Shown piece by piece: positions 1 through 64,000 of a stretch of DNA of 64,000 nucleotides. The DNA lies in NCBI RefSeq assembly GCF_001281485.1, contig NZ_CP012669.1, positions 1,550,001 to 1,614,000 on the forward strand. Direction: 5' to 3'. The DNA is from Altererythrobacter epoxidivorans (lineage in GTDB: Bacteria; Pseudomonadota; Alphaproteobacteria; Sphingomonadales; Sphingomonadaceae). The position numbers and the translations under genes were made by a program. The notes under the pieces are model-generated. The model was given only the letters and a program-made list of their open reading frames with translations, searched no databases and was not told the origin of the DNA. Each line of letters begins with the position of its first letter. Within the stretch, counting starts at the first letter, position 1.

Positions 1-2
1 CG

Positions 3-59
3 CTCTACATCCCCAGCTGGGCTGAAATTACCCGGGTGATCGAGGATTGCAGGCCATAA
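3..59 (+). CDS. C-terminal tail of an unidentified protein (5' end outside window)
   Basis: An open frame enters from the left edge and ends at TAA 57-59, giving 18 residues ending ...EDCRP. The fragment is too short for a family assignment. Its short aromatic/proline opening (LYIPSW) resembles the tail of some short-chain dehydrogenases, but that is only a guess. A hairpin follows directly after the stop. Confidence 0.45.
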   Translation, partial: LYIPSWAEITRVIEDCRP

Positions 60-80
60 AAAAGCGCCCTCGGGGGCGCT
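58..80 (-). terminator. Hairpin with A/T tract, terminator-like on the minus strand
   Basis: AGCGCCC (63-69) pairs with GGGCGCT (74-80) around a 4-nt loop. Six A residues (58-63) precede it on the plus strand, so the intrinsic-terminator shape (stem then U-tract) reads on the minus strand. No convincing minus-strand gene runs into it, so it may act bidirectionally for the gene ending at 59 or stop antisense transcription. Confidence 0.45.
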
Positions 81-153
81 CGGCAACAGCGCTCAATTCT
101 GACGTGGGAAAACTTTTTTTCAAGCCTTGTTTTCGCGACTCGACTGACTCAAA

Positions 154-228
154 TTGACACCTGAGGCCAGCGGCGAAACGCGGTTCTCGGCCCCCGGTGA
201 AACGGTGTGGGTCTTGGCTCAAAAGCGC
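154..228 (+). promoter_or_regulatory. Possible promoter region of the ilvE leader transcript
   Basis: TTGACA at 154-159 is a perfect -35 hexamer, but no good -10 lies 16-18 nt downstream. From 81 to 228 I see no credible gene, only a T-tract at 113-120. A promoter must lie somewhere here if the leader ORF and terminator form their own transcript. Weak call. Confidence 0.2.
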
Positions 229-243
229 GAAAGGAGGTGATCC
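229..243 (+). promoter_or_regulatory. Extended Shine-Dalgarno, full complement of the 16S rRNA 3' end
   Basis: GAAAGGAGGTGATCC is the exact reverse complement of the conserved 16S rRNA tail GGATCACCTCCTTTC, 15 consecutive bases. Natural Shine-Dalgarno sites usually match 4-8. The GGAGG core sits 7 nt before ATG 245, ideal spacing for initiation. The length suggests extreme ribosome affinity, a pausing element, or an RNA that titrates the anti-SD. Confidence 0.75.
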
Positions 244-244
244 G

Positions 245-301
245 ATGTCTCATGGTTCAGTAGAGAGGTCGGCAAGTTTCCGCGCGGAGCACTATCGGTA
301 A
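245..301 (+). CDS. 18-residue leader-type ORF upstream of ilvE
   Basis: ATG 245 to TAA 299-301 encodes MSHGSVERSASFRAEHYR. It is supported by the 15-nt perfect Shine-Dalgarno just upstream, not by length or homology. It has one Val and no Ile or Leu, so it does not look like a classical branched-chain attenuation peptide; it is rich in Ser, Arg and Glu. It is followed by a 7-bp hairpin (328-346) and a strong terminator (354-398) before ilvE. Possible roles are a leader peptide, a short secreted or regulatory peptide, or the translated part of a small RNA. Function unknown. Confidence 0.5.
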   Translation: MSHGSVERSASFRAEHYR

Positions 302-327
302 CATCTTTTACCCTTAGAGGCTTCGTG

Positions 328-346
328 AGCGGCGCTTACCGCCGCT
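328..346 (+). promoter_or_regulatory. Leader hairpin before the terminator
   Basis: AGCGGCG (328-334) and CGCCGCT (340-346) form a perfect 7-bp stem with a 5-nt loop, 26 nt after the leader stop codon and 8 nt before the terminator stem. Its position fits a pause or anti-terminator-type element, but I see no strong alternative pairing with the terminator. Confidence 0.45.
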
Positions 347-353
347 GACCATG

Positions 354-398
354 AAAGGGCGTTTCCACCTACGGGCGTGGAAGCGCCCTTTTCATTTT
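354..398 (+). terminator. Strong intrinsic terminator between leader ORF and ilvE
   Basis: The 15-nt arm at 354-368 pairs with 377-391 with one G-T wobble, around an 8-nt loop, and is followed by a T-rich tail (389-398). This is one of the most stable terminators in the window. It lies 51 nt upstream of the ilvE start, so transcription from the leader either stops here (a discrete RNA of about 150-250 nt) or is conditionally read through into ilvE. Confidence 0.8.
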
Positions 399-449
399 GG
401 TCGCTACAAAATCTTGCCCTGCCAGCCGTGCCGCGATACGCGCGGTCAC

Positions 450-1529
450 ATGGAATTCGAGCACATCCCCCATCCCGCCCCGACCGCGGACGACGCGCGC
501 GAACAGGCCATAGCCAACCCCGGCTTCGGTACGGTGTTCACCGATCACATGGCTGTGGTCGATTACGACGCGGCAAAAGGCGGCTGGTACAGCGCAACCC
601 TGGGTCCGCGCCAGCCGATCGCGCTCGATCCGGCGGCAAGCGTGCTGCACTATGCGCAGGAAATTTTCGAAGGGATGAAGGCATACCGTCTTGCCGATGG
701 CTCGATGGGTCTGTTCCGCCCGCTGGAGAACGCACGGCGCTACAACGCATCGGCGCGGCGCATGGCGATGCCCGAACTGCCCGAAGAGCTGTTCCTCGAA
801 TCCGTGCGCCAGGTCGTCGATGCCGACAAGGACTGGTTCCCCACGGTCGAAGGCGGCTCGCTCTATATCCGTCCATTCATGTTTGCCTCGGAAGCGTTTC
901 TGGGCGTGCGCCCGGCGACGCAATACAAGCACATCGTGATTCTCAGCCCCGCCGGAAACTACTTCAAGTCCGGCTCGCCGGCGGTCAGCATCTGGGTATC
1001 CGAATATAGCCGCGCTGCACCCGGCGGAACCGGCGCTGCCAAGACCGGCGGTAACTATGCCGCCAGCCTCGTTCCCACCGGCGAAGCCTTTGCCAAGGGG
1101 CACGACCAGGTGCTGTTCCTCGATGCTGTCGAGAAGAAGTGGATCGAGGAACTGGGCGGCATGAACCTGTTCTTCGTCATGGATGACGGCCGCGTCATCA
1201 CTCCCCCGCTTACCGGCACGATCCTGCCTGGCATTACCCGTGACAGCCTAATCACGCTGCTGCGCGAGGAAGGGCTCGAAGTTTCGGAAGAAATGTACTC
1301 GCTCGACCAGTGGCGCGATGATGCGCAGTCGGGCAAGTTGGTCGAGACGATGGCGTGCGGCACCGCAGCCGTGGTCACGCCAGTCGGCACGGTCGAGGGG
1401 ACGAACGGCAAGTTCAACATCGGCAATGGCGGCCCGGGTGAACTGACCAGCAAGATCCGCGCAAAGCTCGTCGGCATCCAGCGCGGCACGGTCGAAGACA
1501 CCCACGGCTGGGTGACGAAGCTGGATTGA
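450..1529 (+). CDS. ilvE: Branched-chain amino-acid aminotransferase
   Basis: PLP-dependent fold-type IV transaminase that interconverts Leu/Ile/Val and their 2-keto acids, in the cytosol. The 359-residue length fits class II (eukaryote-like) BCATs. The Schiff-base lysine is K198 in [13 protein letters not shown]; the phosphate-binding [12 protein letters not shown] is near the C-terminus. I start at ATG 450 (MEFEHIPHP) because the in-frame ATG at 351 lies inside the terminator stem and would add 33 unrelated residues. trhO follows 4 nt after the stop, so they are probably cotranscribed. Confidence 0.95.
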
Positions 1530-1533
1530 TAGG

Positions 1534-2475
1534 ATGACGGAAACTCCGCCGATCACCGTCGCGGCCCTGTATCACTTCACGCCGTTTGCAGACCCGGCCG
1601 CGATCCGTGGCCCGCTGCTCTCCTTGTGCGAAGAAGTCGGTACGCGCGGCACCCTGCTGCTCGCCCGTGAAGGCATCAACGGCACCATCGCAGGCAGCGA
1701 GAATGCCATTGCCCAGGTGCTCGGCCATATCCGCGCGCTTCCGGGATGCGCTGATCTCGAGGTCAAATTCTCTTACGCCGACCAGATGCCCTTCAACCGC
1801 ATGAAGGTGCGGCTGAAGAAGGAAATCGTGACCATGGGCGAACCGGACATCGATCCGACGCTTTCGGTCGGTCACTACGTCGATGTGCAGGACTGGAATG
1901 CGTTGATCTCCGATCCGGACACGATCGTGATCGACACACGCAACGATTACGAGGTTGCGATCGGTACCTTTCAGGGCGCGGTCGATCCGGAAACCGCCAG
2001 CTTCCGTGATTTTCCCGAATGGTTTCGTGAACACCGGGACGAATTGCTCGAGGGCAAGAAGAAAGTCGCGATGTTCTGCACCGGCGGAATTCGCTGCGAG
2101 AAATCGACCAGCTTCCTGCGCAAGGAAGGGATAGACGACGTCTATCACCTGAAGGGCGGCATCCTGAAATATCTGGAGGAAGTGCCAGCCGATCAGAGCC
2201 TGTGGGATGGCGAGTGCTTCGTTTTCGATGAGCGCGTTTCGGTCGGCCACGGGCTGGAACAGGGCGACTACACGCTCTGCCGCGCCTGCCGGAGGCCGCT
2301 GACAGCAGGGCAGCGCGCGTCCGACGACTACGTCGAAGGCATCAGTTGCCCGCTTTGCGTGGACGAGCGGACAGAGGAACAGCGCGCCCGCTATGCCGAA
2401 CGACAGAAACAGGCCGAGCTCGCGAAAAAGCGCGGCGAACGTCACGTCGGCGCCGACAGCGCCAGCAGGAAGTGA
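1534..2475 (+). CDS. trhO: tRNA uridine(34) hydroxylase (rhodanese family, TrhO/YceA)
   Basis: Oxygen-dependent hydroxylation of wobble U34, the first step of 5-(carb)oxymethoxyuridine formation in tRNA. 313 residues: N-terminal ferredoxin-like region, then a rhodanese domain at about 120-220 with active-site Cys182 in CTGGIRC, then a C-terminal CxxC-rich segment (CRACRRP, CPLC). Length and motif match the family. It starts 4 nt after ilvE and its stop overlaps the GTG of the next GST gene, suggesting a three-gene operon. Confidence 0.95.
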
Positions 2476-3101
2476 CCGCGCTTACGATCCTCTATTCCTT
2501 TCGCCGATGCCCTTATGCGATGCGCGCACGCATGGCGCTATGGATCAGTGGAACACGCTGCGAGCTGCGCGAGGTGAAGCTGGCAGACAAGCCTGATGCC
2601 ATGCTCGAAGCATCGCCGAAGGGGACCGTGCCCGTCGTGATGTTGCCGGACGGCCAAATTATCGACGAAAGCATCGACGTGATGCGCTGGGCGCTTGGCC
2701 GAAACGATCCCGAGGGGTGGCTGGCGGGTGATGACCGCGAACTGCTCGCGCAAGTCGATGGTCCGTTCAAGCACCACCTCGACCGCTACAAATACTTCAC
2801 GCGGTATGACACCGACCCGCAAGAGCATCGCTCGGCTGCGCTGGACATCCTGAGATCGCTGGACAAGCGGTTGGCGAAGAACGGGCAGCTATGCGGCCCC
2901 CAGCGTACCCTCGCCGACATGGCGACATTCCCTTTTATCCGCCAGTTCGCGAACCATGACCGCGCATGGTTCGAGGCGCAGGCATTGCCGCATCTTCATC
3001 CCTGGCTAGCCGGGCACCTTGCCTCCGAAATCTTCGCCACGATCATGGCCAAGCATGTTCCGTGGAAATCCGGAGACGAACCGGTGCTGTTCGCTTCCTA
3101 G
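2472..3101 (+). CDS. Glutathione S-transferase family protein
   Basis: 209 residues with a thioredoxin-like N-terminal GST fold opening [19 protein letters not shown]; the CPY motif sits where glutaredoxin and omega-type GSTs carry the catalytic cysteine. The substrate-binding helical domain follows from about residue 85. GTG 2472 overlaps the trhO stop (GTGA) and has AGGAA just upstream; longer in-frame starts lie deep inside trhO and lack GST homology. The 3' end overlaps the convergent nadE stop codon (3098-3101). Substrate unknown. Confidence 0.85.
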
Positions 3102-5410
3102 AGCGGCGGCAGGCCTTCGGACAGTTCTGCCAGCCACACATCCGCCACCGCATCGCTTGGTGCGCGCCAGTCGCCTCGCGGGCTCAGCGCGCCGCCTGCG
3201 GAAACCTTTGGCCCATTGGGAATCGCGCTGCGCTTGAACTGGCTGAAAGCGAAAAAGCGGCGCAGGAATTTCTCCAGCCACTGCGCAATCGTCGCCAGCG
3301 TGTAGGCGTTCTTCTCGTCATCGGGGAACCCCGCAGGCCATAAGCCCGCCTCGGCATCTTTCCAGGCGTGCCAGGCGAGGAACGCGATCTTGCTGGGCCG
3401 CTGCCCCCAACGAATCGTGTGATGAAGGAAAAAGTCGTTGAGCTCGTAAGGGCCGATGATGCTTTCCGTGCTCTGGATTTCGCCTTTCGCGTCGGCAGGA
3501 ACGAGCTCTGGCGAAATCTCTGTATCTAGGATCGACATCAGCACCTTGTCGGTCGCCTTGTCGAACTGCTCGGTGCCGACCGCCCAACGGATGAGGTACT
3601 GGATCAGGGTCTTGGGCACGCCCGAATTGACCGCATAGTGACTCATCTGGTCGCCCACCCCGTAGGTACACCAGCCGAGCGCCAGCTCGCTCAGATCGCC
3701 GGTGCCGATAACGAACCCCGAATAGTGTCCGGCAAGGCGGAACAGATAATCTGTCCTAAGGCCTGCCTGCACATTCTCGAATGTGACGTCATAGACCGGC
3801 TCTCCGTCGGCGAAGGGGTGGTCCATATCCTCGAGCATGCGGGTCGCCGCCGGCCTGATGTCGATCTCCTCGGCCGTGATGCCAAGCGCCTCCATCAGCT
3901 TCCACGCGTTCGACTTGGTGTGATCCGACGTACCGAAACCGGGCATGGTGTAGCCACGGATCGTGCTGCGCGGCAGGCCCAGCCGGTCGCAGCATTTCGC
4001 CGCGACGATCAGGGCATGGGTGGAATCGAGCCCACCCGACACGCCGATGACCATGCATTTCGCATGGGTTGCCTCGAGCCTGCGCATCAACCCGTCGACC
4101 TGGATGTTGAATGCTTCGTAGCAATCTTCATCCAGCTTGTTCTGGCGATTGGGCACAAAGGGGAAGCGGCGGATGGGCCGGATCAGGCCGCGATCTTTTG
4201 CATGAGAGGCAAGCGAGAATGTCACTGTGCGGAAGCTGTCTTCCGGCCGGCCCGCTGCTTCGGCCGCGTCGTTGAAGGTCTGCATACGCTGGCGCTCCGC
4301 GACGAGCCTTTCACAATCGACGTCCGCAATCGACAGTTCGGCATCAAGGCTGAAACGCTCGCTTTCTGCCAGCAGATCTCCAAGTTCATAGGTCATGCCC
4401 TGACCGTCCCACGCGAGATCGGTGGTGCTTTCGCCGTGGCCGCTGGCGGAATAGACATAAGCGCAGACCGCGCGCGAGCTCTGCGCACGGGCCAGCAAAT
4501 GTCGTTCGTCCGACTTGCCGATGGTGATGTTGGAAGCGGAGAGGTTGGCGATGACGGTCGCACCCGCCAATGCGCCGGTGGTCGAAGGCGGCGTCGGCGA
4601 CCAGTAATCCTCGCAGATCTCGACGAAGATCTTGCAACCCGGCAGGTTGTCGGCAGAAAAAATCAGGTCGGTTCCGAACGGGACTTCGCTTCCGGCCACG
4701 GTGATCGTCTTGCCCTGGATCGACCGTCCATGCGCGAACCACCGCTTCTCGTAGTACTCGCGATAATTGGGTAAGTAGCTTTTCGGGATAACGCCGAGCA
4801 GTTCACCGCCTGCAATCGCAAGCGCGCAATTGTAGATGCGATCATTGTGGCGCAGGGGGGCGCCCACCAGCAGGCAAGGTGCAAGTTCAGCGCTCGCGGC
4901 AACGATCTTCGCCACGCCCTTTTCCGCGGCATCGAGCATGGCGTTCTGAAGATGCAGGTCGTCAATCGCGTAGGAAGAAATGCAGAGTTCGGGATAAACC
5001 ACCAGGTCCACGCCTGCATCATGAGCCCGCCGCGCCTCTGATATTATGCCCTCTACATTGTAATCGACGTCGGCAGTGCGCGTGCGCGGAGTGGACGTCG
5101 CAACCCTCAGGAAACCGTGCTTTCTCAGATCGTAAAAGGCGTGATTGCGATTGTCGGCCGACATTGAGCGCTTCGATCTTGATGCAGAGCCGTCACTGCC
5201 GACAGGCTCGAGCCAGTCGCTCGGCTCGCAGATGCCGAGCTCGGCAAGTTTCTTCTGGACCTGCGCGCGGGCAATACGTCCCTTCGCCTCCCAGCCATAA
5301 ACCGTCCTGCTAGGCCACGGGTCGCCATATTGCGCGCCGAATTCCTCGGCTGAGAGCGGTGGATTGTGCGCTTCGCGCCACTTGCGAATCTTGAGACCTG
5401 CCAGATGCAT
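3098..5410 (-). CDS. nadE: Glutamine-dependent NAD+ synthetase with HTH-like N-terminal extension
   Basis: Final step of NAD synthesis: amidation of deamido-NAD with glutamine as ammonia donor. The nitrilase-type glutaminase domain shows the Glu (VVYPELC), Lys (GVIPKSYLPNY) and Cys (FVEICEDYW) catalytic residues; the synthetase domain has the PP-loop GVSGGLDSTHAL. Ordinary NadE begins near HAFYDLRKHGFLRVA, which matches ATG 5164 (688 aa). Here the frame is open a further 82 codons upstream to ATG 5410, adding a helix-turn-helix-like domain. Whether the 770-residue fusion is made or NadE starts at 5164 is open; neither ATG has a strong ribosome site. Topoisomerase IB lies just upstream. Confidence 0.9.
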   Translation of the reverse strand: MHLAGLKIRKWREAHNPPLSAEEFGAQYGDPWPSRTVYGWEAKGRIARAQVQKKLAELGICEPSDWLEPVGSDGSASRSKRSMSADNRNHAFYDLRKHGFLRVATSTPRTRTADVDYNVEGIISEARRAHDAGVDLVVYPELCISSYAIDDLHLQNAMLDAAEKGVAKIVAASAELAPCLLVGAPLRHNDRIYNCALAIAGGELLGVIPKSYLPNYREYYEKRWFAHGRSIQGKTITVAGSEVPFGTDLIFSADNLPGCKIFVEICEDYWSPTPPSTTGALAGATVIANLSASNITIGKSDERHLLARAQSSRAVCAYVYSASGHGESTTDLAWDGQGMTYELGDLLAESERFSLDAELSIADVDCERLVAERQRMQTFNDAAEAAGRPEDSFRTVTFSLASHAKDRGLIRPIRRFPFVPNRQNKLDEDCYEAFNIQVDGLMRRLEATHAKCMVIGVSGGLDSTHALIVAAKCCDRLGLPRSTIRGYTMPGFGTSDHTKSNAWKLMEALGITAEEIDIRPAATRMLEDMDHPFADGEPVYDVTFENVQAGLRTDYLFRLAGHYSGFVIGTGDLSELALGWCTYGVGDQMSHYAVNSGVPKTLIQYLIRWAVGTEQFDKATDKVLMSILDTEISPELVPADAKGEIQSTESIIGPYELNDFFLHHTIRWGQRPSKIAFLAWHAWKDAEAGLWPAGFPDDEKNAYTLATIAQWLEKFLRRFFAFSQFKRSAIPNGPKVSAGGALSPRGDWRAPSDAVADVWLAELSEGLPPL
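5165..5410 (-). other. HTH/XRE-like segment fused in frame to NadE
   Basis: Residues 1-82 of the 5410 reading: MHLAGLKIRKWREAHN..., then TVYGWEAKGRIARAQVQKKLAELG and CEPSDWLEP. The pattern (short helices, RTVYGWEAKGRIA recognition-like segment) looks like a small Cro/XRE-type regulator of about 75 residues. A TGA in another frame lies close after the DWLEP end, so a one-base difference would make this a separate gene. It starts 11 nt downstream of a perfect palindrome, as autoregulated small repressors often do. Function inferred only. Confidence 0.5.
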
Positions 5411-5420
5411 AGGTGAATGA

Positions 5421-5437
5421 GTATCCCTAAAGGATAC
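5421..5437. promoter_or_regulatory. Palindrome GTATCC-N5-GGATAC, putative operator
   Basis: Perfect 6-bp inverted repeat with a 5-nt spacer, located between the topoisomerase stop (5450) and ATG 5410 of the HTH-NadE frame. Size and position suit a dimeric regulator binding over the start region. Partner not known; the adjacent HTH-like segment is the obvious candidate. Confidence 0.5.
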
Positions 5438-5449
5438 ATGAAGCAAGAA

Positions 5450-6478
5450 TTATGCGGCGAGTAGCTCTGCCGAACTCGGGCATTTTTCCAACAAGGCGAT
5501 CAGACCGCGCTCCGCCCGCGTCAGCCATCGGGTCGCGCGCGGCAAGTCAGTCTCACCACGCCAATCTTCCTGCCGATCGACGAGTTCGATCACGGCGGGA
5601 TGGATATAGCTCTTGCGGGCGATTGCAGGCGTATTACCCAGCTTGTCCGAAACGCAGTCCAGCAGCGCGCCGATCGTGATCGGATCGCTCGCATCGTAAA
5701 GGCATTCGAACCCCGTCACGCTGGCGTGCCAGGTCCGGAAATTCTTGGCGGTGAAATCGTCGCCCATCGTTTCGCGCAAATACTCGTTCACATCGCACGA
5801 AGCGACTGCCTGGTGCTCGCCCTCGTCATCGACATATTTGAACAGGTTTTGTCCGGGCAGATCCTGCATCCGCCGGATGACCTTGGCGAGGCTACCGTCG
5901 GTCAAAACGACTTCGCGCTGCTTGCCGCCCTTCCCCTTGTACCGCAGTCTCAGAGTCTTGCCGGTCAGCTCGGCGTGCCGCTGCCTCAGGGTCGTGGCGC
6001 CAAAGCTCTTGTTGCGCTGCGCGTAACCCTCGTTCCCGATCCGCACGGCACCCAGATCTAGAAGGCGTACGACGCTCGCAATCGCGCGCTCACGCGTCAG
6101 CTTCCGGCCAGCAAGGTCGTCTTCAACACGCTTGCGCACCAGCGGCAACAGATTCCCGAAGGCGAGGCAGCGGTCGAATTTCTCGCTTTCGCGCTGGAGA
6201 CGGAAATCGGGATGATAACGGTACTGCTTGCGGCCGCGCGCATCATATCCTGTCGCAAGGATGTGCCCGTTCGGGGCGGGGCAATACCATTCGTCGGTAT
6301 AGGCAGGCGGCAGCGCGATGGCGTTCAGCCGCTTGCGCTCTGCATCGTCCGTAATCAGCCTTCCTTGCGGATCGTAATAGGCAAATCCCTTGCCCGCACC
6401 GCGCCGCGAAATGCCCGGCAGACTGTCGTCCACAAAGATAAGTTTTTCCATAGCTTGTTGGAAATGCGCTGGCGTCAT
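5450..6478 (-). CDS. DNA topoisomerase IB (poxvirus/eukaryotic type)
   Basis: Relaxes DNA supercoils through a 3'-phosphotyrosine. 342 residues from ATG 6478 (MTPAHFQQAMEKL). The bacterial TopIB N-domain (GISRRGAGKGFAYYD, NAIALPPAYTDEWYCP) is followed by a catalytic domain with KGKGGKQREV, TFRTWH-like FRTWHASV and the active-site Tyr near residue 291 in ARKSYIHP. TTG 6493 is an alternative start with no better ribosome site. It is uncommon in bacteria but recurrent in Sphingomonadales. It ends 40 nt before the HTH-NadE ATG. Confidence 0.92.
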   Translation of the reverse strand: MTPAHFQQAMEKLIFVDDSLPGISRRGAGKGFAYYDPQGRLITDDAERKRLNAIALPPAYTDEWYCPAPNGHILATGYDARGRKQYRYHPDFRLQRESEKFDRCLAFGNLLPLVRKRVEDDLAGRKLTRERAIASVVRLLDLGAVRIGNEGYAQRNKSFGATTLRQRHAELTGKTLRLRYKGKGGKQREVVLTDGSLAKVIRRMQDLPGQNLFKYVDDEGEHQAVASCDVNEYLRETMGDDFTAKNFRTWHASVTGFECLYDASDPITIGALLDCVSDKLGNTPAIARKSYIHPAVIELVDRQEDWRGETDLPRATRWLTRAERGLIALLEKCPSSAELLAA

Positions 6479-6592
6479 TTCGGTTTCCGACAAGCGATCG
6501 TTTCAGATTTGACACTGCTTCTTGGCTTGCAGCCAGTCCTGCCGGCGCCCAGATTGGCTGCCATAAAGAACATGATCCAAGCGGAGCCAGCG

Positions 6593-7447
6593 ATGTCCGA
6601 CAATACCTATACCCCGCCCCCGGTCTGGAAATACGACAACCAGGACGGCGGTCGCTTCACCGGCATCAACCGGCCGACAGCTGGCCCCCGCGAAGAACGC
6701 GACCTGCCTGTGGGAGAACATCCCTTCCAGCTCTATTCGCTCGCGACGCCAAACGGCGTGAAGGCGACCGTCATGTTCGAGGAATTGCTCGAAGCCGGGC
6801 ACAGCGGGGCGGAATACGACGCCTGGATCGTCAACATCATGGAAGGCGACCAGTTCACGAGCGGCTTTGTCGATATCAACCCCAATTCGAAGATTCCGGC
6901 GCTGCTCGACCGGAGCGGTGACAAGCCTTTCCGCATCTTCGAATCCGGCGCGATCCTGGTTCACCTGGCGGAGAAATTCGGCGCTTTCCTCCCGACCGAT
7001 CCTGCCGCCCGTGCAGAGGTGTTGAGCTGGGTATTCTGGCAGGTCGGCACGGGGCCATTCATCGGCGGCGGGTTCGGTCATTTCTACGCCTATGCGCCGG
7101 AAAAATGGGAATACCCCATCAACCGCTATGCGATGGAGGCTAAGCGTATCTTCGACGTCGCCGACCGCCAGCTGGGTGAAACCCGCTTCCTCGCAGGCGA
7201 CGAATACACCATTGCCGACATTGCGAATTGGCCGTGGCTATCGCCCTTTGTTTACAACGCGATCTACAACGACGCGGGCACGTTCCTCTCGATCGCAGAA
7301 TACGAAAATCTCGTCAGGTGGGCGAAAGAGATTGCAGCACGTCCCGCCGTCCGTCGTGGCCGGATCGTCAACAGAAGCTGGGGCGAAGACGACGAAAAGC
7401 TGCTCAATCGCCACGGCGCGAGCGATTTCGAGGGCAAGAAATACTGA
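6593..7447 (+). CDS. yghU: Glutathione-dependent disulfide-bond oxidoreductase (YghU-type GST)
   Basis: Nu-class GST-like protein that reduces disulfides or organic peroxides using two glutathiones. 284 residues from ATG 6593 (MSDNTYTPPPVWKYD); the family starts the same way (about 288 aa). Conserved segments include PVGEHPFQLYSLATPNGVK, NPNSKIPALLD, FESGAILVHLAEKFG and GGGFGHFYAYAPEKWEYP. An in-frame ATG at 6572 would add 7 residues. It is divergent from topoisomerase IB. Confidence 0.92.
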   Translation: MSDNTYTPPPVWKYDNQDGGRFTGINRPTAGPREERDLPVGEHPFQLYSLATPNGVKATVMFEELLEAGHSGAEYDAWIVNIMEGDQFTSGFVDINPNSKIPALLDRSGDKPFRIFESGAILVHLAEKFGAFLPTDPAARAEVLSWVFWQVGTGPFIGGGFGHFYAYAPEKWEYPINRYAMEAKRIFDVADRQLGETRFLAGDEYTIADIANWPWLSPFVYNAIYNDAGTFLSIAEYENLVRWAKEIAARPAVRRGRIVNRSWGEDDEKLLNRHGASDFEGKKY

Positions 7448-7474
7448 GCCTGGCTAGCTGGCCCGACTTGGGGC

Positions 7475-7502
7475 TTCACATTGCGGGACAGGGCGCTATA
7501 GG
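7475..7502 (+). promoter_or_regulatory. Putative tRNA-Gln promoter
   Basis: TTCACA (7475-7480) and TATAGG (7497-7502) are separated by 16 nt, about 28 nt before the mature tRNA 5' end. The -10 lies within an inverted repeat GGGCGCT (7491-7497)/AGCGCCC (7504-7510), which might instead terminate yghU although it has no T-tract. Confidence 0.35.
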
Positions 7503-7529
7503 GAGCGCCCCGCCTGCATGGCGGCCTGC

Positions 7530-7604
7530 TGGGGTGTAGCCAAGCGGTAAGGCACCGGTTTTTGGTACCGGCATGCGCAGGTTCGAATCCTGCCACCCCA
7601 GCCA
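7530..7604 (+). tRNA. tRNA-Gln (anticodon UUG)
   Basis: Acceptor arms TGGGGTG (7530-7536) and CACCCCA (7594-7600) pair perfectly, with discriminator G7601 and encoded CCA 7602-7604. Anticodon stem CCGGT/ACCGG encloses loop TTTTGGT with anticodon TTG at 7562-7564. The T-arm GCAGG-TTCGAAT-CCTGC is canonical. 75 nt. Confidence 0.97.
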
Positions 7605-7641
7605 CCTTCACAAGATGCTCTGGAATTCGCGGCGGATCGCG

Positions 7642-8313
7642 TCAGCGCACTTCGAGCGCGGGTTGCGGGTTATTCGGCACGAGTATCATCGTGTTGCCTT
7701 CGACCCGCCAGGAATGAAGCCGCGAAAGAAGGTTCATCCCGATCACGTTGGTATCGCCAAAGGCTGGCGAGGTGACGACGTCCAGTCCCCGCGCAGCCAC
7801 ATTGCCGAACCTGATCTCGCCCGCCGTTGCTACCTGTGCTGCGACCGCGCCATTGGCAGTACCGATGGAAACCGGGATCCCGCCACGGCGCGGTTCCAGC
7901 CCGGCTTTTTGCGCAACGTCGTTCGAAACAGCAGTTACCGTCGCGCCGGTATCGACCAGGAAATCTGCCGGAATGCCATTGATTTCTGCGCGCAGCCAGA
8001 AATGGCCATCGGGCGCGAGCGCAATCCGCGTTTCGCCGCCTTCCACGGTCTGCTCGGGCAAGCCTAGTTGGGGCACCGCGATGTCGAGACGTGGATCGAA
8101 GCGGGAAAGCTGCAGCACCACGGTTACGAGGATGCCGGCCAGTACCACCGTGCTGCCGCCCCTGATAAGGCGGCCCATCGGTATCTTGCGCTTGATCAGC
8201 GCGGTGCCGATCCAGCCTGCGACCATCGCGACGATTGCGAGCATCAGAAGCTCGCTGCGCGGGATTGCCCCGATCGACACGACGATATTGTCCCAGAGGT
8301 TCTGCAAAGACAT
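7642..8313 (-). CDS. Membrane-anchored retropepsin-like aspartic protease (TIGR02281 type)
   Basis: 223 residues from ATG 8313 (MSLQNLWDNIV). Two hydrophobic segments at about 21-40 and 55-72 anchor it in the inner membrane; the protease domain carries the single DTGAT motif (DFLVDTGATVTAVSN) and the second half GDTNVIGMNLLSRL. Such single-domain proteases act as dimers. The target is unknown. The in-frame ATG at 8349 would add 12 non-conserved residues. Confidence 0.85.
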   Translation of the reverse strand: MSLQNLWDNIVVSIGAIPRSELLMLAIVAMVAGWIGTALIKRKIPMGRLIRGGSTVVLAGILVTVVLQLSRFDPRLDIAVPQLGLPEQTVEGGETRIALAPDGHFWLRAEINGIPADFLVDTGATVTAVSNDVAQKAGLEPRRGGIPVSIGTANGAVAAQVATAGEIRFGNVAARGLDVVTSPAFGDTNVIGMNLLSRLHSWRVEGNTMILVPNNPQPALEVR

Positions 8314-8364
8314 GATGGCAATATAGGAAGCGCGCCCTTCAGCGTCCATGAACGCCGCGAAAAA

Positions 8365-9351
8365 TCAGGGAGCGCTTCTAGGGATGGTCGCTTCTGCCAG
8401 GATCAGCGAAAAACGCTCTTCTGTATCCAGCCATCGGCGGATCGGGGTCCACCCGCCCGCAAGCAGCAGCGTGGTTGATGTGCGCCGTTCGAACTTGTGG
8501 CTGTTTTCGGTATGGATGCTTTCACCCCGCTTCATGGCAAAGCGGCGGCCGGACACTTCAAAGGACATGTCCTCCTGCGCGACGAGATGCATTTCGATCC
8601 TCGCGAATTCATCGACCCAGCGCGCTTCATGCGCAAGCAGGTCCTCGGGAATATCGCCATCAAGCTCGCGGTTGATCCGCGTCACGAGATTGCGGTTGAA
8701 TTTCGCAGTTACGCCCGCTGCATCGTCATAGGCGGCTTCGAGAATTTGGGGATCCTTGATCAGATCCATCCCGATCAGCAGCTTTGCCCCCTCACCCAAT
8801 GTCTCGCGCATCGAACGCAAGAGATCGACCGAAGTACGTGCGACCATGTTTCCGATGGTCGATCCGGGGAAGAAGCCGACTTTCGGCAGCCCCGAAACTT
8901 CGTCGGGCAAGGCGACCTGTCGCATGAAGTCCGCCTCTACCGGATAGACCGGCAGCCCGGGAAACTTGGCCGACAGTTGCTTCGCCGATGCGCGCAGGAA
9001 ATCGCCCGAAATATCGAGCGGGACATAAGCGCCCGGCGCGATGCAATCGAGCAGGATCGGGGTCTTCACCGAACTTCCCGAACCGAATTCGACCACTGCC
9101 GAGCCCGGTGCGATAAGCGCGACAAATTCGGCACAGCGTGCGCGGAGAATCTCTGTTTCCGCGCGTGTCGGATAATATTCGGGAAGCTGCGTGATCTCTT
9201 CGAACAATTGCGATCCGGTCTCGTCATAGAACCAGCGTGCCGGTATCGCCTTTTGCTCTTGCGTCAGCCCTTCCAGCACATCGGCGCGAAAGGCGTGATC
9301 GACGCCGTCATCGTCCAGGTCGACGAGGGCAATACCCTTGCTGGATGTCAT
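8365..9351 (-). CDS. egtD: L-histidine N-alpha-methyltransferase (ergothioneine biosynthesis)
   Basis: SAM-dependent trimethylation of histidine to hercynine, the first step of ergothioneine synthesis. 328 residues, family length. SAM-binding segment VVEFGSGSSVKTPILLD near residue 85, then FFPGSTIGN and LLIGMDLIKD; the C-terminal histidine-binding part includes IHTENSHKF. The gene follows egtB with a 4-nt gap, so hercynine made here feeds the EgtB reaction within one operon. Confidence 0.95.
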   Translation of the reverse strand: MTSSKGIALVDLDDDGVDHAFRADVLEGLTQEQKAIPARWFYDETGSQLFEEITQLPEYYPTRAETEILRARCAEFVALIAPGSAVVEFGSGSSVKTPILLDCIAPGAYVPLDISGDFLRASAKQLSAKFPGLPVYPVEADFMRQVALPDEVSGLPKVGFFPGSTIGNMVARTSVDLLRSMRETLGEGAKLLIGMDLIKDPQILEAAYDDAAGVTAKFNRNLVTRINRELDGDIPEDLLAHEARWVDEFARIEMHLVAQEDMSFEVSGRRFAMKRGESIHTENSHKFERRTSTTLLLAGGWTPIRRWLDTEERFSLILAEATIPRSAP

Positions 9352-9355
9352 GAAT

Positions 9356-10615
9356 TCAGATGTCCTTTGCCAGCCGCAGTCCGGTGAACTGCCACTGCTG
9401 GTGGGGGTAGAAGAAGTTGCGATACGAAGCGCGGGAATGACCGCGCACGGTTGCGCAGCTCGCGCCCTTCAGCACGAACTGTCCGCTCATGAACTTGCCA
9501 TTGTATTCGCCCACCGCGCCTTCTGGCGGTTGGTAACGCGGATAGGGCAGATAGGCAGAGCGGGTGAATTGCCAGCAATCGCCGAACAGGTGCGCGCTGC
9601 CGACGGGAAGCACCGGTCCGGCATCGTCGAGCTGGTTTCCGCCCGCCGCATCATGCGCCGGTTCATTTTCGGCGTGCTGCCCGCGGGCGATCGCTTCCCA
9701 CTCGAATTCAGTCGGGAGCCGCGCCCCGGCCCAAGTGGCGAAGGCGTCCGCCTCGAAATAGGATATATGCGTGACCGGTGCGTGGGGATCGCGTGCCTGC
9801 CAGCCTGAATGGGTGAAGCACCTTCCGTCCTCACCCCAATAGAGGGGCCGGTCATGGCGCCCGTCATTTACCCAGGCCCAACCGTCAGAAAGCCACAGCC
9901 GTGCATCGCGGTAGCCGCCGTCGTCGATAAATGCCTTCCAGTCGGCATTGCTAACGAGCCGGCGGCTGAGCGCGAAAGGTTCGAGCAGGACACGGTGTCG
10001 CGGCCCTTCGTTGTCGAAAGCGAAACCTTCGCCATTGTGGCCGATCAGGGCGATCCCGCCGGGATGTTCGAACCATCCGTCCGGCTGTTCATCAGACGCC
10101 GCAGCGTCGGCTTTCCAGATTTCGGGTCCGAGCGGGTTCTGGAACATGGCATGCTTGATATCGGTCAGTAGCAGTTCCTGGTGCTGCTGTTCGTGCGCGA
10201 TGCCGAGCAAAATCAGGTCAGCGCATTCGGGACGGTCGAGCAATGCCTGCATCGCCTCATCCACGTGTGCCCGCCATCCGATTACTTCATCCAGCGAAGG
10301 ACGCGACAAAAGCCCGCGGGAGAAGCGGGAGATCCTGTCGCCTTCGGCCTCGTAATAGGAGTTGAAGAGATACGGCCAGTCGCTGTCGTAAAGCGTGTAG
10401 CCCTCTGCGTTATCGCGCAGCAGAAAGGTTTCCCAGAACCAGGTTGTGTGCGCGAGGTGCCATTTGGCGGGTGATGCATCTTCCATTGACTGGATCGTCG
10501 CATCGGCATCGCTCAAGGGCTCGACCAATGCTTCGGTCAAGGAACGCGTGTCGCGGTATTGATCTGCCAGCGCAGTGACGTTTTCGGCGTCGATGCGGGC
10601 GTGTCGTTCGGCCAC
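9356..10615 (-). CDS. egtB: Ergothioneine biosynthesis iron-dependent sulfoxide synthase
   Basis: Non-haem iron enzyme that joins hercynine to a thiol donor with O2, forming the C-S bond of ergothioneine. 419 residues: an N-terminal DinB-like domain supplies histidines (HLAHTTWFWE near 54, then HEQQHQELLLTDIKH), followed by a formylglycine-enzyme-like domain ending in RASYRNFFYPHQQWQFTG. EgtA/EgtC are not in the window, which fits organisms that use cysteine or a reduced pathway. First gene of egtB-egtD. Confidence 0.95.
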   Translation of the reverse strand: MAERHARIDAENVTALADQYRDTRSLTEALVEPLSDADATIQSMEDASPAKWHLAHTTWFWETFLLRDNAEGYTLYDSDWPYLFNSYYEAEGDRISRFSRGLLSRPSLDEVIGWRAHVDEAMQALLDRPECADLILLGIAHEQQHQELLLTDIKHAMFQNPLGPEIWKADAAASDEQPDGWFEHPGGIALIGHNGEGFAFDNEGPRHRVLLEPFALSRRLVSNADWKAFIDDGGYRDARLWLSDGWAWVNDGRHDRPLYWGEDGRCFTHSGWQARDPHAPVTHISYFEADAFATWAGARLPTEFEWEAIARGQHAENEPAHDAAGGNQLDDAGPVLPVGSAHLFGDCWQFTRSAYLPYPRYQPPEGAVGEYNGKFMSGQFVLKGASCATVRGHSRASYRNFFYPHQQWQFTGLRLAKDI

Positions 10616-10670
10616 GGAATACTCCCTTGCTTCCGGTCCGGAATGCCAAGCATGCCTGAAAAGGATTACA

Positions 10671-10700
10671 AATGAAAGGCATGGGCGGTTCCCCGCCCAT
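10671..10700 (-). terminator. Terminator of the diguanylate cyclase gene
   Basis: ATGGGCGG (10681-10688) pairs with CCGCCCAT (10693-10700) around TTCC, touching the stop codon at 10700-10702. On the minus strand the stem is followed by GCCTTTCATTTG, a T-rich tail. Confidence 0.6.
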
Positions 10701-11788
10701 CAGGCAGCCAGCCGCGCACGGTTCCTGCCGCCCTCTTTCGCCTGGTAGAGCGCGCGGTCGGCACGGGCGAACAGCGACAGCGCCGTGTCGCCATTTTCAC
10801 ATGACGCGATGCCCAGGCTGACCGTTACCGGGGGCACGGCACCAGCCGCACTCTCCATCGCGATCGCCAGCCGCAATCGTTCTGCGATCAGGCCGGCGAG
10901 GTGCTGATCGGCACCTGGTGCCACGCAGATGAACTCTTCGCCGCCGATCCGCCCCAAGAGATCGCCTGCGCGCGCATGCTGGGCCGCGATCCGGGCGATC
11001 TTCTGCAACACCTCGTCGCCGGCAGGATGGCCGAAGGTATCGTTCACGCGCTTGAAGTGATCGATATCGAATATGATGAGCGACAGCATCTCTCCACCGT
11101 CCCTGCTGCGCATGACCAGCCGGTCCAGTTCGGTCATCACCCTGCGCCTGTTCGCAAGACCGGTCAGAGGGTCGGTTTCCGCCAGACGCCGCGCCTTCTT
11201 TGCCTCGCGCACCGCGATTTCCTGCGACTGGCGCAGGCGTTTTTCCCGGCGCGCAATGTCGGTGACATCGAACAGCACCCCTACCACATGCGGCCTAGCC
11301 CTGACGCCTTGCCGGACATGGCAGGCGCGCATCCGGAACTCCCGTTCGAGACCATCGAGCCCATTGAAGGAGAAACTGACGTTGAACGTCCCCTTGCGCC
11401 CCCTCCGGCTCATCACCTGTCCAACAAGTTCCACGCCATTGGTGGCAAGGATAGTCTCGGCATCGCCCGGGAGCATTTCGGTTTGAGGGTCGAGCCCGAA
11501 CAACCCCTTCATCCCGGCAGACCATTCCTGTCGCCCGTCGTCGGGCCAATATTGCCAGACGCCAAGATTGGCGATTTCTTCGGCCATATCGAAGAGACGG
11601 AGGATCTCTGCCAGTTTGCGCCCACGCCGGCGCAGCAGACGGGTCAGCGTGCCGTTGTGCCCCTTGTCGCGCGAAGCAGCGCGCCCCAGCAGGCATAGGG
11701 CCATGGCGAGCGCCACGACCAAGGCGGCGAGCGAAACGCTCACCGGACCGGTCATCGCACCGGCAAGGTCGAATGCGCGGATCACCAT
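10700..11788 (-). CDS. Diguanylate cyclase with N-terminal membrane segment and PAS-like domain
   Basis: Makes cyclic di-GMP from two GTP. 362 residues: one hydrophobic helix at about 15-37, a PAS-like sensor at about 60-180 (NLGVWQYWPDDGRQEW... to a VLFDVTDIARREKRLR linker helix), then a GGDEF domain with active site RIGGEEF. An inhibitory I-site RxxD (RAGD) sits five residues before GGEEF, so product feedback is expected. The signal sensed is not evident. A 9-bp inverted repeat lies 53 nt upstream. Confidence 0.93.
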   Translation of the reverse strand: MVIRAFDLAGAMTGPVSVSLAALVVALAMALCLLGRAASRDKGHNGTLTRLLRRRGRKLAEILRLFDMAEEIANLGVWQYWPDDGRQEWSAGMKGLFGLDPQTEMLPGDAETILATNGVELVGQVMSRRGRKGTFNVSFSFNGLDGLEREFRMRACHVRQGVRARPHVVGVLFDVTDIARREKRLRQSQEIAVREAKKARRLAETDPLTGLANRRRVMTELDRLVMRSRDGGEMLSLIIFDIDHFKRVNDTFGHPAGDEVLQKIARIAAQHARAGDLLGRIGGEEFICVAPGADQHLAGLIAERLRLAIAMESAAGAVPPVTVSLGIASCENGDTALSLFARADRALYQAKEGGRNRARLAA

Positions 11789-11840
11789 TCTCGCTCCATG
11801 CCGGAACGATTAGAAGTGAATGGTGAGGATCGCGCTCGCT

Positions 11841-11866
11841 GACCCTAGGTGAATCTGCCTAGGGTC
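11841..11866. repeat. Perfect 9-bp inverted repeat GACCCTAGG-N8-CCTAGGGTC
   Basis: Located between the DAHP synthase stop (11893) and the diguanylate cyclase start (11788), both on the minus strand. It lacks a T-tract on either side, so it is a poor intrinsic terminator; it may be an operator upstream of the cyclase or an RNA stem. Confidence 0.5.
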
Positions 11867-11892
11867 GCTTGCAAACCGGGATCAGCAAACGA

Positions 11893-13266
11893 TCAGGCAG
11901 CGTCCGCCTGACGCACGTTCACTTCCTGGTTCAGCATTTCGGCCAGCAGGAAAGCGAGTTCGAGCGACTGGGCCGCGTTGAGGCGCGGATCGCAATGCGT
12001 GTGATACCGGTCGCCAAGCGCATCGTCCGTAATTGCAACGGCGCCGCCAACACATTCGGTCACGTCCTGCCCGGTCATTTCCACGTGGATGCCGCCCGGA
12101 TGGGTGCCTTCGGCGCGGTGGACTGCGAAGAAGCCCTTCACCTCGGTCAGGATGCGATCGAATGGCCGCGTCTTATAGCCGCTATCCGACTTGACGACGT
12201 TACCGTGCATCGGGTCGCAGCTCCACACCACCGGATGCCCTTCGCGTTCGACAGCGCGGACGAGCGGCGGAAGGCCTTCTTCGACCTTGTCATGGCCGAA
12301 CCGGCTTATCAGCGTCATGCGGCCCGGCTCGCGCTTTGGGTTTAGAAGGTCGAGCATGCGCAGCAACGCATCGGGTTCGAGCGAAGGCCCGCATTTCATG
12401 CCGAGCGGGTTACCGATGCCGCGTGCGAATTCGACATGTGCGCTGCCATCGAAGCGGGTGCGGTCGCCGATCCAGACCATGTGTGCGCTGGTATCGTACC
12501 AGTCGCCGGTCAGGCTGTCGCGGCGCGTCATTGCCTGTTCGTACTGCAGCAGCAGGGCTTCGTGGCTGGTGTAGAAACTGGTGCCCTGCAGTTGCGGGAC
12601 GGTTGCCGGGTCGATGCCGCACGCTTCCATGAAATCGAGCGCCTCGCCGATCCGGTCGGCTACGTCCGAAAACTTGTCGGACCACGGGCTGCGGCCCATG
12701 AAATCGAGCGTCCACTGATGGACCTGCCGAAGGTTGGCATAACCGCCGCCAGCGAAGGCGCGCAGCAGGTTGAGCGTGGCTGCAGCCTGCGAATAGGCGC
12801 GGACCATGCGCATCGGATCGTTGCGGCGCTGTTCGGGATCGAAATCGATGCCGTTGATATTGTCGCCGAAATAGCTGGGCAGCGTGACATCGCCCTGCGT
12901 TTCGGTGGCAGAGCTGCGCGGCTTGGCAAACTGGCCCGCCATGCGGCCGACCTTCACCACCGGCTTCTTGCTGGCAAAGGTCATGACGACCGCCATCTGA
13001 AGCAACACGCGGAAGGTATCGCGGATATTGTTCGGATGGAATTCGGCGAAGCTTTCGGCGCAATCGCCGCCCTGCAGCAGGAAGGCATTGCCCTTCGCCA
13101 CTTCGCCAAGGTCAGCCTTCAACGCGCGGGCTTCACCGGCGAATACAAGCGGCGGATAGGACGACAGGGTCTGTTCGGCCTCGCGCAGCACTTCGGCGTC
13201 CTGATAATCAGGAAGGTGACGTGCTTCGAATTGCTTCCAGCTGTCGGGGGTCCAGGTATCTGCCAC
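11893..13266 (-). CDS. 3-deoxy-7-phosphoheptulonate synthase, class II
   Basis: Condenses phosphoenolpyruvate and erythrose-4-phosphate, the entry step of the shikimate pathway. Class II features: [19 protein letters not shown] start, [14 protein letters not shown]-like [26 protein letters not shown], and the [22 protein letters not shown] tail split around Tyr-His-Thr. GTG 13266 (GTG-GCA-GAT) gives 457 residues and has GAGAAG upstream; TTG at 13287 would add 7. A 5' inverted repeat (13306-13339) lies upstream. Confidence 0.93.
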
Positions 13267-13305
13267 TTTACTTCTCAATTCACTCAAACGGAGCGCGCGG
13301 GTACA

Positions 13306-13339
13306 CGCCCCTCATTAGAATTGCAAAGATGGAGGGGCG
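13306..13339. repeat. Inverted repeat CGCCCCTC-N18-GAGGGGCG upstream of DAHP synthase
   Basis: Perfect 8-bp arms, about 40 nt before the GTG start on the minus strand. It could be a 5'-UTR hairpin, an operator, or the terminator of the M16 peptidase gene, which ends at 13384 on the same strand; no T-tract is present. Confidence 0.4.
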
Positions 13340-13383
13340 CAAGCGCTAATAATATTTCTTGGCGCAGTGATAGAGCCAGGCGA

Positions 13384-16365
13384 TCACCGGCCGCTGACCG
13401 TCGTCTCCCGCGTCGCTGTCCCCAGCTTGGCTGCAGCAACCGACTGGTCGGTCGAGGTAGCAAGGCTTTGGCCTTCGGGGATGATTGCCAGCTGCCACGG
13501 CTTGTGGGCCGCGAAATACCGCTTTGCCAGCGCCTGCATCGCCTCTGGCGTGGTGCGCGAATAATCGCCCAGCAGCGTGCGTAGAAGCGCGATCCGGCGC
13601 GGGTCGTAGGTGGCGCCTTCCAACTGGTAGAGCCAGAAGACATTGCCTGTCGACGCGCGGCTGATGAGCTGGCGCAATGGTTCGGTTACGCGGGCGAGTT
13701 CATCGCTGTCCGCCGGCGTGTTCGCCAGATCGACCGCGATCCGCTCTGCCTCGGCAAAGAACACCGGCACATCTTCCGGCTTAAGCTGGGCGAATGCCAG
13801 GATGCGTCCGCCGCCAGCCAGGTCCTTCGGCCATTCGGAAACCACCTGCGGGGCGTAGCTTGCGCCCGCTTTTTCTCGCATCGCTTCCATCAGCCGGTTG
13901 TTGAACAATTGCGTCAGGATTTCGAGCTGGCGCGACTCCCGCAGTTCCTCGATACCGCCTCCGCTTGGCCATGCGATCACAGCAGCGGCCTGGTTCGGAT
14001 CGCCGCGATGGTTGAGCACTTCGGGCGCGTCCGTATCGGGAAAATCCGGAACCCATCCGGCGACCGAGGCCGGAATGGGCGTCCGCTCGGGCAAGGCACC
14101 AAAGGTTCGGCGAAGCGTCTCGACCACCTCGTTGCGGTCGAATTCGCCGAACACGCTGACCTCGACCGGTCCCTGTTTCAGCAGCGGTTCCCACACGCGG
14201 CGGAAGCCCGCCACGGTCGTCGCATTCATTTCTGCCGGAGTGGGCGTCGCAAAACGCGGATCATTGTCGTTGAGGAGGAAATCGAGGTCGCGATTGAGCA
14301 CGGCACCCGGGCTCGACGCCATGGCGTCATAGGCCAGGTTTGCCGCAGCCTTTGCCCGCGTAATCGGGTTTTCGTCCCAGCGCGGCATGCCCAGCTTCGC
14401 TGCAAACAGGTAGAGCTGGTCGGACACGTCAGCCGATCGGGTCTGCGCGTTGAAAGTAAAGGCGGCATCCTCGATTGCAAAATCGAAGCCCATCTTGCGG
14501 CCCGTCGTAATACGGTCGAGCTCTTCCTGTCCCAGTTCGCCAAGACCCGCGCCCACGAGTGCCATTTCGCCCAATGCGACATAGGGCGCATCCTTAGGGT
14601 CGAACGCGCGGTAGCCGGCGCCAAAACGCACGCGCACGGTCACGCGGCCGGGCTCTGCATCGTTCGGCCAGAGGATGGCCTTGATCCCGTTGCCAAGCTC
14701 GATCCGCTCGATCTCTTCCAGGCCGGTCAGCCCGAGCGATCCTTCAGACACGATGGTGCCTGGTTCACCCACTGGCGGCAGGTCGTCGAAGCTGATGGTC
14801 TGTGCTGCCAGGCGTGCACTGCCATCGGCGCCGACATCCTGGTCGAGCGCGAGGCGCAGCGTGTCGGCAGTCGCCTCGTTTGCGTCGGGCGTTACGTAAA
14901 CCGAGCGGATGACCGCCCCGTCGAACAGCATTTTCGTCCGCTCGTGAATTTCGCTCGGGTTCAGGCGACCCTTCATGCCGCGGAATACCTGCAGCACCGT
15001 TTCGGGCGCTGCGACAGCTTCGCGGATATCGACCGCCTGGACGATCTGGTCTGCCAGCTTCGATCCGGCGAGGACCGACTTCTGCTCCAGCTCGCTAACG
15101 AAGGCGATGTCGAATTCGGCGACCTCTCGGTCGATCTCTTCCTGTGTCGGCGGCTGCGCGATGGCATCGGCGATGATCGCGCGCACGTCCGACAGCGGGG
15201 TCTGCCAGTCTTCCGAGAGCGGGTAGAATGTTACGAAGGTCGCATCGGTAGAGCGCGAGACGTCGTCCTGGTAAACCTGCGCCTCGAGATAGGAACCGCC
15301 GGCGCGGGCACGCGAACGCAGGCGGCGATTGACGATCGCCTGGCTAACCGCATCAAGCAGCAGGCCCTCGTTGTAAACGATGGTGTCGTTGACCGGGCGC
15401 CAGGGGCGCATCACTGCGTAGGTGAAGGCCCGCGGCATGTCCGGTTCGACCACGACGCCCATTTCACCGAGCGGATTTTCAGGATCGGCACCGGCAGGCG
15501 CGACCGGATCGCCGAAGTCGGGCGCCTCGACACGCTTGCCCTTCCCCTTCCAGTCTCCGAAATACTTCTCGACCAGCCGCGCCAATTCCATCGGATCGGT
15601 ATCGCCAGCAACGACGATCACGGTGTTCTCCGGCCGGTACCAGCGATCATGAAACGCCTGCAAAGCCTTGCCCGTGGCAGCGTTGAGCGTTTCCTCGGTG
15701 CCGATCGGCAGGCGATTGGCGAGCCGCTGACCGGCAAATAGTGTCTGCCGCGTCTTCAGTTCGACACGTTCCCCGGCACCGCCACGCTCACGCTTTTCCG
15801 CAAGCACGATCGGCACTTCGGTATCGACGTTTGCCTGGCTCAGCACCGGTTCGCGCATCATGCCGGACAAAAGCTTGAAACTCTCTTCGAGACTGGCCGG
15901 AGTGATGCCGGGTAGGTCGAGCTTGTACACGGTGTGCGTCGGGCTGGTTTCGGCATTGGTATCGCTGCCGAAAGTCGCGCCGAGGCGCTGCCAGGTCGGG
16001 ATTGCCTGCGCTGGTCCGAGGTATTTGCTCTCGCGGAACGAGAGATGTTCCATCAGGTGGGCAAAGCCCTGTTCGCTGTCCATTTCATGCAGCGATCCGG
16101 CATCGATACGGATGCGGATCGACACCTGCCCCGGCGGCACGCCATTGTGGCGCACGGCATAGCGAAGGCCGTTGTCGAGTTCTCCGAATAGCCAGTCCTT
16201 GTCACGCGGGACGTCGCTGCCGCGATAAATCCAGGGCGTTTCATCGCCGGTCTGCAGTCCGCTCGGCAGCGCCTCCTGCCTGTCCTGTGCCAGCATCGGA
16301 GCAGGCAGCAGGGCGGTGGATGCGAGGAGGGTTACAGCGCATGCGGCGCGAAAAATCGACTTCAT
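13384..16365 (-). CDS. M16 family zinc metallopeptidase, secreted
   Basis: 993 residues from ATG 16365. Signal peptide with hydrophobic core at about 10-20 and AQ cleavage region (MLAQ), so periplasmic or membrane-attached. The inverted zinc site HLMEH is at 103-107, inside FAHLMEHLSFRES. Two duplicated M16 halves follow (second from about 560, EIERIELGNGIKAILW), as in pitrilysin/PqqL-type proteases. The second half lacks a zinc site, which is normal. Target unknown. A start at 16434 would add 23 residues ahead of the signal peptide and is unlikely. Confidence 0.92.
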   Translation of the reverse strand: MKSIFRAACAVTLLASTALLPAPMLAQDRQEALPSGLQTGDETPWIYRGSDVPRDKDWLFGELDNGLRYAVRHNGVPPGQVSIRIRIDAGSLHEMDSEQGFAHLMEHLSFRESKYLGPAQAIPTWQRLGATFGSDTNAETSPTHTVYKLDLPGITPASLEESFKLLSGMMREPVLSQANVDTEVPIVLAEKRERGGAGERVELKTRQTLFAGQRLANRLPIGTEETLNAATGKALQAFHDRWYRPENTVIVVAGDTDPMELARLVEKYFGDWKGKGKRVEAPDFGDPVAPAGADPENPLGEMGVVVEPDMPRAFTYAVMRPWRPVNDTIVYNEGLLLDAVSQAIVNRRLRSRARAGGSYLEAQVYQDDVSRSTDATFVTFYPLSEDWQTPLSDVRAIIADAIAQPPTQEEIDREVAEFDIAFVSELEQKSVLAGSKLADQIVQAVDIREAVAAPETVLQVFRGMKGRLNPSEIHERTKMLFDGAVIRSVYVTPDANEATADTLRLALDQDVGADGSARLAAQTISFDDLPPVGEPGTIVSEGSLGLTGLEEIERIELGNGIKAILWPNDAEPGRVTVRVRFGAGYRAFDPKDAPYVALGEMALVGAGLGELGQEELDRITTGRKMGFDFAIEDAAFTFNAQTRSADVSDQLYLFAAKLGMPRWDENPITRAKAAANLAYDAMASSPGAVLNRDLDFLLNDNDPRFATPTPAEMNATTVAGFRRVWEPLLKQGPVEVSVFGEFDRNEVVETLRRTFGALPERTPIPASVAGWVPDFPDTDAPEVLNHRGDPNQAAAVIAWPSGGGIEELRESRQLEILTQLFNNRLMEAMREKAGASYAPQVVSEWPKDLAGGGRILAFAQLKPEDVPVFFAEAERIAVDLANTPADSDELARVTEPLRQLISRASTGNVFWLYQLEGATYDPRRIALLRTLLGDYSRTTPEAMQALAKRYFAAHKPWQLAIIPEGQSLATSTDQSVAAAKLGTATRETTVSGR

Positions 16366-16460
16366 GGCGAACAGTATAGGGACCCGAGGCATGAAGGGAT
16401 AGTGAATAGCCCGCCAAGCGCAGACTTGCGACATGCCGCGCGCAGACCTACATCGCGGCC

Positions 16461-17039
16461 ATGTTCATCGAAACCGCCGCTACGCCCAATCCCGCCAGCC
16501 TCAAATTCCTGCCCGGTCGGCAGGTGATGCAAAGCGGATCTCGAGAATTCACTTCGCCCGAAACCGCCGAGGCGAGCCCGCTGGCGCAGGCGATCTTCGA
16601 CACGGGCGAAGTGGTGAACGTATTCTTCGGAACCGATTTCGTGACGGTTACGGCAGCGCCAGGGGTCAGCTGGGCCGATCTCAAGCCGCAGGTCGTGGCT
16701 ATCCTGCTCGATCATTTCGTATCGGAAGCACCCCTGTTCGCAGGCGGCACGGCAGACGGTATCTCCGTCCCTGCAGAAGATGAGCTGGTCGTCGATGAAG
16801 ACGAGGCCGACGCAGACGTCGTCGCGCAGATCAACGAACTGCTCGAAACCCGCGTCCGCCCTGCTGTTGCCGGCGACGGCGGTGACATTGCCTATCGCGG
16901 ATTCAAGGACGGGGTCGTCTATCTGACCCTGCAAGGTGCCTGTGCCGGTTGCCCGTCGTCCACGGCGACGCTCAAGCAGGGTATCGAAGGCCTGCTGAAA
17001 CATTATGTGCCCGAAGTGGTTGAGGTACGCGCAGCCTGA
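16461..17039 (+). CDS. nfuA: NifU/NfuA-type iron-sulfur cluster carrier
   Basis: 192 residues: Nfu N-terminal domain (MFIETAATPNPASLKFLPG) followed by the NifU C-terminal domain with GDGGDI and the cluster-binding CAGCPSS near residue 155. Delivers 4Fe-4S clusters to client enzymes in the cytosol; MiaB and the FeS photolyase in this window are plausible clients. It opens a plus-strand run with the nitroreductase, tsaB and rimI. Confidence 0.93.
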   Translation: MFIETAATPNPASLKFLPGRQVMQSGSREFTSPETAEASPLAQAIFDTGEVVNVFFGTDFVTVTAAPGVSWADLKPQVVAILLDHFVSEAPLFAGGTADGISVPAEDELVVDEDEADADVVAQINELLETRVRPAVAGDGGDIAYRGFKDGVVYLTLQGACAGCPSSTATLKQGIEGLLKHYVPEVVEVRAA

Positions 17040-17066
17040 TTTCGCCCAAGTCGAGCAAGGATTTTC

Positions 17067-17675
17067 ATGACCACCCAGTTCCACGACCATCACCTGTCGG
17101 CCGACGCGCTCGACCAGATCTTCCGCGAAGCGCGCAGCTATAACGGCTGGCTCGACAAGGAAGTGAGCGACGAACAGCTGCACGCGATCTGGGAACTGAT
17201 GAAGATGGGCCCGACCTCGGCGAACATGCAGCCGAGCCGGATCGTTTGGGTCAAATCGCCGGAGGCAAAGGCGAAGCTGGTCGACTGCGTTTCCGACGGC
17301 AACAAGGAAAAGGTCAAGGCCGCTCCGGTCACTGCGATCATCGCTTACGACATCGATTTCCACGAGGAACTGCCGTGGCTGTTCCCGCATACGGACGCCA
17401 AGAGTTGGTTCGAAGGGGACGAGGAAGGCCGCAAGGAAGGCGCGTTTCGCAACTCGTCCCTGCAAGGCGCCTACCTGATGATCGCGGCGCGCGCGCTGGG
17501 GCTCGATTGCGGTCCGATGTCCGGTTTCGACAAGGGCGCGCTGGAAAAAGCTTTCCTCGCGGATGAACCGCGCCATCGCGCGAACTTCATCTGCTCGATC
17601 GGTTATGGCGACAAGACGACGATTTTCGATCGCAGTCCCCGCCCCGAATTCGACACCTTCAACGACATCGTCTGA
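17067..17675 (+). CDS. RutE/HadB-type malonic semialdehyde reductase-like nitroreductase
   Basis: 202 residues, FMN-dependent nitroreductase fold. Segments MGPTSANMQPSRIVWV, LPHTD-like LFPHTDAKSWF, AFRNSSLQGAYLMIAARALGLDCGPMSGFD match the RutE subgroup of probable malonic semialdehyde reductases. No other rut genes are present, so a pyrimidine role is not supported. AAGGA lies 8 nt before ATG 17067. Confidence 0.85.
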   Translation: MTTQFHDHHLSADALDQIFREARSYNGWLDKEVSDEQLHAIWELMKMGPTSANMQPSRIVWVKSPEAKAKLVDCVSDGNKEKVKAAPVTAIIAYDIDFHEELPWLFPHTDAKSWFEGDEEGRKEGAFRNSSLQGAYLMIAARALGLDCGPMSGFDKGALEKAFLADEPRHRANFICSIGYGDKTTIFDRSPRPEFDTFNDIV

Positions 17676-17712
17676 CTTGCAGGCCCGCGCAGGCTGAGGC
17701 ATCGCAATAGCC

Positions 17713-18327
17713 ATGCGTACGCTCGCCATAGAGACCGCCAGCGAGGCTTGCTCCGTCGCCCTGTTCGACGGGACCAGGCTGCTTGCCAGCGACCATCGCG
17801 TGCTCGGGCGCGGACATGCCGAACGCCTGATCCCGATGATCGAAGGACTGCCTGAAAAAGGCCGTGCCGAACGCATCGTCGTTTCCCTCGGCCCCGGCAG
17901 CTTCACGGGCGTGCGTATCGGCATCGCCGCTGCCCGCGCGCTTGGCATCGCATGGGATGCAGAGGTGCTGGGCTATCCGACTCTTGCACTTGTGGCTGCC
18001 CGCACCTGGCAGCCCGATCCGCGTCCCGTGACCGTGTGCATGAACGGCGGACATGGCGAATGGTTCGTGCAGAACTTTGCCGACAGCAGCCAGGCGGAGG
18101 ACGAGGTTCGCTCCCTTGCCCCGCGAGATGCAGCAGCGGCTTGCCTCCACAATGTCATTGCCGGCAACCGAGCCAGGGAACTGGCCGAGCTTATTGGCGA
18201 CGGCGCGATGGCGCTCGACCTGCTGCCCGACGCCAGCAAGACCTACCTGCTGCACGAGACCAGGCTGACCAGTAACCTCGCCCCGATTTACGGTCGCGGC
18301 CCAGACGCGAAACTGCCCGGACAATGA
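17713..18327 (+). CDS. tsaB: tRNA threonylcarbamoyladenosine biosynthesis protein TsaB
   Basis: Non-catalytic partner of TsaD in making t6A37 of ANN-decoding tRNAs. 204 residues; ASKHA-type N-terminus MRTLAIETASEACSVALFDG and GPGSFTGVRIGIAAARALG are diagnostic. Its last 4 nt overlap the rimI start (18324), so the two are translationally coupled. Confidence 0.95.
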   Translation: MRTLAIETASEACSVALFDGTRLLASDHRVLGRGHAERLIPMIEGLPEKGRAERIVVSLGPGSFTGVRIGIAAARALGIAWDAEVLGYPTLALVAARTWQPDPRPVTVCMNGGHGEWFVQNFADSSQAEDEVRSLAPRDAAAACLHNVIAGNRARELAELIGDGAMALDLLPDASKTYLLHETRLTSNLAPIYGRGPDAKLPGQ

Positions 18328-18788
18328 TGCAGGCCGACCTGATCGACCGGATCATGGAGGTCATGGAATGCGCCTTCGACGCCCGTTGGGGAGAGGCCTG
18401 GAACAGGCGCCAGGTTTCAGACGCGTTGACGCTGCCGTTCACGCATGCGCTGCTGATCGATGCCGAAGGCGAAGAAGTGACCGACCGTTGCGAAAAAGCT
18501 GTGGGTTTTACCTTGAGCAGGCACGTGCTTGACGAAGAGGAATTGCTGCTGATTGCGGTCGCGCCGTCAGCGCGCGGCAAAGGCTTGGGCCGAAAGCTGC
18601 TCGATTTACTTGCCGAGCGGTCAAAAGGTCGAGGAGTCTCGCGTATCTTCCTCGAAATGCGGTCGAATAACCCTGCAGAACACCTTTATCGCTCGTTCGG
18701 GTTCGAACCAATTGGCAAGCGGCCAGACTATTATCTCACTGCCGAAGGAAGTCGTCTCGATGCGATAACTTTTGGTTATAGTGTTTGA
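18324..18788 (+). CDS. rimI: Ribosomal-protein-alanine N-acetyltransferase (RimI-like)
   Basis: GNAT acetyltransferase, 154 residues. Acetyl-CoA motif A is VAPSARGKGLGRKLLDLL; motif B includes EMRSNNPAEHLYRSFGFEPIGKRPDYY. Coupling to tsaB and the YRSFGF signature support RimI over other GNATs. The last 60 bases are more AT-rich than the body and lead into the mucR promoter region. Confidence 0.9.
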   Translation: MMQADLIDRIMEVMECAFDARWGEAWNRRQVSDALTLPFTHALLIDAEGEEVTDRCEKAVGFTLSRHVLDEEELLLIAVAPSARGKGLGRKLLDLLAERSKGRGVSRIFLEMRSNNPAEHLYRSFGFEPIGKRPDYYLTAEGSRLDAITFGYSV

Positions 18789-18908
18789 ATTCATGCAGTA
18801 AAAAAGGCAAAATTGCGTAATTCAAAAACTTGCAACATTTGATGTCTTCGTCCAGAGTTTGACCAGACCGGAGGACAATCCGGCGCTATAAAAAAATACG
18901 AGGAACTC
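18789..18908 (+). promoter_or_regulatory. AT-rich upstream region of mucR
   Basis: 120 nt, clearly more AT-rich than its surroundings, with runs AAAAAA (18800s and 18890s) and GAGGAACTC just before ATG 18909 as ribosome site. MucR/Ros proteins bind AT-rich DNA and often repress their own gene, so this may be an autoregulatory site; no exact operator is identified. Confidence 0.4.
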
Positions 18909-19349
18909 ATGGAAGATATTCAGCTAGACATGAAAGAAACGCTGATAACGCTGACGTCGGATATCGTCGCAGCGCATGTCAGCAACAATGACGTCGCGGT
19001 GGGTGACGTCCCCAATCTCATCACGAATGTTTACCAGGCGCTTTCGGGTCTTGGCAGCAACGCGGCACCGGCCGCAGAGCGCCCCGATCCGGCTGTGTCT
19101 GTCCGTTCGTCGGTCAAGAAAGATCACATCGTCTGCCTCGACTGCGGCAAGAAGATGAAGATGCTCAAGCGGCACCTTTCGACCGAACACGACATGACCC
19201 CGGACGACTATCGTGCCCGTTGGGACCTAGCGCCCGACTATCCGATGGTCGCACCGGCCTATGCCGAAACCCGCCGTGACCTGGCCAAGAAGATCGGCCT
19301 CGGCCGGAAACCTGGCCAACGTCGCGGTCGTCGCAAGAAAACCGACTAA
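18909..19349 (+). CDS. mucR: MucR/Ros family zinc-finger transcriptional regulator
   Basis: 146 residues. Prokaryotic C2H2 zinc finger C76-x2-C79-x9-H89-x4-H94 (CLDCGKKMKMLKRHLSTEH), followed by MTPDDYRARWDLAPDYPMVAPAYAETRRDLAKKIGLG, the family core. The basic tail (RKPGQRRGRRKK) and N-terminal oligomerisation region are typical. These act as H-NS-like silencers, controlling surface polysaccharide, motility and cell cycle genes in alphaproteobacteria. An intrinsic terminator follows. Confidence 0.95.
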   Translation: MEDIQLDMKETLITLTSDIVAAHVSNNDVAVGDVPNLITNVYQALSGLGSNAAPAAERPDPAVSVRSSVKKDHIVCLDCGKKMKMLKRHLSTEHDMTPDDYRARWDLAPDYPMVAPAYAETRRDLAKKIGLGRKPGQRRGRRKKTD

Positions 19350-19373
19350 GATTTCTCAGCCAACTTGAGAAGG

Positions 19374-19412
19374 ACGCCCCGTCATCCTAAGGATGCGGGG
19401 CGTTCGTATTTT
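19374..19412 (+). terminator. Intrinsic terminator of mucR
   Basis: ACGCCCCG-t-CATCC (19374-19387) pairs with GGATG-CGGGGCGT (19391-19403) with one bulged T, then TCGTATTTT. The fur ribosome site begins directly after, so the terminator separates mucR and fur transcripts. Confidence 0.8.
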
Positions 19413-19423
19413 AGGAGCCCGGA

Positions 19424-19849
19424 TTGCATCAGAAAATCGATCTCGAACAATTGTGCGCCGACAAGGGTTTGCGGATCACCGAGCAGCGCCGTGTGATTGC
19501 CCAGGTGCTGTCGGACAGCGACGATCATCCCGACGTCGAGCTGCTGCACCAGCGCGCCTCTGCCATCGATCCGAAGATTTCGATCGCGACGGTGTACCGT
19601 ACCGTCCGCCTGTTTGAAGAAGCGGGCATCCTGGACCGTCACGATTTCGGCGACGGGCGCGCCCGTTATGAAGCTGCGCCCGAGGCACATCACGACCACC
19701 TGATCGATGTCGAAACCGGCAAGGTCGTCGAATTCGTCGATCCCGAGCTGGAATCGCTCCAGCGGCAGATCGCAGAGAAGCTCGGCTATCGCCTGGTGGA
19801 CCACCGGATGGAGCTTTATGGCGTCCGCCTCGACCGCCCCGATAAGTGA
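19424..19849 (+). CDS. fur: Fur/Mur family metal-responsive repressor
   Basis: 141 residues; winged helix (LRITEQRRVIAQVL, SIATVYRTVRLFEEAGIL) and metal site HHDHLID. The CxxC structural zinc site of enterobacterial Fur is replaced by DVET, as in alphaproteobacterial Fur/Mur, so iron or manganese could be the effector. The start is TTG 19424, chosen because AGGAG (19413-19417) sits 6 nt upstream and the residues match the family N-terminus. plsC overlaps its 3' end. Confidence 0.92.
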   Translation: MHQKIDLEQLCADKGLRITEQRRVIAQVLSDSDDHPDVELLHQRASAIDPKISIATVYRTVRLFEEAGILDRHDFGDGRARYEAAPEAHHDHLIDVETGKVVEFVDPELESLQRQIAEKLGYRLVDHRMELYGVRLDRPDK

Positions 19850-20738
19850 GCGCGCCCGCCGCCGGGCGGAAAATTATGGCCGCAAGCGCATGGCCGCCAT
19901 GCGGGGGGAAAAAGTCCCGCTCACCGTTCCAGGGCGGATCCGATTTGCTCTCCGCCTGAGCGCAATCGTGGTCCTGCTGCTGGTTTTGGTGCCGCTGCAC
20001 TACCTCTACCGCGTCTTCGCCTACGGCTCCCCCTTCCCCATGCTGTTCCTGCGCTACACGGCGCGGATCGTCGGGGCACGGGTAAAGACGGCAGGCACGC
20101 CGCTGCGGCGCGACGTTTTCTTCATCTCGAACCATATCTCATGGATCGACATTCTCGCGCTTGCCGGTGCGAGCGGCACCGCCTTCGTCGCAAAGTACGA
20201 ATTGTCGCAAGTGCCGGTAATCGGCTGGCTTTGCCGCCTGAACCGCACGGTATTCGTGAAGCGCGAGAACCGCATGGGCGTCGCCGAACAGATCAATGCG
20301 CTGAAAGAGGCGCTGCAGGACAACTGGTCGGTCACCGTCTTTCCCGAAGGCACTGTCACAGACGGGCACTCGCTCCTGCCATTCAAGAGCTCGATGCTTT
20401 CGGTGCTGGAACCGCCCCCGCCCGGCGTCATGGTCCAGCCGGTGATGATCGACTATGGCGACGTTGCAGAGGACGTTGCCTGGGTCGGAGAGGAATCTGG
20501 CGGCCACAACGCCATGCGCGTGATGGCTCGCAAGGGCACATTCGAACTGCGGATAAACTTCCTCGAACCGTTCAGCCCGGTCGAATATCGCGGGCGCAAG
20601 GCGATTGCGATGAAAGCGCGCGAGGAAATCGAAGCGGCGCTGGTCGAGACGCTCGGCAAACCCTTGCGCGATTTCCAGCACACGGTCGAGGCGATCCGTT
20701 ACACCCCGCCGCCAGAGGAAAGCTTCCCTGTCGAGTAA
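19818..20738 (+). CDS. plsC: 1-acyl-sn-glycerol-3-phosphate acyltransferase
   Basis: Second acylation in phosphatidic acid synthesis at the inner membrane. Motif I NHISWIDI, motif III FPEGT, one N-terminal transmembrane helix (IVVLLLVLVPLHYLYRVF). ATG 19818 (306 aa) has GGAG 5 nt upstream and overlaps fur by 32 nt; ATG 19890 (282 aa) lacks a ribosome site but removes a non-conserved Arg-rich segment. Downstream hairpin (20739-20765) ends it. Confidence 0.88.
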   Translation: MASASTAPISERARRRAENYGRKRMAAMRGEKVPLTVPGRIRFALRLSAIVVLLLVLVPLHYLYRVFAYGSPFPMLFLRYTARIVGARVKTAGTPLRRDVFFISNHISWIDILALAGASGTAFVAKYELSQVPVIGWLCRLNRTVFVKRENRMGVAEQINALKEALQDNWSVTVFPEGTVTDGHSLLPFKSSMLSVLEPPPPGVMVQPVMIDYGDVAEDVAWVGEESGGHNAMRVMARKGTFELRINFLEPFSPVEYRGRKAIAMKAREEIEAALVETLGKPLRDFQHTVEAIRYTPPPEESFPVE

Positions 20739-20765
20739 AGCGCTGGGCTTACAGCCCCGCGCTTA
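20739..20765. terminator. Bidirectional hairpin between plsC and the LysR gene
   Basis: AAGCGC (20739-20744) and GGGCT (20746-20750) pair with AGCCC (20754-20758) and GCGCTT (20760-20765), one T-C mismatch, 3-nt loop. It sits exactly at the convergent 3' ends and overlaps the end of the LysR gene. No long T-tract. Confidence 0.5.
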
Positions 20766-21633
20766 CCAGCCAGTCGTGAAACAGGCGGACGGGCCGTTCT
20801 TCGAGCGCTGTCGGCTTGCAGACGAACCAGTAGCTGTAGGGGCTTTCGACCTCGACCCCGAAAAGGTCGGTCAAACGATTGTCGTCAGCGCGTCGCATAT
20901 GGTCGTCATGCATGATCGCGATGCCTAGGCCCTGACCCGCCGCAGCGAGCATCAACTGCCCTGAATCGTAATGGTCGATCGCAGCCGGCTCCAGATCCTC
21001 GATATTGAGCGCGCGTTTCCACGCCTCGAAACTTTCCGGAAATTCGTTGTGGATCAGGAAAGTCTGCTTAGCGAGGATTTCCTTGTCCACCTCGCTCCCG
21101 ATCATCTGCGCCATGTCGAGGTTGCAGATCGCGTGAACCATGTTGTGATCGAGCCGGACCGCATGCAATCCGCGCCCCGGTCCGCGCGACAGGATTATCG
21201 CGGCGTCGAGCGTGTCCCCCACCCGGTCTTCGAGGTGTGGGCCTGTATCGATATCGATGTGCAGCAACGGATGACGTTTCCGCAGTTCGCCAAGGCGCGG
21301 AAACAGGCGCTGGCTGCCGAACAGGGGCAGGACGCCCAGATGCAGGCGCAGCAGAGAGATGTTTTCCGACTGGCTTTCGACCGCGCGTGCGAGCGCTTCG
21401 AAATGCGGGTTCACCGTTTCGTAGAACGCCTGCCCTTCATCGGTAAGCTGCATCGACTGCCGCGCACGCGTGAACAGCTTCTTGCCCACGAATTCTTCGA
21501 GATTGCTGATCCGGCGAGACAAAGCCGAAGGGCTGAGCCCGATTTCCTCGGCAGCCGCACGGGCAGATCCGAGCCTGACGGTGCGCATGAAGGCTTCGAG
21601 CGCGCGGAGCGGGGGAAGTCGTCTGGTCGCCAT
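20749..21633 (-). CDS. LysR family transcriptional regulator (GcvA-like)
   Basis: 294 residues. N-terminal winged helix LPPLRALEAFMRTVRLGSARAAAEEIGLSPSALSRRISNLE; effector domain from about 90. The LPPLxALxAFxxxxR start is typical of the GcvA/AmpR branch. No divergent partner gene lies next to it, so the target is not evident; corC lies 77 nt upstream on the same strand. Confidence 0.88.
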   Translation of the reverse strand: MATRRLPPLRALEAFMRTVRLGSARAAAEEIGLSPSALSRRISNLEEFVGKKLFTRARQSMQLTDEGQAFYETVNPHFEALARAVESQSENISLLRLHLGVLPLFGSQRLFPRLGELRKRHPLLHIDIDTGPHLEDRVGDTLDAAIILSRGPGRGLHAVRLDHNMVHAICNLDMAQMIGSEVDKEILAKQTFLIHNEFPESFEAWKRALNIEDLEPAAIDHYDSGQLMLAAAGQGLGIAIMHDDHMRRADDNRLTDLFGVEVESPYSYWFVCKPTALEERPVRLFHDWLVSAGL

Positions 21634-21710
21634 GAGGCAATTCCTTGCGGCGTCATGCCCGCAATGTCGAGCCTATTTGTTGCAGAAATCGAAACCAACC
21701 GAAGCGAAAG

Positions 21711-22634
21711 TCAGCCCTCGATTGCTTCTTCTTCAATCTCCGGCGAGTGCAATCGCAGCCTGGTAACATGCGTTTCGTCACCAGCCGTCACCTCGATCCG
21801 CCATCCGCTGGGATGTTCGACGATGGTACCGACAGGGGGTACCTGCTCTGCCAGCACGAAGGTGAGGCCGCCCAGCGTGTCGACCGATTCCTCTACATCG
21901 GCAAGGCGCGGGTCGACCATGTCGGCCACGTCATCGAGTTCGGCCCGCGCGTCGCAATCCCACATGCCGTCGCCGATCGCGACGATAAGTTCTTCCGGCG
22001 CATCGTCATGCTCGTCCTCGATCTCGCCGACGATTTCCTCGACCAGGTCTTCAATCGTGATGATCCCGTCGGTGCCCGAAAATTCGTCGAGCACGATGGC
22101 AAGGTGGGTCCGGCGCGAACGCATGTCCGCCAGCACGTCGAGCGCCCCTCGTACCTGCGGAACGTAGAGCGGCTGGCGCATCAGCGTGGTCCAGTCCTTT
22201 GGCGGCGGCTTGCGCTCTGCCAGGAACGGAAAAACGTCCTTGATGTGGATCATGCCGATCACTTCGTCGAGTGTGCCGCGATAGACCGGCAGGCGCGAGT
22301 GTCCGTGTTCGCTGAAGGTTGCAACCAGTTCGTCCCAACTGATCGAGGCATCGACGGCGATGATTTCACCGCGCGGCACGGCAACATCGTCAGCATCGTG
22401 TTCGCTGAAGTGTAGCAGGTTGCGCAGCATCTGCCGCTCTACCGGCGACAGGTCGCCATCATCGGTGCTGGTTGTTTCCGTTTCGCCGTTTTCGTCCTCG
22501 TGCTCGTCGATAGCCTCTTCGAGCTGGGCACGCAGCGAACGATCGCCGTCACCGGCTTTCAGGAATTTGCGGATGGCGGGCCACAGCCCGCTGCTACTTT
22601 CCGCCTCTCCGGCGGGGGATTGGGAATCGGGCAT
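21711..22634 (-). CDS. corC: CorC/HlyC-type CBS-domain protein
   Basis: 307 residues: CBS pair at about 90-220 (PRGEIIAVDASISWDELVATFSEHGHSRLPVYRG, VGMIHIKDVF, RTHLAIVLDEFSGTDGIITIEDLVEEIVGEI) then a CorC/HlyC transporter-associated domain. Soluble form without the DUF21 membrane domain, as in the CorC partner of CorA or in ybeX. It follows ybeY with a 12-nt gap; phoH-ybeY-ybeX is a widely conserved order. Confidence 0.9.
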   Translation of the reverse strand: MPDSQSPAGEAESSSGLWPAIRKFLKAGDGDRSLRAQLEEAIDEHEDENGETETTSTDDGDLSPVERQMLRNLLHFSEHDADDVAVPRGEIIAVDASISWDELVATFSEHGHSRLPVYRGTLDEVIGMIHIKDVFPFLAERKPPPKDWTTLMRQPLYVPQVRGALDVLADMRSRRTHLAIVLDEFSGTDGIITIEDLVEEIVGEIEDEHDDAPEELIVAIGDGMWDCDARAELDDVADMVDPRLADVEESVDTLGGLTFVLAEQVPPVGTIVEHPSGWRIEVTAGDETHVTRLRLHSPEIEEEAIEG

Positions 22635-22646
22635 GGCCCTGCGTGG

Positions 22647-23144
22647 CTACTCCTTTAAGTCACGGTCACCATATGGGTCCGCGATACCCAGTTTGGCAAG
22701 CGCTGCGATTTCCAGCGCCTCCATTGCTTCTGCCTCTGCGTCATTGTCGACATGGTCGTGGCCGGCAAGGTGCAGCATGCCATGCACGATCAGGTGGGTG
22801 GCATGGGCATCGAGAGCGATACCCTTTTCTGCTGCCTCGCGCGCGCAGGTTTCATGGGCGAGCGCGATATCGCCGAGCATTTCCGGCGGCCCTTCGTCGG
22901 GGTCGAGATGCACCAGGTCCACGCGTTCGAGCATCGGGAAACTCAGGACATTGGTCGGCTTGTCCCTCTCGCGCCATTCGCGATTGAGCACATGCACCTC
23001 GGCGTCACTGGTAAACAGGAGGCTGGCGACAAGGCGCGGATTCGCCAGCGCTGGCTCGACGGAAGCGGCCGCTTCTACAGCGCGCGCTGCGAGCGCTTCC
23101 CAATCGCCTTCGGGCCAATCTTCGATGTCGACGTCCAGTTGCAT
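22647..23144 (-). CDS. ybeY: Endoribonuclease YbeY (16S rRNA maturation)
   Basis: 165 residues from ATG 23144 (MQLDVDIEDWPEG). Zinc motif HGMLHLAGHDH and RERDKPTNVLSFP are diagnostic. Works in 16S rRNA 3'-end processing and ribosome quality control. A longer reading from 23222 would overlap the upstream gene and adds 26 non-conserved residues. It begins 2 nt after the stop of the membrane-protein gene. Confidence 0.95.
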   Translation of the reverse strand: MQLDVDIEDWPEGDWEALAARAVEAAASVEPALANPRLVASLLFTSDAEVHVLNREWRERDKPTNVLSFPMLERVDLVHLDPDEGPPEMLGDIALAHETCAREAAEKGIALDAHATHLIVHGMLHLAGHDHVDNDAEAEAMEALEIAALAKLGIADPYGDRDLKE

Positions 23145-23146
23145 GC

Positions 23147-23539
23147 CTAGTCCGTTTGAATGTTCTGCAGCGCGACGCCAACGCATGTAGGGTCGGCGCC
23201 GCGATTGATCATCGGTCCCCATCGCGCGGTCAACTCGATCCGGTCATAGCAGATCCTGGTGTCGCCCGGTTCCGCATAGACCAGCAGCGCTGCGTAACTC
23301 CAGCTTGAGAGCATCAGTACAGCAAGGGCAATCCGCCAGATCGCTCGAACGTTCTTGTTCACGGCTCGCCAGGCGAAGAATGCGACCGAACAGAACCAGT
23401 AGAGCGAAAGCCCGAGAAACCAGATTTCCAGTTCATGGAATGCAAGGACGAGGAAGATCAGCGGCGCACCGAAGATCAGCGCATATTTGCCGAACCAGAT
23501 CGGCCCCCACCGCGTCGTAAAACTGTCGGGATGACGCAT
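23147..23539 (-). CDS. Small inner-membrane protein between phoH and ybeY, unknown
   Basis: 130 residues from ATG 23539 (MRHPDSFTTRWGPIWFGK); three hydrophobic segments at about 18-36, 40-58 and 70-92, then a short exported-looking tail with two Cys (RICYDRIEL, DPTCVGVAL). Alternative ATG 23566 overlaps the phoH end and has GAGG close upstream. No family recognised. Its tight packing (7 nt after phoH, 2 nt before ybeY) places it in the operon. Confidence 0.7.
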   Translation of the reverse strand: MRHPDSFTTRWGPIWFGKYALIFGAPLIFLVLAFHELEIWFLGLSLYWFCSVAFFAWRAVNKNVRAIWRIALAVLMLSSWSYAALLVYAEPGDTRICYDRIELTARWGPMINRGADPTCVGVALQNIQTD

Positions 23540-23546
23540 TTTGATC

Positions 23547-24590
23547 TTACGAGATCGGACCCTCATATGCCTCGACGATGCGGCCCACGATCGGGTGGCG
23601 GACGACATCGGCAGCGGTGAAGCGCGTCACTGCTATCCCTTCAACGCCTTCGAGCTTTTCGACAGCATCGGCCAGCCCGCTCATCCGGTCGCCACCTGGA
23701 ATATCGACCTGGCGCGGGTCTCCGCACACCACCATGCGGCTGTTCTGACCAAAGCGGGTGAGGAACATCTTCATCTGTTCACGCGTGGTGTTCTGAGCCT
23801 CGTCGAGGATGATGAAGCTGTCGGCCAGCGTGCGCCCGCGCATGAAGGCAATAGGGGCGATCTCGATCTCGCCCGATGCTAGGCGCCGCTCGACCTGTTC
23901 GGGCGGCATACAATCATACAGCGCATCGTAGAGCGGCCGAAGGTAGGGGTCGACCTTCTCCTTCATGTCGCCGGGCAGGAAGCCGAGCTTTTCGCCCGCC
24001 TCCACCGCCGGACGCGACAGGATCAGGCGCTGGACGCTGCCCGTGATCAGCTGGCTGACCGCCTGCGCCACCGCGAGATAGGTCTTGCCGGTACCCGCCG
24101 GTCCGAGCGCAAAGATCACGTCGTCGCGTGCCAACTGGCGCATGTAGGGAATCTGGTTCGCGCTGCGCGGCACGATCGTCTTGCGCCGCGTGCGGATCAT
24201 GATCGGCGGCGCTTCCTTCTCGCCGCTGATGATCCCTTCCAGTGTCGGTTCGTTCGACATCGCGATAAGCGATTCTATCGCGCCTGCATCGAGGTCCTGC
24301 CCCTGGGCGAGCCGGTCGTACATGGTCTGGATCGTTTCGCGGGCACGGGCGACGCTGTCCTCCGGCCCTTCGATCATCACCTTGTCGCCGCGAGCGGAAA
24401 TGAACACGCCCAGCCGGTTTTCGACCTGAACGAGGTTGGCATCGAATTGTCCGAATAGCGGGCCCAGCAGCGACTGGTTCTCGAAGCTCATTTCCGCCTG
24501 TGCGCGGCGAATTTCGCGGTTGGGTACAGGATCGGGCGAAAGCCTCGGCTCTCCCTGATGATCGGCTGCTCTGGTCGGTCTACGGCCCAT
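23547..24590 (-). CDS. phoH: PhoH-like ATPase
   Basis: 347 residues from ATG 24590, fixed by AAGGAG 4 nt upstream; longer in-frame readings lack support. N-terminal KH-like region, then Walker A GPAGTGKTYLA and the PhoH signature PRSANQIPYMRQLARDDVIFALG, EAGEKLGFLPGDMKEKVDPYLRP split across the core, with Walker B IILDEAQNTT. Probable RNA-binding ATPase working with YbeY. First gene of phoH-orf-ybeY-corC. Confidence 0.95.
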   Translation of the reverse strand: MGRRPTRAADHQGEPRLSPDPVPNREIRRAQAEMSFENQSLLGPLFGQFDANLVQVENRLGVFISARGDKVMIEGPEDSVARARETIQTMYDRLAQGQDLDAGAIESLIAMSNEPTLEGIISGEKEAPPIMIRTRRKTIVPRSANQIPYMRQLARDDVIFALGPAGTGKTYLAVAQAVSQLITGSVQRLILSRPAVEAGEKLGFLPGDMKEKVDPYLRPLYDALYDCMPPEQVERRLASGEIEIAPIAFMRGRTLADSFIILDEAQNTTREQMKMFLTRFGQNSRMVVCGDPRQVDIPGGDRMSGLADAVEKLEGVEGIAVTRFTAADVVRHPIVGRIVEAYEGPIS

Positions 24591-24756
24591 ATTCTCCTTG
24601 GCCCTGCGGCCTTTCGAGTCGTCTTCCATCAAACTTAGGAGGGAATGCGCCGGAAGCAAGAAAGCCACTGCAACGTGGCGGTGGAAAGTCACCAAGTTGC
24701 AAGAATCAGATTTTCGCACCACACTTTCAAAACAGTTCTTGCGAAGGGGAAGTCGA

Positions 24757-25335
24757 ATGCTCCGTTACCTCGCCGTTCCTGCAATGATTTCAGCCCTTGT
24801 CGGCTGCTCTCCTGCAGAAGATCCTGCCGCTGCCGATGCTCCCGATGCCGCAGCGACCGAAGAAGCAGCGGCGGCGCCTTCGCCCACTCGCGACGAAGAC
24901 ATCGAACACTTCCTGTTGCAGGAATACCCGGATGCCGGGACCATCCGCTATGCGACCGCATGGATCGACCTCAATGGCGACGGCGCGGACGAAGCGATCG
25001 TATACGTCGCCGCTCCCTATTTCTGCGGCACCGGTGGCTGTCCTACCCTGGTCCTGACGCAAGCGGGCCCGATGTGGAGCAAGGTCGGCGATATCAGCGT
25101 CTCGCGCACCCCCATCGGCCTGCCGGGAACGACGACCAATGGATGGAGCGACCTGGCCGTTTCTGTCGGCGGTGGCGGCGGCCAGTCCGGGACCGCGCTG
25201 CTCAAATTCGAAGGCGAAAGCTATCCGTCGAACCCGACCGTCCCTCCGGCAGAGATGACCGAAAAGTTCGGGACGATCCTGCTGGCAGAGGAACCGGAAT
25301 TCAAGACAGCGGAGCCTGTCGCTCCGGCCGAGTAA
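24757..25335 (+). CDS. Secreted lipoprotein, unknown
   Basis: 192 residues. Signal peptide with lipobox ALVGC (MLRYLAVPAMISALVGC), then an Ala/Pro/Asp linker, then a globular part with WIDLNGDGADEAIVYVAAPYFCGTGGCPTLVL (Ca-binding-like DxNxDG). GAAGGGGAAG precedes ATG 24757. It is the only plus-strand gene between phoH and miaB. Outer-membrane or periplasmic localisation is expected. No family name assigned. Confidence 0.82.
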   Translation: MLRYLAVPAMISALVGCSPAEDPAAADAPDAAATEEAAAAPSPTRDEDIEHFLLQEYPDAGTIRYATAWIDLNGDGADEAIVYVAAPYFCGTGGCPTLVLTQAGPMWSKVGDISVSRTPIGLPGTTTNGWSDLAVSVGGGGGQSGTALLKFEGESYPSNPTVPPAEMTEKFGTILLAEEPEFKTAEPVAPAE

Positions 25336-25338
25336 CGC

Positions 25339-26682
25339 TCAGGCGATCACCGGCTCGATGATCCGGCCCGCAAGCGAATTGGGGCCGGCTTCGAGCAGTT
25401 CGACCTCGACCAGGTCGCCGATGGTATAATCGCCGTCGAACCAGACGCTTTGCAGCCAAGGCGATTTGCCGAGCCACTGGTTGGCGTGCTTGCCCTTGCG
25501 TTCGATCAGGACCTGGCAAGTTTTGCCAACGCTCCCCTCGTTGAAGGCGTGCTGGTCACGGTTCAAGAGCGCCTGCAGCCGTTGCAGACGGTCGTCCATC
25601 ACGTCCTTTGGAACCTGCCCGTCCATCGTCGCAGCGGGGGTGCCGGGACGCGGCGAATATTTGAAGCTGTATGCCTGCGCGTAACCGACCGCATCGACCA
25701 GCGCGAGGGTGTCGGCGAACTCGGCTTCGGTCTCGCCCGGGAAACCGACGATGAAGTCGCCTGACAGGGCAAGATCAGGTCGCGCCGCACGAAATCGCTC
25801 GAGCAGCCTGAGATAGCTTTCCGCCGTGTGGCTGCGGTTCATTGCCTTGAGCACGCGATCGTTGCCCGACTGCACCGGCAGGTGGAGATAGGGCATCAGC
25901 TTGTCGATCTCGCCATGGGCGGCAATCAGCGCGTCATCCATGTCGGCAGGGTGGCTGGTCGTATAGCGGATGCGCTTCAGCCCATCGATCCTAGCCAGGT
26001 CACGGATCAGTCCCGCCAGGCCCACCTTGTGTCCCTTTGTGTCCTCACCGGACCATGCGCTTACGTTTTGCCCGAGCAGCGTGATTTCACGCGCGCCCGC
26101 TTCGACCAGTTTGTGCGCTTCGGCCACGAGGTCGCTGTAAGGGCGCGAGATTTCCGCGCCGCGGGTATAGGGCACCACGCAATAGGTGCAGAACTTGTCG
26201 CACCCTTCCTGCACCGTCAGGAAAGCGGTTGGACCGATCTTGCGCCGTTCTGGCAGGGCATCGAATTTCGCGATCGGCGGCATGTCGGTGTCGGTCGCAC
26301 GCTCGCCCTTAACCGCTTTGTCGAGCATTTCCGGGAGCCGGTGATATGCCTGCGGGCCGACCACCATGCTGACCGCTGGCGCGCGCGCCATGATCTCTTC
26401 ACCCTCGGCCTGCGCAACACAGCCGGCAACCGCGATCATCGGTTCACGGCCCGCGGCCTTGCCCGCCTTCACCAGCCGCCCGATGTCCGAATAAACCTTC
26501 TCCGCCGCCTTCTCGCGAATGTGGCAGGTGTTGAGCACGACGAGATCGGCGTCCTCGCCCTCCGGCGCGGGCGTAATCCCGCGTGTCGCAAGCAGTTCCG
26601 CCATGCGTTCGCCGTCATAGACGTTCATCTGGCAGCCGAAGCTCTTGACCCTGTAGGTCCGTGGAGGTGTTTTCGCGGTCAT
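25339..26682 (-). CDS. miaB: tRNA-2-methylthio-N6-dimethylallyladenosine synthase
   Basis: Radical-SAM methylthiotransferase for A37 of UNN-decoding tRNAs. 447 residues from ATG 26682. The MTTase domain supplies Cys ([24 protein letters not shown]) for one cluster; radical-[18 protein letters not shown] binds the second; a TRAM domain ends it (LIERKGK..., [17 protein letters not shown]). Longer readings up to 26931 add Arg-rich non-homologous residues. It depends on Fe-S carriers such as NfuA. Confidence 0.95.
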
Positions 26683-26717
26683 GGGAGGCGCGCCTTTAGG
26701 GCAATCGCTGGCGCGGT

Positions 26718-27173
26718 TCAATTCTTTCGCAGCGACGCCGCGCGGTCGAGATCCTTCTCGCGCCCGAAAATCTCGAGGATCGTGACAAGTTCGTCGAGCT
26801 CCGGTGCGAAGACTTCGCATCCACAGTGCGAGACCCGCGTCCTGGTCACGGGTTCGATACGGTACCATTCGTCGCCGACGCGAACGTCGAGGCCGGTCAT
26901 GAACTCGACAGCAATCGCCGGTTCGCTCCAAATGCCGAAAAGCTCGGAACGGAACATCGGCTTGCTCTCGTCAGGCGAATTGCTGAGCGGCAGTCGGGCA
27001 TAAAGCGCGTCGAGATCGCGCCGCGACACGATCACGTCGATATCGGCGATTGAACCGGGTTCGCCGCCATGGAGGGCGACGGCAGCGCTACCGATCACCC
27101 ACCAGTCGTCACGGGCACCCGACATTGCTTGCGCAAGCCGGCCGAGCGATTTGGCGAAAGTCTCGTCGGTCAA
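26718..27173 (-). CDS. Predicted nucleotidyltransferase-fold protein
   Basis: 151 residues. The N-terminal part has [12 protein letters not shown]...[10 protein letters not shown], the GS-x(n)-DxDV pattern of minimal nucleotidyltransferases (AbiEii/MNT-like). Standing alone between miaB and a small membrane gene, without a recognisable antitoxin or HEPN partner. It overlaps the next gene upstream by 4 nt. Activity not provable from sequence. Confidence 0.7.
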
Positions 27174-27478
27174 GCGTGGGCTCCGGCTTCAGCGGATTGC
27201 CGCCGCAAGAGTATCGTCGCGCTGACAAAACCGACGATCCATGGAAGGATCACCGGCGAAAGCATCATCAGCCCGACCATGAACCACGCGAAATCCTCGC
27301 GCAGGGTGCCGGTCGGCGTGCTCGTAGCCATGACAGCCACGTAGGCCCAGAATGGCAGGAGGCCGAAGCCGATCCATCTCGCCACACGGCCGAGCCGCCT
27401 GATTCGCGGGGTGAACCAGCCTGCACCATAACCGATGGCGAGGCTGGCAAAGACCAGGAGCCAGAACTGTGCAGTCAC
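27170..27478 (-). CDS. Small inner-membrane protein, unknown
   Basis: 102 residues with three predicted transmembrane helices (about 3-17, 33-50, 62-90). ATGA-type overlap with the nucleotidyltransferase gene at 27170-27173 implies coupled translation. It lies 21 nt after the cyclophilin gene on the same strand. No family recognised. Confidence 0.65.
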   Translation of the reverse strand: MTAQFWLLVFASLAIGYGAGWFTPRIRRLGRVARWIGFGLLPFWAYVAVMATSTPTGTLREDFAWFMVGLMMLSPVILPWIVGFVSATILLRRQSAEAGAHA

Positions 27479-27499
27479 AAGACTGGCTCCCGTGTCGGA

Positions 27500-27964
27500 T
27501 CAGGCTACCGTCGCCTTGACGATCTTGCCCGGATTTGCCGGCGGCTCGCCCTTGGGCAGCGCGTCGACATGTTCCATGCCGCTCGTTACCTCGCCCCAGA
27601 CGGTGTACTGGCCGTCGAGGAAGTGCGCGTCTTCGAAGCAGATGAAGAACTGCGAATTGGCGCTGTCGGGGAAGCTCGAACGCGCCATCGAGCAGGTGCC
27701 GCGCACGTGCGGTTCGGCATTGAATTCCGCCTTGAGGTCAGGACGGTCGCTGCCGCCCATGCCGGTGCCCGTCGGGTCACCGCCCTGGGCCATGAAGCCC
27801 GGGATCACGCGGTGGAAAACGACGCCGTCATAGAAACCTTCTTTGGCGAGCTCGGAAATGCGTTCGACGTGGCCCGGCGCAAGGTCGGGACGCAGCTTGA
27901 TGACGACATCCTTGCCCTCGCCGTCTCCGGTATCGAGCGTGAAGGTCAGCGTCTGGTCGGCCAT
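27500..27964 (-). CDS. Cyclophilin-type peptidyl-prolyl cis-trans isomerase
   Basis: 154 residues, cytosolic (no signal peptide). Core VVFHRVIPGFMAQGGDPTGTGMGG, SMARSSFPDSANSQFFICFEDAHFLDGQYTVWGEV matches PpiB-like enzymes, with catalytic Arg in FHRV and QFFI. Starts at ATG 27964 with AGGAGA 7 nt upstream. Divergent from mgtE. Confidence 0.93.
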   Translation of the reverse strand: MADQTLTFTLDTGDGEGKDVVIKLRPDLAPGHVERISELAKEGFYDGVVFHRVIPGFMAQGGDPTGTGMGGSDRPDLKAEFNAEPHVRGTCSMARSSFPDSANSQFFICFEDAHFLDGQYTVWGEVTSGMEHVDALPKGEPPANPGKIVKATVA

Positions 27965-28073
27965 AAATGAATCTCCTTGGTTTGGCCGGGGGATATAGAG
28001 ACTTGTGGGGACGAGTCACCCCCAAGGCTGATCGCGTCTTGCAATTCCGACCCTCCTGCCTAGACCACACCCC

Positions 28074-29534
28074 ATGACCGAGCCGATCCACGACGAAGAC
28101 CTGCTGGAAGTGCAGGCTGCCGATATTCCGGCAGAGGACGGCCCGCACCCCGACGACCGCATCGACGACGAGCGGCACGACGAGGAAAACCGCCTGAAGC
28201 CCGAATATCTGCGCGCCGTTCGCGATGCGCTGGAAGAGGGTGAAAAGGGCGAGGTTTATGACCTTGTCGAGCCGTTGCATCCGGCCGACATCGCCGACCT
28301 TCTCGAACTTCTCGACCGCGAAGACCGCGCCTTGCTGGCCGCAGCCATCACCGATCTGATGAGCAGCGAGGTCATCGCAGAGCTCAACGATCACGTCCGC
28401 GAGGACATGATGGAAGCGCTCGCCCCTGAAGCGGTCGCGACCATCGTCGAGCAGCTGGAAACCGACGACGCCGTCCAGCTGATCGAGGATCTGGACGAGG
28501 ACGACCAGCAGGCCGTTCTTGCCGAGATGGAGGCAGAAGATCGCATCGCGATCGAAAGCGCCCTCGCCTATCCCGAGGAAACCGCCGGCCGCCTGATGAA
28601 CCGCGATTTCGTCGCGGTACCCGAACACATGACCGTGGGCGGCCTGATCGATTATCTGCGCGAGGAAGGTGACCTGACGCACGATTTCTTCGAAGTCTTC
28701 GTGGTCGACCATATGCATCACCCGGTCGGGACCTGCGCGTTGTCGTGGATTTTGACTGCGCCCCGCAACGTTGCGCTGACCGACGTCATGAAACGCGACC
28801 AGACGCTGATCCCGGTTACGATGGATCAGGAAGAGGTCGCCCTGATGTTCCAGAAATACGGCCTGATCTCTGCCGCCGTGACCGATGACGATGGCAGGCT
28901 GGTCGGCCAGATGACGGTCGACGACGTCGTCCACATCATCTCCGAAGAGGCGGGCGAAGACGTCCTGCTGCTGTCGGGTGCTGGCGACGGCGACATCAAC
29001 GAACCGATCCGCGAAGCCTATGTCAGCCGCGTACGCTGGCTGATCGCAAACCTCGGCACGGCGTTGGTCGCATCACTGATCATTGCCATGTTCGGTGCTG
29101 CGATCGAAAAGCTGGTGGCGCTCGCCGTCCTGATGCCGATCGTCGCAAGCATCGGCGGCAATGCCGGTACGCAGACCATGGCCGTTTCGGTTCGCGCCAT
29201 TGCCACCAACCAGCTGACGCGCGCCAATACCTGGCGGATCGTCTGGCGCGAAATGCGCGTCGCATTGCTCAACGGGGCAACCGTCGCGGTGCTGATCGGG
29301 ATCGCAACTAGCCTGATCTTCAATCCCATGCTGGGCGGAGTGATCGCTACCGCCATGATCATCAACATCGCGGTCGCGGGCTTGGCCGGCGTGCTGGTCC
29401 CGGTCATCTTCGAGCGGCTCGATCAGGACCCTGCCGTGGCGTCGAGCGTGTTCGTGACGATGATCACGGATTCGATGGGCTTTTTCGCCTTTCTGGGGCT
29501 GGCAGTTGCCAGCGGCTTGGTCTCCGCCGCCTGA
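28074..29534 (+). CDS. mgtE: Magnesium transporter MgtE
   Basis: 486 residues: acidic N-domain with superhelical repeats (LHPADIADLLELLDREDR), a CBS pair at about 165-290 with FVAVPEHMTVGGLIDYLRE, then five transmembrane helices from about 320 with the pore signature SIGGNAGTQTMAVSVRA. A gated Mg2+ channel of the inner membrane. No Mg-sensing leader is obvious in the 108 nt upstream. An acidic 40-residue leader precedes the N-domain. Confidence 0.95.
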   Translation: MTEPIHDEDLLEVQAADIPAEDGPHPDDRIDDERHDEENRLKPEYLRAVRDALEEGEKGEVYDLVEPLHPADIADLLELLDREDRALLAAAITDLMSSEVIAELNDHVREDMMEALAPEAVATIVEQLETDDAVQLIEDLDEDDQQAVLAEMEAEDRIAIESALAYPEETAGRLMNRDFVAVPEHMTVGGLIDYLREEGDLTHDFFEVFVVDHMHHPVGTCALSWILTAPRNVALTDVMKRDQTLIPVTMDQEEVALMFQKYGLISAAVTDDDGRLVGQMTVDDVVHIISEEAGEDVLLLSGAGDGDINEPIREAYVSRVRWLIANLGTALVASLIIAMFGAAIEKLVALAVLMPIVASIGGNAGTQTMAVSVRAIATNQLTRANTWRIVWREMRVALLNGATVAVLIGIATSLIFNPMLGGVIATAMIINIAVAGLAGVLVPVIFERLDQDPAVASSVFVTMITDSMGFFAFLGLAVASGLVSAA

Positions 29535-29552
29535 CACCCTATCTGGCAGAAC

Positions 29553-29945
29553 ATGCCGCTTCACATGACCAAGATCGCCTACCGTTCGGGCAGCATCGAC
29601 AACCTGCGACGCTGGGTCGAATCAGGCAGCCGTGCGGAAATGACGACGCGATACCTGCCCAAGCGTCATGAAGAGATGATCGGCGGATCGCTCTACTGGA
29701 TCCTCGATCACACGATCAAGGCACGCAGCCCGATCCGCGAATTCGAGCAGCGCAAGGATGGCCGCTGGACGATCTGGCTCGACCCGCAACTGATCCTCGT
29801 CCACCCAGCACCAAAGCGCGCGCACCAGGGCTGGCGTTATCTTGCCGAAGAGAACGCCCCGCGGGACCTGAAGGACGGCGAGGATGTGGGTGACGTGCTG
29901 CCCGGAAGGCTGGCTGGCAAGCTGGAGCGGCTGGGCCTGATCTAG
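29553..29945 (+). CDS. DUF1489 family protein
   Basis: 130 residues starting MPLHMTKIAYRSGSIDNLRRW, with HEEMIGGSLYWILDHTIKARSPI and HPAPKRAHQGWRYL, the conserved core of this alphaproteobacterial family of unknown function. Soluble, basic. It follows mgtE by 18 nt. Its stop overlaps the stop of the convergent DsbA-family gene (29942-29945). Confidence 0.85.
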   Translation: MPLHMTKIAYRSGSIDNLRRWVESGSRAEMTTRYLPKRHEEMIGGSLYWILDHTIKARSPIREFEQRKDGRWTIWLDPQLILVHPAPKRAHQGWRYLAEENAPRDLKDGEDVGDVLPGRLAGKLERLGLI

Positions 29946-30634
29946 GCCGCTGTCTTTTCGGCTACCCTGCGCAGGGCGGTGACATAGGTTTCCGGCCCCT
30001 GCGCGCCCGGTATCATGAATTTGCCATTCACGACCATCGCCGGAACCCCGGTGATGTTCATGTCCCATGCGGCGCGTTCCTCGGCCAGCACGCGCGCATC
30101 GAGCTCTTCGCTGGCGAGCGCAGCCTTCGCCGCTTCGCGGTGCAATCCGGCAGATGAGGCAACGTCGAGCAAGACTTCATGGTCGGAGACATCGCGCCGT
30201 TCGTTGAAGTGCGCCCTGAACAATGCGAGCTTGAGCGTGGTCTGCGCCTGCGGTCCGGCTTCTTCCAGCGCCCACGTCAGCAGTTTGTGCGCATCGCGCG
30301 TGTTCCACATCATCGCAGGCGGGGCTTCATCGCCATGACGGTCGCCCTCGTAATCGAGCGAGACTTTCGCAACCTCGGCAGCTTCGCGCATCCGGCCCTG
30401 CACAGCCTTGGAATCGTCGATACTGCGCCCGTACTTGCGGGCAATATGGGCCGTCCGCTCTTCGCCTTCAGGCGGCATGTCGGGGTTCAGTTCGAACGCA
30501 TGCCAGCGGATCTGGGCCTCGATCTCGCCGTCCAGAACCTCGAGTGCCTGCGTCAGATTGCCCCAGCCGACGTAGCACCACGGGCACATGACATCGGACC
30601 AGATGTCGATCGTCATCCGCTGCGGCGCTGTCAT
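29942..30634 (-). CDS. DsbA/FrnE family oxidoreductase
   Basis: 230 residues, cytosolic thioredoxin-fold protein with CPWC (WSDVMCPWCYVGWGNL) near residue 17 and cis-Pro loop GVPAMVVNGKFMIPGAQ. FrnE-like proteins are 2-hydroxychromene-2-carboxylate isomerase relatives with disulfide isomerase activity in stress. ATG 30634 is preferred because it overlaps the nudC stop as ATGA; 30646 would add four residues. Confidence 0.87.
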   Translation of the reverse strand: MTAPQRMTIDIWSDVMCPWCYVGWGNLTQALEVLDGEIEAQIRWHAFELNPDMPPEGEERTAHIARKYGRSIDDSKAVQGRMREAAEVAKVSLDYEGDRHGDEAPPAMMWNTRDAHKLLTWALEEAGPQAQTTLKLALFRAHFNERRDVSDHEVLLDVASSAGLHREAAKAALASEELDARVLAEERAAWDMNITGVPAMVVNGKFMIPGAQGPETYVTALRRVAEKTAA

Positions 30635-31503
30635 CGCGACACCCACCAGTGCAGCAAATGGTGCGCGATCGCATGCGGTGGCGGCGCGACAAACGGACCG
30701 GAGCCCGCAAGTGCGGAAGTCACTTCGTCGCGTGTGTACCAGTTGATCTCGGCCATTTCGGTTTCGTCGATCACCAGCGCATCGTCATCCGCATAGCTGT
30801 GACAGCCGATCATCAACTGGCTGGGGAAAGGCCACGGCTGGCTGGCAATATAGCTGACGTCCCGCACGCGGACGCCCGATTCCTCGAACACCTCGCGCTG
30901 AACGCCCTCTTCGATCGTCTCGCCCGGTTCGACAAAGCCGGCAAGCGCACTGAAGCGACCCTCTGGCCACCCCTTGCCCCGCCCGAGCATGACGCGCCCT
31001 TCATGTTCGACCAGCATGATCGTGACCGGATCGGTTCGGGGGAAATGCTGCGCTCCGCAGCTGCCGCAATTGCGCTGCCAACCGCCCTTAGCGAGGGAGG
31101 TTTCAGCCCCGCATTGGGCGCAGAAGCGGTGCCGTGCATGCCAGTCGGCAATGCTGCGAGCGCCGCCGTATAGCGCGAGGTCGCCCGGCTCCATGCTGGC
31201 CATCAATGACCACAGCTGCGGGTTCGCCATCCGAGGTGCCGCATCGCCGCGACCCGGCACCGCAACGAAGCACGCCTTGCCATCGTCGAGCCCGAGGAAA
31301 ACCAGTTCGGCATCCTCTGCTGCATCGGCCAGGCTGCCCCAGGCGAGCCGCCCGTCATCGCCGATCGACGGCATCAATCCGTCGAGCAGCAGCAGCCGCG
31401 CCTTCCAGTTCATCATCCCGGCAAGGGCATCCGGATCGGCGCGGAGGTTGTCCGCGCGGTCGAGCGGCGAACCTGCGAATGAAAGAGGTCTTGTCCCGGT
31501 CAA
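30631..31503 (-). CDS. nudC: NAD+ diphosphatase (NADH pyrophosphatase, RNA deNADding)
   Basis: Hydrolyses NAD(H) or removes NAD caps from RNA. 290 residues: N-terminal domain, zinc ribbon with four Cys (CAQCGAETSLAKGGWQRNCGSCG split by 14 residues), and Nudix box GFVEPGETIEEGVQREVFEESGV. The NudC-specific SQPWPFPSQLM follows it. Coupled by ATGA overlap to the FrnE-like gene. Confidence 0.94.
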   Translation of the reverse strand: MTGTRPLSFAGSPLDRADNLRADPDALAGMMNWKARLLLLDGLMPSIGDDGRLAWGSLADAAEDAELVFLGLDDGKACFVAVPGRGDAAPRMANPQLWSLMASMEPGDLALYGGARSIADWHARHRFCAQCGAETSLAKGGWQRNCGSCGAQHFPRTDPVTIMLVEHEGRVMLGRGKGWPEGRFSALAGFVEPGETIEEGVQREVFEESGVRVRDVSYIASQPWPFPSQLMIGCHSYADDDALVIDETEMAEINWYTRDEVTSALAGSGPFVAPPPHAIAHHLLHWWVSR

Positions 31504-31504
31504 A

Positions 31505-32815
31505 TCAGATCGCCTTGCCCTTCATTGCCTTCATGTCCGCTTCCAGCGCGGCGAGGAATTCGTCGCGAATGGGGAAGGCATCCGAAGGCATATACTGGAC
31601 GAACAGTCCCGCGCGGAGGCCGCTGCCGAAATCGACCGAGCCGAGTGTACCGGCAGCGCCGCCCCAGCCATATGTCTGGCCAACGACCCGGCCGCCTGCG
31701 CCGAAGCCCTGACCGGCGATCCAGGTCTTGTCGACATTGACCGCCTTGGGCAGCAGGTTCGAGGTGCCGACGCGCACCGCAGGCTCGCTCATCACGCGCT
31801 TCCCGTCGATCTTGCCGTAACCGAGCACCATCTTGAGGAAACGGTCATAGTCGCGCGGGCTCATGACAAGGCCCGACCCGCCCCAGTGGATCGGCGGCTT
31901 GTCGAGATAGATCGACGCCTTGGCCGGATCCATCGGCAACGGCATGCCGTTGAGAATGCCGTAATTGTCCGTGAAGCGATCTACCTCGCTCTCCGGCACG
32001 CGGAAGAAGGTGCTGGTCATTCCGGCCGGGCCGAACATGCGATCCTGAAGGAAGCTTTCGAAACTCTGGCCAGAGGCAACTTCGATCACCCGGCCCAGCA
32101 CGTCGAGCCCGATCGAATAGCTCCACTCCGTTCCCGGCTGCGCAATCAGCGGCAGCTTCGCAACGCGATCAGCAAAGGCGGCAAGGCCCGGCGCGGGTTC
32201 GGTCCGGGACTGGCCCGGCAGCGGAATACGGCTGACCTGGCCGCCGACAATGCCGTTCTTGCGATAGGCGTCGAGCAGCGGTCCCTTGGTCACGATGTCG
32301 TATCCGAGCCCAGCGGTATGCGTCATCAGGTGGCGCGCGGTAATCGGGCGGTCTGCCGGAACCGTGTCGTCGAGCGGGCCGTCAGCTTTCTTGAGCACCC
32401 GCATGTTTGCAAAGCCGGGTATGAAATCGGCAATTGGCTGGTCGAGGCCGAGCTTGCCATCGGAAATCAGCATCATCGCAGCCATGCCCGTGATCGGCTT
32501 GGTCATCGAATAAACGCGATAGAGCGAATCCATATCGGCCTGCGGTGCCTGCCCGAAACGCAGCTTGCCGCGTGAAATTGCCTGCGGCTCTTCATCGCCC
32601 CAACCGAAGGCTGCAACCATGTTCGGGATCTTGCGGGCCGCAACATACTCGTTGATCTTTGCGGTAACCGCAGGCCAGCTTGCCGCAGCGTCCGAAGCCA
32701 GCAATTCGCGCCCGAACGGCAGTGTCGCCATTGCTCCGCCGGCTGCAAGATAGGCGCTCGAACGGAACAGGCTGCGACGTGAAATGCTGACGGATTCGAA
32801 TGTCCGGAATGCCAT
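31505..32815 (-). CDS. Serine hydrolase of the beta-lactamase/esterase (EstB) family
   Basis: 436 residues from ATG 32815. The N-terminal SRRSLFRSSAYLAAGG looks like a twin-arginine export signal, so it is probably periplasmic. Catalytic SxxK is SMTK (YRVYSMTKPITGMAAMML); the tyrosine motif region is EWSYSIGLD and HTAGLGYD is conserved. Substrate could be an ester or peptide; lactamase activity is not implied. Longer starts precede the signal. The upstream GAGG is 10 nt away. Confidence 0.85.
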   Translation of the reverse strand: MAFRTFESVSISRRSLFRSSAYLAAGGAMATLPFGRELLASDAAASWPAVTAKINEYVAARKIPNMVAAFGWGDEEPQAISRGKLRFGQAPQADMDSLYRVYSMTKPITGMAAMMLISDGKLGLDQPIADFIPGFANMRVLKKADGPLDDTVPADRPITARHLMTHTAGLGYDIVTKGPLLDAYRKNGIVGGQVSRIPLPGQSRTEPAPGLAAFADRVAKLPLIAQPGTEWSYSIGLDVLGRVIEVASGQSFESFLQDRMFGPAGMTSTFFRVPESEVDRFTDNYGILNGMPLPMDPAKASIYLDKPPIHWGGSGLVMSPRDYDRFLKMVLGYGKIDGKRVMSEPAVRVGTSNLLPKAVNVDKTWIAGQGFGAGGRVVGQTYGWGGAAGTLGSVDFGSGLRAGLFVQYMPSDAFPIRDEFLAALEADMKAMKGKAI

Positions 32816-32919
32816 TTGGTCAGGTCCTCTCTCAAAACTGTTTTGAAACCAATGATCAAACCGCGGTGTCAGGTCAATCGGCTCTTGCATGGATTAACTG
32901 TGCTACCCATATAAGACAC

Positions 32920-33141
32920 ATGCTGAACTTTCTTTCCATCCTCATCGGTATCGTCTCGCTGGTCATCGTCATTCCGGCGCAGATTCCACTGCTCGGCTGG
33001 GCCAACTGGCTTGCGCTTCCCCTGATCGCGATTGGCGTGGCTACAGGTCAGCTTTCGTCGAGCCGGAGCGGACGCAACTTTTGCCTCGTCGTCGGATTGA
33101 TCGCAGTGGTCCGCCTCAGCCTGGGCGGCGGCGTGCTCTAA
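32920..33141 (+). CDS. Small hydrophobic membrane protein, unknown
   Basis: 73 residues (MLNFLSILIGIVSLVIVIP...), two predicted transmembrane helices and a polar SSSRSGRNF linker. Divergent from the serine hydrolase. Its stop overlaps the stop of mutY (33138-33141). No family assigned. Confidence 0.6.
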   Translation: MLNFLSILIGIVSLVIVIPAQIPLLGWANWLALPLIAIGVATGQLSSSRSGRNFCLVVGLIAVVRLSLGGGVL

Positions 33142-34175
33142 CCCGATTGCGCGGTCGCGAGCCGCGCAGCCTTGGCGAAAAGTGTCGGTAGGCCGGCTTC
33201 ATCCAGACGGTCGAGCGGCCACCATTCTCCCTCCTCGACAGGATCCTGCGTCCCTTCGTAGCGCAGCACCGACAGCGTCAATGCCGCGTGGGTGAAGACG
33301 TGCTTCACGGCTCCGAGCCTGTTCCATTCACCAACAGGCAGTGGCTCAGCCGATCCGTCCTGCTGCGCCGTCCAGCCGTCATCCGGCAAGGCTCGCATCC
33401 CGCCGAGCATCCCTGATCCCTTGCGCGTGACGAGCCAGACATGGCCATCGCGCTCGATCCAAAATGCCTGACCGACCCGCTCGGGTTTCGACTTTTTCGG
33501 CGCCTTTATGGGCAACTCGGCAGGATCGCCTGCCTTGCGCCCCTCGCACTGCGCTGAAAGGGGACACAGTAGGCACTTCGGGGCGCGCGCAGTGCATATC
33601 CCGCTGCCGAGGTCCATCATCGCCTGCGCGAAATCGCCCGATCTGTGTTCCGGAGTGATCTCCTCCGCCCGCGCCCGGATCACCTTTCTGGCCTGCGGCA
33701 AGGTTTCCCGGATGTCGAACAGGCGCGCAACGACGCGTTCGACATTTGCATCGATCACCACGGCGCGTCTCTCGAACGCAATCGCCGCAATCGCTGCTGC
33801 GGTGTAGTCGCCGACCCCCGGCAGCTTGCGCAATTCTGCCTCAGTGTCGGGAAAACTTCCGCGCCCCGCAACTTCGCGGGCGCATTTCGCCAGGTTTCGC
33901 GCCCGGGAATAATAGCCAAGGCCAGCCCAGGCACCCATCACCTCCGCTTCTTCTGCGGCGGCCAGCGCGTCCACCGTTGGCCAGGTGGAAGTGAATTTCT
34001 CGAAATAGGGCTTTACCGCCGCCACAGTGGTCTGCTGGAGCATGACTTCCGACAGCCACACGCGATAAGGATCGGGCGCAGGCTCGCCGGGCCTCGCCCG
34101 CCACGGCAGGTCGCGTGCATGCTCGTCGTACCAGTGGAGCAATGTGTCCGAAATCGTGTTGTCGCTGGCAGTCAC
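33138..34175 (-). CDS. mutY: A/G-specific adenine glycosylase
   Basis: Removes A mispaired with 8-oxoguanine. 345 residues from GTG 34175 (TASDNTISDTLLHWYDEHARDLPWR). Features: SEVMLQQTTV, helix-hairpin-helix LPGVGDYTAAAIAAIAF with catalytic Asp, FeS cluster C-x6-C-x2-C-x5-C (CTARAPKCLLCPLSAQC) and a NUDIX-like C-terminal domain. The longer reading to 34238 would run into the divergent DUF721 gene (ATG 34205). Only 29 nt separate the two starts. Confidence 0.93.
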   Translation of the reverse strand: MTASDNTISDTLLHWYDEHARDLPWRARPGEPAPDPYRVWLSEVMLQQTTVAAVKPYFEKFTSTWPTVDALAAAEEAEVMGAWAGLGYYSRARNLAKCAREVAGRGSFPDTEAELRKLPGVGDYTAAAIAAIAFERRAVVIDANVERVVARLFDIRETLPQARKVIRARAEEITPEHRSGDFAQAMMDLGSGICTARAPKCLLCPLSAQCEGRKAGDPAELPIKAPKKSKPERVGQAFWIERDGHVWLVTRKGSGMLGGMRALPDDGWTAQQDGSAEPLPVGEWNRLGAVKHVFTHAALTLSVLRYEGTQDPVEEGEWWPLDRLDEAGLPTLFAKAARLATAQSG

Positions 34176-34204
34176 GCGCCGCCTATGGCATTGGCTGGCG
34201 TGTA

Positions 34205-34759
34205 ATGGAACGGGACGAAACACCGAAAACTCCGCCAAAACGCAAATCGCCTGGCAAGGCGCGCGAATGGCAGCGCCCGCGAGGCGGCGGGCCCAAACCC
34301 ATCGGCGAACTTATGCCGCAGATCGGCCGCACGGCATTTCGCCGCTTCGGTTTCGTGCAGAGCAGCGTGGTCACCCGCTGGCCCGAGATTGTGGGCGAGC
34401 ATCACTCGAAGATCTGCATGCCCGAAGCGATCCGATTCCCGCCGGGAGAGAAATCGGACGGCATCCTGCAACTGGTCGTGACCGGCGCCCACGCACCGCT
34501 GATCCAGCAGGTGATCCCCGAGATCATGGAGCGCGTGAACCGGTTCTTCGGTTACAAGGCCGTGTCGCGGGTAAAGCTGCGGCAAGGCGAGGTTAAGCCA
34601 AGAACTGCTGAAAGTCGGCCGAAGGCACCGCCTTCGCTGAAACCGATACCTATGGAACTGGGCGACAGCCTGCGCGACATCGGTGATCCGGAACTGCGGA
34701 CGGTGCTGGAATCGCTCGCCCGCAGCCTGGGCGACAGCGAGAATGGTGGGGACGTTTGA
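34205..34759 (+). CDS. DUF721 / DciA-like protein
   Basis: 184 residues. Core IGELMPQIGRTAFRRFGFVQSSVVTRWPEIVGEHHSKICMPEAIRFPPG..., then VTGAHAPLIQQVIPEIMERVNRFFGYKAVSRVKL, the DUF721 fold; relatives include DciA, which loads the replicative helicase DnaB. N-terminal 30 residues are basic and disordered. It starts a plus-strand run with two DsbA-like genes and smc. Helicase-loader role is inference from the family. Confidence 0.85.
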   Translation: MERDETPKTPPKRKSPGKAREWQRPRGGGPKPIGELMPQIGRTAFRRFGFVQSSVVTRWPEIVGEHHSKICMPEAIRFPPGEKSDGILQLVVTGAHAPLIQQVIPEIMERVNRFFGYKAVSRVKLRQGEVKPRTAESRPKAPPSLKPIPMELGDSLRDIGDPELRTVLESLARSLGDSENGGDV

Positions 34760-35445
34760 AGTCGATGAAGACGAAGTTGAAAAAGACGCTTGACCTTGTC
34801 GCGATCGTGATCGGCGCTGCCGGGACGATCGCTGCGACGGGCAATTGGAATACCAAGGTCGTCGAAACCGAGCGCGGCCACCTGGTCGGAAATCCCGAAG
34901 CCAAGACGACGCTGACCGAATTCGTCAGCTATACCTGCCCCCACTGCGCCCATTTCGCGATCGAGGGCGAAGCGCCGCTGCAGATGGCCTATGTCGGGCC
35001 GGGCAAGATGAAGATGGAAATCAGGCCCTATATCCGCAACGTGGTGGACCTGGTCGCATCGCGACTGGTCCAGTGCGGGCCCGAAAAGAAATTCCTCCAG
35101 AACCATACCATGTTCATGATCCGCCAGTCGAGCTGGCTCCCCATCGCGCAGAAGGCGACCCCGGCGCAGCTGCAACGGTGGGCCAGAGGGGATGCCGCCG
35201 GTTTCCGCGAGGCGGCGAGTGCGCTCGGCTTCTACGACATGATGAAGACCCGCGGTTACGACAACGTCGCGGTCGACACATGCCTGGCGGACAAGGCCGC
35301 CATGGACAAGCTGGTGGCCAATACGCTCGACGATGCAAAGACATTCGGGGTCAAGTCGACCCCCAGCTTTGCCGTCGATGGCAAGCTGCTTCCCGGTGTT
35401 CATGGCTGGCCAGCGCTGCAAAAAGCCCTTTCTACCAATTTCTGA
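34756..35445 (+). CDS. Periplasmic DsbA-like thioredoxin-fold protein
   Basis: 229 residues; a signal or anchor helix (about 10-28) precedes VETERGHLVGNPEAKTTLTEFVSYTCPHCAHFAIEG with CPHC, DsbA family. TTG 34756 overlaps the DciA-like stop (TTGA) with GGTGGGGA upstream; ATG 34765, three codons later, is an alternative. It pairs with the next gene (35546), a lipidated paralogue. Confidence 0.87.
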   Translation: MKSMKTKLKKTLDLVAIVIGAAGTIAATGNWNTKVVETERGHLVGNPEAKTTLTEFVSYTCPHCAHFAIEGEAPLQMAYVGPGKMKMEIRPYIRNVVDLVASRLVQCGPEKKFLQNHTMFMIRQSSWLPIAQKATPAQLQRWARGDAAGFREAASALGFYDMMKTRGYDNVAVDTCLADKAAMDKLVANTLDDAKTFGVKSTPSFAVDGKLLPGVHGWPALQKALSTNF

Positions 35446-35545
35446 CCCGTTTTACCGTGGGACAAGCTGTGGAAAGCGCCGTCGGGAGCTTCTACCTGCG
35501 TCACCCTTCGTATAGCCTCCCCCTCCAGACCCAAGAGAAAGCGAC

Positions 35546-36307
35546 ATGACGACCCTACGTAAAATCGCATTTGCCACCCTCGCCGCCCCGCTCGCGCTCG
35601 GCCTCGCCGCATGCAGTTCCGAAGAAGCGGAAGATGCACCGCAGGGTGAACCCGTCGCCGCCGTTGCCGCACCCGAAGGTCAGACCTGGGACAGCGTGGT
35701 GGCCTATAACGATCGCGGCGGTTACGTCGTCGGCAATCCCGAAGCGCCGATCAAGCTGGTCGAATACGGTTCGCTGACCTGCCCGGGTTGTGCGCAATTC
35801 TCCGTCGACGCTTCGCGCCCGCTGATTGAAAACTACGTCAATTCGGGACGTGTGAGCTTCGAATTCCGCAGCTTCATCATCCACGGCCCGCTCGACCTCG
35901 CTTTGACCGCCTTGATCGGTTGCGGCGCCCCTGAAGCGGCCGTTCCGCTGGCTGACCAGGTCTGGGCGAACCTTCCTGCAATCCAGCAGCGTGCCTATGC
36001 AGATCAGGGCGCGCTCGAACGTTCGCTCAAGCTGCCTGAAGACCAGCGCTTCGTCGCATTCGCCGAAGTTGCCGGGCTGTACGATTTCTTCGCCGCCCGC
36101 GGCATCAGCAAGGAACAGGCACAGACCTGCCTCGCCGATTTTGCGAAGCTTGAGGAATACGCCAAGCTCTCGCAGTCCTACAGCGAGGACGACAACGTCA
36201 CCGGGACGCCGACTTTCGAACTGAACGGAAGGCGGCTCGAAATGTCGCCGACCGAACGGTCGTGGACCCAGGTCGAGGTTGCCCTGCAGAGGGCCGGCGC
36301 CCGGTAA
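35546..36307 (+). CDS. DsbA-like thioredoxin-fold lipoprotein
   Basis: 253 residues. Signal peptide with lipobox GLAAC (ATLAAPLALGLAACSSEE), acidic/Ala linker, then GGYVVGNPEAPIKLVEYGSLTCPGCAQFSVD with CPGC active site and NVTGTPTFELNGRRL cis-Pro region. Probably a membrane-tethered thiol oxidase or partner of the preceding protein. smc begins 28 nt downstream. Confidence 0.88.
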   Translation: MTTLRKIAFATLAAPLALGLAACSSEEAEDAPQGEPVAAVAAPEGQTWDSVVAYNDRGGYVVGNPEAPIKLVEYGSLTCPGCAQFSVDASRPLIENYVNSGRVSFEFRSFIIHGPLDLALTALIGCGAPEAAVPLADQVWANLPAIQQRAYADQGALERSLKLPEDQRFVAFAEVAGLYDFFAARGISKEQAQTCLADFAKLEEYAKLSQSYSEDDNVTGTPTFELNGRRLEMSPTERSWTQVEVALQRAGAR

Positions 36308-36335
36308 GGCGCGGTAACGGGGGGCAGACAGCTCG

Positions 36336-39300
36336 ATGGAGATCAGCCGGCTCAAGCTCAGCGGTTTCAAGAGCTTCGTCGAGCCTGCCGAACTGCGTAT
36401 CGAGCCCGGACTGACCGGCGTTGTCGGCCCCAACGGCTGCGGCAAATCCAACCTTCTCGAAGCGATCCGCTGGGTCATGGGCGAGAACTCGCCCAAATCC
36501 ATGCGCTCGGGCGGAATGGAAGACGTCATCTTCGCCGGCACCGAAAGCCGCCCTGCGCGCGATTTCGCCGAAGTCGTGCTGCAGGCGAGCGATTCCGAAG
36601 GTGAAGAACTGGAGGTCACCCGCCGCATCGAGCGCGGTGCCGGCAGTGCCTATCGCGTAAACGGACGCGATGTTCGCGCCAAGGACGTTGCCCTTACCTT
36701 CGCCGATGCCGCAACCGGGGCGCACAGCCCCGCTCTGGTAAGCCAGGGCAAGATTGCCCAGGTCATTGCAGCCAAGCCGACCGAACGGCGGCAGATGCTT
36801 GAAGAGGCAGCCGGCATTGCCGGTCTCCACGTCCGCAAGAAGGATGCAGAGAGCAAGCTCAAGTCGACCGAGAAGAACCTGGAGCGCCTTGAAGACCTGA
36901 TGGCGGGTCTCGATGCGCAGATGTCGTCGCTGAGGCGCCAGGCAAAGCAGGCCGAACGCTACAAAAAGCTTTCGGACGAAATCAAAGTGGCCGAGGCGCG
37001 GTTGCTCTACGCTCGTTGGCGCGATGCTGCCGCGGCTGCCGACGAAGCACGCAAGGCCGCGAAGACGGCGGACGAAAAAGTCGCCCAGGCCAAGGTTGCG
37101 AGCGACGAAGCGCAAAAGGCGCAAGCCGCTGCCGCTGCGGCAATTGCCGAAGCCCGCGAAGAACTTGCCGACCGGCGCGACGACGCCAGCGCCCACGGCC
37201 ACCGCATGGCTGCGCTTTCGAGCCAACTGGAAGCAGCAGAACAACGCCTTGCCGATCTCGACCGGCAGAAAATTCGTCTCGAGGAAGATCGCGGAAACGC
37301 CGACCGCCTGACGCGGGATGCGGCTGAAGCGCTCGCCCGGCTCGAACGCGACCTCGTCGCCAGCGTCAAGGCGCTTGAAGCGGACGAAGCGCGGCGCCCT
37401 GCCCTGCTCGCAAAATCGGAAGATACCGAACGTGCCAGCCGTACGGCCGAACTCGCTCTGGCCAAGGCGACGGCCGATCACGCAGGTGTCGAGGCCGAGT
37501 GGCGCGTGGCCGAGGCCGAGATCACGCAGGCCGAAAACCGGCTTGCCCGTTTGCGCAGCGATAGCGAGCGTCATGAGCGCACGAGAGCTGAACTGGGTGC
37601 TAGCGGAGATCCCGAAATCGCCGTCAGCGAAGCGCAGGCAGCTGCCAAGCAAGCCGCCGGAAAGCTCGTCCAGCTGCGTGCGCGATTGGAACAGGCGCAG
37701 TCGCGCAAATCCGATCTGCAGGAACGGCGCGACCAGGCATCGACCGCGCTTTCCTCTGCCAAGGCCGAACTTGCAGGGATCGAACGCGAATACAACGCGC
37801 TGGCCCGGGACCGCGATGCGCGCGAACGCCAGGCCGAACAGCGCAAGGGCCTTCCCACTGCGCTCGACAAGCTTGGCGTCGAACCGGGTTACGAGCGCGC
37901 AATCGCGGCGGTGCTGGGCCGGGACGCGAAGTCGCCACTCGGCAAACCGGCGCAGGATACCGATGGCCGTTTCTGGACGGGAACTGACGCCCCGAAAGCG
38001 GTCGCCGACAGCGTCCTCGACCATGTTACGCAATGCCCACAGGAACTTAAGGCACGCCTTGCGCTCGTTCACGTCGCAGATAGCGACGATGGCCGAGACC
38101 TGGGTCCCGGCGAGTGGCTGGTCACGCTCGCCGGGCACCTCAGGCGGTGGGACGGCTTTATCGCCCGCGGCGAGGGTGCAGCGGAAGCGGCGCGACTGGA
38201 AGCGGCCAACCGCCTGGCCGAACTGGAAGGGCAACTGCCATCTCTGCGCACTGCCATTGAAAAGGCGGAAACCGAAGAGCAGGAAGCGCGCGATGCGCTC
38301 TCGGCCCTCGGCGCCGATCTGGTGGCGCAGGAACGCGGCATCGCCGCTGCCATCGAGGACGAGCGGCATGCCCTGCGCGCGCTCGATCAGGCAGAGGCCG
38401 CTCGCGAACGACTTGCCGCCCGCCTCGCCGAACTGGCCGATGCGGAAAAGGATCTGGCCGAGCAACTGGCGCAGGCCGAAAAAGAGCTGAAATCGGCGCA
38501 GGATAAGCGTGCCGCCCTTCCCCCGCCCGATGCCGGGCGCGCCCAGCTTGAGGCAGCACAGGCGAAGCACGAGGCCGCGAAATCAGCGGTGCAATCGGCA
38601 GCAGCGGAACTTGCCGCTCATGACCAGGGACTGGCAGTCGCGCGCGAACGGACGGCTGCGCAGCGCTCCGAAAAATCGAACTGGGAACAGCGTTCGGGAG
38701 AAGCCGCCGCACGAATGGCCGACACAGCGAACAGGCTCGAGGAAATCGAGCAGGAACGTGCTGTCGTCGCCGCCAAGCCGGAAGGGCTGATCAAGGAGAT
38801 CGAGCAGGGCGACGTCATGCGCGCGAAGCTGGGCGAAGAGCTGGCCGCCGCAGAGCGGATCGTCGCGGAGCGCCAGGAAACACTCAATCAGGCCGATCGC
38901 AATTTTGCCGAGACGAACGAAGCTCTCGCAACCGCGCGTGAATCGCGTGCCGGCCTCGCTGCGCGGGCAGAGAATGAAGAGGCGCGCCGGGGCGAGATGG
39001 CGCGGATATCGGGCGAACGCTTCCAGTGCCCGCCGCCCATGCTCGCCGAACGGTTCGACTTCGAGCCCGGACAGATCGGAAAAGCGGGCGCAGAAGCGGA
39101 GGAAATGGACCGCCTGACCGCCAGCCGCGAAAGGATCGGGCCGGTCAACCTCGTGGCAGCAGACGAGCTCGCCCGGATCGAAGAAGAGCACGGAGCCAGC
39201 GCCAGCGAACAGGCCGAACTGGTCGAGGCGGTCAACCGGTTGCGCGGTTCGATCGGCAACCTCAACCGCGAGGGCCGCGAAAGGCTCCGAGCAGCATTCG

Positions 39301-39758
39301 ACGAGGTCAACGGCCACTTCCAGCGCCTGTTCGTCCGGCTGTTCCAGGGCGGCAGCGCGCATCTCGCCCTGATCGACAGCGACGACCCGCTGGAAGCCGG
39401 CCTCGAAATCTTCGCCCAGCCGCCGGGCAAGAAGCTCCAATCGCTGACCCTGCTGTCAGGCGGCGAGCAGGCCTTGACCGCAACCGCGCTGATCTTCGCA
39501 CTGTTCCTGACCAATCCGGCCCCGATCTGCGTGCTCGACGAAGTCGATGCGCCTCTCGATGATGCGAATGTGGAACGGTTCTGCGACCTGCTCGATTCGA
39601 TGGTCCGCGAAACCAGGACGCGCTACCTCATCGTCACCCACAATGCCGTTACGATGAGCCGGATGCATCGCCTGTTCGGCGTAACCATGGCGGAAAAGGG
39701 CGTCTCGCGTCTCGTCAGCGTCGATCTAGGCGAGGCGGAGTTGATGGCGGCCGAGTGA
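36336..39758 (+). CDS. smc: Chromosome segregation protein SMC
   Basis: ATPase of the SMC-ScpAB complex that organises the chromosome. 1140 residues: N-terminal Walker A GPNGCGKSN at about 32-40, long coiled coil rich in Ala/Glu/Arg, a hinge around 500-600 (GVEPGYERAIAAVLG...), second coiled coil, and C-terminal signature LLSGGEQALTA with Walker B ICVLDEVDAPLDD. Slightly shorter than the usual 1150-1190. ScpA/ScpB are not in the window. The methyltransferase GTG overlaps its stop. Confidence 0.96.
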   Translation: MEISRLKLSGFKSFVEPAELRIEPGLTGVVGPNGCGKSNLLEAIRWVMGENSPKSMRSGGMEDVIFAGTESRPARDFAEVVLQASDSEGEELEVTRRIERGAGSAYRVNGRDVRAKDVALTFADAATGAHSPALVSQGKIAQVIAAKPTERRQMLEEAAGIAGLHVRKKDAESKLKSTEKNLERLEDLMAGLDAQMSSLRRQAKQAERYKKLSDEIKVAEARLLYARWRDAAAAADEARKAAKTADEKVAQAKVASDEAQKAQAAAAAAIAEAREELADRRDDASAHGHRMAALSSQLEAAEQRLADLDRQKIRLEEDRGNADRLTRDAAEALARLERDLVASVKALEADEARRPALLAKSEDTERASRTAELALAKATADHAGVEAEWRVAEAEITQAENRLARLRSDSERHERTRAELGASGDPEIAVSEAQAAAKQAAGKLVQLRARLEQAQSRKSDLQERRDQASTALSSAKAELAGIEREYNALARDRDARERQAEQRKGLPTALDKLGVEPGYERAIAAVLGRDAKSPLGKPAQDTDGRFWTGTDAPKAVADSVLDHVTQCPQELKARLALVHVADSDDGRDLGPGEWLVTLAGHLRRWDGFIARGEGAAEAARLEAANRLAELEGQLPSLRTAIEKAETEEQEARDALSALGADLVAQERGIAAAIEDERHALRALDQAEAARERLAARLAELADAEKDLAEQLAQAEKELKSAQDKRAALPPPDAGRAQLEAAQAKHEAAKSAVQSAAAELAAHDQGLAVARERTAAQRSEKSNWEQRSGEAAARMADTANRLEEIEQERAVVAAKPEGLIKEIEQGDVMRAKLGEELAAAERIVAERQETLNQADRNFAETNEALATARESRAGLAARAENEEARRGEMARISGERFQCPPPMLAERFDFEPGQIGKAGAEAEEMDRLTASRERIGPVNLVAADELARIEEEHGASASEQAELVEAVNRLRGSIGNLNREGRERLRAAFDEVNGHFQRLFVRLFQGGSAHLALIDSDDPLEAGLEIFAQPPGKKLQSLTLLSGGEQALTATALIFALFLTNPAPICVLDEVDAPLDDANVERFCDLLDSMVRETRTRYLIVTHNAVTMSRMHRLFGVTMAEKGVSRLVSVDLGEAELMAAE

Positions 39759-40480
39759 CGAGCGAGATCGATATTTACGATCCCGACTACGTCAGGGATA
39801 TCTTTGATCGATGCTCTGACAAGTACATCGCCTTCAGCACAATATGTTCGCTGGGTTTCACCGAGATTTGGCGCCGACAATGCGCTGAAATGCTTGAATT
39901 AAGCAGCGGTGACCTAAAAGGTTACGACCTTATGGCCGGAACTGGAGAAGTCTGGCCACACCTCCTCAAACAATATCCCAACATCCAGTCTATTTGTGCC
40001 GTCGACATTTCACCAGGCATGCATAAGCGAGCCTTGAGCCGTCTGCACGAAATGCGCGCGCACAAGATCAGTTTCATCGAGGACAACGTGCTCGCCAGCG
40101 AGCTACCGGCCTCGAGCTCAGACTTCGTCGTATCGACTTTCGGTCTCAAGACTTTCAATCATGAGCAGCATGCCAAGCTTGCCGAATTGGTCTCGCATGT
40201 ATTGAAGCCCGGTGGTCGTTTCGCGTTCATTGAGGCATCAGATCCAAAAGGCTGGTGGTTTCGATGGCTTTATCTTTTCCATCTCAAGACGGTGCTTCCA
40301 CTGGTCGAGAAGACCCTCCTGCGTGGAGCTCAGGATTTCTCCATGATCGGGCGTTATTCGACCAACTTCGGAAACGCGGCCGGCTTTGCCACCCTGCTAG
40401 AGCAATGTGGACTTGAAGTAAGCTACCGCAAATTCTTCTTCGGATGCGCCTCGGGCGTGTGCGGCTCTAAGCCTCGATAA
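39755..40480 (+). CDS. Class I SAM-dependent methyltransferase (UbiE/Coq5-like)
   Basis: 241 residues. SAM-binding GYDLMAGTGEVWPHL, CAVDISPGMHKRAL and FVVSTFGLKTFNHEQH resemble UbiE-type C-methyltransferases, but the substrate is unknown. GTG 39755 overlaps the smc stop (GTGA). GC content is about 50% (hand count 90/180 at 39781-39960) against about 68% in the smc 3' end, so the gene looks acquired. Its last 14 nt overlap the convergent merR gene. Confidence 0.87.
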   Translation: MTSEIDIYDPDYVRDIFDRCSDKYIAFSTICSLGFTEIWRRQCAEMLELSSGDLKGYDLMAGTGEVWPHLLKQYPNIQSICAVDISPGMHKRALSRLHEMRAHKISFIEDNVLASELPASSSDFVVSTFGLKTFNHEQHAKLAELVSHVLKPGGRFAFIEASDPKGWWFRWLYLFHLKTVLPLVEKTLLRGAQDFSMIGRYSTNFGNAAGFATLLEQCGLEVSYRKFFFGCASGVCGSKPR

Positions 40481-40892
40481 TCGCGGCGAGGCGGCTGCGG
40501 ATCGCTTTCAGTTGAGGCAGGATATCGGCGGCAGATAGCGCATCATCCAGGCCCAGATGCAGTTCCGCATGGGTTGCCGCACGTTGCGGCGCTTCATTGG
40601 CAACGGAGGGACTGGTCGCTTCGACAGACGCTCCGCCCTTCCCGCCCTTGATCGCGGCCTTTGCCCCCTTGAGCGTGTAGCCTTCTCGATTGACGAGCCG
40701 GTCGATCGTTTGGACCAGTTCGACATCTTCTGGGCGATAATAGCGCCGGCCACCGCTGCGTTTCAGCGGCTTGAGCATCGGAAACTGCTGTTCCCAGTAA
40801 CGCAGGACGTGCGGCTTTATTCCGAGCGCTTCGCCGACTTCCCCAATGGTCCTGAGAGCCCCCTCATCCTTGCCATCGTGGAAATCGGCCAT
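40467..40892 (-). CDS. MerR family transcriptional regulator
   Basis: 141 residues. Winged-helix start RTIGEVGEALGIKPHVLRYWEQQFPMLKPLKRSGGRRYYRPEDVELV is canonical; the C-terminal part is short and lacks metal-binding Cys. In alphaproteobacteria this regulator regularly sits after ihfA and fabH. Target unknown. Confidence 0.92.
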   Translation of the reverse strand: MADFHDGKDEGALRTIGEVGEALGIKPHVLRYWEQQFPMLKPLKRSGGRRYYRPEDVELVQTIDRLVNREGYTLKGAKAAIKGGKGGASVEATSPSVANEAPQRAATHAELHLGLDDALSAADILPQLKAIRSRLAAIIEA

Positions 40893-40899
40893 GATCCCG

Positions 40900-41205
40900 T
40901 CAGCCCTTGGCTACCCGCTCCTTGAGGAGCTGGCTTGCGCGGAAGGTCATCACCCGGCGCGGGGTGATCGGAACTTCGACGCCGGTCTTGGGGTTGCGGC
41001 CTACGCGTTCGCGCTTGTCGCGGAGAATGAAACTTCCGAAACCGGAAATCTTGACGTTCTGGCCGTCGGCCAGCGCTTCGCTCATCTTTTCGAGGATGGA
41101 TTCCACCATGTCGAGCGATTCCGCCCGCGAAAATCCCATTTTCCGATTGATCGTTTCAGCCAGATCGGCGCGAGTCAGAGTGCCCACCGAACGCATCATT
41201 TGCAT
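40900..41205 (-). CDS. ihfA: Integration host factor subunit alpha
   Basis: Sequence-specific DNA-bending protein acting as an IhfA/IhfB heterodimer. 101 residues; [55 protein letters not shown] and RRVMTFRAS are the HU/IHF fold. ATG 41205 or 41199 could be the start (GGGAGA upstream fits the latter better). The merR gene follows by 7 nt. Confidence 0.95.
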
Positions 41206-41298
41206 TCTCCCATCATCAGCGCGACCCTGACAACTGCTTATACCTTATGGATTAATTCGGGATTTCGCAACGCCGGAGGCGTATTTCGGTGGAAATCG

Positions 41299-42264
41299 TC
41301 AGACCCGGACCAGGCTGGCACCCCAGGTGAAGCCGCCACCCATGGCTTCGAACATCACCAGATCGCCCGATTTGATACGGCCATCCTTGCGGGCGGTGTC
41401 GAAAGCGAGCGGAACGGATGCAGCCGAAGTGTTGGCGTGGCGATCGACGGTCACGACCACGCGTTCAGCCTCGATACCGAGCTTGCGCGCAGTCGCATCG
41501 AGGATGCGGGCATTGGCCTGGTGCGGCACCACCCAGTCGACATCGGACATGGAATGCCCTGAATCTTCAAGCACTTCGCCAAGAACTTCGGCGAGGTTGA
41601 CGACGGCGTGGCGGAATACCTCGCGCCCCTTCATTCGTAGGTGGCCGACGGTTTGCGTGGTCGAAGGTCCGCCATCGACATACAGCAGGTCATGCTGTGC
41701 GCCGTCGGCGTGGAGCTGCGTGGCAATGACGCCAGCTTCCTCGTCATCGGTTTCTTCAGCTTCGAGAAGGATGGCGCCGGCACCGTCGCCGAACAGAACG
41801 CAGGTCGTGCGATCTTCCCAGTCGAGAATCCGGCTGAAGGTTTCCGCGCCGATCACCAGCGCACGCTTTGCCATGCCGGTGCGCAGCATCGAGTCGGCCG
41901 CAGCGAGCGCATAAAGGAAGCCCGAACAAACCGCGGCGACATCGAACGCAATACCACCGTTCGCGCCGAGCGCATGCTGGACCTTGGTAGCGGTCGCGGG
42001 AAAAGTGTTGTCCGGGGTCGCCGTAGCGAGGACGATCAGGTCCACAGTCTTGGGATCTACGCCGGCATCGGCACAGGCCGCTTTTGCCGCGTCGATTGCG
42101 AGGGTCGAGGTCGTCTCCCCCTCGCCAGCGATATAACGTTGGCGAATGCCGGTGCGTTCAACGATCCATTCGTCGCTCGTGTCCACCTGGCTTGCCAGTT
42201 CGGCATTGGTGACACAGCGTTCGGGCAGGGCCGAACCGCTACCGCGAAAATGGGATCGGATCAC
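41299..42264 (-). CDS. fabH: Beta-ketoacyl-ACP synthase III
   Basis: Starts fatty-acid chains by condensing acetyl-CoA with malonyl-ACP. 321 residues; catalytic Cys in [13 protein letters not shown] (about 112), His in VPHQANARI, Asn in [13 protein letters not shown]. The ATG overlaps the plsX stop by 4 nt, so they are coupled. Confidence 0.96.
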
Positions 42265-43316
42265 TCGGCAGCCTCGTCTTCGGGAACGTTGCCGTCTTCC
42301 TTGCCCAGTGCGGCAAGATCGTCGGCAATGCGATTGGTGATGTCGTCTTCGAGAAGACGCGCGGCCACTTCGACCGCATTGGCGACGCCCTTGGCCGTGG
42401 CGCTGCCATGGCTTTTCACGACCACGCCGTTGAGGCCGAGGAAAACCGCGCCATTGTGATTGTTGGGGTCGAGATGGTGCTTCAGCAATTCGGTCGCAGG
42501 GCGCGACACGAGGAAGCCGATCTTCGAACGTAGCGAACTGGTGAAGGCGGTGCGTAGCAAGTCGGTCACGAAACGCGCCGCCCCTTCGATGGCTTTCAAC
42601 GCAATATTGCCCGAAAAACCGTCTGTCACCACCACGTCGACTTCGCCGCGGTTGATCTTGTCGCTTTCGACGAAACCGTCGAACTGCATCGCGAGACCTG
42701 TCGCAGCCTGCAACTGCGCCGCTGCATCGCGCAGCGATTCGGTGCCCTTGATCTCTTCGGTGCCGATATTGAGAAGGCGCACACGCGGCTTCTCGAAACC
42801 GTTGACGATGCGCGAATAGGCTGCACCCATCACGGCGAACTGGACGAGGTTGCGGGCATCGGCATCGGTGTTGGCACCGAGGTCGAGCATGATCACGTCG
42901 TGTTCTTCGAGTGTCGGCAGCAAGGCCGCAAGTGCGGGCCGGTCGATCCCGGGCATGGTGCGCAGGGCAAGCTTGCTCATCGCCATGAGAGCGCCGGTGT
43001 TCCCAGCGCTCACCGCGGCGCCGGCACGGCCTTCCTTCACGGCATTGACCGCGAGCCCCATCGACGTGGTCTTGGCACGGCGTAGCGCACGGCTAGGCAG
43101 TTCGTCCCCGCCCACGACATCGTCGCAGTGGAGGATCTCGGACGCGCCGCGCATGTTGGGATGATCTTCGAGAGCGGCCTTGATCCGCGTCTCGTCGCCC
43201 ACCAGCAGGAACTGGAACTTGTCGTGACGGCGACGAGCAAGGGCTGCGCCCTCGACCATCACGCGCACGCCTTCGTCGCCGCCCATCGCATCAACAGCGA
43301 TACGCGGCAAACTCAT
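42261..43316 (-). CDS. plsX: Phosphate acyltransferase PlsX
   Basis: Makes acyl-phosphate from acyl-ACP for glycerol-phosphate acylation. 351 residues; starts [22 protein letters not shown], with [11 protein letters not shown] and [16 protein letters not shown] typical. Part of rpmF-plsX-fabH-ihfA-merR; 27 nt separate it from rpmF. Confidence 0.96.
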
Positions 43317-43343
43317 CCCAGTCTCTCCAGCAATAGCAGTCGA

Positions 43344-43523
43344 TTAAAGGCCGACTGCGACGACCTCACGACCGTTGTAGAAGCCGCAGTGCGGGCACAG
43401 ATTGTGCGGACGCTTCAGCTCACCGCAGTTCGAACACTCGTGATGAGCTTCGACCTTCAGCGAATCATGCGCACGGCGATTACCACGACGGTGGGGCGAT
43501 ACTTTTCTCTTGGGGACAGCCAT
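43344..43523 (-). CDS. rpmF: 50S ribosomal protein L32
   Basis: 59 residues, too short for many gene lists. [20 protein letters not shown] start and zinc-type Cys pairs CSNC and CPHC are diagnostic of the zinc-binding L32 form. It lies immediately upstream of plsX, the conserved bacterial order. Confidence 0.97.
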
Positions 43524-43719
43524 TCCGGCACCTGTTCCTCAAATAAATCAATCAATTTGTGAGCCGCTCTAGGACAAGGTCCGAGGGTGCACAAGTAGCG
43601 CGCACAAATTCGGGCCCGGCCATGGCGGGAAGGCGCGCGCTATAGCCTATATTTCCGCCGTTGCAACCCATTGGAGTCACCGGTAGCAATCCGGCAACCT
43701 GAATTGGGAGGGGAATATC

Positions 43720-44118
43720 ATGGAAATCCTGTTGCCTGTCACGCTTTCGTCCGCCGCTGCCGCCGGCATCCTCGCCATCTGGCTGATGCTTCGCGTCGGG
43801 CAGGTTCGCATGTCGCAAAAGGTCAGCATTGGTGATGGCGGCAACGAACTCGTCACGCGCCGCATGCGTGCCCACGCCAATTTCGTCGAAAGCGCGCCAT
43901 TCGTCGTCCTGCTGGTCGGTGTCATCGAGATCGCCGGAAAGGGTGGCAGCTGGCTGCCCTATGTCGCCGGCGCCTATTTCATCGGCCGCATCCTGCACGG
44001 ATTCGGCATGGAAGGCGGCTCGCTCGGCTGGGGCCGCTCGCTCGGCATCCTTGTCACTATGCTCGTCCTGCTCGGACTGTCGATCGTGGCGGTACTGATC
44101 GGCATGCGGGTCCTGTGA
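43720..44118 (+). CDS. MAPEG family membrane protein
   Basis: 132 residues with four hydrophobic helices; RRMRAHANFVESAPFVVLLVGVIE and ARILHGFGM-like GRILHGFGMEGG match bacterial MAPEG proteins (glutathione-dependent membrane enzymes or relatives). GGAGGGGA lies 5 nt before ATG 43720. Fits the glutathione theme of the window. Substrate unknown. Confidence 0.87.
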   Translation: MEILLPVTLSSAAAAGILAIWLMLRVGQVRMSQKVSIGDGGNELVTRRMRAHANFVESAPFVVLLVGVIEIAGKGGSWLPYVAGAYFIGRILHGFGMEGGSLGWGRSLGILVTMLVLLGLSIVAVLIGMRVL

Positions 44119-44123
44119 CCCGC
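44106..44123. terminator. Tetraloop hairpin at the MAPEG / MBL convergent ends
   Basis: GCGGGTC (44106-44112), loop CTGT, GACCCGC (44117-44123): perfect 7-bp stem spanning the MAPEG stop codon. No T-tract, so efficiency is uncertain. Confidence 0.4.
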
Positions 44124-44128
44124 AAGGC

Positions 44129-44809
44129 TCAACTCAAGGCGTAATCGCTGACGAAGGCGTTGGTCTTTCGTTCCTGACCGAAAGTGCTCGTCGGCCCATG
44201 TCCGGGAATGAAAGTCACGCCTTCGCCCAGAGGCCACAGCTTCTGGGTGATCGAATCGATCAGGTCCTGGTGATTGCCCATCGGGAAATCGGTTCGCCCG
44301 ATGCTACCCTGGAACAATACGTCACCGACAATCGCGAAATTGCTCGGGCGGTGGAAAAAGACGACATGGCCGGGCGTGTGACCCGGACAATGGATCACTT
44401 CCAGCGTCAGTTCGCCCACCGTCACCGTGTCGCCATCGACCAGCCAGCGGTCCGGCTCGAACGACTGGGCACGCATTCCGTATTTTCCGCCGTCTTCGTC
44501 TAACCGCGATATCCAGAAGCGATCGTCCTCGTGCGGCCCTTCGATCGGGATGCCGAGTTCTTCGGCCAGCATGCCTGCCTGTCCGCAATGATCGAGGTGC
44601 CCGTGGGTGATCAGGATCTTTTCCAGCGTCACCCCGGTCTGCTGGATCGCGGCCTTCAGCCGGTCGAGGTCACCCCCGGGATCGGTCAACGCGCCGCGCA
44701 TCGTCTTGGTGCACCAGATCAGCGAGCAATTCTGCTGCAGCGGTGTCACTGGAATGATCGCCGCCTTCATCAGCGGGCCTTGGGTCGAGCGTTCCGGGCT
44801 GTTGGTCAT
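44129..44809 (-). CDS. MBL-fold metallo-hydrolase (glyoxalase II-like, YcbL type)
   Basis: 226 residues from ATG 44809. Metal site THGHLDHCGQ plus CPGHTPGHVVFF, GDVLFQGSIGRTDFP and a late PGHGPTS. KAAIIPVTPLQQNCSLIW is the usual start of these enzymes; ATG 44770 (MKAAIIP) is an equally possible start. Likely a hydroxyacylglutathione hydrolase relative. Confidence 0.88.
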   Translation of the reverse strand: MTNSPERSTQGPLMKAAIIPVTPLQQNCSLIWCTKTMRGALTDPGGDLDRLKAAIQQTGVTLEKILITHGHLDHCGQAGMLAEELGIPIEGPHEDDRFWISRLDEDGGKYGMRAQSFEPDRWLVDGDTVTVGELTLEVIHCPGHTPGHVVFFHRPSNFAIVGDVLFQGSIGRTDFPMGNHQDLIDSITQKLWPLGEGVTFIPGHGPTSTFGQERKTNAFVSDYALS

Positions 44810-44860
44810 GGCACGAGAGATGGCGCTTCGGAACGCGCCATGCAAGCCGCAATACTGCTG

Positions 44861-45295
44861 TCAGAAAGGCAGCGGCTGCAGATCGGGAGGAAGCCATCCA
44901 CGCCTCGCCGCAGGGCTGAACAGCGTCTCCCTGCTCCAGAATTCGAGGATCCAGCCCGACTTTGAGAACGGGCTTTCAAGCAAGTCAGCCAGAACATCGG
45001 CAAGCGATGCGTCGGCGTCGTGCCACCCCAGCACCGATCCTGCCGCGCGTAGCGAAGCAATGGTGATCGTGTGGTGGTAGCCTTCGCTCACGGTATTGGG
45101 CGTGCCATGCGCCTCGTTCAGACGCATGATGACGCCGCGCATTGCTTCGGGCTCGGCCAGTTCGGGACGATGGCGCAGCAGGTAGAGCGCAAGGGCGAAA
45201 TGCGCGGCGTGCGTCCATTCCGGTTTCGGCAGGCTGCAATCCAGCGCCCGAAGCGCGAGATGTTCGATCGAACGGTCATCCGGAAATTCGGTCAT
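44861..45295 (-). CDS. Conserved hypothetical protein downstream of the S24 repressor
   Basis: 144 residues, soluble and alpha-helical, no signal. Notable parts: WTHAAHFALALYLLRHRPELAEPEAM, NEAHGTPNTVSEGYHHTITIASL, ETLFSPAARRGWLPPDLQPLPF. The His-rich conserved look suggests an enzyme or metal site, but no family is recognised. It starts 2 nt after the repressor stop, so it is probably cotranscribed and under the same operators. Confidence 0.7.
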   Translation of the reverse strand: MTEFPDDRSIEHLALRALDCSLPKPEWTHAAHFALALYLLRHRPELAEPEAMRGVIMRLNEAHGTPNTVSEGYHHTITIASLRAAGSVLGWHDADASLADVLADLLESPFSKSGWILEFWSRETLFSPAARRGWLPPDLQPLPF

Positions 45296-45297
45296 GA

Positions 45298-45990
45298 TCA
45301 GATCCTGCCGCCTTTCCAGACCACGCGGCCGATCACCTCAAGCTCGTCCGCGGCGACTTCGACCGGGGGATAGGCGAGGTTCTGCGAAAGTAGGGCAAAG
45401 CGCCCTGCACCGACAGAAGCGACGCGCTTCACCATCAAGGTGTCGCCCAGCCGCACGACATGCACCCCATCGCGGAACGCACGCGGCGAGGTATCGACCA
45501 GGATTTCATCCCCGTCGCGCAGCATCGGCTCCATGCTGTCTCCCTCGACCGAAATCGACGAAAGCTGCGCGCTCTCGAGCCCCTGCTCCCTGAGCCAGCG
45601 GCGGGAAAAGCGGAAGTTATCGTAGGAAATTTCCTCTCCCGCGATCGCGCCCGGCCCGGCCGAGGCACCAAGCGGCAGGCGCGGCACGTCGATCCAGTCG
45701 CCGGCCTCATGCTCCAACATCGCCGCGCGGCGCGTGGTCGGCGCGTCGTAACGGGGGTCGGAAAAACGGCGGGTCTCTATCACTCGCGGTGAAATCCCCA
45801 GAAACTCGGCGATCTTGCGCAAGTCCGGCTCGTCCAGATGGCGCGGGCTGCCGCGGGTCACATACTGCTGCAGATAGGCTGGATTGCGTCCGATCAGCCG
45901 CGAAAGCGCAGCCATGCTGGCCCCGCTCCTGCGCGCCATGTCCTGCAATCGCCCGCGCGCTGCTTTCTCGTCTTTCGAGATATCATCCAT
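45298..45990 (-). CDS. LexA-like HTH repressor with S24 self-cleavage domain
   Basis: 230 residues: HTH of about 70 (GASMAALSRLIGRNPAYLQQYVTRGSPRHL), then a LexA/CI-type peptidase domain with nucleophile S152 (GDSMEP) and base K188 (TLMVKRV), 36 apart as in LexA. A possible Ala111-Gly112 cleavage point (SAGPG) lies in the linker. Two palindromes just upstream suggest autorepression. It may respond to DNA damage via RecA. This is not lexA itself: the HTH is phage/XRE-type. Confidence 0.9.
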   Translation of the reverse strand: MDDISKDEKAARGRLQDMARRSGASMAALSRLIGRNPAYLQQYVTRGSPRHLDEPDLRKIAEFLGISPRVIETRRFSDPRYDAPTTRRAAMLEHEAGDWIDVPRLPLGASAGPGAIAGEEISYDNFRFSRRWLREQGLESAQLSSISVEGDSMEPMLRDGDEILVDTSPRAFRDGVHVVRLGDTLMVKRVASVGAGRFALLSQNLAYPPVEVAADELEVIGRVVWKGGRI

Positions 45991-45996
45991 GAAATT

Positions 45997-46011
45997 TCCT
46001 ATACCATAGGA
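45997..46011. promoter_or_regulatory. Operator 1 of the S24 repressor
   Basis: TCCTAT-ACC-ATAGGA, a perfect palindrome 6 nt upstream of the repressor ATG, in AT-rich DNA. Binding here would block its promoter or initiation. Confidence 0.6.
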
Positions 46012-46015
46012 TTTT

Positions 46016-46031
46016 TCCTAGACAAGTAGGA
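46016..46031. promoter_or_regulatory. Operator 2 of the S24 repressor
   Basis: TCCTA-N6-TAGGA, same half-site as operator 1. Its centre is 19.5 bp from that of operator 1, about two helical turns, so two dimers could bind the same DNA face cooperatively, and could also control the divergent small genes at 46101. Confidence 0.6.
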
Positions 46032-46100
46032 TTTCAAGTGGAACGAATCAGGAACATTGAAGCCGATTCGACTTTTCGAACAGCAACTTGAGGGGAGCTC

Positions 46101-46301
46101 ATGCTGATCCGTTCCATCGAACAATTCCTGCGCCAGCACGACATGCCGGCCACAAAATTCGGGCGCATGGCCGCCCATGACCCGCGATTCGTCCTCGACC
46201 TGCGGATGGGTCGCATCCCGCGTCCGCATACCGAGGCACGCATCCGGCGGTGGATGAGCGAATACCGACCCCGCGCGCAGGAGATCGCCCATGCGCACTG
46301 A
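46101..46301 (+). CDS. Small HTH-like protein divergent from the S24 repressor
   Basis: 66 residues. TKFGRMAAHDPRFVLDLRMG followed by RIPRPHTEARIRRWM looks like a compact Cro-type recognition segment; the protein is basic. GAGGGGAG precedes ATG 46101. Its 3' end overlaps the next gene by 11 nt. It could be a cofactor, antirepressor or DNA-binding partner of the repressor. Homology not certain. Confidence 0.65.
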   Translation: MLIRSIEQFLRQHDMPATKFGRMAAHDPRFVLDLRMGRIPRPHTEARIRRWMSEYRPRAQEIAHAH

Positions 46302-46650
46302 TGTACCGCAGGCAAAGCTGCGCCGCTTCCGCCCGCGGAGAAGCGTGGGAGACAGGGTGCGCGAGGCGGTGCTGATGCTGGCCGAGGCGCAGGCAATCCT
46401 CCTCACCCACGAGGAGAAGGCCTGGGCTTCGATCACCTTTTCAGGGACGCGGCACGAGATGCTGCTCGATTTCGACGGAGCTAATGCGGTGGAGGCAGGC
46501 GAGCGGTTCATTGCCGCCCTGCCCGACCACGAATTCGCCATTCCCGGCCAGCTTGTCGCCGATGCCGCGGTGAGCGAGGTCAGCCACACGCTGCTGCCCG
46601 AGCCGCGCATGGTGGTGACGATTTCGCTCCTGCTATTGCAGGATGCCTGA
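46291..46650 (+). CDS. Unknown small protein paired with the 66-residue HTH-like gene
   Basis: 119 residues. Basic N-terminus (KLRRFRPRRSVGDRVREA), then AEAQAILLTHEEKAWASITFSGTRHEMLLDFDG split, and a hydrophobic end (MVVTISLLLLQDA). No family recognised. Coupled by overlap to the preceding gene. Convergent with the 2-hydroxyacid dehydrogenase gene, 3 nt apart. Confidence 0.65.
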   Translation: MRTDVPQAKLRRFRPRRSVGDRVREAVLMLAEAQAILLTHEEKAWASITFSGTRHEMLLDFDGANAVEAGERFIAALPDHEFAIPGQLVADAAVSEVSHTLLPEPRMVVTISLLLLQDA

Positions 46651-46653
46651 GAG

Positions 46654-47592
46654 TCAGTAACCGAGCCTCGGGTCGAACACCGGCCCGACAGGCTCGCCCT
46701 TCAGATAGCGGTTGAGGTTTTCGATGAAGCGATCGGCTGAACGCATGAACATCTTGTCCTGCGCCCTGCCCGATAGGTGCATGGTCACATGCGCATTCTC
46801 GAGCGTCCACAGGACATCGTCGGATGGCAGTGGTTCGGGCGTACATACGTCCAGGAAGGCACCACCGATCGCCTTCGCCTTCAGCGCCTCGACCAGCGCG
46901 GGCTGATCGATCACCGCGCCGCGCGCGATATTCACCAGCACGGTATCGGATTTCATCGCTTCAAGTTCGCTTGCGCCGATCATCCCGTCCGTTTCCGGCG
47001 TCGCAGGCACGGCGAGGATGACCCAGTCGAATTCGCCCAGCTTGCCGCGCCACTGGTCCGGTGTCAGCACGCCTTCACCGCCCGATCGGCGCACGACCGT
47101 AACCTCGACATCGAATGCCGCCAGCCGCGGCTTGATCAGCTGGCCGATCGCGCCATAGCCCAGCAGCAGTGCCTTGCTGCCTGCAAGCTCGCGCTTGCCC
47201 GGCGAATCCATCAGCCATTCGTGGCGATCCTGCGCGCGCACCACGTCGCGATAGCCCTTGGCGATGTTGAGCATGCCCATGACGACATATTCGGCGATGG
47301 TGATGGCGTTGATCCCCGCACCGTTCGTAACCGTCACATCGCGCTCGATCAGCACGTCCATCGGCAGGAAATCGAGCCCGGCATAGATCGAATTGAGCCA
47401 TTTGAGATTGCTGGCCGCCCTCACGATCTCGATCATCGGCTCCTTCTCGTTGAAGTCGAACCAGCCGATCTCAGCCTCAGGCGCGAGCGCCAGCGCCTCT
47501 TCGCGATTGGCGAAAAAGCTGACGTCGAGACCTTGGGGCAAACGCGGCTCGACCAGCGGACGGATCAGGGCAGACAGGGCAAGCTTGGTCAT
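46654..47592 (-). CDS. D-isomer-specific 2-hydroxyacid dehydrogenase
   Basis: 312 residues from ATG 47592. NAD-binding LLGYGAIGQLIKPRL, catalytic Arg in VNIARGAVID, Glu in CTPEPLP, His in HVTMHLSG. Substrate (glyoxylate, hydroxypyruvate or other) cannot be told. The ATG overlaps the RES-domain stop (ATGA). Longer readings add an Arg-rich segment without homology. Confidence 0.9.
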   Translation of the reverse strand: MTKLALSALIRPLVEPRLPQGLDVSFFANREEALALAPEAEIGWFDFNEKEPMIEIVRAASNLKWLNSIYAGLDFLPMDVLIERDVTVTNGAGINAITIAEYVVMGMLNIAKGYRDVVRAQDRHEWLMDSPGKRELAGSKALLLGYGAIGQLIKPRLAAFDVEVTVVRRSGGEGVLTPDQWRGKLGEFDWVILAVPATPETDGMIGASELEAMKSDTVLVNIARGAVIDQPALVEALKAKAIGGAFLDVCTPEPLPSDDVLWTLENAHVTMHLSGRAQDKMFMRSADRFIENLNRYLKGEPVGPVFDPRLGY

Positions 47593-48047
47593 GTGTGGCT
47601 CCGGTATTTGTCGAACATGGGCGGCCTGTGCAGGCATTCGTCGAAATCGAAGGGCCGCGTGGTGAGCGGCGGAACGCGCGCGGCATCGGGGTGGCGCGGG
47701 TTCATGTAGATGACATCGCATTCCGGCAGGACGCGCGAACGGATCGCGGCGAGCAGGCTAGTCTTCTTGGCCAGCCATTTCTCCACGGCCCCAAGCGTCT
47801 CGGCCTCGTCCGCGTCAGGCATCCGGATCGGCTTGGCATCGATTTCGGTCCAGCCGAGCACATAGTCTGCAGGTGCGTCCTCTCCATCAGCCATGCGATA
47901 GCGCAGCGCGACCAATACGGCGAGGCCCGCCTCGCTGGCGAAACTGACGATGGGCGTGGCGGGCGGTGCGTAACGTGCGCCATGCAGTTCGGCGCCCTTC
48001 CCGTCCAAGGCCACGAATGGCGCACGGGTGAGGCGCCACAGCTTCAC
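47589..48047 (-). CDS. RES-domain protein (putative NAD+ phosphorylase toxin fold)
   Basis: 152 residues. WRLTRAPFVALDGKGAELHGARYAPP, SFASEAGLAVLVAL, IRSRVLPECDVIYMNPRHPDAARV and PFDFDECL reproduce the Arg, Glu, Ser pattern and NP-HPD tail of RES toxins, which degrade NAD+. The usual Xre/DUF2384 antitoxin is not next to it: cysS lies upstream. GTG 48047 overlaps the cysS stop; GTG 48059 is an alternative. Activity is unproven. Confidence 0.75.
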   Translation of the reverse strand: MKLWRLTRAPFVALDGKGAELHGARYAPPATPIVSFASEAGLAVLVALRYRMADGEDAPADYVLGWTEIDAKPIRMPDADEAETLGAVEKWLAKKTSLLAAIRSRVLPECDVIYMNPRHPDAARVPPLTTRPFDFDECLHRPPMFDKYRSHT

Positions 48048-49492
48048 CCGAGCTTCCACTCCCAGCCGAGCGGATCGCCGTCCATCACTTCTACGCCCTT
48101 GGCGGCGAGCTCGTCGCGGATCGCGTCGGAGGTGGCAAAATCCTTCTCCGCACGTGCTTCCTTGCGGCGAACGAGCGCAGCGTCGATCTCTTCCTCGGTA
48201 ATTTCGGCACCATTGGGGCGGATACGGAGGTCTGCGCGGGTCAGATCGAACAGGTCGAGGCCGAGCACGGCATCCATCTCCTCGACGACGGCGCGTTTCA
48301 CGCCGGCATCGACTTTTTTCACCGCCAGCGCCTCTTCCAGTGCTGTGAGCGCGATCGGCGTATTCAGATCATCCGACATGGCCGCATCGAACTTCTCGCG
48401 AACGGGTGCGAATTTCTGGTGCGAGGCATCGCCTGCCTCGGCATCCTTCAGCCGTTCGACCGCCATCACGATCCGTTTGAGGCGCGTCAGCGCGGCACCA
48501 AGCCCTTCCCAGCTGAACTCCAGCTCGCTGCGGTAGTGCGCCTGCAGGCACATCATGCGGTAGGCCAGCGGGTGGTATCCCTTGTCGATCAGCAGTTGGA
48601 GCCGCAAGAACTCGCCCGCGCTCTTCGACATCTTCCCCGACCTTTCGACGAGGAAGTTGTTGTGCATCCAGATCTTCGCGCCACTGTTCTCTGCGACGTT
48701 CAACCCGTCCGTGCAGCAGAACGCCTGATTCTGGGCGATTTCGTTGGGGTGATGGATCTCGCGGTGGTCGATCCCGCCGGTGTGAATGTCGAAGGGGAAA
48801 CCCAAGAGCTTGCCGCCCATGACCGAACATTCGAGGTGCCAGCCCGGCGAACCCCTGCCCCACGGGCTGTCCCATTCCATCTGGCGCGTCTCGCCCGCCG
48901 GCGTCTTGCGCCAGATCGCGAAGTCGGCGGCGTTGCGCTTGCCCTCAACCGCTTCGATCCGGCCTTCACCGTCCTCGGTCACCGCACGCGCCAGCCGCCC
49001 GTAATCCTCGACCGTCGAAACGTCGAAATAGAGCCCGCTGTCGAGCTCGTAGCAATGCTTGTCCGCGATGCTTTTCGCGAATTCGAGCATGTCGTCGATA
49101 TAGTCTGTCGCGATCGACCACTTGGCCGGTTCGCGAATGTTCAGTGCTTTCACGTCGGCCCAGTATGCCTCGGTGTAATGCTTGGCGATGTCCCAGATCG
49201 ACTGCGCGCGTTCGGCAGCCATCCTCTCCATCTTGTCCTCGCCGGCATCGGCATCGTCGGTCAGGTGCCCGACATCGGTGATATTGATGATGTGGGTGAG
49301 CTTGTAGCCCTTCCAGCTCAGCGTCCGGCCCAGGATGTCGGCAAAGACATAGGCACGCATGTTGCCGATATGCGGGTAATTATAGACCGTCGGCCCGCAG
49401 CTGTAGACGCGCGCCTCGCCTTCATGGACGGGCTGGAATTCCTCCAGCTGGCGGGTGAGCGAATTGAACAGCTTGAGCGGCTTTTGCGTCAT
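48044..49492 (-). CDS. cysS: Cysteinyl-tRNA synthetase
   Basis: 482 residues. HIGH-type motif YPHIGNMRAY, zinc-ligand region with Cys (VYSCGPTVYNY, WHLECSVMG) and KMSKS loop KMSKSAGEF; C-terminal DALR-like domain. Family length 460-490. Coupled to the downstream RES gene. Confidence 0.97.
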   Translation of the reverse strand: MTQKPLKLFNSLTRQLEEFQPVHEGEARVYSCGPTVYNYPHIGNMRAYVFADILGRTLSWKGYKLTHIINITDVGHLTDDADAGEDKMERMAAERAQSIWDIAKHYTEAYWADVKALNIREPAKWSIATDYIDDMLEFAKSIADKHCYELDSGLYFDVSTVEDYGRLARAVTEDGEGRIEAVEGKRNAADFAIWRKTPAGETRQMEWDSPWGRGSPGWHLECSVMGGKLLGFPFDIHTGGIDHREIHHPNEIAQNQAFCCTDGLNVAENSGAKIWMHNNFLVERSGKMSKSAGEFLRLQLLIDKGYHPLAYRMMCLQAHYRSELEFSWEGLGAALTRLKRIVMAVERLKDAEAGDASHQKFAPVREKFDAAMSDDLNTPIALTALEEALAVKKVDAGVKRAVVEEMDAVLGLDLFDLTRADLRIRPNGAEITEEEIDAALVRRKEARAEKDFATSDAIRDELAAKGVEVMDGDPLGWEWKLG

Positions 49493-49543
49493 GGTGTGCG
49501 CGCTTTGCGGCCCAGCACGGCGCGGGTCAAGCGCCGAGGTGAA

Positions 49544-49571
49544 GCAGCCCGACCATCGCCAGCCGGGCTGC
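49544..49571 (-). terminator. Terminator-like hairpin after the DUF2846-like gene
   Basis: GCAGCCCG (49544-49551) and CGGGCTGC (49564-49571), loop 12 nt, 11 nt downstream of the 49582 stop on the minus strand; a short CTTCACC follows, no strong T-tract. Confidence 0.45.
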
Positions 49572-49581
49572 CCCGATACAG

Positions 49582-50115
49582 TTACTTCGCGGCCTTGATA
49601 TCGGCTGCGCGAAGGGCGCCTTCGCCCAGGTCTTCGTCATCGACAGGCTTCAGCCCGTCGCTCTTCTCGACGAACTCGGCCGCAGTCGAGGGAGACAGGT
49701 CGGGGCGACCGGCCATCAGGCCCATCTTGATCTTGCAGCGGACGAACTGGGTTTCGCCTTCTTCGACCAGCAGAGTAAGGGCGTCTTTCTTCTCGCTCTT
49801 CACCCAGTAATCCTGCTTGCCCGGGTCGGCCAAAACGATCGCGTATTTGCCATTGCCGAGCGAGGTGATCTTGGTCTTGTCGTCCGCAGTGCCCTGGTTG
49901 ACCGTGCAGCCCATGGCCATGCCCATGCCGCCGGGGCGGAAGAACACGATCTGGCCCTTTCCTGCGGGCGGTGCCGGCACGAAAATTGCCGAACCTTCCG
50001 GCGTGTGATCAGCCTTCGCTTCTTCCATGTGATGATCGGCAAACGCCGGTGCAGCGATGATCATTGCTGCGGCCAGAAGGCCCGTCTTTGCTACCCTGTT
50101 AAAGTTCACTTCCAT
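49582..50115 (-). CDS. Secreted DUF2846-like protein
   Basis: 177 residues from ATG 50115, fixed by GGAGGAGA 3-8 nt upstream. Signal peptide ends near APAFADHH; the body has GQIVFFRPGGMGMAMGCTVN, NGKYAIVLADPGKQDYWVKS and TLLVEEGETQFVRCKI, as in DUF2846 proteins of the cell envelope. It overlaps the preceding gene by 17 nt, so the two form a pair. Confidence 0.78.
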   Translation of the reverse strand: MEVNFNRVAKTGLLAAAMIIAAPAFADHHMEEAKADHTPEGSAIFVPAPPAGKGQIVFFRPGGMGMAMGCTVNQGTADDKTKITSLGNGKYAIVLADPGKQDYWVKSEKKDALTLLVEEGETQFVRCKIKMGLMAGRPDLSPSTAAEFVEKSDGLKPVDDEDLGEGALRAADIKAAK

Positions 50116-50740
50116 TCTCCTCCGTTGAACATGCATCGGCGGGTCGATCTCTTTCTTCCCGCACGGTGAATTCGGTATCTTTCGCCAGTTTCGCACTGGC
50201 CAATTGCCCCTCGGGCACTTCGATGTTCTTGCCGCGCACGGCGAGGCCGAGCGGCCCGAGCGGCGTCACCCCTACCGCCATCGCAAGACCGGTCTGGTTC
50301 TTGCCGGTTACGCCCAGCTGCATGCTGCGGAGCGGGATCTGGCGACCTCCCTCTTCGAGATAGAGCGCGGTCAGGATCAGCTCGCCGCCCGCGCCGCTAC
50401 CGCCAGCCTTCTTGGCATGGATCACTTCGCCGATGCCGGGGGTTCCGGCAGGCAGAAATTCGGTGCCTTCAACCACCAGCGGCTCAGCCAGCGTGAGGGG
50501 GAATTTCTGGCCGGTAACACTGCTCTTGCTGTCGAGGGCCTGCCCGATCTGCACCGTCAGTTCGGTCAGCTTCGGGAGAGTGACTGTGCGGGAGATTGCT
50601 CGGCCGCATTTTTCATCGCTCTCAGGCTGCGCAGCGGTCGAGCTTTCCGAATGCGCATCATCTTGCGCGCGCACGAACGCTCCGCTGCAAAGAAGCAGCG
50701 GTAACGACAGAAACGCACAGCGCCTCAACATCGAATTCAT
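50099..50740 (-). CDS. Secreted protein, unknown, partner of the DUF2846-like gene
   Basis: 213 residues from ATG 50740. Signal peptide MNSMLRRCAFLSLPLLLCSGAF ends before VRAQDD; ends with an acidic tail with Cys. Body includes SRTVTLPKLTELTVQIGQAL, FLPAGTPGIGEVIHAKKAGGSGAGG and SMQLGVTGKNQTGLAMAVG. No family recognised. ATG 50731 is an alternative start. The ribosome site is weak. Confidence 0.7.
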   Translation of the reverse strand: MNSMLRRCAFLSLPLLLCSGAFVRAQDDAHSESSTAAQPESDEKCGRAISRTVTLPKLTELTVQIGQALDSKSSVTGQKFPLTLAEPLVVEGTEFLPAGTPGIGEVIHAKKAGGSGAGGELILTALYLEEGGRQIPLRSMQLGVTGKNQTGLAMAVGVTPLGPLGLAVRGKNIEVPEGQLASAKLAKDTEFTVREERDRPADACSTEENGSEL

Positions 50741-50840
50741 AGTAAAGCGACCCCCGAATATGCCGGACGGCACATCCCCTTGGTCGCAATTCTACTGCGC
50801 GCCTCGCACGCAGCAAGTCAAATCATGCGCGAAAGTATAT

Positions 50841-51518
50841 TTATTCGGGGAAGCCAACCCACTCGATCGATTCGGAGATATCGGCGCGCGGTACCTCGAA
50901 AGTATTGATCGGCGCTTCCGAGTCGCGATGGCCGATCGCAATCCCGCAAAAAAAGATGTGATCGTCAGGGATAACGACCATTTCGCGGATCTGCGGCGAA
51001 TAGACCGCCCATGCTTCCTGGAAGCAGGTGTCGAGCCCTTCCTCGCGCGCCAGCAGGCCGATGGTTTGCATCCACATCCCGATGTCCGACCATTGCGGCG
51101 GGCCCATGTATTTGGGCGTGTGGACCAGCATCAGGACCGGCGCACCGAAGGCGCGGAAGTTTTCCGCGAACCACATCAGCCGCTTGGCCTTGTCCTCGCG
51201 CGGGATTTCGAGCGCGGCATACATCGTTTCGCCTATGCCGAAGCGGCGCTGCTCGTACGCCCCCTCGAGATCGGGCGGGTAGATATGGTATTCGGGCGCA
51301 TGGGCAGCGCGGCCCTTGGGAAATTCTTCCGCAATCCGCGCGAACAGCTTCTGCATCGGCTCGCCGGTCAGCACCACTGCATTCCACGGCTGCGTATTGC
51401 CTCCACTGGGCGAACGCTGCGCCTTTTCGAGAATGCGCGTCAGCGTCTCGCGGTCGACCGTCTGGTCTGTGAACTTGCGGACGCTACGGCGCGTCGCGAC
51501 GGCTTCTGATACGTTCAA
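50841..51518 (-). CDS. Nitroreductase family protein
   Basis: 225 residues, FMN-binding fold: [41 protein letters not shown], then [26 protein letters not shown] and [16 protein letters not shown]. Reduces nitro-aromatics or quinones with NAD(P)H; natural substrate unknown. Its start overlaps the cobT stop by 4 nt, so it is co-translated with cobT. Confidence 0.9.
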
Positions 51519-53356
51519 CGCCTTCCCCTCTTCTCATCCTCGAACAGTTCGGCGAGTTGTTCGATAATCGTCCCGCCCAGTTGCTCGACATCCATGATCG
51601 TGACTGCGCGGCGATAGTAGCGGGTCACGTCATGGCCGATGCCGATGGCGACGAGCTGGACCGGAGAACGGTTCTCGATCCATTCGATCACGCTGCGCAG
51701 GTGCGATTCCAGGTAGCCCGCGCTGTTGACGCTCAGCGTGCTGTCATCGACCGGCGCACCGTCGGAAATCACCATCAGGATGCGGCGGTCCTCGCGGCGA
51801 CCGATCAGGCGGTTGTGCGCCCACATCAGCGCCTCGCCATCGATGTTCTCTTTCAGCAGCCCTTCGCGCATCATCAGGCCGAGATTGCGGCGCGCGCGAC
51901 GCCACGGCTCATCGGCTTCCTTGTAGATGATGTGGCGCAGATCGTTCAGGCGACCCGGGTTTGGCGGCTTGCCATCGGCGAGCCATGCCTCGCGGCTTTG
52001 CCCGCCCTTCCATGCGCGGGTGGTGAAGCCGAGAATCTCGGTCTTGACCCCGCTCCGTTCGAGCGTGCGCGCCATGATGTCCGCACTGATCGCGGCGATA
52101 CTGATCGGCCGCCCGCGCATACTGCCCGAATTGTCGATCAGCAGAGTGACGACCGTGTCCTTGAACTCGACGTCCTTCTCGACCTTGTAGGCCATGGACG
52201 ATCCGGGCGAAACGATCACACGCGGCAGTCGCGAGGCATCGACGATGCCGTCTTCCTGGTCGAAATCCCAGCTGCGGTTCTGCTGCGCCATCAGGCGGCG
52301 CTGGAGCCGGTTGGCAAGCCGGGTGACGACGCCCTGCAGGCCGGTCAGCTGGCTGTCGAGATAGGCGCGCAGGCGGTCGAGTTCCTCGGCATCGCAAAGC
52401 TCGGTCGCCGGCACGATCTCGTCGAAACGTTCGGTAAAGGCGTGGTATTCCTGGCCAAGCGGGATCTCGCCCTGCGGACGGTTGGGCCGGACAGGCATCA
52501 TGCCTTCCTCGCCATCGTCGCCGGGGTCACCGTCGGCCATTTCCTCGTCGGAGGTGGCCTCGCTCTCGCCGTCGCCTTCCGCCTCGCCTTCGGCCATTTC
52601 GCCGGCTGCATCGGCAGCTTGCGGTTCGCCCTCGCCGTCCCTTTCCTCATCCTCGCCGTCTTGCTCGTCCTGGCCCTGTTCGTCCTCGCCTTCTTCGGAT
52701 TCGCCCTCGTCCGGCGCATCGGTAGGCTGGGTCAGGTCGAGCTGCTGGAGCATGTCGAGGCTGAGCGACTGGAACGCCTTCTGGTCGTCGAGCGACAGCG
52801 CCAGCGATTCAAAATCGTCGCCGACGCGCTCCTCGATGAAGTCGCGGACCATGTCGACACCGGCGCGGGCGCGCTCGGGGATCGGCTCGCCCGTCAGCTT
52901 CTCGCGCAGCATCAGTGCCAGCGCGGTCTGGAGCGGAACCTCACCCTCGTTCTGAGCGCGCACGATCGGGTCGGAGGCGGTGCGCATCTCCACCGCCGCA
53001 TCGAGGTTGGACCGGATACCGCTGAAATTATTGCTGCCGAGAGCCTCGTAGCGGGCACGTTCGATCGCATCGTAACATGCACGCGCGGTCGGTTCGGGCG
53101 GCGCGTTCTTCCCGTGCAGCGCCTCGTTATGGTGGCGCAGGCGCAGGGCGAAACTGTCGGCAAATCCGCGCGCCTCGCGCACCTGTTCGGGCGGCAGGTT
53201 GCGCGATGGCAGGGGCACGCGGAAATTCTTGCCGCTTTGCGAAGGCGCGTCCGCGCTCCACGCAACCTCGACCTCTGCCTCGCGTGCAATAGCGCGGCTG
53301 GCGCCGGTCAGCGCCTGCTTGAACTTGTCGAGGGGAGTCTCTTCGGCCAAGCGCAA
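51515..53356 (-). CDS. cobT: CobT-like cobaltochelatase subunit
   Basis: In aerobic B12 synthesis CobT works with CobS and CobN to insert cobalt. 613 residues: N-terminal helical region, a very acidic low-complexity stretch at about 210-290, and a C-terminal VWA domain with [14 protein letters not shown]. Neither cobS nor cobN is in the window and no cobalamin riboswitch is visible, so the partner is elsewhere or the protein has another MoxR/VWA-type role. The tal gene is 7 nt upstream. Confidence 0.9.
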
Positions 53357-53363
53357 TCCGCTC

Positions 53364-54017
53364 TTACAGGATCGACTGTCCGGTCGCTTCCCAATCCTTC
53401 AGGAAGCCTTCGATGCCCTTGTCGGTCAGGACGTGGTTGAACAGCTGCTTGATGACCTTGGGCGGTGCCGTCATGACGTCGGCCCCGATGCGTGCGCTTT
53501 CGAGCACGTGGGTCACGTGGCGGACGCTGGCGACGAGGATTTCGGTTTCGAAATCGTAATTGTCGTAGATCAGGCGAATGTCGCTGATCAGTTCCATCCC
53601 GTCGAAGCCATTGTCGTCATGTCGGCCGACGAAGGGCGAGACGAAAGTCGCACCCGCCTTGGCCGCGAGCAGCGCCTGGTTTGCGCTGAAACAGAGGGTG
53701 ACGTTGACCATCGTGCCGTCGCCGGTCAGCGCCTTGCAGGTCTTGAGCCCGTCGATCGTCAGCGGAACCTTGATGCAGACATTGTCGGCCAGCTTGCGCA
53801 GCACCTCTGCCTCTTTCATCATGGTTTCGTGGTCGAGCGCGACGACTTCAGCCGAGACCGGACCATCGACGATGGCGCAGATTTCCTTCGTCACTTCCAT
53901 GAAATCGCGACCCGACTTCGCGATCAGCGATGGATTGGTGGTCACGCCGTCGAGCAGGCCGGTCGCGGCCAGTTCCTTGATGTCGTCGATTTCGGCAGTG
54001 TCGGCGAAGAATTTCAT
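53364..54017 (-). CDS. Fructose-6-phosphate aldolase / transaldolase (TalC-like)
   Basis: 217 residues, the short TalC/FSA form. [36 protein letters not shown] and the Schiff-base Lys in [39 protein letters not shown] is canonical. Links sugar-phosphate interconversion to the pentose phosphate pathway. Transaldolase or FSA activity cannot be separated by eye. Confidence 0.93.
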
Positions 54018-54109
54018 TGGTGCGGCGCTCCAGCGTCAGGAAAGTGATTCCCCGACGCTATAGCGCGCCAGTCCGTTGACGCCACCCTGACGAAAATCTT
54101 TGTCGCCCT

Positions 54110-54817
54110 CTAGATTGCGTTGCCTGCGCCAAAAACGCCGATGATGACAGGGTCGCGGGTTTGCTCCGGATTGGCCCGGATCGCCGCTTCTTCGACGCCC
54201 ATTTCGGTCCAGATGGAATCGTTTATATTCCCCGCCAGCCGGTTGGCGATGCCGCTGACATTAGTGCCGGTCGCAGCATTGATCAGCTGCCCGACGAGCG
54301 GATCGGAAGCGATGCGGATTGCGTCGCCCAGTTCGGGCACCATGACCTCTATCAGCTGCCCGCCCATCTCGCCGCGCAGGAAGCTGGTGGCCGCACTCGG
54401 CCCGCCGCGCACGAGGTCGATCGCGTTCTGGATACCGATCACGCGGACCGCATCTGCAACGACCGGCGCCGCGCGATAGGAACCTTCGATGGCGATATCG
54501 GCAAAGGCATCTTCGAGGCGGGATTTGAACAGCGCTGAGGTGAGGATGGTCGACAGGACATCGCCGCGCGTGCCGAGCAGATTGCCGAGGCCGACCCGGC
54601 CGACCTGCTGGTCCCAATATCCGTCAGGCGCGGTCAGCCGCGCAAAGGCGCGCTCGCTCGACAACAACAGCATCCGGCGGATCGCCTCGGTAAAGCTGAA
54701 ACCCGGCAAGGTGGAGCATGCCGGCAGTGCCAGCAGCGATCCACCGGCGATCATTCCGCCGATAAAGTTCCTGCGACCCATCGGGCTTGCGGTGGTTCGA
54801 TTCAAAAATCGGGACAT
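54110..54817 (-). CDS. DUF4197 family lipoprotein
   Basis: 235 residues. A twin-arginine-like MGRRNFIGGMIAGGSLLALPAC precedes a possible lipobox Cys. The body has FARLTAPDGYWDQQVGRVGLGNLLG, KSRLEDAFADIAIEGSYRAAPV and GAGNAI at the C-terminus. DUF4197 proteins are envelope proteins of unknown role. Divergent from priA; 57 nt between starts. Confidence 0.82.
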   Translation of the reverse strand: MSRFLNRTTASPMGRRNFIGGMIAGGSLLALPACSTLPGFSFTEAIRRMLLLSSERAFARLTAPDGYWDQQVGRVGLGNLLGTRGDVLSTILTSALFKSRLEDAFADIAIEGSYRAAPVVADAVRVIGIQNAIDLVRGGPSAATSFLRGEMGGQLIEVMVPELGDAIRIASDPLVGQLINAATGTNVSGIANRLAGNINDSIWTEMGVEEAAIRANPEQTRDPVIIGVFGAGNAI

Positions 54818-54874
54818 TTCATTTCTCCGTTACTTGCCGCTTCCACCTTGCAGCACCCATATGTGATACGGCTC

Positions 54875-57040
54875 ATGAACCGCGTCCGTTGCCTCGTCTT
54901 CAATGCCGCGCTTGGCGCGCTGGACTACCGCGTGCCCGAAGGCATGTCGGTCGGCCCCGGCAGCGTCGTGCTCGCCCCTCTTGGCCCACGCCAGATCACC
55001 GGCATCGTGTGGGAGGAAGAACGCCTGCCCGCCAACGACGTTCCGGATGCAAAATTGCGCGCCTTGTTGGAGGTGCTCCCGGTCCCGCCCCTTTCAGCCC
55101 CTTTGCGGCGGCTGATCGAGTGGACTTCGGACTATTATTGCGCCCCGATGAGCGCTGTTGCCCGCATGGTCATATCGAGCGGCGGCGCGCTCAAGGGACC
55201 GGGCACGATGACCGAATACCGCCTCAGCGGCGGGATGCCCGAACGCATGACCCCGCAGCGAGAAGCGGCGATCGACGCACTGCAGGGCGAGCAAGCGACG
55301 ATCCGCGAGCTTTCAGGAATAGCAGGCGTTTCGGAAGGGGTGCTGCGCGGACTTGTCGGGCAAGGTGTGCTGGAACCGGTATTGGTTTCGATCGACCGCC
55401 CTTTCCCCGCCACCGATCCGGATTTCGAAGTGCCCGAACTCTCGCCCGACCAGCATGAAGTTGCCGGACGGCTGGTTGAAGCGGTCAAGGCACGCGAGTT
55501 TGCTCCGTTCCTGCTCGACGGGGTGACCGGTTCGGGCAAGACCGAAACCTATTTCGAACCGATGGCAGAGGCGCTCCGCATGGGTCGGCAGGTCCTCGTC
55601 CTTTTGCCTGAAATCGCTCTGACGGAAAATTTCCTTTCCCGTTTCGAACAACGTTTCGGCGTGCCGCCGGTGCTTTGGCATTCCTCGCTAAAATCGACGG
55701 AGCGCAGGCGGGCCTGGCGCGCAATCAGCGAAGGCAATGCGCAAGTCGTGGTCGGCGCGCGGTCCGCCCTCTTCCTGCCTTACAGGAACCTCGGCCTGAT
55801 CGTCGTCGACGAAGCGCACGAGGTCAGCTTCAAGCAGGATGACGGGGTTCGTTATAACGCCCGCGACGTATCGGTGATGCGTGCCCGTTTCGAGAAGATC
55901 CCCGTGGTGCTCGCCAGCGCGACCCCGGCGCTCGAAAGCCTGCAAATGGCCGAAAGCGGCATCTACGAAAAGCTCGACCTGCCCAGCCGTTTCGGCGGGG
56001 CGCAATTGCCGCATATCGATACGATCAACCTCACCGAAGAACCGCCCGAACGGCAGCGCTGGCTTTCGCCGAGGCTGGTCGCCGCGCTCGAGGACCGGCT
56101 GGCCAAGGGCGAGCAATCGCTGCTGTTCCTCAACCGCCGCGGCTTTGCCCCGCTGACGCTGTGCCGCAATTGCGGCTTTCGCTTCCAGTGCCCCAATTGC
56201 AGCGCCTGGCTGGTCGAACACCGCCTGTCGCGCCGCCTCGCCTGCCACCATTGCGGACATGAAACGATGCCGCCCGAAACCTGCCCCGAATGCGGAGAGC
56301 CGGATTGCCTCGTCGCCTGTGGCCCCGGGGTCGAAAGGATTGCGGACGAGGTGGCGGAAATCCTGCCCGAAGCGCGGGTATCGGTGGCGACTTCGGATAC
56401 GCTCAATTCACCCGAGCGCGCCGCGCAATTCATCCACGAGGCGGAAAGTGGCGCCATCGATGTCATCGTCGGCACGCAGCTGGTGACCAAGGGCTTCCAC
56501 TTTCCCGAGCTGACTCTGGTGGGCGTGATCGACGCCGATCTCGGCCTCGAGGGAGGCGATTTGCGCGCTGCCGAGCGCACTTACCAGCAGGTCGCGCAGG
56601 TGGCAGGACGCGCCGGTCGCGGGGCGAAGCCGGGCGAAGTCCTGATCCAGACGCGCCATCCCGAAGCAGCGGTTATCGCGGCATTGGCTGCCGGCGACCG
56701 CGATGCCTTCTACGAAGCCGAAACAGAAGCGCGCCGCCACGCCGGTGCCCCGCCCTTTGGCAGGTGGGCAGCGATCATCATATCTTCGGAAGACGATCAG
56801 GAAGCGCGGCAGGCGGCAAACCGGCTGGGCGACAGCCGCCCGCAGGAAGACGATTTGACCATCCTCGGTCCGGCCCCCGCTCCACTGGCCTTGTTGAGAG
56901 GGCGCTATCGCTATCGTTTCCTGGTCAATGCGCGGCGCAGCGTCGAATTGCAGAAGATCATCCTGCGGTGGCTTGGCACGCAGCAATTCGCGCCGGGCGT
57001 GCGCGTCGGCGTCGATATCGACCCCTACAGTTTCGTCTGA
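54875..57040 (+). CDS. priA: Primosomal replication protein N' (PriA helicase)
   Basis: Restarts stalled forks. 721 residues from ATG 54875 (MNRVRCLVFNAALGALDYRVPEG). The N-terminal 3'-end-binding domain is followed by Walker A GVTGSGKTETYF, DEAH (IVVDEAHEVSFK), zinc-binding Cys (LCRNCGFRFQCPNCSAW, CHHCGHETMPPETCPECGEPDC), and helicase motifs to AGRAGRG. TTG 54848 would add 9 residues. Length fits the family. Confidence 0.96.
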   Translation: MNRVRCLVFNAALGALDYRVPEGMSVGPGSVVLAPLGPRQITGIVWEEERLPANDVPDAKLRALLEVLPVPPLSAPLRRLIEWTSDYYCAPMSAVARMVISSGGALKGPGTMTEYRLSGGMPERMTPQREAAIDALQGEQATIRELSGIAGVSEGVLRGLVGQGVLEPVLVSIDRPFPATDPDFEVPELSPDQHEVAGRLVEAVKAREFAPFLLDGVTGSGKTETYFEPMAEALRMGRQVLVLLPEIALTENFLSRFEQRFGVPPVLWHSSLKSTERRRAWRAISEGNAQVVVGARSALFLPYRNLGLIVVDEAHEVSFKQDDGVRYNARDVSVMRARFEKIPVVLASATPALESLQMAESGIYEKLDLPSRFGGAQLPHIDTINLTEEPPERQRWLSPRLVAALEDRLAKGEQSLLFLNRRGFAPLTLCRNCGFRFQCPNCSAWLVEHRLSRRLACHHCGHETMPPETCPECGEPDCLVACGPGVERIADEVAEILPEARVSVATSDTLNSPERAAQFIHEAESGAIDVIVGTQLVTKGFHFPELTLVGVIDADLGLEGGDLRAAERTYQQVAQVAGRAGRGAKPGEVLIQTRHPEAAVIAALAAGDRDAFYEAETEARRHAGAPPFGRWAAIIISSEDDQEARQAANRLGDSRPQEDDLTILGPAPAPLALLRGRYRYRFLVNARRSVELQKIILRWLGTQQFAPGVRVGVDIDPYSFV

Positions 57041-57049
57041 CGGTTTCGC

Positions 57050-57481
57050 TCAGTCCTCGTCGCAATTGGCGTCGAAATCCCGGCGTGCAGCCTCGATCGC
57101 CAATATGTTGTCCATCGCCCAATATCCCAGCCGCGCGACCGGACCGGTGAGCGAAGATCCCAGCGGGGTGAGCGAATAATCGACCCGCGGCGGCACGGTG
57201 GGCGTAACCTCACGGTGGACCAGCCCGTCACGCTCCAGCCCGCGTAGCGTGCGCGTCAGCATGCGTTGAGAGATGCTCGCAATCTCGCGCCGCAACTCAT
57301 TGAAACGGCGCGGCCCCTGGGCAAGGCTCATGACCACGCGCACAGACCATTTGTCGCCGATGCGCGACAGGACATCGTTCACCGCAGCACAACTCGGCTG
57401 GTCCGGGACCTCCATGGTTACATGGGTGTTCCTATCGGACAACAAAGTGCCTTCTTGCGGGGTCAGGGTATTAGTATCCAT
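57050..57481 (-). CDS. HxlR/DUF24 family transcriptional regulator (probable thiol sensor)
   Basis: 143 residues. Winged helix with CAAVNDVLSRIGDKWSVRVVMSLAQGPRRFNELRREIASISQRMLTRTLRGLERDGL. Cys31 sits just before the HTH, where YodB-type redox sensors carry the sensing cysteine; Cys140 near the C-terminus could pair with it. Divergent from azoR with a 35-nt shared region holding an inverted repeat. The N-terminal 25 residues are extra and variable. Confidence 0.9.
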   Translation of the reverse strand: MDTNTLTPQEGTLLSDRNTHVTMEVPDQPSCAAVNDVLSRIGDKWSVRVVMSLAQGPRRFNELRREIASISQRMLTRTLRGLERDGLVHREVTPTVPPRVDYSLTPLGSSLTGPVARLGYWAMDNILAIEAARRDFDANCDED

Positions 57482-57486
57482 ATGGC

Positions 57487-57514
57487 CTCCAGGTTATCGA
57501 AAGTAACTATGGAG
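57487..57514. promoter_or_regulatory. Putative HxlR operator between hxlR and azoR
   Basis: Left arm CTCCA-g-GTTA (57487-57496) and right arm TAAC-ta-TGGAG (57504-57514), with TCGAAAG between. The core GTTA-N7-TAAC followed by CTA resembles DUF24 sites such as those of YodB. With only 35 nt between start codons, one bound dimer would cover both promoters. Confidence 0.6.
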
Positions 57515-57516
57515 CA

Positions 57517-58119
57517 ATGAAAATGCAAATCCTTCGAGTCGACAGTTCAACCACCGGCGACCAGTCGATCAGCCGCCAGCTGACCCAGATGATCACCGAT
57601 CACTTCGCAGCGAAAAACCCCGATGCGACAGTGGTGACGCGCGACCTGGTCGACGCCCCCCTGTCCCACATCGATCCCATCACGACCAAGGCGATCCGCA
57701 CCCCGCCCGAAACGCACGAAGAGGCAGTGAGGGCAGCCTATCCGGCAGAGCGCTCCGTCCTCGACGAATTTCTCGCTTCCGACGTCGTGGTGATCGGTGC
57801 GCCGATGTACAATTTCTCCATCCCCAGCCAGCTCAAGGCGTGGCTCGACCGGCTCGGCGTTCCGGGCGTGACGTTCAAATATTCGGAAGCCGGTCCCGAA
57901 GGGCTCGCCGGTGGCCGCAAGGTCGTGATCGCCTCTGCCCGTGGCGGTACCTACGAAAACGGCACGATGGCTGAAAACCAGGAAAGCCTGCTCAAGACCT
58001 TCCTCGATTTCATCGGCGTGGACGATGTGACCTTCATCCGTGTCGAAAAGGCCGGCTTCGGCCCCGAAGCGATCGAGGCAGGATTTGCTGCCGCCAGGGA
58101 AGAGATCGCCAGGCTCTGA
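57517..58119 (+). CDS. azoR: FMN-dependent NADH-azoreductase
   Basis: 200 residues. Flavodoxin-like fold: ILRVDSSTTGDQSISRQLTQ, GAPMYNFSIPSQLKAWLDRLGVPGVTFKYSE and IASARGGTY. Reduces azo dyes and quinones by two electrons, limiting semiquinone and electrophile stress. ATG 57523, two codons in, has better spacing from GGAG. Divergent HxlR fits a YodB/AzoR1-type pair. Photolyase follows after 34 nt. Confidence 0.92.
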   Translation: MKMQILRVDSSTTGDQSISRQLTQMITDHFAAKNPDATVVTRDLVDAPLSHIDPITTKAIRTPPETHEEAVRAAYPAERSVLDEFLASDVVVIGAPMYNFSIPSQLKAWLDRLGVPGVTFKYSEAGPEGLAGGRKVVIASARGGTYENGTMAENQESLLKTFLDFIGVDDVTFIRVEKAGFGPEAIEAGFAAAREEIARL

Positions 58120-58153
58120 GGCACCTTTCGGATGGCCGGGCATTGTTGTGGCA

Positions 58154-59716
58154 ATGTCCGGCCCCATCCTCGTTCCCATACTCGGCGACCAGCTGACCCG
58201 CGACCTTGCCTCGCTGCGGGGACGGATCAAGGACGACACCGTCATCCTGATGATGGAGGTCTGGGACGAGGCGACCTACGTCAAGCACCACAAGCAGAAG
58301 ATCGCGCTGATCTTTTCCGCCATGCGGCACTTCGCAGCCGAGCTGTCCGATGCCGGCTGGACGGTCGATTACGTAAAGCTCACCGATAATGGCAATTCGG
58401 GCAGCTTCACCGGCGAGGTCGCCCGCGCCATCGAACGCCACGATCCGCGCGCCATCCATGTCGTCGAGGCTGGCGAATGGCGCGTGCAGCAGGCCATCGA
58501 GCAATGGCCGGACAAGTTCGCATGCGAAGTGGAAATCCTGCCCGACGACCGCTTCATCTGCGCGCTGTCCGAGTTTCGCGACTGGGCCGACGGCCGCGAC
58601 CACCTGACGATGGAACATTTCTACCGCGAAATGCGGAAAAAGACCGGCCTTTTGATGACCGACACGGGCAAACCGGTCGGCGGGGACTGGAATTACGACA
58701 AGCAGAACCGCGAAAGCCCGGATGACGGGATGGACCCGCCCGCGCGGCCGACCTTCGATCCCGATGACATTACCCGTGAATGCATCGAGCTCGTCGAGGA
58801 GAAATTCGGCGACCACTTCGGCAGTCTCGACAAGTTCGGCTGGCCGGTGACGCGGGCACAGGCGGAAAAGGCGGCGGACGCTTTCTTCGCAGAGCGGATA
58901 GAGAAGTTCGGCCCCTATCAGGACGCCATGGTCCACGGGCAGGACGACCTGTATCACTCGATGCTTTCGACCAGCATCAACCTCGGCCTGCTCGATCCGC
59001 TGGACCTGTGCCGCCGCGCCGAGAAGGCTTACGATGACGGCAAGGCACCGCTCAATTCGGTCGAGGGTTTCATCCGCCAGATCATCGGCTGGCGCGAATA
59101 TGTGCGCGGCTTCTACTGGTATTTCATGCCCGACCTCGAAAGCCGCAATGCGCTCAACGCCCAGCGCGGATTGCCGGAGTTCTACTGGACGGGCGAAACG
59201 GACATGCGCTGCCTTGCCGATTGCATCCGCTCTACCCGCGACAATGCCCACGCGCACCATATCCAGCGGCTGATGGTGCTCGGCAATTTTGCCCTTCTGG
59301 CCGGGATCAACCCGCGCGAGGTGCAGGACTGGTATCTTGTCGTCTATGCCGATGCCTATGAATGGGTCGAGCTACCCAATGTCAGCGCCATGATCCTCTA
59401 TGCCGACGGGGGGAAGCTCGCGACTAAGCCCTATGCGGCCTCGGGCAATTACATCAACAAGATGTCGGATTACTGTAAGGAATGCCGTTATTCGGTGTCG
59501 AAGAAGACCGGCGAGGACGCCTGCCCGTTCAACCCGCTCTACTGGCACTTTATGGAGCGGCACCGCGACCGGCTGGAAAAGAACCACCGGATCGGCCGCA
59601 TCTATGCGACCTGGGACCGGATGGGCGATGAAAAGAAGCAGGACTATCTGCACAGCGCCGAGAAATTCCTCGACAGCCTGACCCCGGCCAAGGCAGGCTG
59701 GGCGCGCAATTCATAA
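58154..59716 (+). CDS. Iron-sulfur bacterial photolyase/cryptochrome (FeS-BCP, PhrB-like)
   Basis: 520 residues from ATG 58154. The N-terminal antenna domain (GPILVPILGDQLTRDLASL) is followed by a photolyase FAD domain with TRDNAHAHHIQRLMVLGNFALLAG split. Cys353, Cys441, Cys444 and Cys457 have the spacing of the 4Fe-4S ligands in PhrB (88, 2 and 12 residues apart). Repairs (6-4) photoproducts or senses blue light. It sits in an azoR-photolyase-GST run and starts 34 nt after azoR. Confidence 0.92.
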   Translation: MSGPILVPILGDQLTRDLASLRGRIKDDTVILMMEVWDEATYVKHHKQKIALIFSAMRHFAAELSDAGWTVDYVKLTDNGNSGSFTGEVARAIERHDPRAIHVVEAGEWRVQQAIEQWPDKFACEVEILPDDRFICALSEFRDWADGRDHLTMEHFYREMRKKTGLLMTDTGKPVGGDWNYDKQNRESPDDGMDPPARPTFDPDDITRECIELVEEKFGDHFGSLDKFGWPVTRAQAEKAADAFFAERIEKFGPYQDAMVHGQDDLYHSMLSTSINLGLLDPLDLCRRAEKAYDDGKAPLNSVEGFIRQIIGWREYVRGFYWYFMPDLESRNALNAQRGLPEFYWTGETDMRCLADCIRSTRDNAHAHHIQRLMVLGNFALLAGINPREVQDWYLVVYADAYEWVELPNVSAMILYADGGKLATKPYAASGNYINKMSDYCKECRYSVSKKTGEDACPFNPLYWHFMERHRDRLEKNHRIGRIYATWDRMGDEKKQDYLHSAEKFLDSLTPAKAGWARNS

Positions 59717-59743
59717 AACCAGATTGCCCGGGGAGAAAATTGA

Positions 59744-60376
59744 ATGCTGACCGTCCACCACCTGCGCCTGTCGCAATCCGAACGCATCGTGTGGCTGTGC
59801 GAGGAAATGGGCATCGATTACGAGGTCAAGCTCTACAACCGACGCGAAGACAACCGGCTGGCTCCCGACGAATACAAGGCGCTGCACCCGATGGGCATCG
59901 CACCGGTCATCACCGACGGGGATTTCGTCCTCGGCGAAAGCGGTGCAATCATCGACTGGATCGTCGCGCAATATGGCGATCGCGGGCTGGTTCCGGACAA
60001 GAACCACCCCGACTTTGCCGACCACCTGTTCTTCTACCACTGGGCCAACGGCACCTTCATGACGAATGGCATGATGGCGCTGGTCGCCCAGTTTTGCGGT
60101 GCCGAACAGATGCCGCCCTTCGTCGCCGATCGCATGGCCAAAAGCTGGCAGATCGTCGAGAAACGGCTGGGAGAGGCGGAATATTTCGGCGGTAGCCAGC
60201 TGACGACCGCAGACATCATGATGGGTTTCCAGCTGACCACCAGCCGCGCGATGAGCGGGATGAGCATCGAGGGGATGCCCAACCTCCACGCCTACCTGAA
60301 GCGCATCGGCGAGCGCGACGCCTACCAGCGCGCCATGGCCAAGGCCGAACCGGGAATGCCGCCGAAGCTGGATTGA
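59744..60376 (+). CDS. Glutathione S-transferase
   Basis: 210 residues. N-terminal thioredoxin-like domain LTVHHLRLSQSERIVWLCEEMGIDYEVKLYNR with DFVLGESGAIIDWIV (conserved ES for glutathione binding) and an alpha-helical C-terminal domain with LTTADIMMGF. GGGGAG lies 8 nt before ATG 59744. It follows the photolyase by 27 nt and is probably cotranscribed. The 60377-60566 stretch after it holds no gene that I can support. Confidence 0.9.
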   Translation: MLTVHHLRLSQSERIVWLCEEMGIDYEVKLYNRREDNRLAPDEYKALHPMGIAPVITDGDFVLGESGAIIDWIVAQYGDRGLVPDKNHPDFADHLFFYHWANGTFMTNGMMALVAQFCGAEQMPPFVADRMAKSWQIVEKRLGEAEYFGGSQLTTADIMMGFQLTTSRAMSGMSIEGMPNLHAYLKRIGERDAYQRAMAKAEPGMPPKLD

Positions 60377-60566
60377 TGGGGCGACGGGAGTCCGCAATCG
60401 GGTCGTTGGCTGAACTCGCCGCTTTCCTACACGGATCGAAAAAGCGACAATTTTGGCCGCTCTTTCACACCGTCAAGCACCACGCTCGCAACACCCCTGA
60501 TTCCAGTGTCAGGTCTGTGTTCCATGTGTTCCATCCAATAGGATTTGCCGAGGTGGGTTTACCCCC

Positions 60567-61475
60567 TCAACCGGCAATCGCGGCCCGCTCTTTCGCCAGT
60601 CGCCGGCGGGTCCACCACGGACGGATCACCTGCCCGCGCTGCGCTGCCAGCCAGACGAGGTAAACGCCTGTCACCGTCGCTGCGATCAGCGCGATGATCG
60701 AGGCTTCCAGACCGAACGCCCCGCCAGAGAGCCATTCGGGTCCCGACACGCTCGATTCCACTAGGCCATCGACCGCATTGCCGGAAACCGGCACGTCCCA
60801 GATGTAACCCTGCACGACATTCCAGCCGAAGTGGATCCCGATCGCGAACCACAGGCTGCGGGTCAGCATATAGGCCCCGCCCAGCAGGATGCCCGCCTCT
60901 ACCGCGATGGCAATGGAGGAAAACACGGTCGCGTTGTCGTTGCTGATGTGGGCATAGCCGAATAGCGCCGAGGAAATGGCGAGCGCGAACCAGCTGCCGC
61001 CGAATTGCTCCAGGAAGCGGAAGATCACGCCGCGGAACAGCACTTCTTCGATGAAGGCGGCCTGGAATCCGGCGGAGAAGAGGATCATCAGGAAAGAGGT
61101 GCTGCCGCCCCAACCCTGGATATCGTAAACGCCCAGGATCCAGGCGACCGCGACCATCAATGTCATGAGGATGGCGGCCAGCATCGTACCGCGACCGAGG
61201 TCGCCCAGCGCCCCCGCCTTCGGCAAATCGTCTTGTCGGTCGTCTCCGATCCGCGGCAGCACCAGCTTGTAGATCACGAATACGGCAATGATGGCGATCA
61301 CCACGCTGATCGCTCGGCCCGTATCTTCGGCAAATGGCTCTGTGACGAACGGAACGACGAACCTGCCGACGAGACCGAGAGTGAAGACGATGGCGAAGAT
61401 GCCGATGACCAGCGCCACCAGCGGAAAGTCGATGATCTTGCGCCAGAGCGGCTTGGTCGCGGTCGTATCGTTCAT
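60567..61475 (-). CDS. CPBP family intramembrane glutamic endopeptidase
   Basis: 302 residues with about eight hydrophobic segments. Motif 1 EEVLFRGVIFRFLEQFG has the catalytic Glu-Glu and Arg; motif 2 SSALFGYAHIS supplies the His. These Abi/CAAX-prenyl-type proteases cut membrane proteins or peptides; bacterial targets are often unknown. GGAGGAGCAC lies 8 nt upstream of ATG 61475. Confidence 0.9.
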   Translation of the reverse strand: MNDTTATKPLWRKIIDFPLVALVIGIFAIVFTLGLVGRFVVPFVTEPFAEDTGRAISVVIAIIAVFVIYKLVLPRIGDDRQDDLPKAGALGDLGRGTMLAAILMTLMVAVAWILGVYDIQGWGGSTSFLMILFSAGFQAAFIEEVLFRGVIFRFLEQFGGSWFALAISSALFGYAHISNDNATVFSSIAIAVEAGILLGGAYMLTRSLWFAIGIHFGWNVVQGYIWDVPVSGNAVDGLVESSVSGPEWLSGGAFGLEASIIALIAATVTGVYLVWLAAQRGQVIRPWWTRRRLAKERAAIAG

Positions 61476-61590
61476 GTCGTGCTCCTCCGAAAACGAGGCA
61501 TGAGCCAGCGAGGCCGGTGTGGCAAGCCGATGCTTCCAACGAGTACGGTTACATCAACAACTGGATGGTGCGCCCAAGCGAGCGAGGCCG

Positions 61591-62628
61591 TTACTTGCGC
61601 CCTTCTCTCTTGAGCAGCTCGCGCTTGATATCGAGACCATAGGCATAGCCGCCCAGCGTGCCGTCCGCTGCGATGACGCGGTGACACGGGATGAGTACGG
61701 CGATGTTGTTCGCCCCGTTTGCACCGCCGACCGCACGGCTCGCCTTGGGATTGCCGAGCATAGCGGCCTGTTCGCCATAGCTGCGCGTTTCGCCAGCCGG
61801 AATCTGGCGCAGCGCCTGCCAGCAGCGCTGCTGGAATGCCGTGCCCTTGACGTCGAGCGGGATGTGGGAGTTGTCGAGCGCCGGTTCCTCAACCGCTGCA
61901 ATGACCTGATCCAGCAGTGCTGCGAAACCGTCGCTCCCGTGGACAAGCTCCGCCTTGGGGAAGCGCGCCCTAAGATCGTCTTCGCCCTCTCCGAAAGAAA
62001 GGCAGCAGACGCCGCGTTCGGTTGCCGCGACCATCATCGGGCCCAGCGAGGTTTCGACGACGGCCCAGTGTATCGTGCGACCCGCACCGCCGTTCTTCCA
62101 CTCGCTCGCGCTCATCCCCAACTTGCCTTTCGTGTCGTCGTAGAAGCGCGAGGCGCTTTCGTATCCTGCATCGTAAATTGCACCTGTCACGCTCGAAGAT
62201 GCGCCCAGCGCCTCGCGAGCGCGTTCTTCCCGCAGCGCACGCCCATAGGCAGCGGGTGAAAGCCCCGTTGCGCGCTTGAATATGCGCTGGAAATGCGCGG
62301 GGGAATAACCGGTGATCGTCGCCAGTTCATCCAGCGTCGGATTGCCTTCCGACCCCTTGATCTCCTCGATCGCGGCAAGAACGGCGGCCTCGTCGCGCCC
62401 GACATCGTCGGGCAGGCACCGCTTGCAAGCCCTCAGGCCGGCCTCGCGGGCTTCCTTGCCGGTTGCAAAAAAGCGGACATTGTCGCGGGACGGATGGCGG
62501 GCAGCGCAGCTGGGGCGGCAATAGATGCCGGTAGTCAGCACTCCGGTGACGAAGCGCCCGTCATACGAACGGTCGCGCCGCTTGACGGCGGCCCATGCTG
62601 TTGCAGGTGTGATAGTGTGTTCGTTCAT
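61591..62628 (-). CDS. ada: Bifunctional Ada: methylphosphotriester sensor and O6-alkylguanine-DNA alkyltransferase
   Basis: 345 residues from ATG 62628. The N-terminal zinc domain has Cys (IYCRPSCAARHPSRDNVRFF and KRCLPDD), the first Cys being the methyl acceptor; an AraC HTH (ITGYSPAHFQRIFKRATGLSPAAYGRALR); and the alkyltransferase site IPCHRVIAADG. Methylated Ada activates repair genes. Longer starts at 62664 or 62682 add non-homologous residues. Confidence 0.95.
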   Translation of the reverse strand: MNEHTITPATAWAAVKRRDRSYDGRFVTGVLTTGIYCRPSCAARHPSRDNVRFFATGKEAREAGLRACKRCLPDDVGRDEAAVLAAIEEIKGSEGNPTLDELATITGYSPAHFQRIFKRATGLSPAAYGRALREERAREALGASSSVTGAIYDAGYESASRFYDDTKGKLGMSASEWKNGGAGRTIHWAVVETSLGPMMVAATERGVCCLSFGEGEDDLRARFPKAELVHGSDGFAALLDQVIAAVEEPALDNSHIPLDVKGTAFQQRCWQALRQIPAGETRSYGEQAAMLGNPKASRAVGGANGANNIAVLIPCHRVIAADGTLGGYAYGLDIKRELLKREGRK

Positions 62629-62709
62629 GAGCCAGTGAATAGGATAGTGCGCAGTTCGCTTCATCCCGAAGCTTGCGATCAAAGTGAATGGCGGTCAAAT
62701 ACCGACGCA

Positions 62710-64000
62710 ATGCATCGTTTCCTTACATTGATAGCGCTGGCGCTGGCCTTCGCCCTACCCGCCCCTGCAAAGGCCGACCCTGCCGATATCGACGCTGCGG
62801 CGCGAGGCGTGGTGCGCGTCGTGATCATCGGCTCAGACGGGCAGGAGGTCTTCCCGGTGAGCCACGGCAGCGGTTTTGCAGTGACCCCGACGAAGATCGT
62901 GACCAACGCCCATGTCGTGCGCGAGGCGCTGCTGGACGATACGCTACGCATCGGGATCGTCCCGAGCGAAGGGGACGAAGCCGCCTATGGCAAGGCGATT
63001 TCGGTCAGCCCGCGCAACGATCTTGCCATCATCGAGATCACCGACGGCAGTCTGCGCCTGCCTCCGCTGACCTTCGCCGGGACCCGCGCAGGCGACATGG
63101 GAGAGGTATCGGCTGTCGGCTATCCGATGAATGTCGACCGGGCGCAGGGTCTCGATATCGGCGATATCTTCCGGGCCCAGCCGCCTGTGAAGAGCCGCGG
63201 CTTCCTGTCGGGAGCGCGGCCCAGCCGCCAGTTCGACACGATCCTCCACACTGCCCCGATCGCTCGCGGCAATTCGGGTGGGCCGCTGCTCGACGCGTGT
63301 GGCCGCGTATTGGGCGTCAACAGTTTCGGCGCCGACTCCGACGGTTCGGATGCGGAGTTCTATTTCGCAGTTTCCGACAAGGAGATCCTGCCCTTCCTCG
63401 AGGCGAATGATATCGAGCCGCGGACGAACGCGCTCCCCTGCCGCAGCATCGACGACCTCGACGCAGCCGAACGCACCCGCCTCGAACAGCAACGTGCAGA
63501 AGCCCGCGACCGTTTGGAAGCTCGTGAAAGCGAATTGCGGGAGAAGCGCGACCGCGCCCGCTTCGAGGCGCAACTGGCGGTGATGGACGAGCGCGAGAAC
63601 GCCATGGCTCTTGCGCTGATCCTGCTGATGGTTGCGGCAGCGGCAGGCTATGTCGGTATGCAGGCGCGAGAACAGGAAGGCGGCGAGCGCCGCGCCATGA
63701 TCGCATTCGGCGTCGCCGGCGCGGCATTCCTGGGCGCGTTGCTGCTGTGGATTTCGCGACCGGGTCTCGACGAGATCGACCGGCGCGTCGCCGCTGCGAC
63801 CGGGCAGACGGAAGGGCAGGAGAAAGACGAGCCGGCTTCCAATGCGAGCGACGGGACATTGCTCTGCACCCTGGTCCCGGAACGCAGCCGGGTGACCAGC
63901 GCGCGCACCGACGACCTGGAGTTCGAATGGGCAGCGGACGGCTGCGTCAACGAACGCACGCAATATGGCTATCTCAATGGAGATTGGAGCCGTGTGCTGG
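62710..64000 (+). CDS. Trypsin-like serine protease with C-terminal membrane helices (3' end outside window)
   Basis: Partial, 430 codons visible, no stop before 64000. Signal peptide MHRFLTLIALALAFALPAPAKA; S1C triad His68 (TNAHVV), Asp104 (RNDLAII), Ser189 (ARGNSGGPLL), so a Deg/HtrA-type peptidase. No PDZ seen; instead a charged coiled-coil of about 265-305, then two hydrophobic segments (AMALALILLMVAAAAGYVGM; MIAFGVAGAAFLGALLLW). Periplasmic quality control is likely. Divergent from ada. Confidence 0.9.
   Translation, partial: MHRFLTLIALALAFALPAPAKADPADIDAAARGVVRVVIIGSDGQEVFPVSHGSGFAVTPTKIVTNAHVVREALLDDTLRIGIVPSEGDEAAYGKAISVSPRNDLAIIEITDGSLRLPPLTFAGTRAGDMGEVSAVGYPMNVDRAQGLDIGDIFRAQPPVKSRGFLSGARPSRQFDTILHTAPIARGNSGGPLLDACGRVLGVNSFGADSDGSDAEFYFAVSDKEILPFLEANDIEPRTNALPCRSIDDLDAAERTRLEQQRAEARDRLEARESELREKRDRARFEAQLAVMDERENAMALALILLMVAAAAGYVGMQAREQEGGERRAMIAFGVAGAAFLGALLLWISRPGLDEIDRRVAAATGQTEGQEKDEPASNASDGTLLCTLVPERSRVTSARTDDLEFEWAADGCVNERTQYGYLNGDWSRVL

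Follow-up and report, generated by a model that had tools for sequence, protein, structure and literature searches.

The RNA encoded just upstream of ilvE in Altererythrobacter epoxidivorans appears from its sequence to be related to a small RNA known from other alphaproteobacteria, from which it has diverged. The best explanation, which we hold to be rather probable as a whole, is that it is a free-standing small transcript covering about positions 162 to 395, both ends being predicted, and that it acts as a 30S-binding, structure-gated mini-mRNA in which translation matters and the peptide does not. Sequence analysis shows conservation of the RNA, a match to the 16S rRNA tail, a set of helices, an open reading frame (ORF) whose stop is kept without its peptide, and independence from ilvE. 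Positions are those of the window, the whole stretch of 64,000 nucleotides that was analysed, in which the following features are discussed:

1 to 59, plus strand: 3′ end of a lipoprotein-like gene (...RVIEDCRP), the conserved upstream neighbour.
126 to 155, plus strand: promoter-like element CTTG ... CAAATT, a recurring upstream pattern.
229 to 243, plus strand: exact 15-nt complement of the 16S 3′ tail, GAAAGGAGGTGATCC, an extended Shine-Dalgarno (SD).
242 to 272, plus strand: predicted hairpin P1 (242-246 with 268-272 plus 248-250 with 264-266), containing the start codon.
245 to 301, plus strand: 18-codon ORF MSHGSVERSASFRAEHYR, 1 nt after the tail match, with the stop TAA at 299-301.
251 to 261, plus strand: segment b, CATGGTTCAGT, codons 3-6, nearly invariant, 5′ arm of a predicted long-range helix, able to pair with 344-353.
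283 to 327, plus strand: predicted stem P2 around the stop codon.
328 to 346, plus strand: predicted stem P3, a 7-bp hairpin lying within about these positions, the outer pairs of which compete with segment b′.
344 to 353, plus strand: segment b′, GCTGACCATG, 3′ arm of the long-range helix.
353 to 392, plus strand: predicted intrinsic terminator.
450 to 1529, plus strand: ilvE (aminotransferase class IV, Pfam PF01063), a neighbour outside the RNA, start inferred.

The earlier note on this DNA had claimed an exact 15-nt complement of the 16S 3′ tail, and the stretch at 229-243 is indeed such a complement and the sole match in the window with up to three mismatches allowed. In the 2.79 Mb genome (one contig) AAAGGAGGTGATCC occurs twice, at this locus and antisense to a 16S 3′ end, and since the antisense-16S copy reads AGAAAGGAGGTGATCCAGCC the match is exactly 15 nt long, both bases flanking the 15-mer differing from the complement of the tail. 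The 15-mer covers the tail that follows the last 16S helix and ends there. The duplex between the 15-mer and the 16-nt tail is predicted at -28.0 kcal/mol; upstream of the first ATG of 71 window frames (stop-to-stop frames of at least 250 aa, not every one a gene) the best value is -9.6 and the median -4.7 kcal/mol. Chance origin of the 15-mer was considered and rejected.

A blastn search with 200-400 found the RNA in 47 of 59 same-family genomes (its own included) and 46 of 58 genera, while the Rfam model RF01867, considered below, scored strongly (58-88 bits) in 4 of the 12 genomes without a blastn hit, leaving 8 of 59 in which neither search gave a clear copy. Among the 30 loci read out of the 47 blastn matches the 15-mer followed by GATG is exact in 28, with one-base variants in L020 and L031. 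Across the Alphaproteobacteria, 62 of 385 genomes contain the pattern AAAGGAGGTGATCC-N0-8-RTG (reversed control, 1/385) and 323 do not, the spacer being 1 nt apart from one match with 0 nt and two with 7 nt, both of which have a TTG 1 nt away. The tail match with a start was found in 47 of 86 Alphaproteobacteria against 1 of 213 other Pseudomonadota, the latter with a 6-nt spacer, this split having been counted by hand and the 86-genome draw overlapping that of 385. Variants outside the exact pattern carry GGTGGTCC, GGTGACCC or TTG starts. As such the RNA is patchy across the class. A scan of named genomes gave at least 120 stretches, and the 80 titles listed are of genera that we take to be Sphingomonadales or of unplaced MAGs; because these loci were fetched with an exact 31-nt pattern, their invariance up to codon 6 proves nothing. 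The 148 Sphingomonadales rows collected in all correspond to 140 distinct copies by 90 nt, some genomes being in both collections, while 57 of 60 copies fetched from other alphaproteobacteria were analysed, a duplicate (L046) and two loci with TTG starts (L188 and L189) having been dropped. Within Sphingomonadales the architecture of 15-mer, ORF and terminator is conserved.

The 18-codon ORF is present as claimed, starting 1 nt after the 15-mer, and its stop is conserved. In all 143 Sphingomonadales copies, a count leaving out one copy cut by a contig end, a stop falls at codon 17-21 (codon 19 in 131, codon 20 or 21 in 10 and codon 17 in 2), with TAA, TGA and TAG all serving, and the 10 copies lacking a stop by codon 19 have one within the next two codons; no comparable clustering of stops was seen in the other frames of the Sphingomonadales copies. 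Among the copies from other alphaproteobacteria the ORFs run from 14 to 57 codons, ending before the terminator stem in all 53 with a detected terminator. For the peptide, pN/pS over codons 7-18 is 1.55 (122 distinct 18-codon ORFs, pairs with 1-12 differences), with 0.96 and 0.58 in the shifted frames, and reaches 1.87 in a subsample of 45 ORFs, exceeded by only 1 of 200 column-permuted versions (equal or lower in 199/200), so that no purifying selection on codons 7-18 is seen; within this span the third position is frequently the least variable of the three (codons 7, 12, 14 and 15). In codons 2-5 hardly a base varies, and the blastn loci agree except for one base in L027, most copies having been fetched with a pattern covering those codons. 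The start MSHGS is near-universal in Sphingomonadales peptides, and in most cases one Val or Ala comes next. Since the stop is kept while pN/pS is 1.55, it appears that translation and its ending are under selection and the peptide is not, and this conservation of termination without conservation of the product is apparently new.

The stretch at 225-405 folds better than all 200 dinucleotide shuffles (z -6.06). In an alignment of 39 copies (38 of 76 chosen, with L135 added by hand), a compensatory change is found at 24 of 51 predicted pairs, and for the structure with its pseudoknot none of 500 shuffles reached the observed value on each of five measures, slid versions scoring far lower. The covariation is carried by P2 (11/15 pairs) and the terminator (10/13), P1, P3 and the long-range helix scarcely varying. 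As the alignment leaves out those copies of the Sphingomonas/Sphingobium type in which a long insert follows the stop, the covariation of P2 holds for the Erythrobacter/Novosphingobium-like group only. By alignment fold and pair counts P1 is nearly invariant, so there is no covariation for or against it. The motifs CTGACCATG, CTGACCCATG or CTGATCCATG (segment b′) are present in 140 of 144 Sphingomonadales copies, the remaining four holding only 35-130 nt, and a CTGACC(C)ATG-type motif in 30 of the 30 blastn loci read; within Sphingomonadales the case for P1 and the long-range helix is one of conservation. The 7-bp hairpin of the earlier note corresponds to P3, the loop of which in Sphingomonadales copies is often CACUUCC or ACCUCC, which resembles an anti-SD and might pair with GGAGGUG. 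Separately, Sphingomonas-type copies (such as L079, L096 and L172) have a long extra stretch between the stop and P3 with GC-rich hairpins of its own, of the GGGGGGTATCCTCCCCC type.

An apparently new finding, from copies in other alphaproteobacteria, is that the helix joining the first codons to the terminator foot is retained across the class while its sequence changes. When the early codons of 53 of the 57 copies (the four without a detected terminator being left out) were paired with the 25 nt before their own terminator, the mean was -15.33 kcal/mol compared with -10.14 kcal/mol for swapped partners (0/20000 permutations), a test made at a fixed place chosen after inspecting the sequences and following a weak test of the whole stretch. 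The gap dropped to about 0 when the window was shifted by 25-30 nt and was stable with 41, 33 or 24 dissimilar copies (24: still 0/20000). Own pairs were in the best tenth for 30 of 53 copies, some copies being without any long-range pairing. In the whole-stretch test against dinucleotide shuffles, 8 of 57 other copies and 33 of 139 Sphingomonadales copies gave p≤0.05, the test being weak because in sequence this rich in GC even random partners pair well. A second pairing, apparently new, joins the last bases of the SD (GATCCN) to NGGATC within the ORF; it is supported at p≤0.05 in 22 of the 57 copies and at p≤0.01 in 13, and in 25 of 57, where about 14 are expected, no other choice of the variable base N suits the copy's own partner as well. 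This pairing was supported in none of 142 Sphingomonadales copies, in which P1 may stand in its place, and is absent from the structure line of RF01867. In part of the class, the two pairings would together form an H-type pseudoknot around the start codon.

Because predicted nested folds leave GGAGG largely paired, it cannot be claimed that the SD is free to bind. The mean unpaired value per base of GGAGG is 0.16-0.51 in Sphingomonadales and 0.07-0.70 in the window, with the AAA before the SD core about 0.8 unpaired, and an open AAA next to a paired GGAGG would be consistent with, rather than proof of, invasion from the 5′ end.

At the ends of the transcript, the scan gave a terminator of 16 pairs, in keeping with the strong terminator of 15 bp noted earlier, and the search for one succeeded in 53 of the 57 copies from other alphaproteobacteria. 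Upstream, 59 of 141 Sphingomonadales copies carry the pattern CTTG-N20-25-C[AT][ACT]A[TA]T within 160 nt, compared with 3 of 141 after shuffling, the control being only a guide since the pattern was drawn up with the sequences in view and its distance differs in some of the 59. The RNA probably begins well upstream of 229, near 162, and the presumed 5′ leader (158-232) folds no better than shuffles (z 0.40). On the minus strand a terminator-like hairpin with a T run lies at 62-81, just after the upstream gene.

Taken as a structure-gated mini-mRNA, the RNA would be expected to bind the 30S very tightly, because the SD complements the tail up to the last helix. Since the start codon and first codons would be locked in P1 and in the helix between codons 3-6 and the terminator foot, a bound 30S would start only after these had opened, the cost of which is probably paid by the deep tail duplex, binding the open A-rich 5′ part before invading the folded rest. 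The ORF being short and always ending near the same place, a single ribosome run would open P1, the long-range helix and P2 and then release, probably resetting or destabilising the RNA. Ribosome binding and transit would be what counts, with the peptide a by-product. We infer the trapping of 30S subunits, the gating and the effect on RNA stability, and likewise a physiological role as a read-out or small reserve of free 30S.

A further-reaching version, which we regard as tentative and rather doubtful, makes the RNA a class-wide switch gated by the ribosome tail. Here the pseudoknot would lock the start, with GATCCN/NGGATC and the pairing of loop and terminator foot as the lock (P1 replacing the first pairing in Sphingomonadales), only a free 16S tail, used over its full length, would open it by strand invasion, and one ribosome pass over the peptide-neutral ORF would destroy or reset the RNA, which would thereby count free 30S or intact 16S ends, a measure of how mature the tail is. 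Already on the mini-mRNA reading, the opening of a locked start gives a testable reason for an SD of 15-17 nt, and were its level to track ribosome entry, the RNA would serve in these bacteria as a natural reporter, either of free 30S subunits or of how far the 16S tail has matured.

It is unlikely that the RNA is instead a 30S or anti-SD sponge, titrating 30S subunits or masking their tails, with the ORF a passive consequence of an SD and a start. Both the predicted strength of the tail duplex and the retention of the full tail match, beyond GGAGG, in 28 of 30 blastn loci would suit a sponge, but such a function has no need for a start codon 1 nt away or a stop kept at codon 17-21, and with one gene in this genome (a single RF01867 match) it would require very high abundance.

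As a mini-mRNA, the RNA has known counterparts. At the Rfam default cut-off nothing but a tRNA was found in the window, the copy at 55.0 bits falling short of the RF01867 gathering score of 75 bits. RF01867 (CC2171) nevertheless matches 221-389 over the full model (1-159; E 5.1e-11 in 271 nt), and a search of the whole genome gave this single match (E 1.2e-10). The homology is full-length, both arms of the long-range helix of the model being present and complementary in the window copy, and the consensus holds GAAAGGAGGUGAUCCAGUGUCUCAU, the start codon and the long-range helix at the corresponding place. The likeness to CC2171, a Caulobacter sRNA for which we take Landt et al. 2008 to be the source, covers the same 15-mer, UGUCUCAU, the long-range helix to the terminator foot and the terminator. 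The two differ in the start (ATG with 18 codons here, GUG in CC2171, likewise 1 nt after the 15-mer) and in the letters of the helix, CAUGGUUCAG/CUGACCAUG in the window against the AUuGuCa/GaCaAUG type. The discrete small RNA with a tiny peptide that was among the readings offered earlier is thus supported by the conserved architecture, the RNA's own terminator and the full-length match to an Rfam sRNA family.

Among 15 further loci two (L053 and L209) scored above the cut-off, and 13 of 14 loci tested by E-value matched RF01867 at E≤0.0022, the exception being the Sphingomonas-type L090, unmatched even at E≤0.01. Of 190 genomes of the class, 45 match at E≤0.01, 145 do not and 7 reach the cut-off, which therefore passes few matches, the weakest of the 45 being noise. 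Of the 14 control genomes, Caulobacter vibrioides and Deinobacterium chartae each give a match, and one of these, presumably that of Caulobacter, exceeds the cut-off. Weak matches (E about 0.005-0.1) were rejected as noise, 5 of 14 control genomes matching at E≤0.1. One Sphingomonadaceae genome carries both a CC2171-like copy (68.9 bits) and one of the MSHGS type (34.6 bits), which suggests separate, paralogous lineages within one cell; the genome is G070, with CATTGTC/GACAATG in L225 and the MSHGS-type copy at C1:2921849-2922077. The Rfam 15 paper places RF01867 among the families with improved structure, with one more covarying pair, and a Mesorhizobium paper gives one predicted RF01867 copy.

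The resemblance extends to rreB and rreR, reportedly described in 2017 by Hahn et al. (RNA Biol 14:1353) as conserved small mRNAs with an extended SD. These are said to be defined by at least 16 nt of complementarity to the 16S 3′ end and a short ORF directly after the extended SD, and reportedly form an independent transcript that binds the 30S, is weakly translated and is stabilised by a start-to-stop change, Sphingomonadales reportedly not being among the orders named. Very long tail complementarity, a tiny ORF and an independent small transcript, here predicted from sequence, are common to both, the ORF of 18 codons following directly after a 1-nt spacer, whereas the complementarity is 15 nt here, below that threshold, against 17 there, and the start here is ATG. 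Three loci have GTG ORFs of 18 codons (L195 and L196) and 14 codons (L194), as is reported for rreR and rreB, and match RF01867 at E 3.7e-4, 7e-5 and 3.9e-6. The CC2171 sRNA and the reported rre small mRNA look like one kind, apparently widespread in alphaproteobacteria, a union that is new here.

That RF01867 is labelled an sRNA, and that the RNA has a promoter-like element and terminator of its own, would fit a trans-acting base-pairing sRNA with the loop of P1 and segment b, or the SD, as seed and with translation incidental. We consider this distinctly improbable, since segment b is committed to an internal helix conserved class-wide with differing sequence, leaving no fixed seed, and the conservation of the stop would be unexplained.

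The relation to ilvE bears on a further reading, in which the RNA is a transcription attenuator or ribosome-sensing leader of ilvE-trhO, the ribosome load on the ORF deciding between terminator and readthrough. The listed frame of ilvE begins with an ATG at 351, at the foot of the terminator; since the alignment with many homologues sets in only at about residue 34, translation of ilvE probably begins at 450, about 57 nt past the terminator. Although ilvE is downstream in 64 of 148 collected Sphingomonadales copies, among loci with at least 1.2 kb of downstream sequence it is present in 60 of 126 (55 of 120 distinct loci) and absent from 66, and in two loci it is more than 2.6 kb away. Steadier than ilvE is the lipoprotein-like gene, present no more than 2.5 kb upstream (70-400 nt as a rule) in 133 of 148 copies and found with a profile built from 15 of the loci later counted with it, and 6 of the 15 misses have less than 250 nt of upstream sequence; the RNA is therefore tied more to the preceding gene than to ilvE. 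This protein reached no Pfam cut-off; the gene, given as L003:812-1360, has a tlyA-like gene, named by eye, beyond it.

The position relative to ilvE, which the earlier note had proposed to check, is thus not conserved, and its proposal of control over ilvE-trhO readthrough fails, although a sensor of ribosome availability as such may still apply, since loci without ilvE have the RNA in unchanged form, which makes it independent of that gene, and copies from other families carry their own terminators (53/57). Leader-peptide attenuators of the ilv/trp type have a short ORF, hairpins and a terminator before an amino-acid gene, and the RNA is like them in this but has no regulatory codons, an unconserved peptide and no tie to ilvE. 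No conserved Ile/Leu/Val run was found in Sphingomonadales peptides, that of the window having one Val, and the case against branched-chain attenuation is stronger than first put, given a peptide without purifying selection. Attenuation of ilvE as the general function was rejected on synteny and the codon test; we hold the leader reading to be very improbable, and secondary co-option for ilvE may have occurred in this clade.

Scarcely credible is a function for the 18-residue peptide itself, for which the nearly constant MSHGS start and the same SD before longer, signal-peptide-like ORFs in some other alphaproteobacteria might speak, as it is disfavoured by the pN/pS values in the full set and the subsample alike, and the third positions of MSHGS are fixed too, as the helix predicts, with most copies fetched by a covering pattern. 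In those longer cases (L037, L056, L207 and L208) the ORF behind the extended SD runs to 55-57 codons and has an N-terminus resembling a signal peptide, the two tested having no Pfam family, and for the three in which a terminator was detected the rank of the long-range helix is 0.00-0.02.
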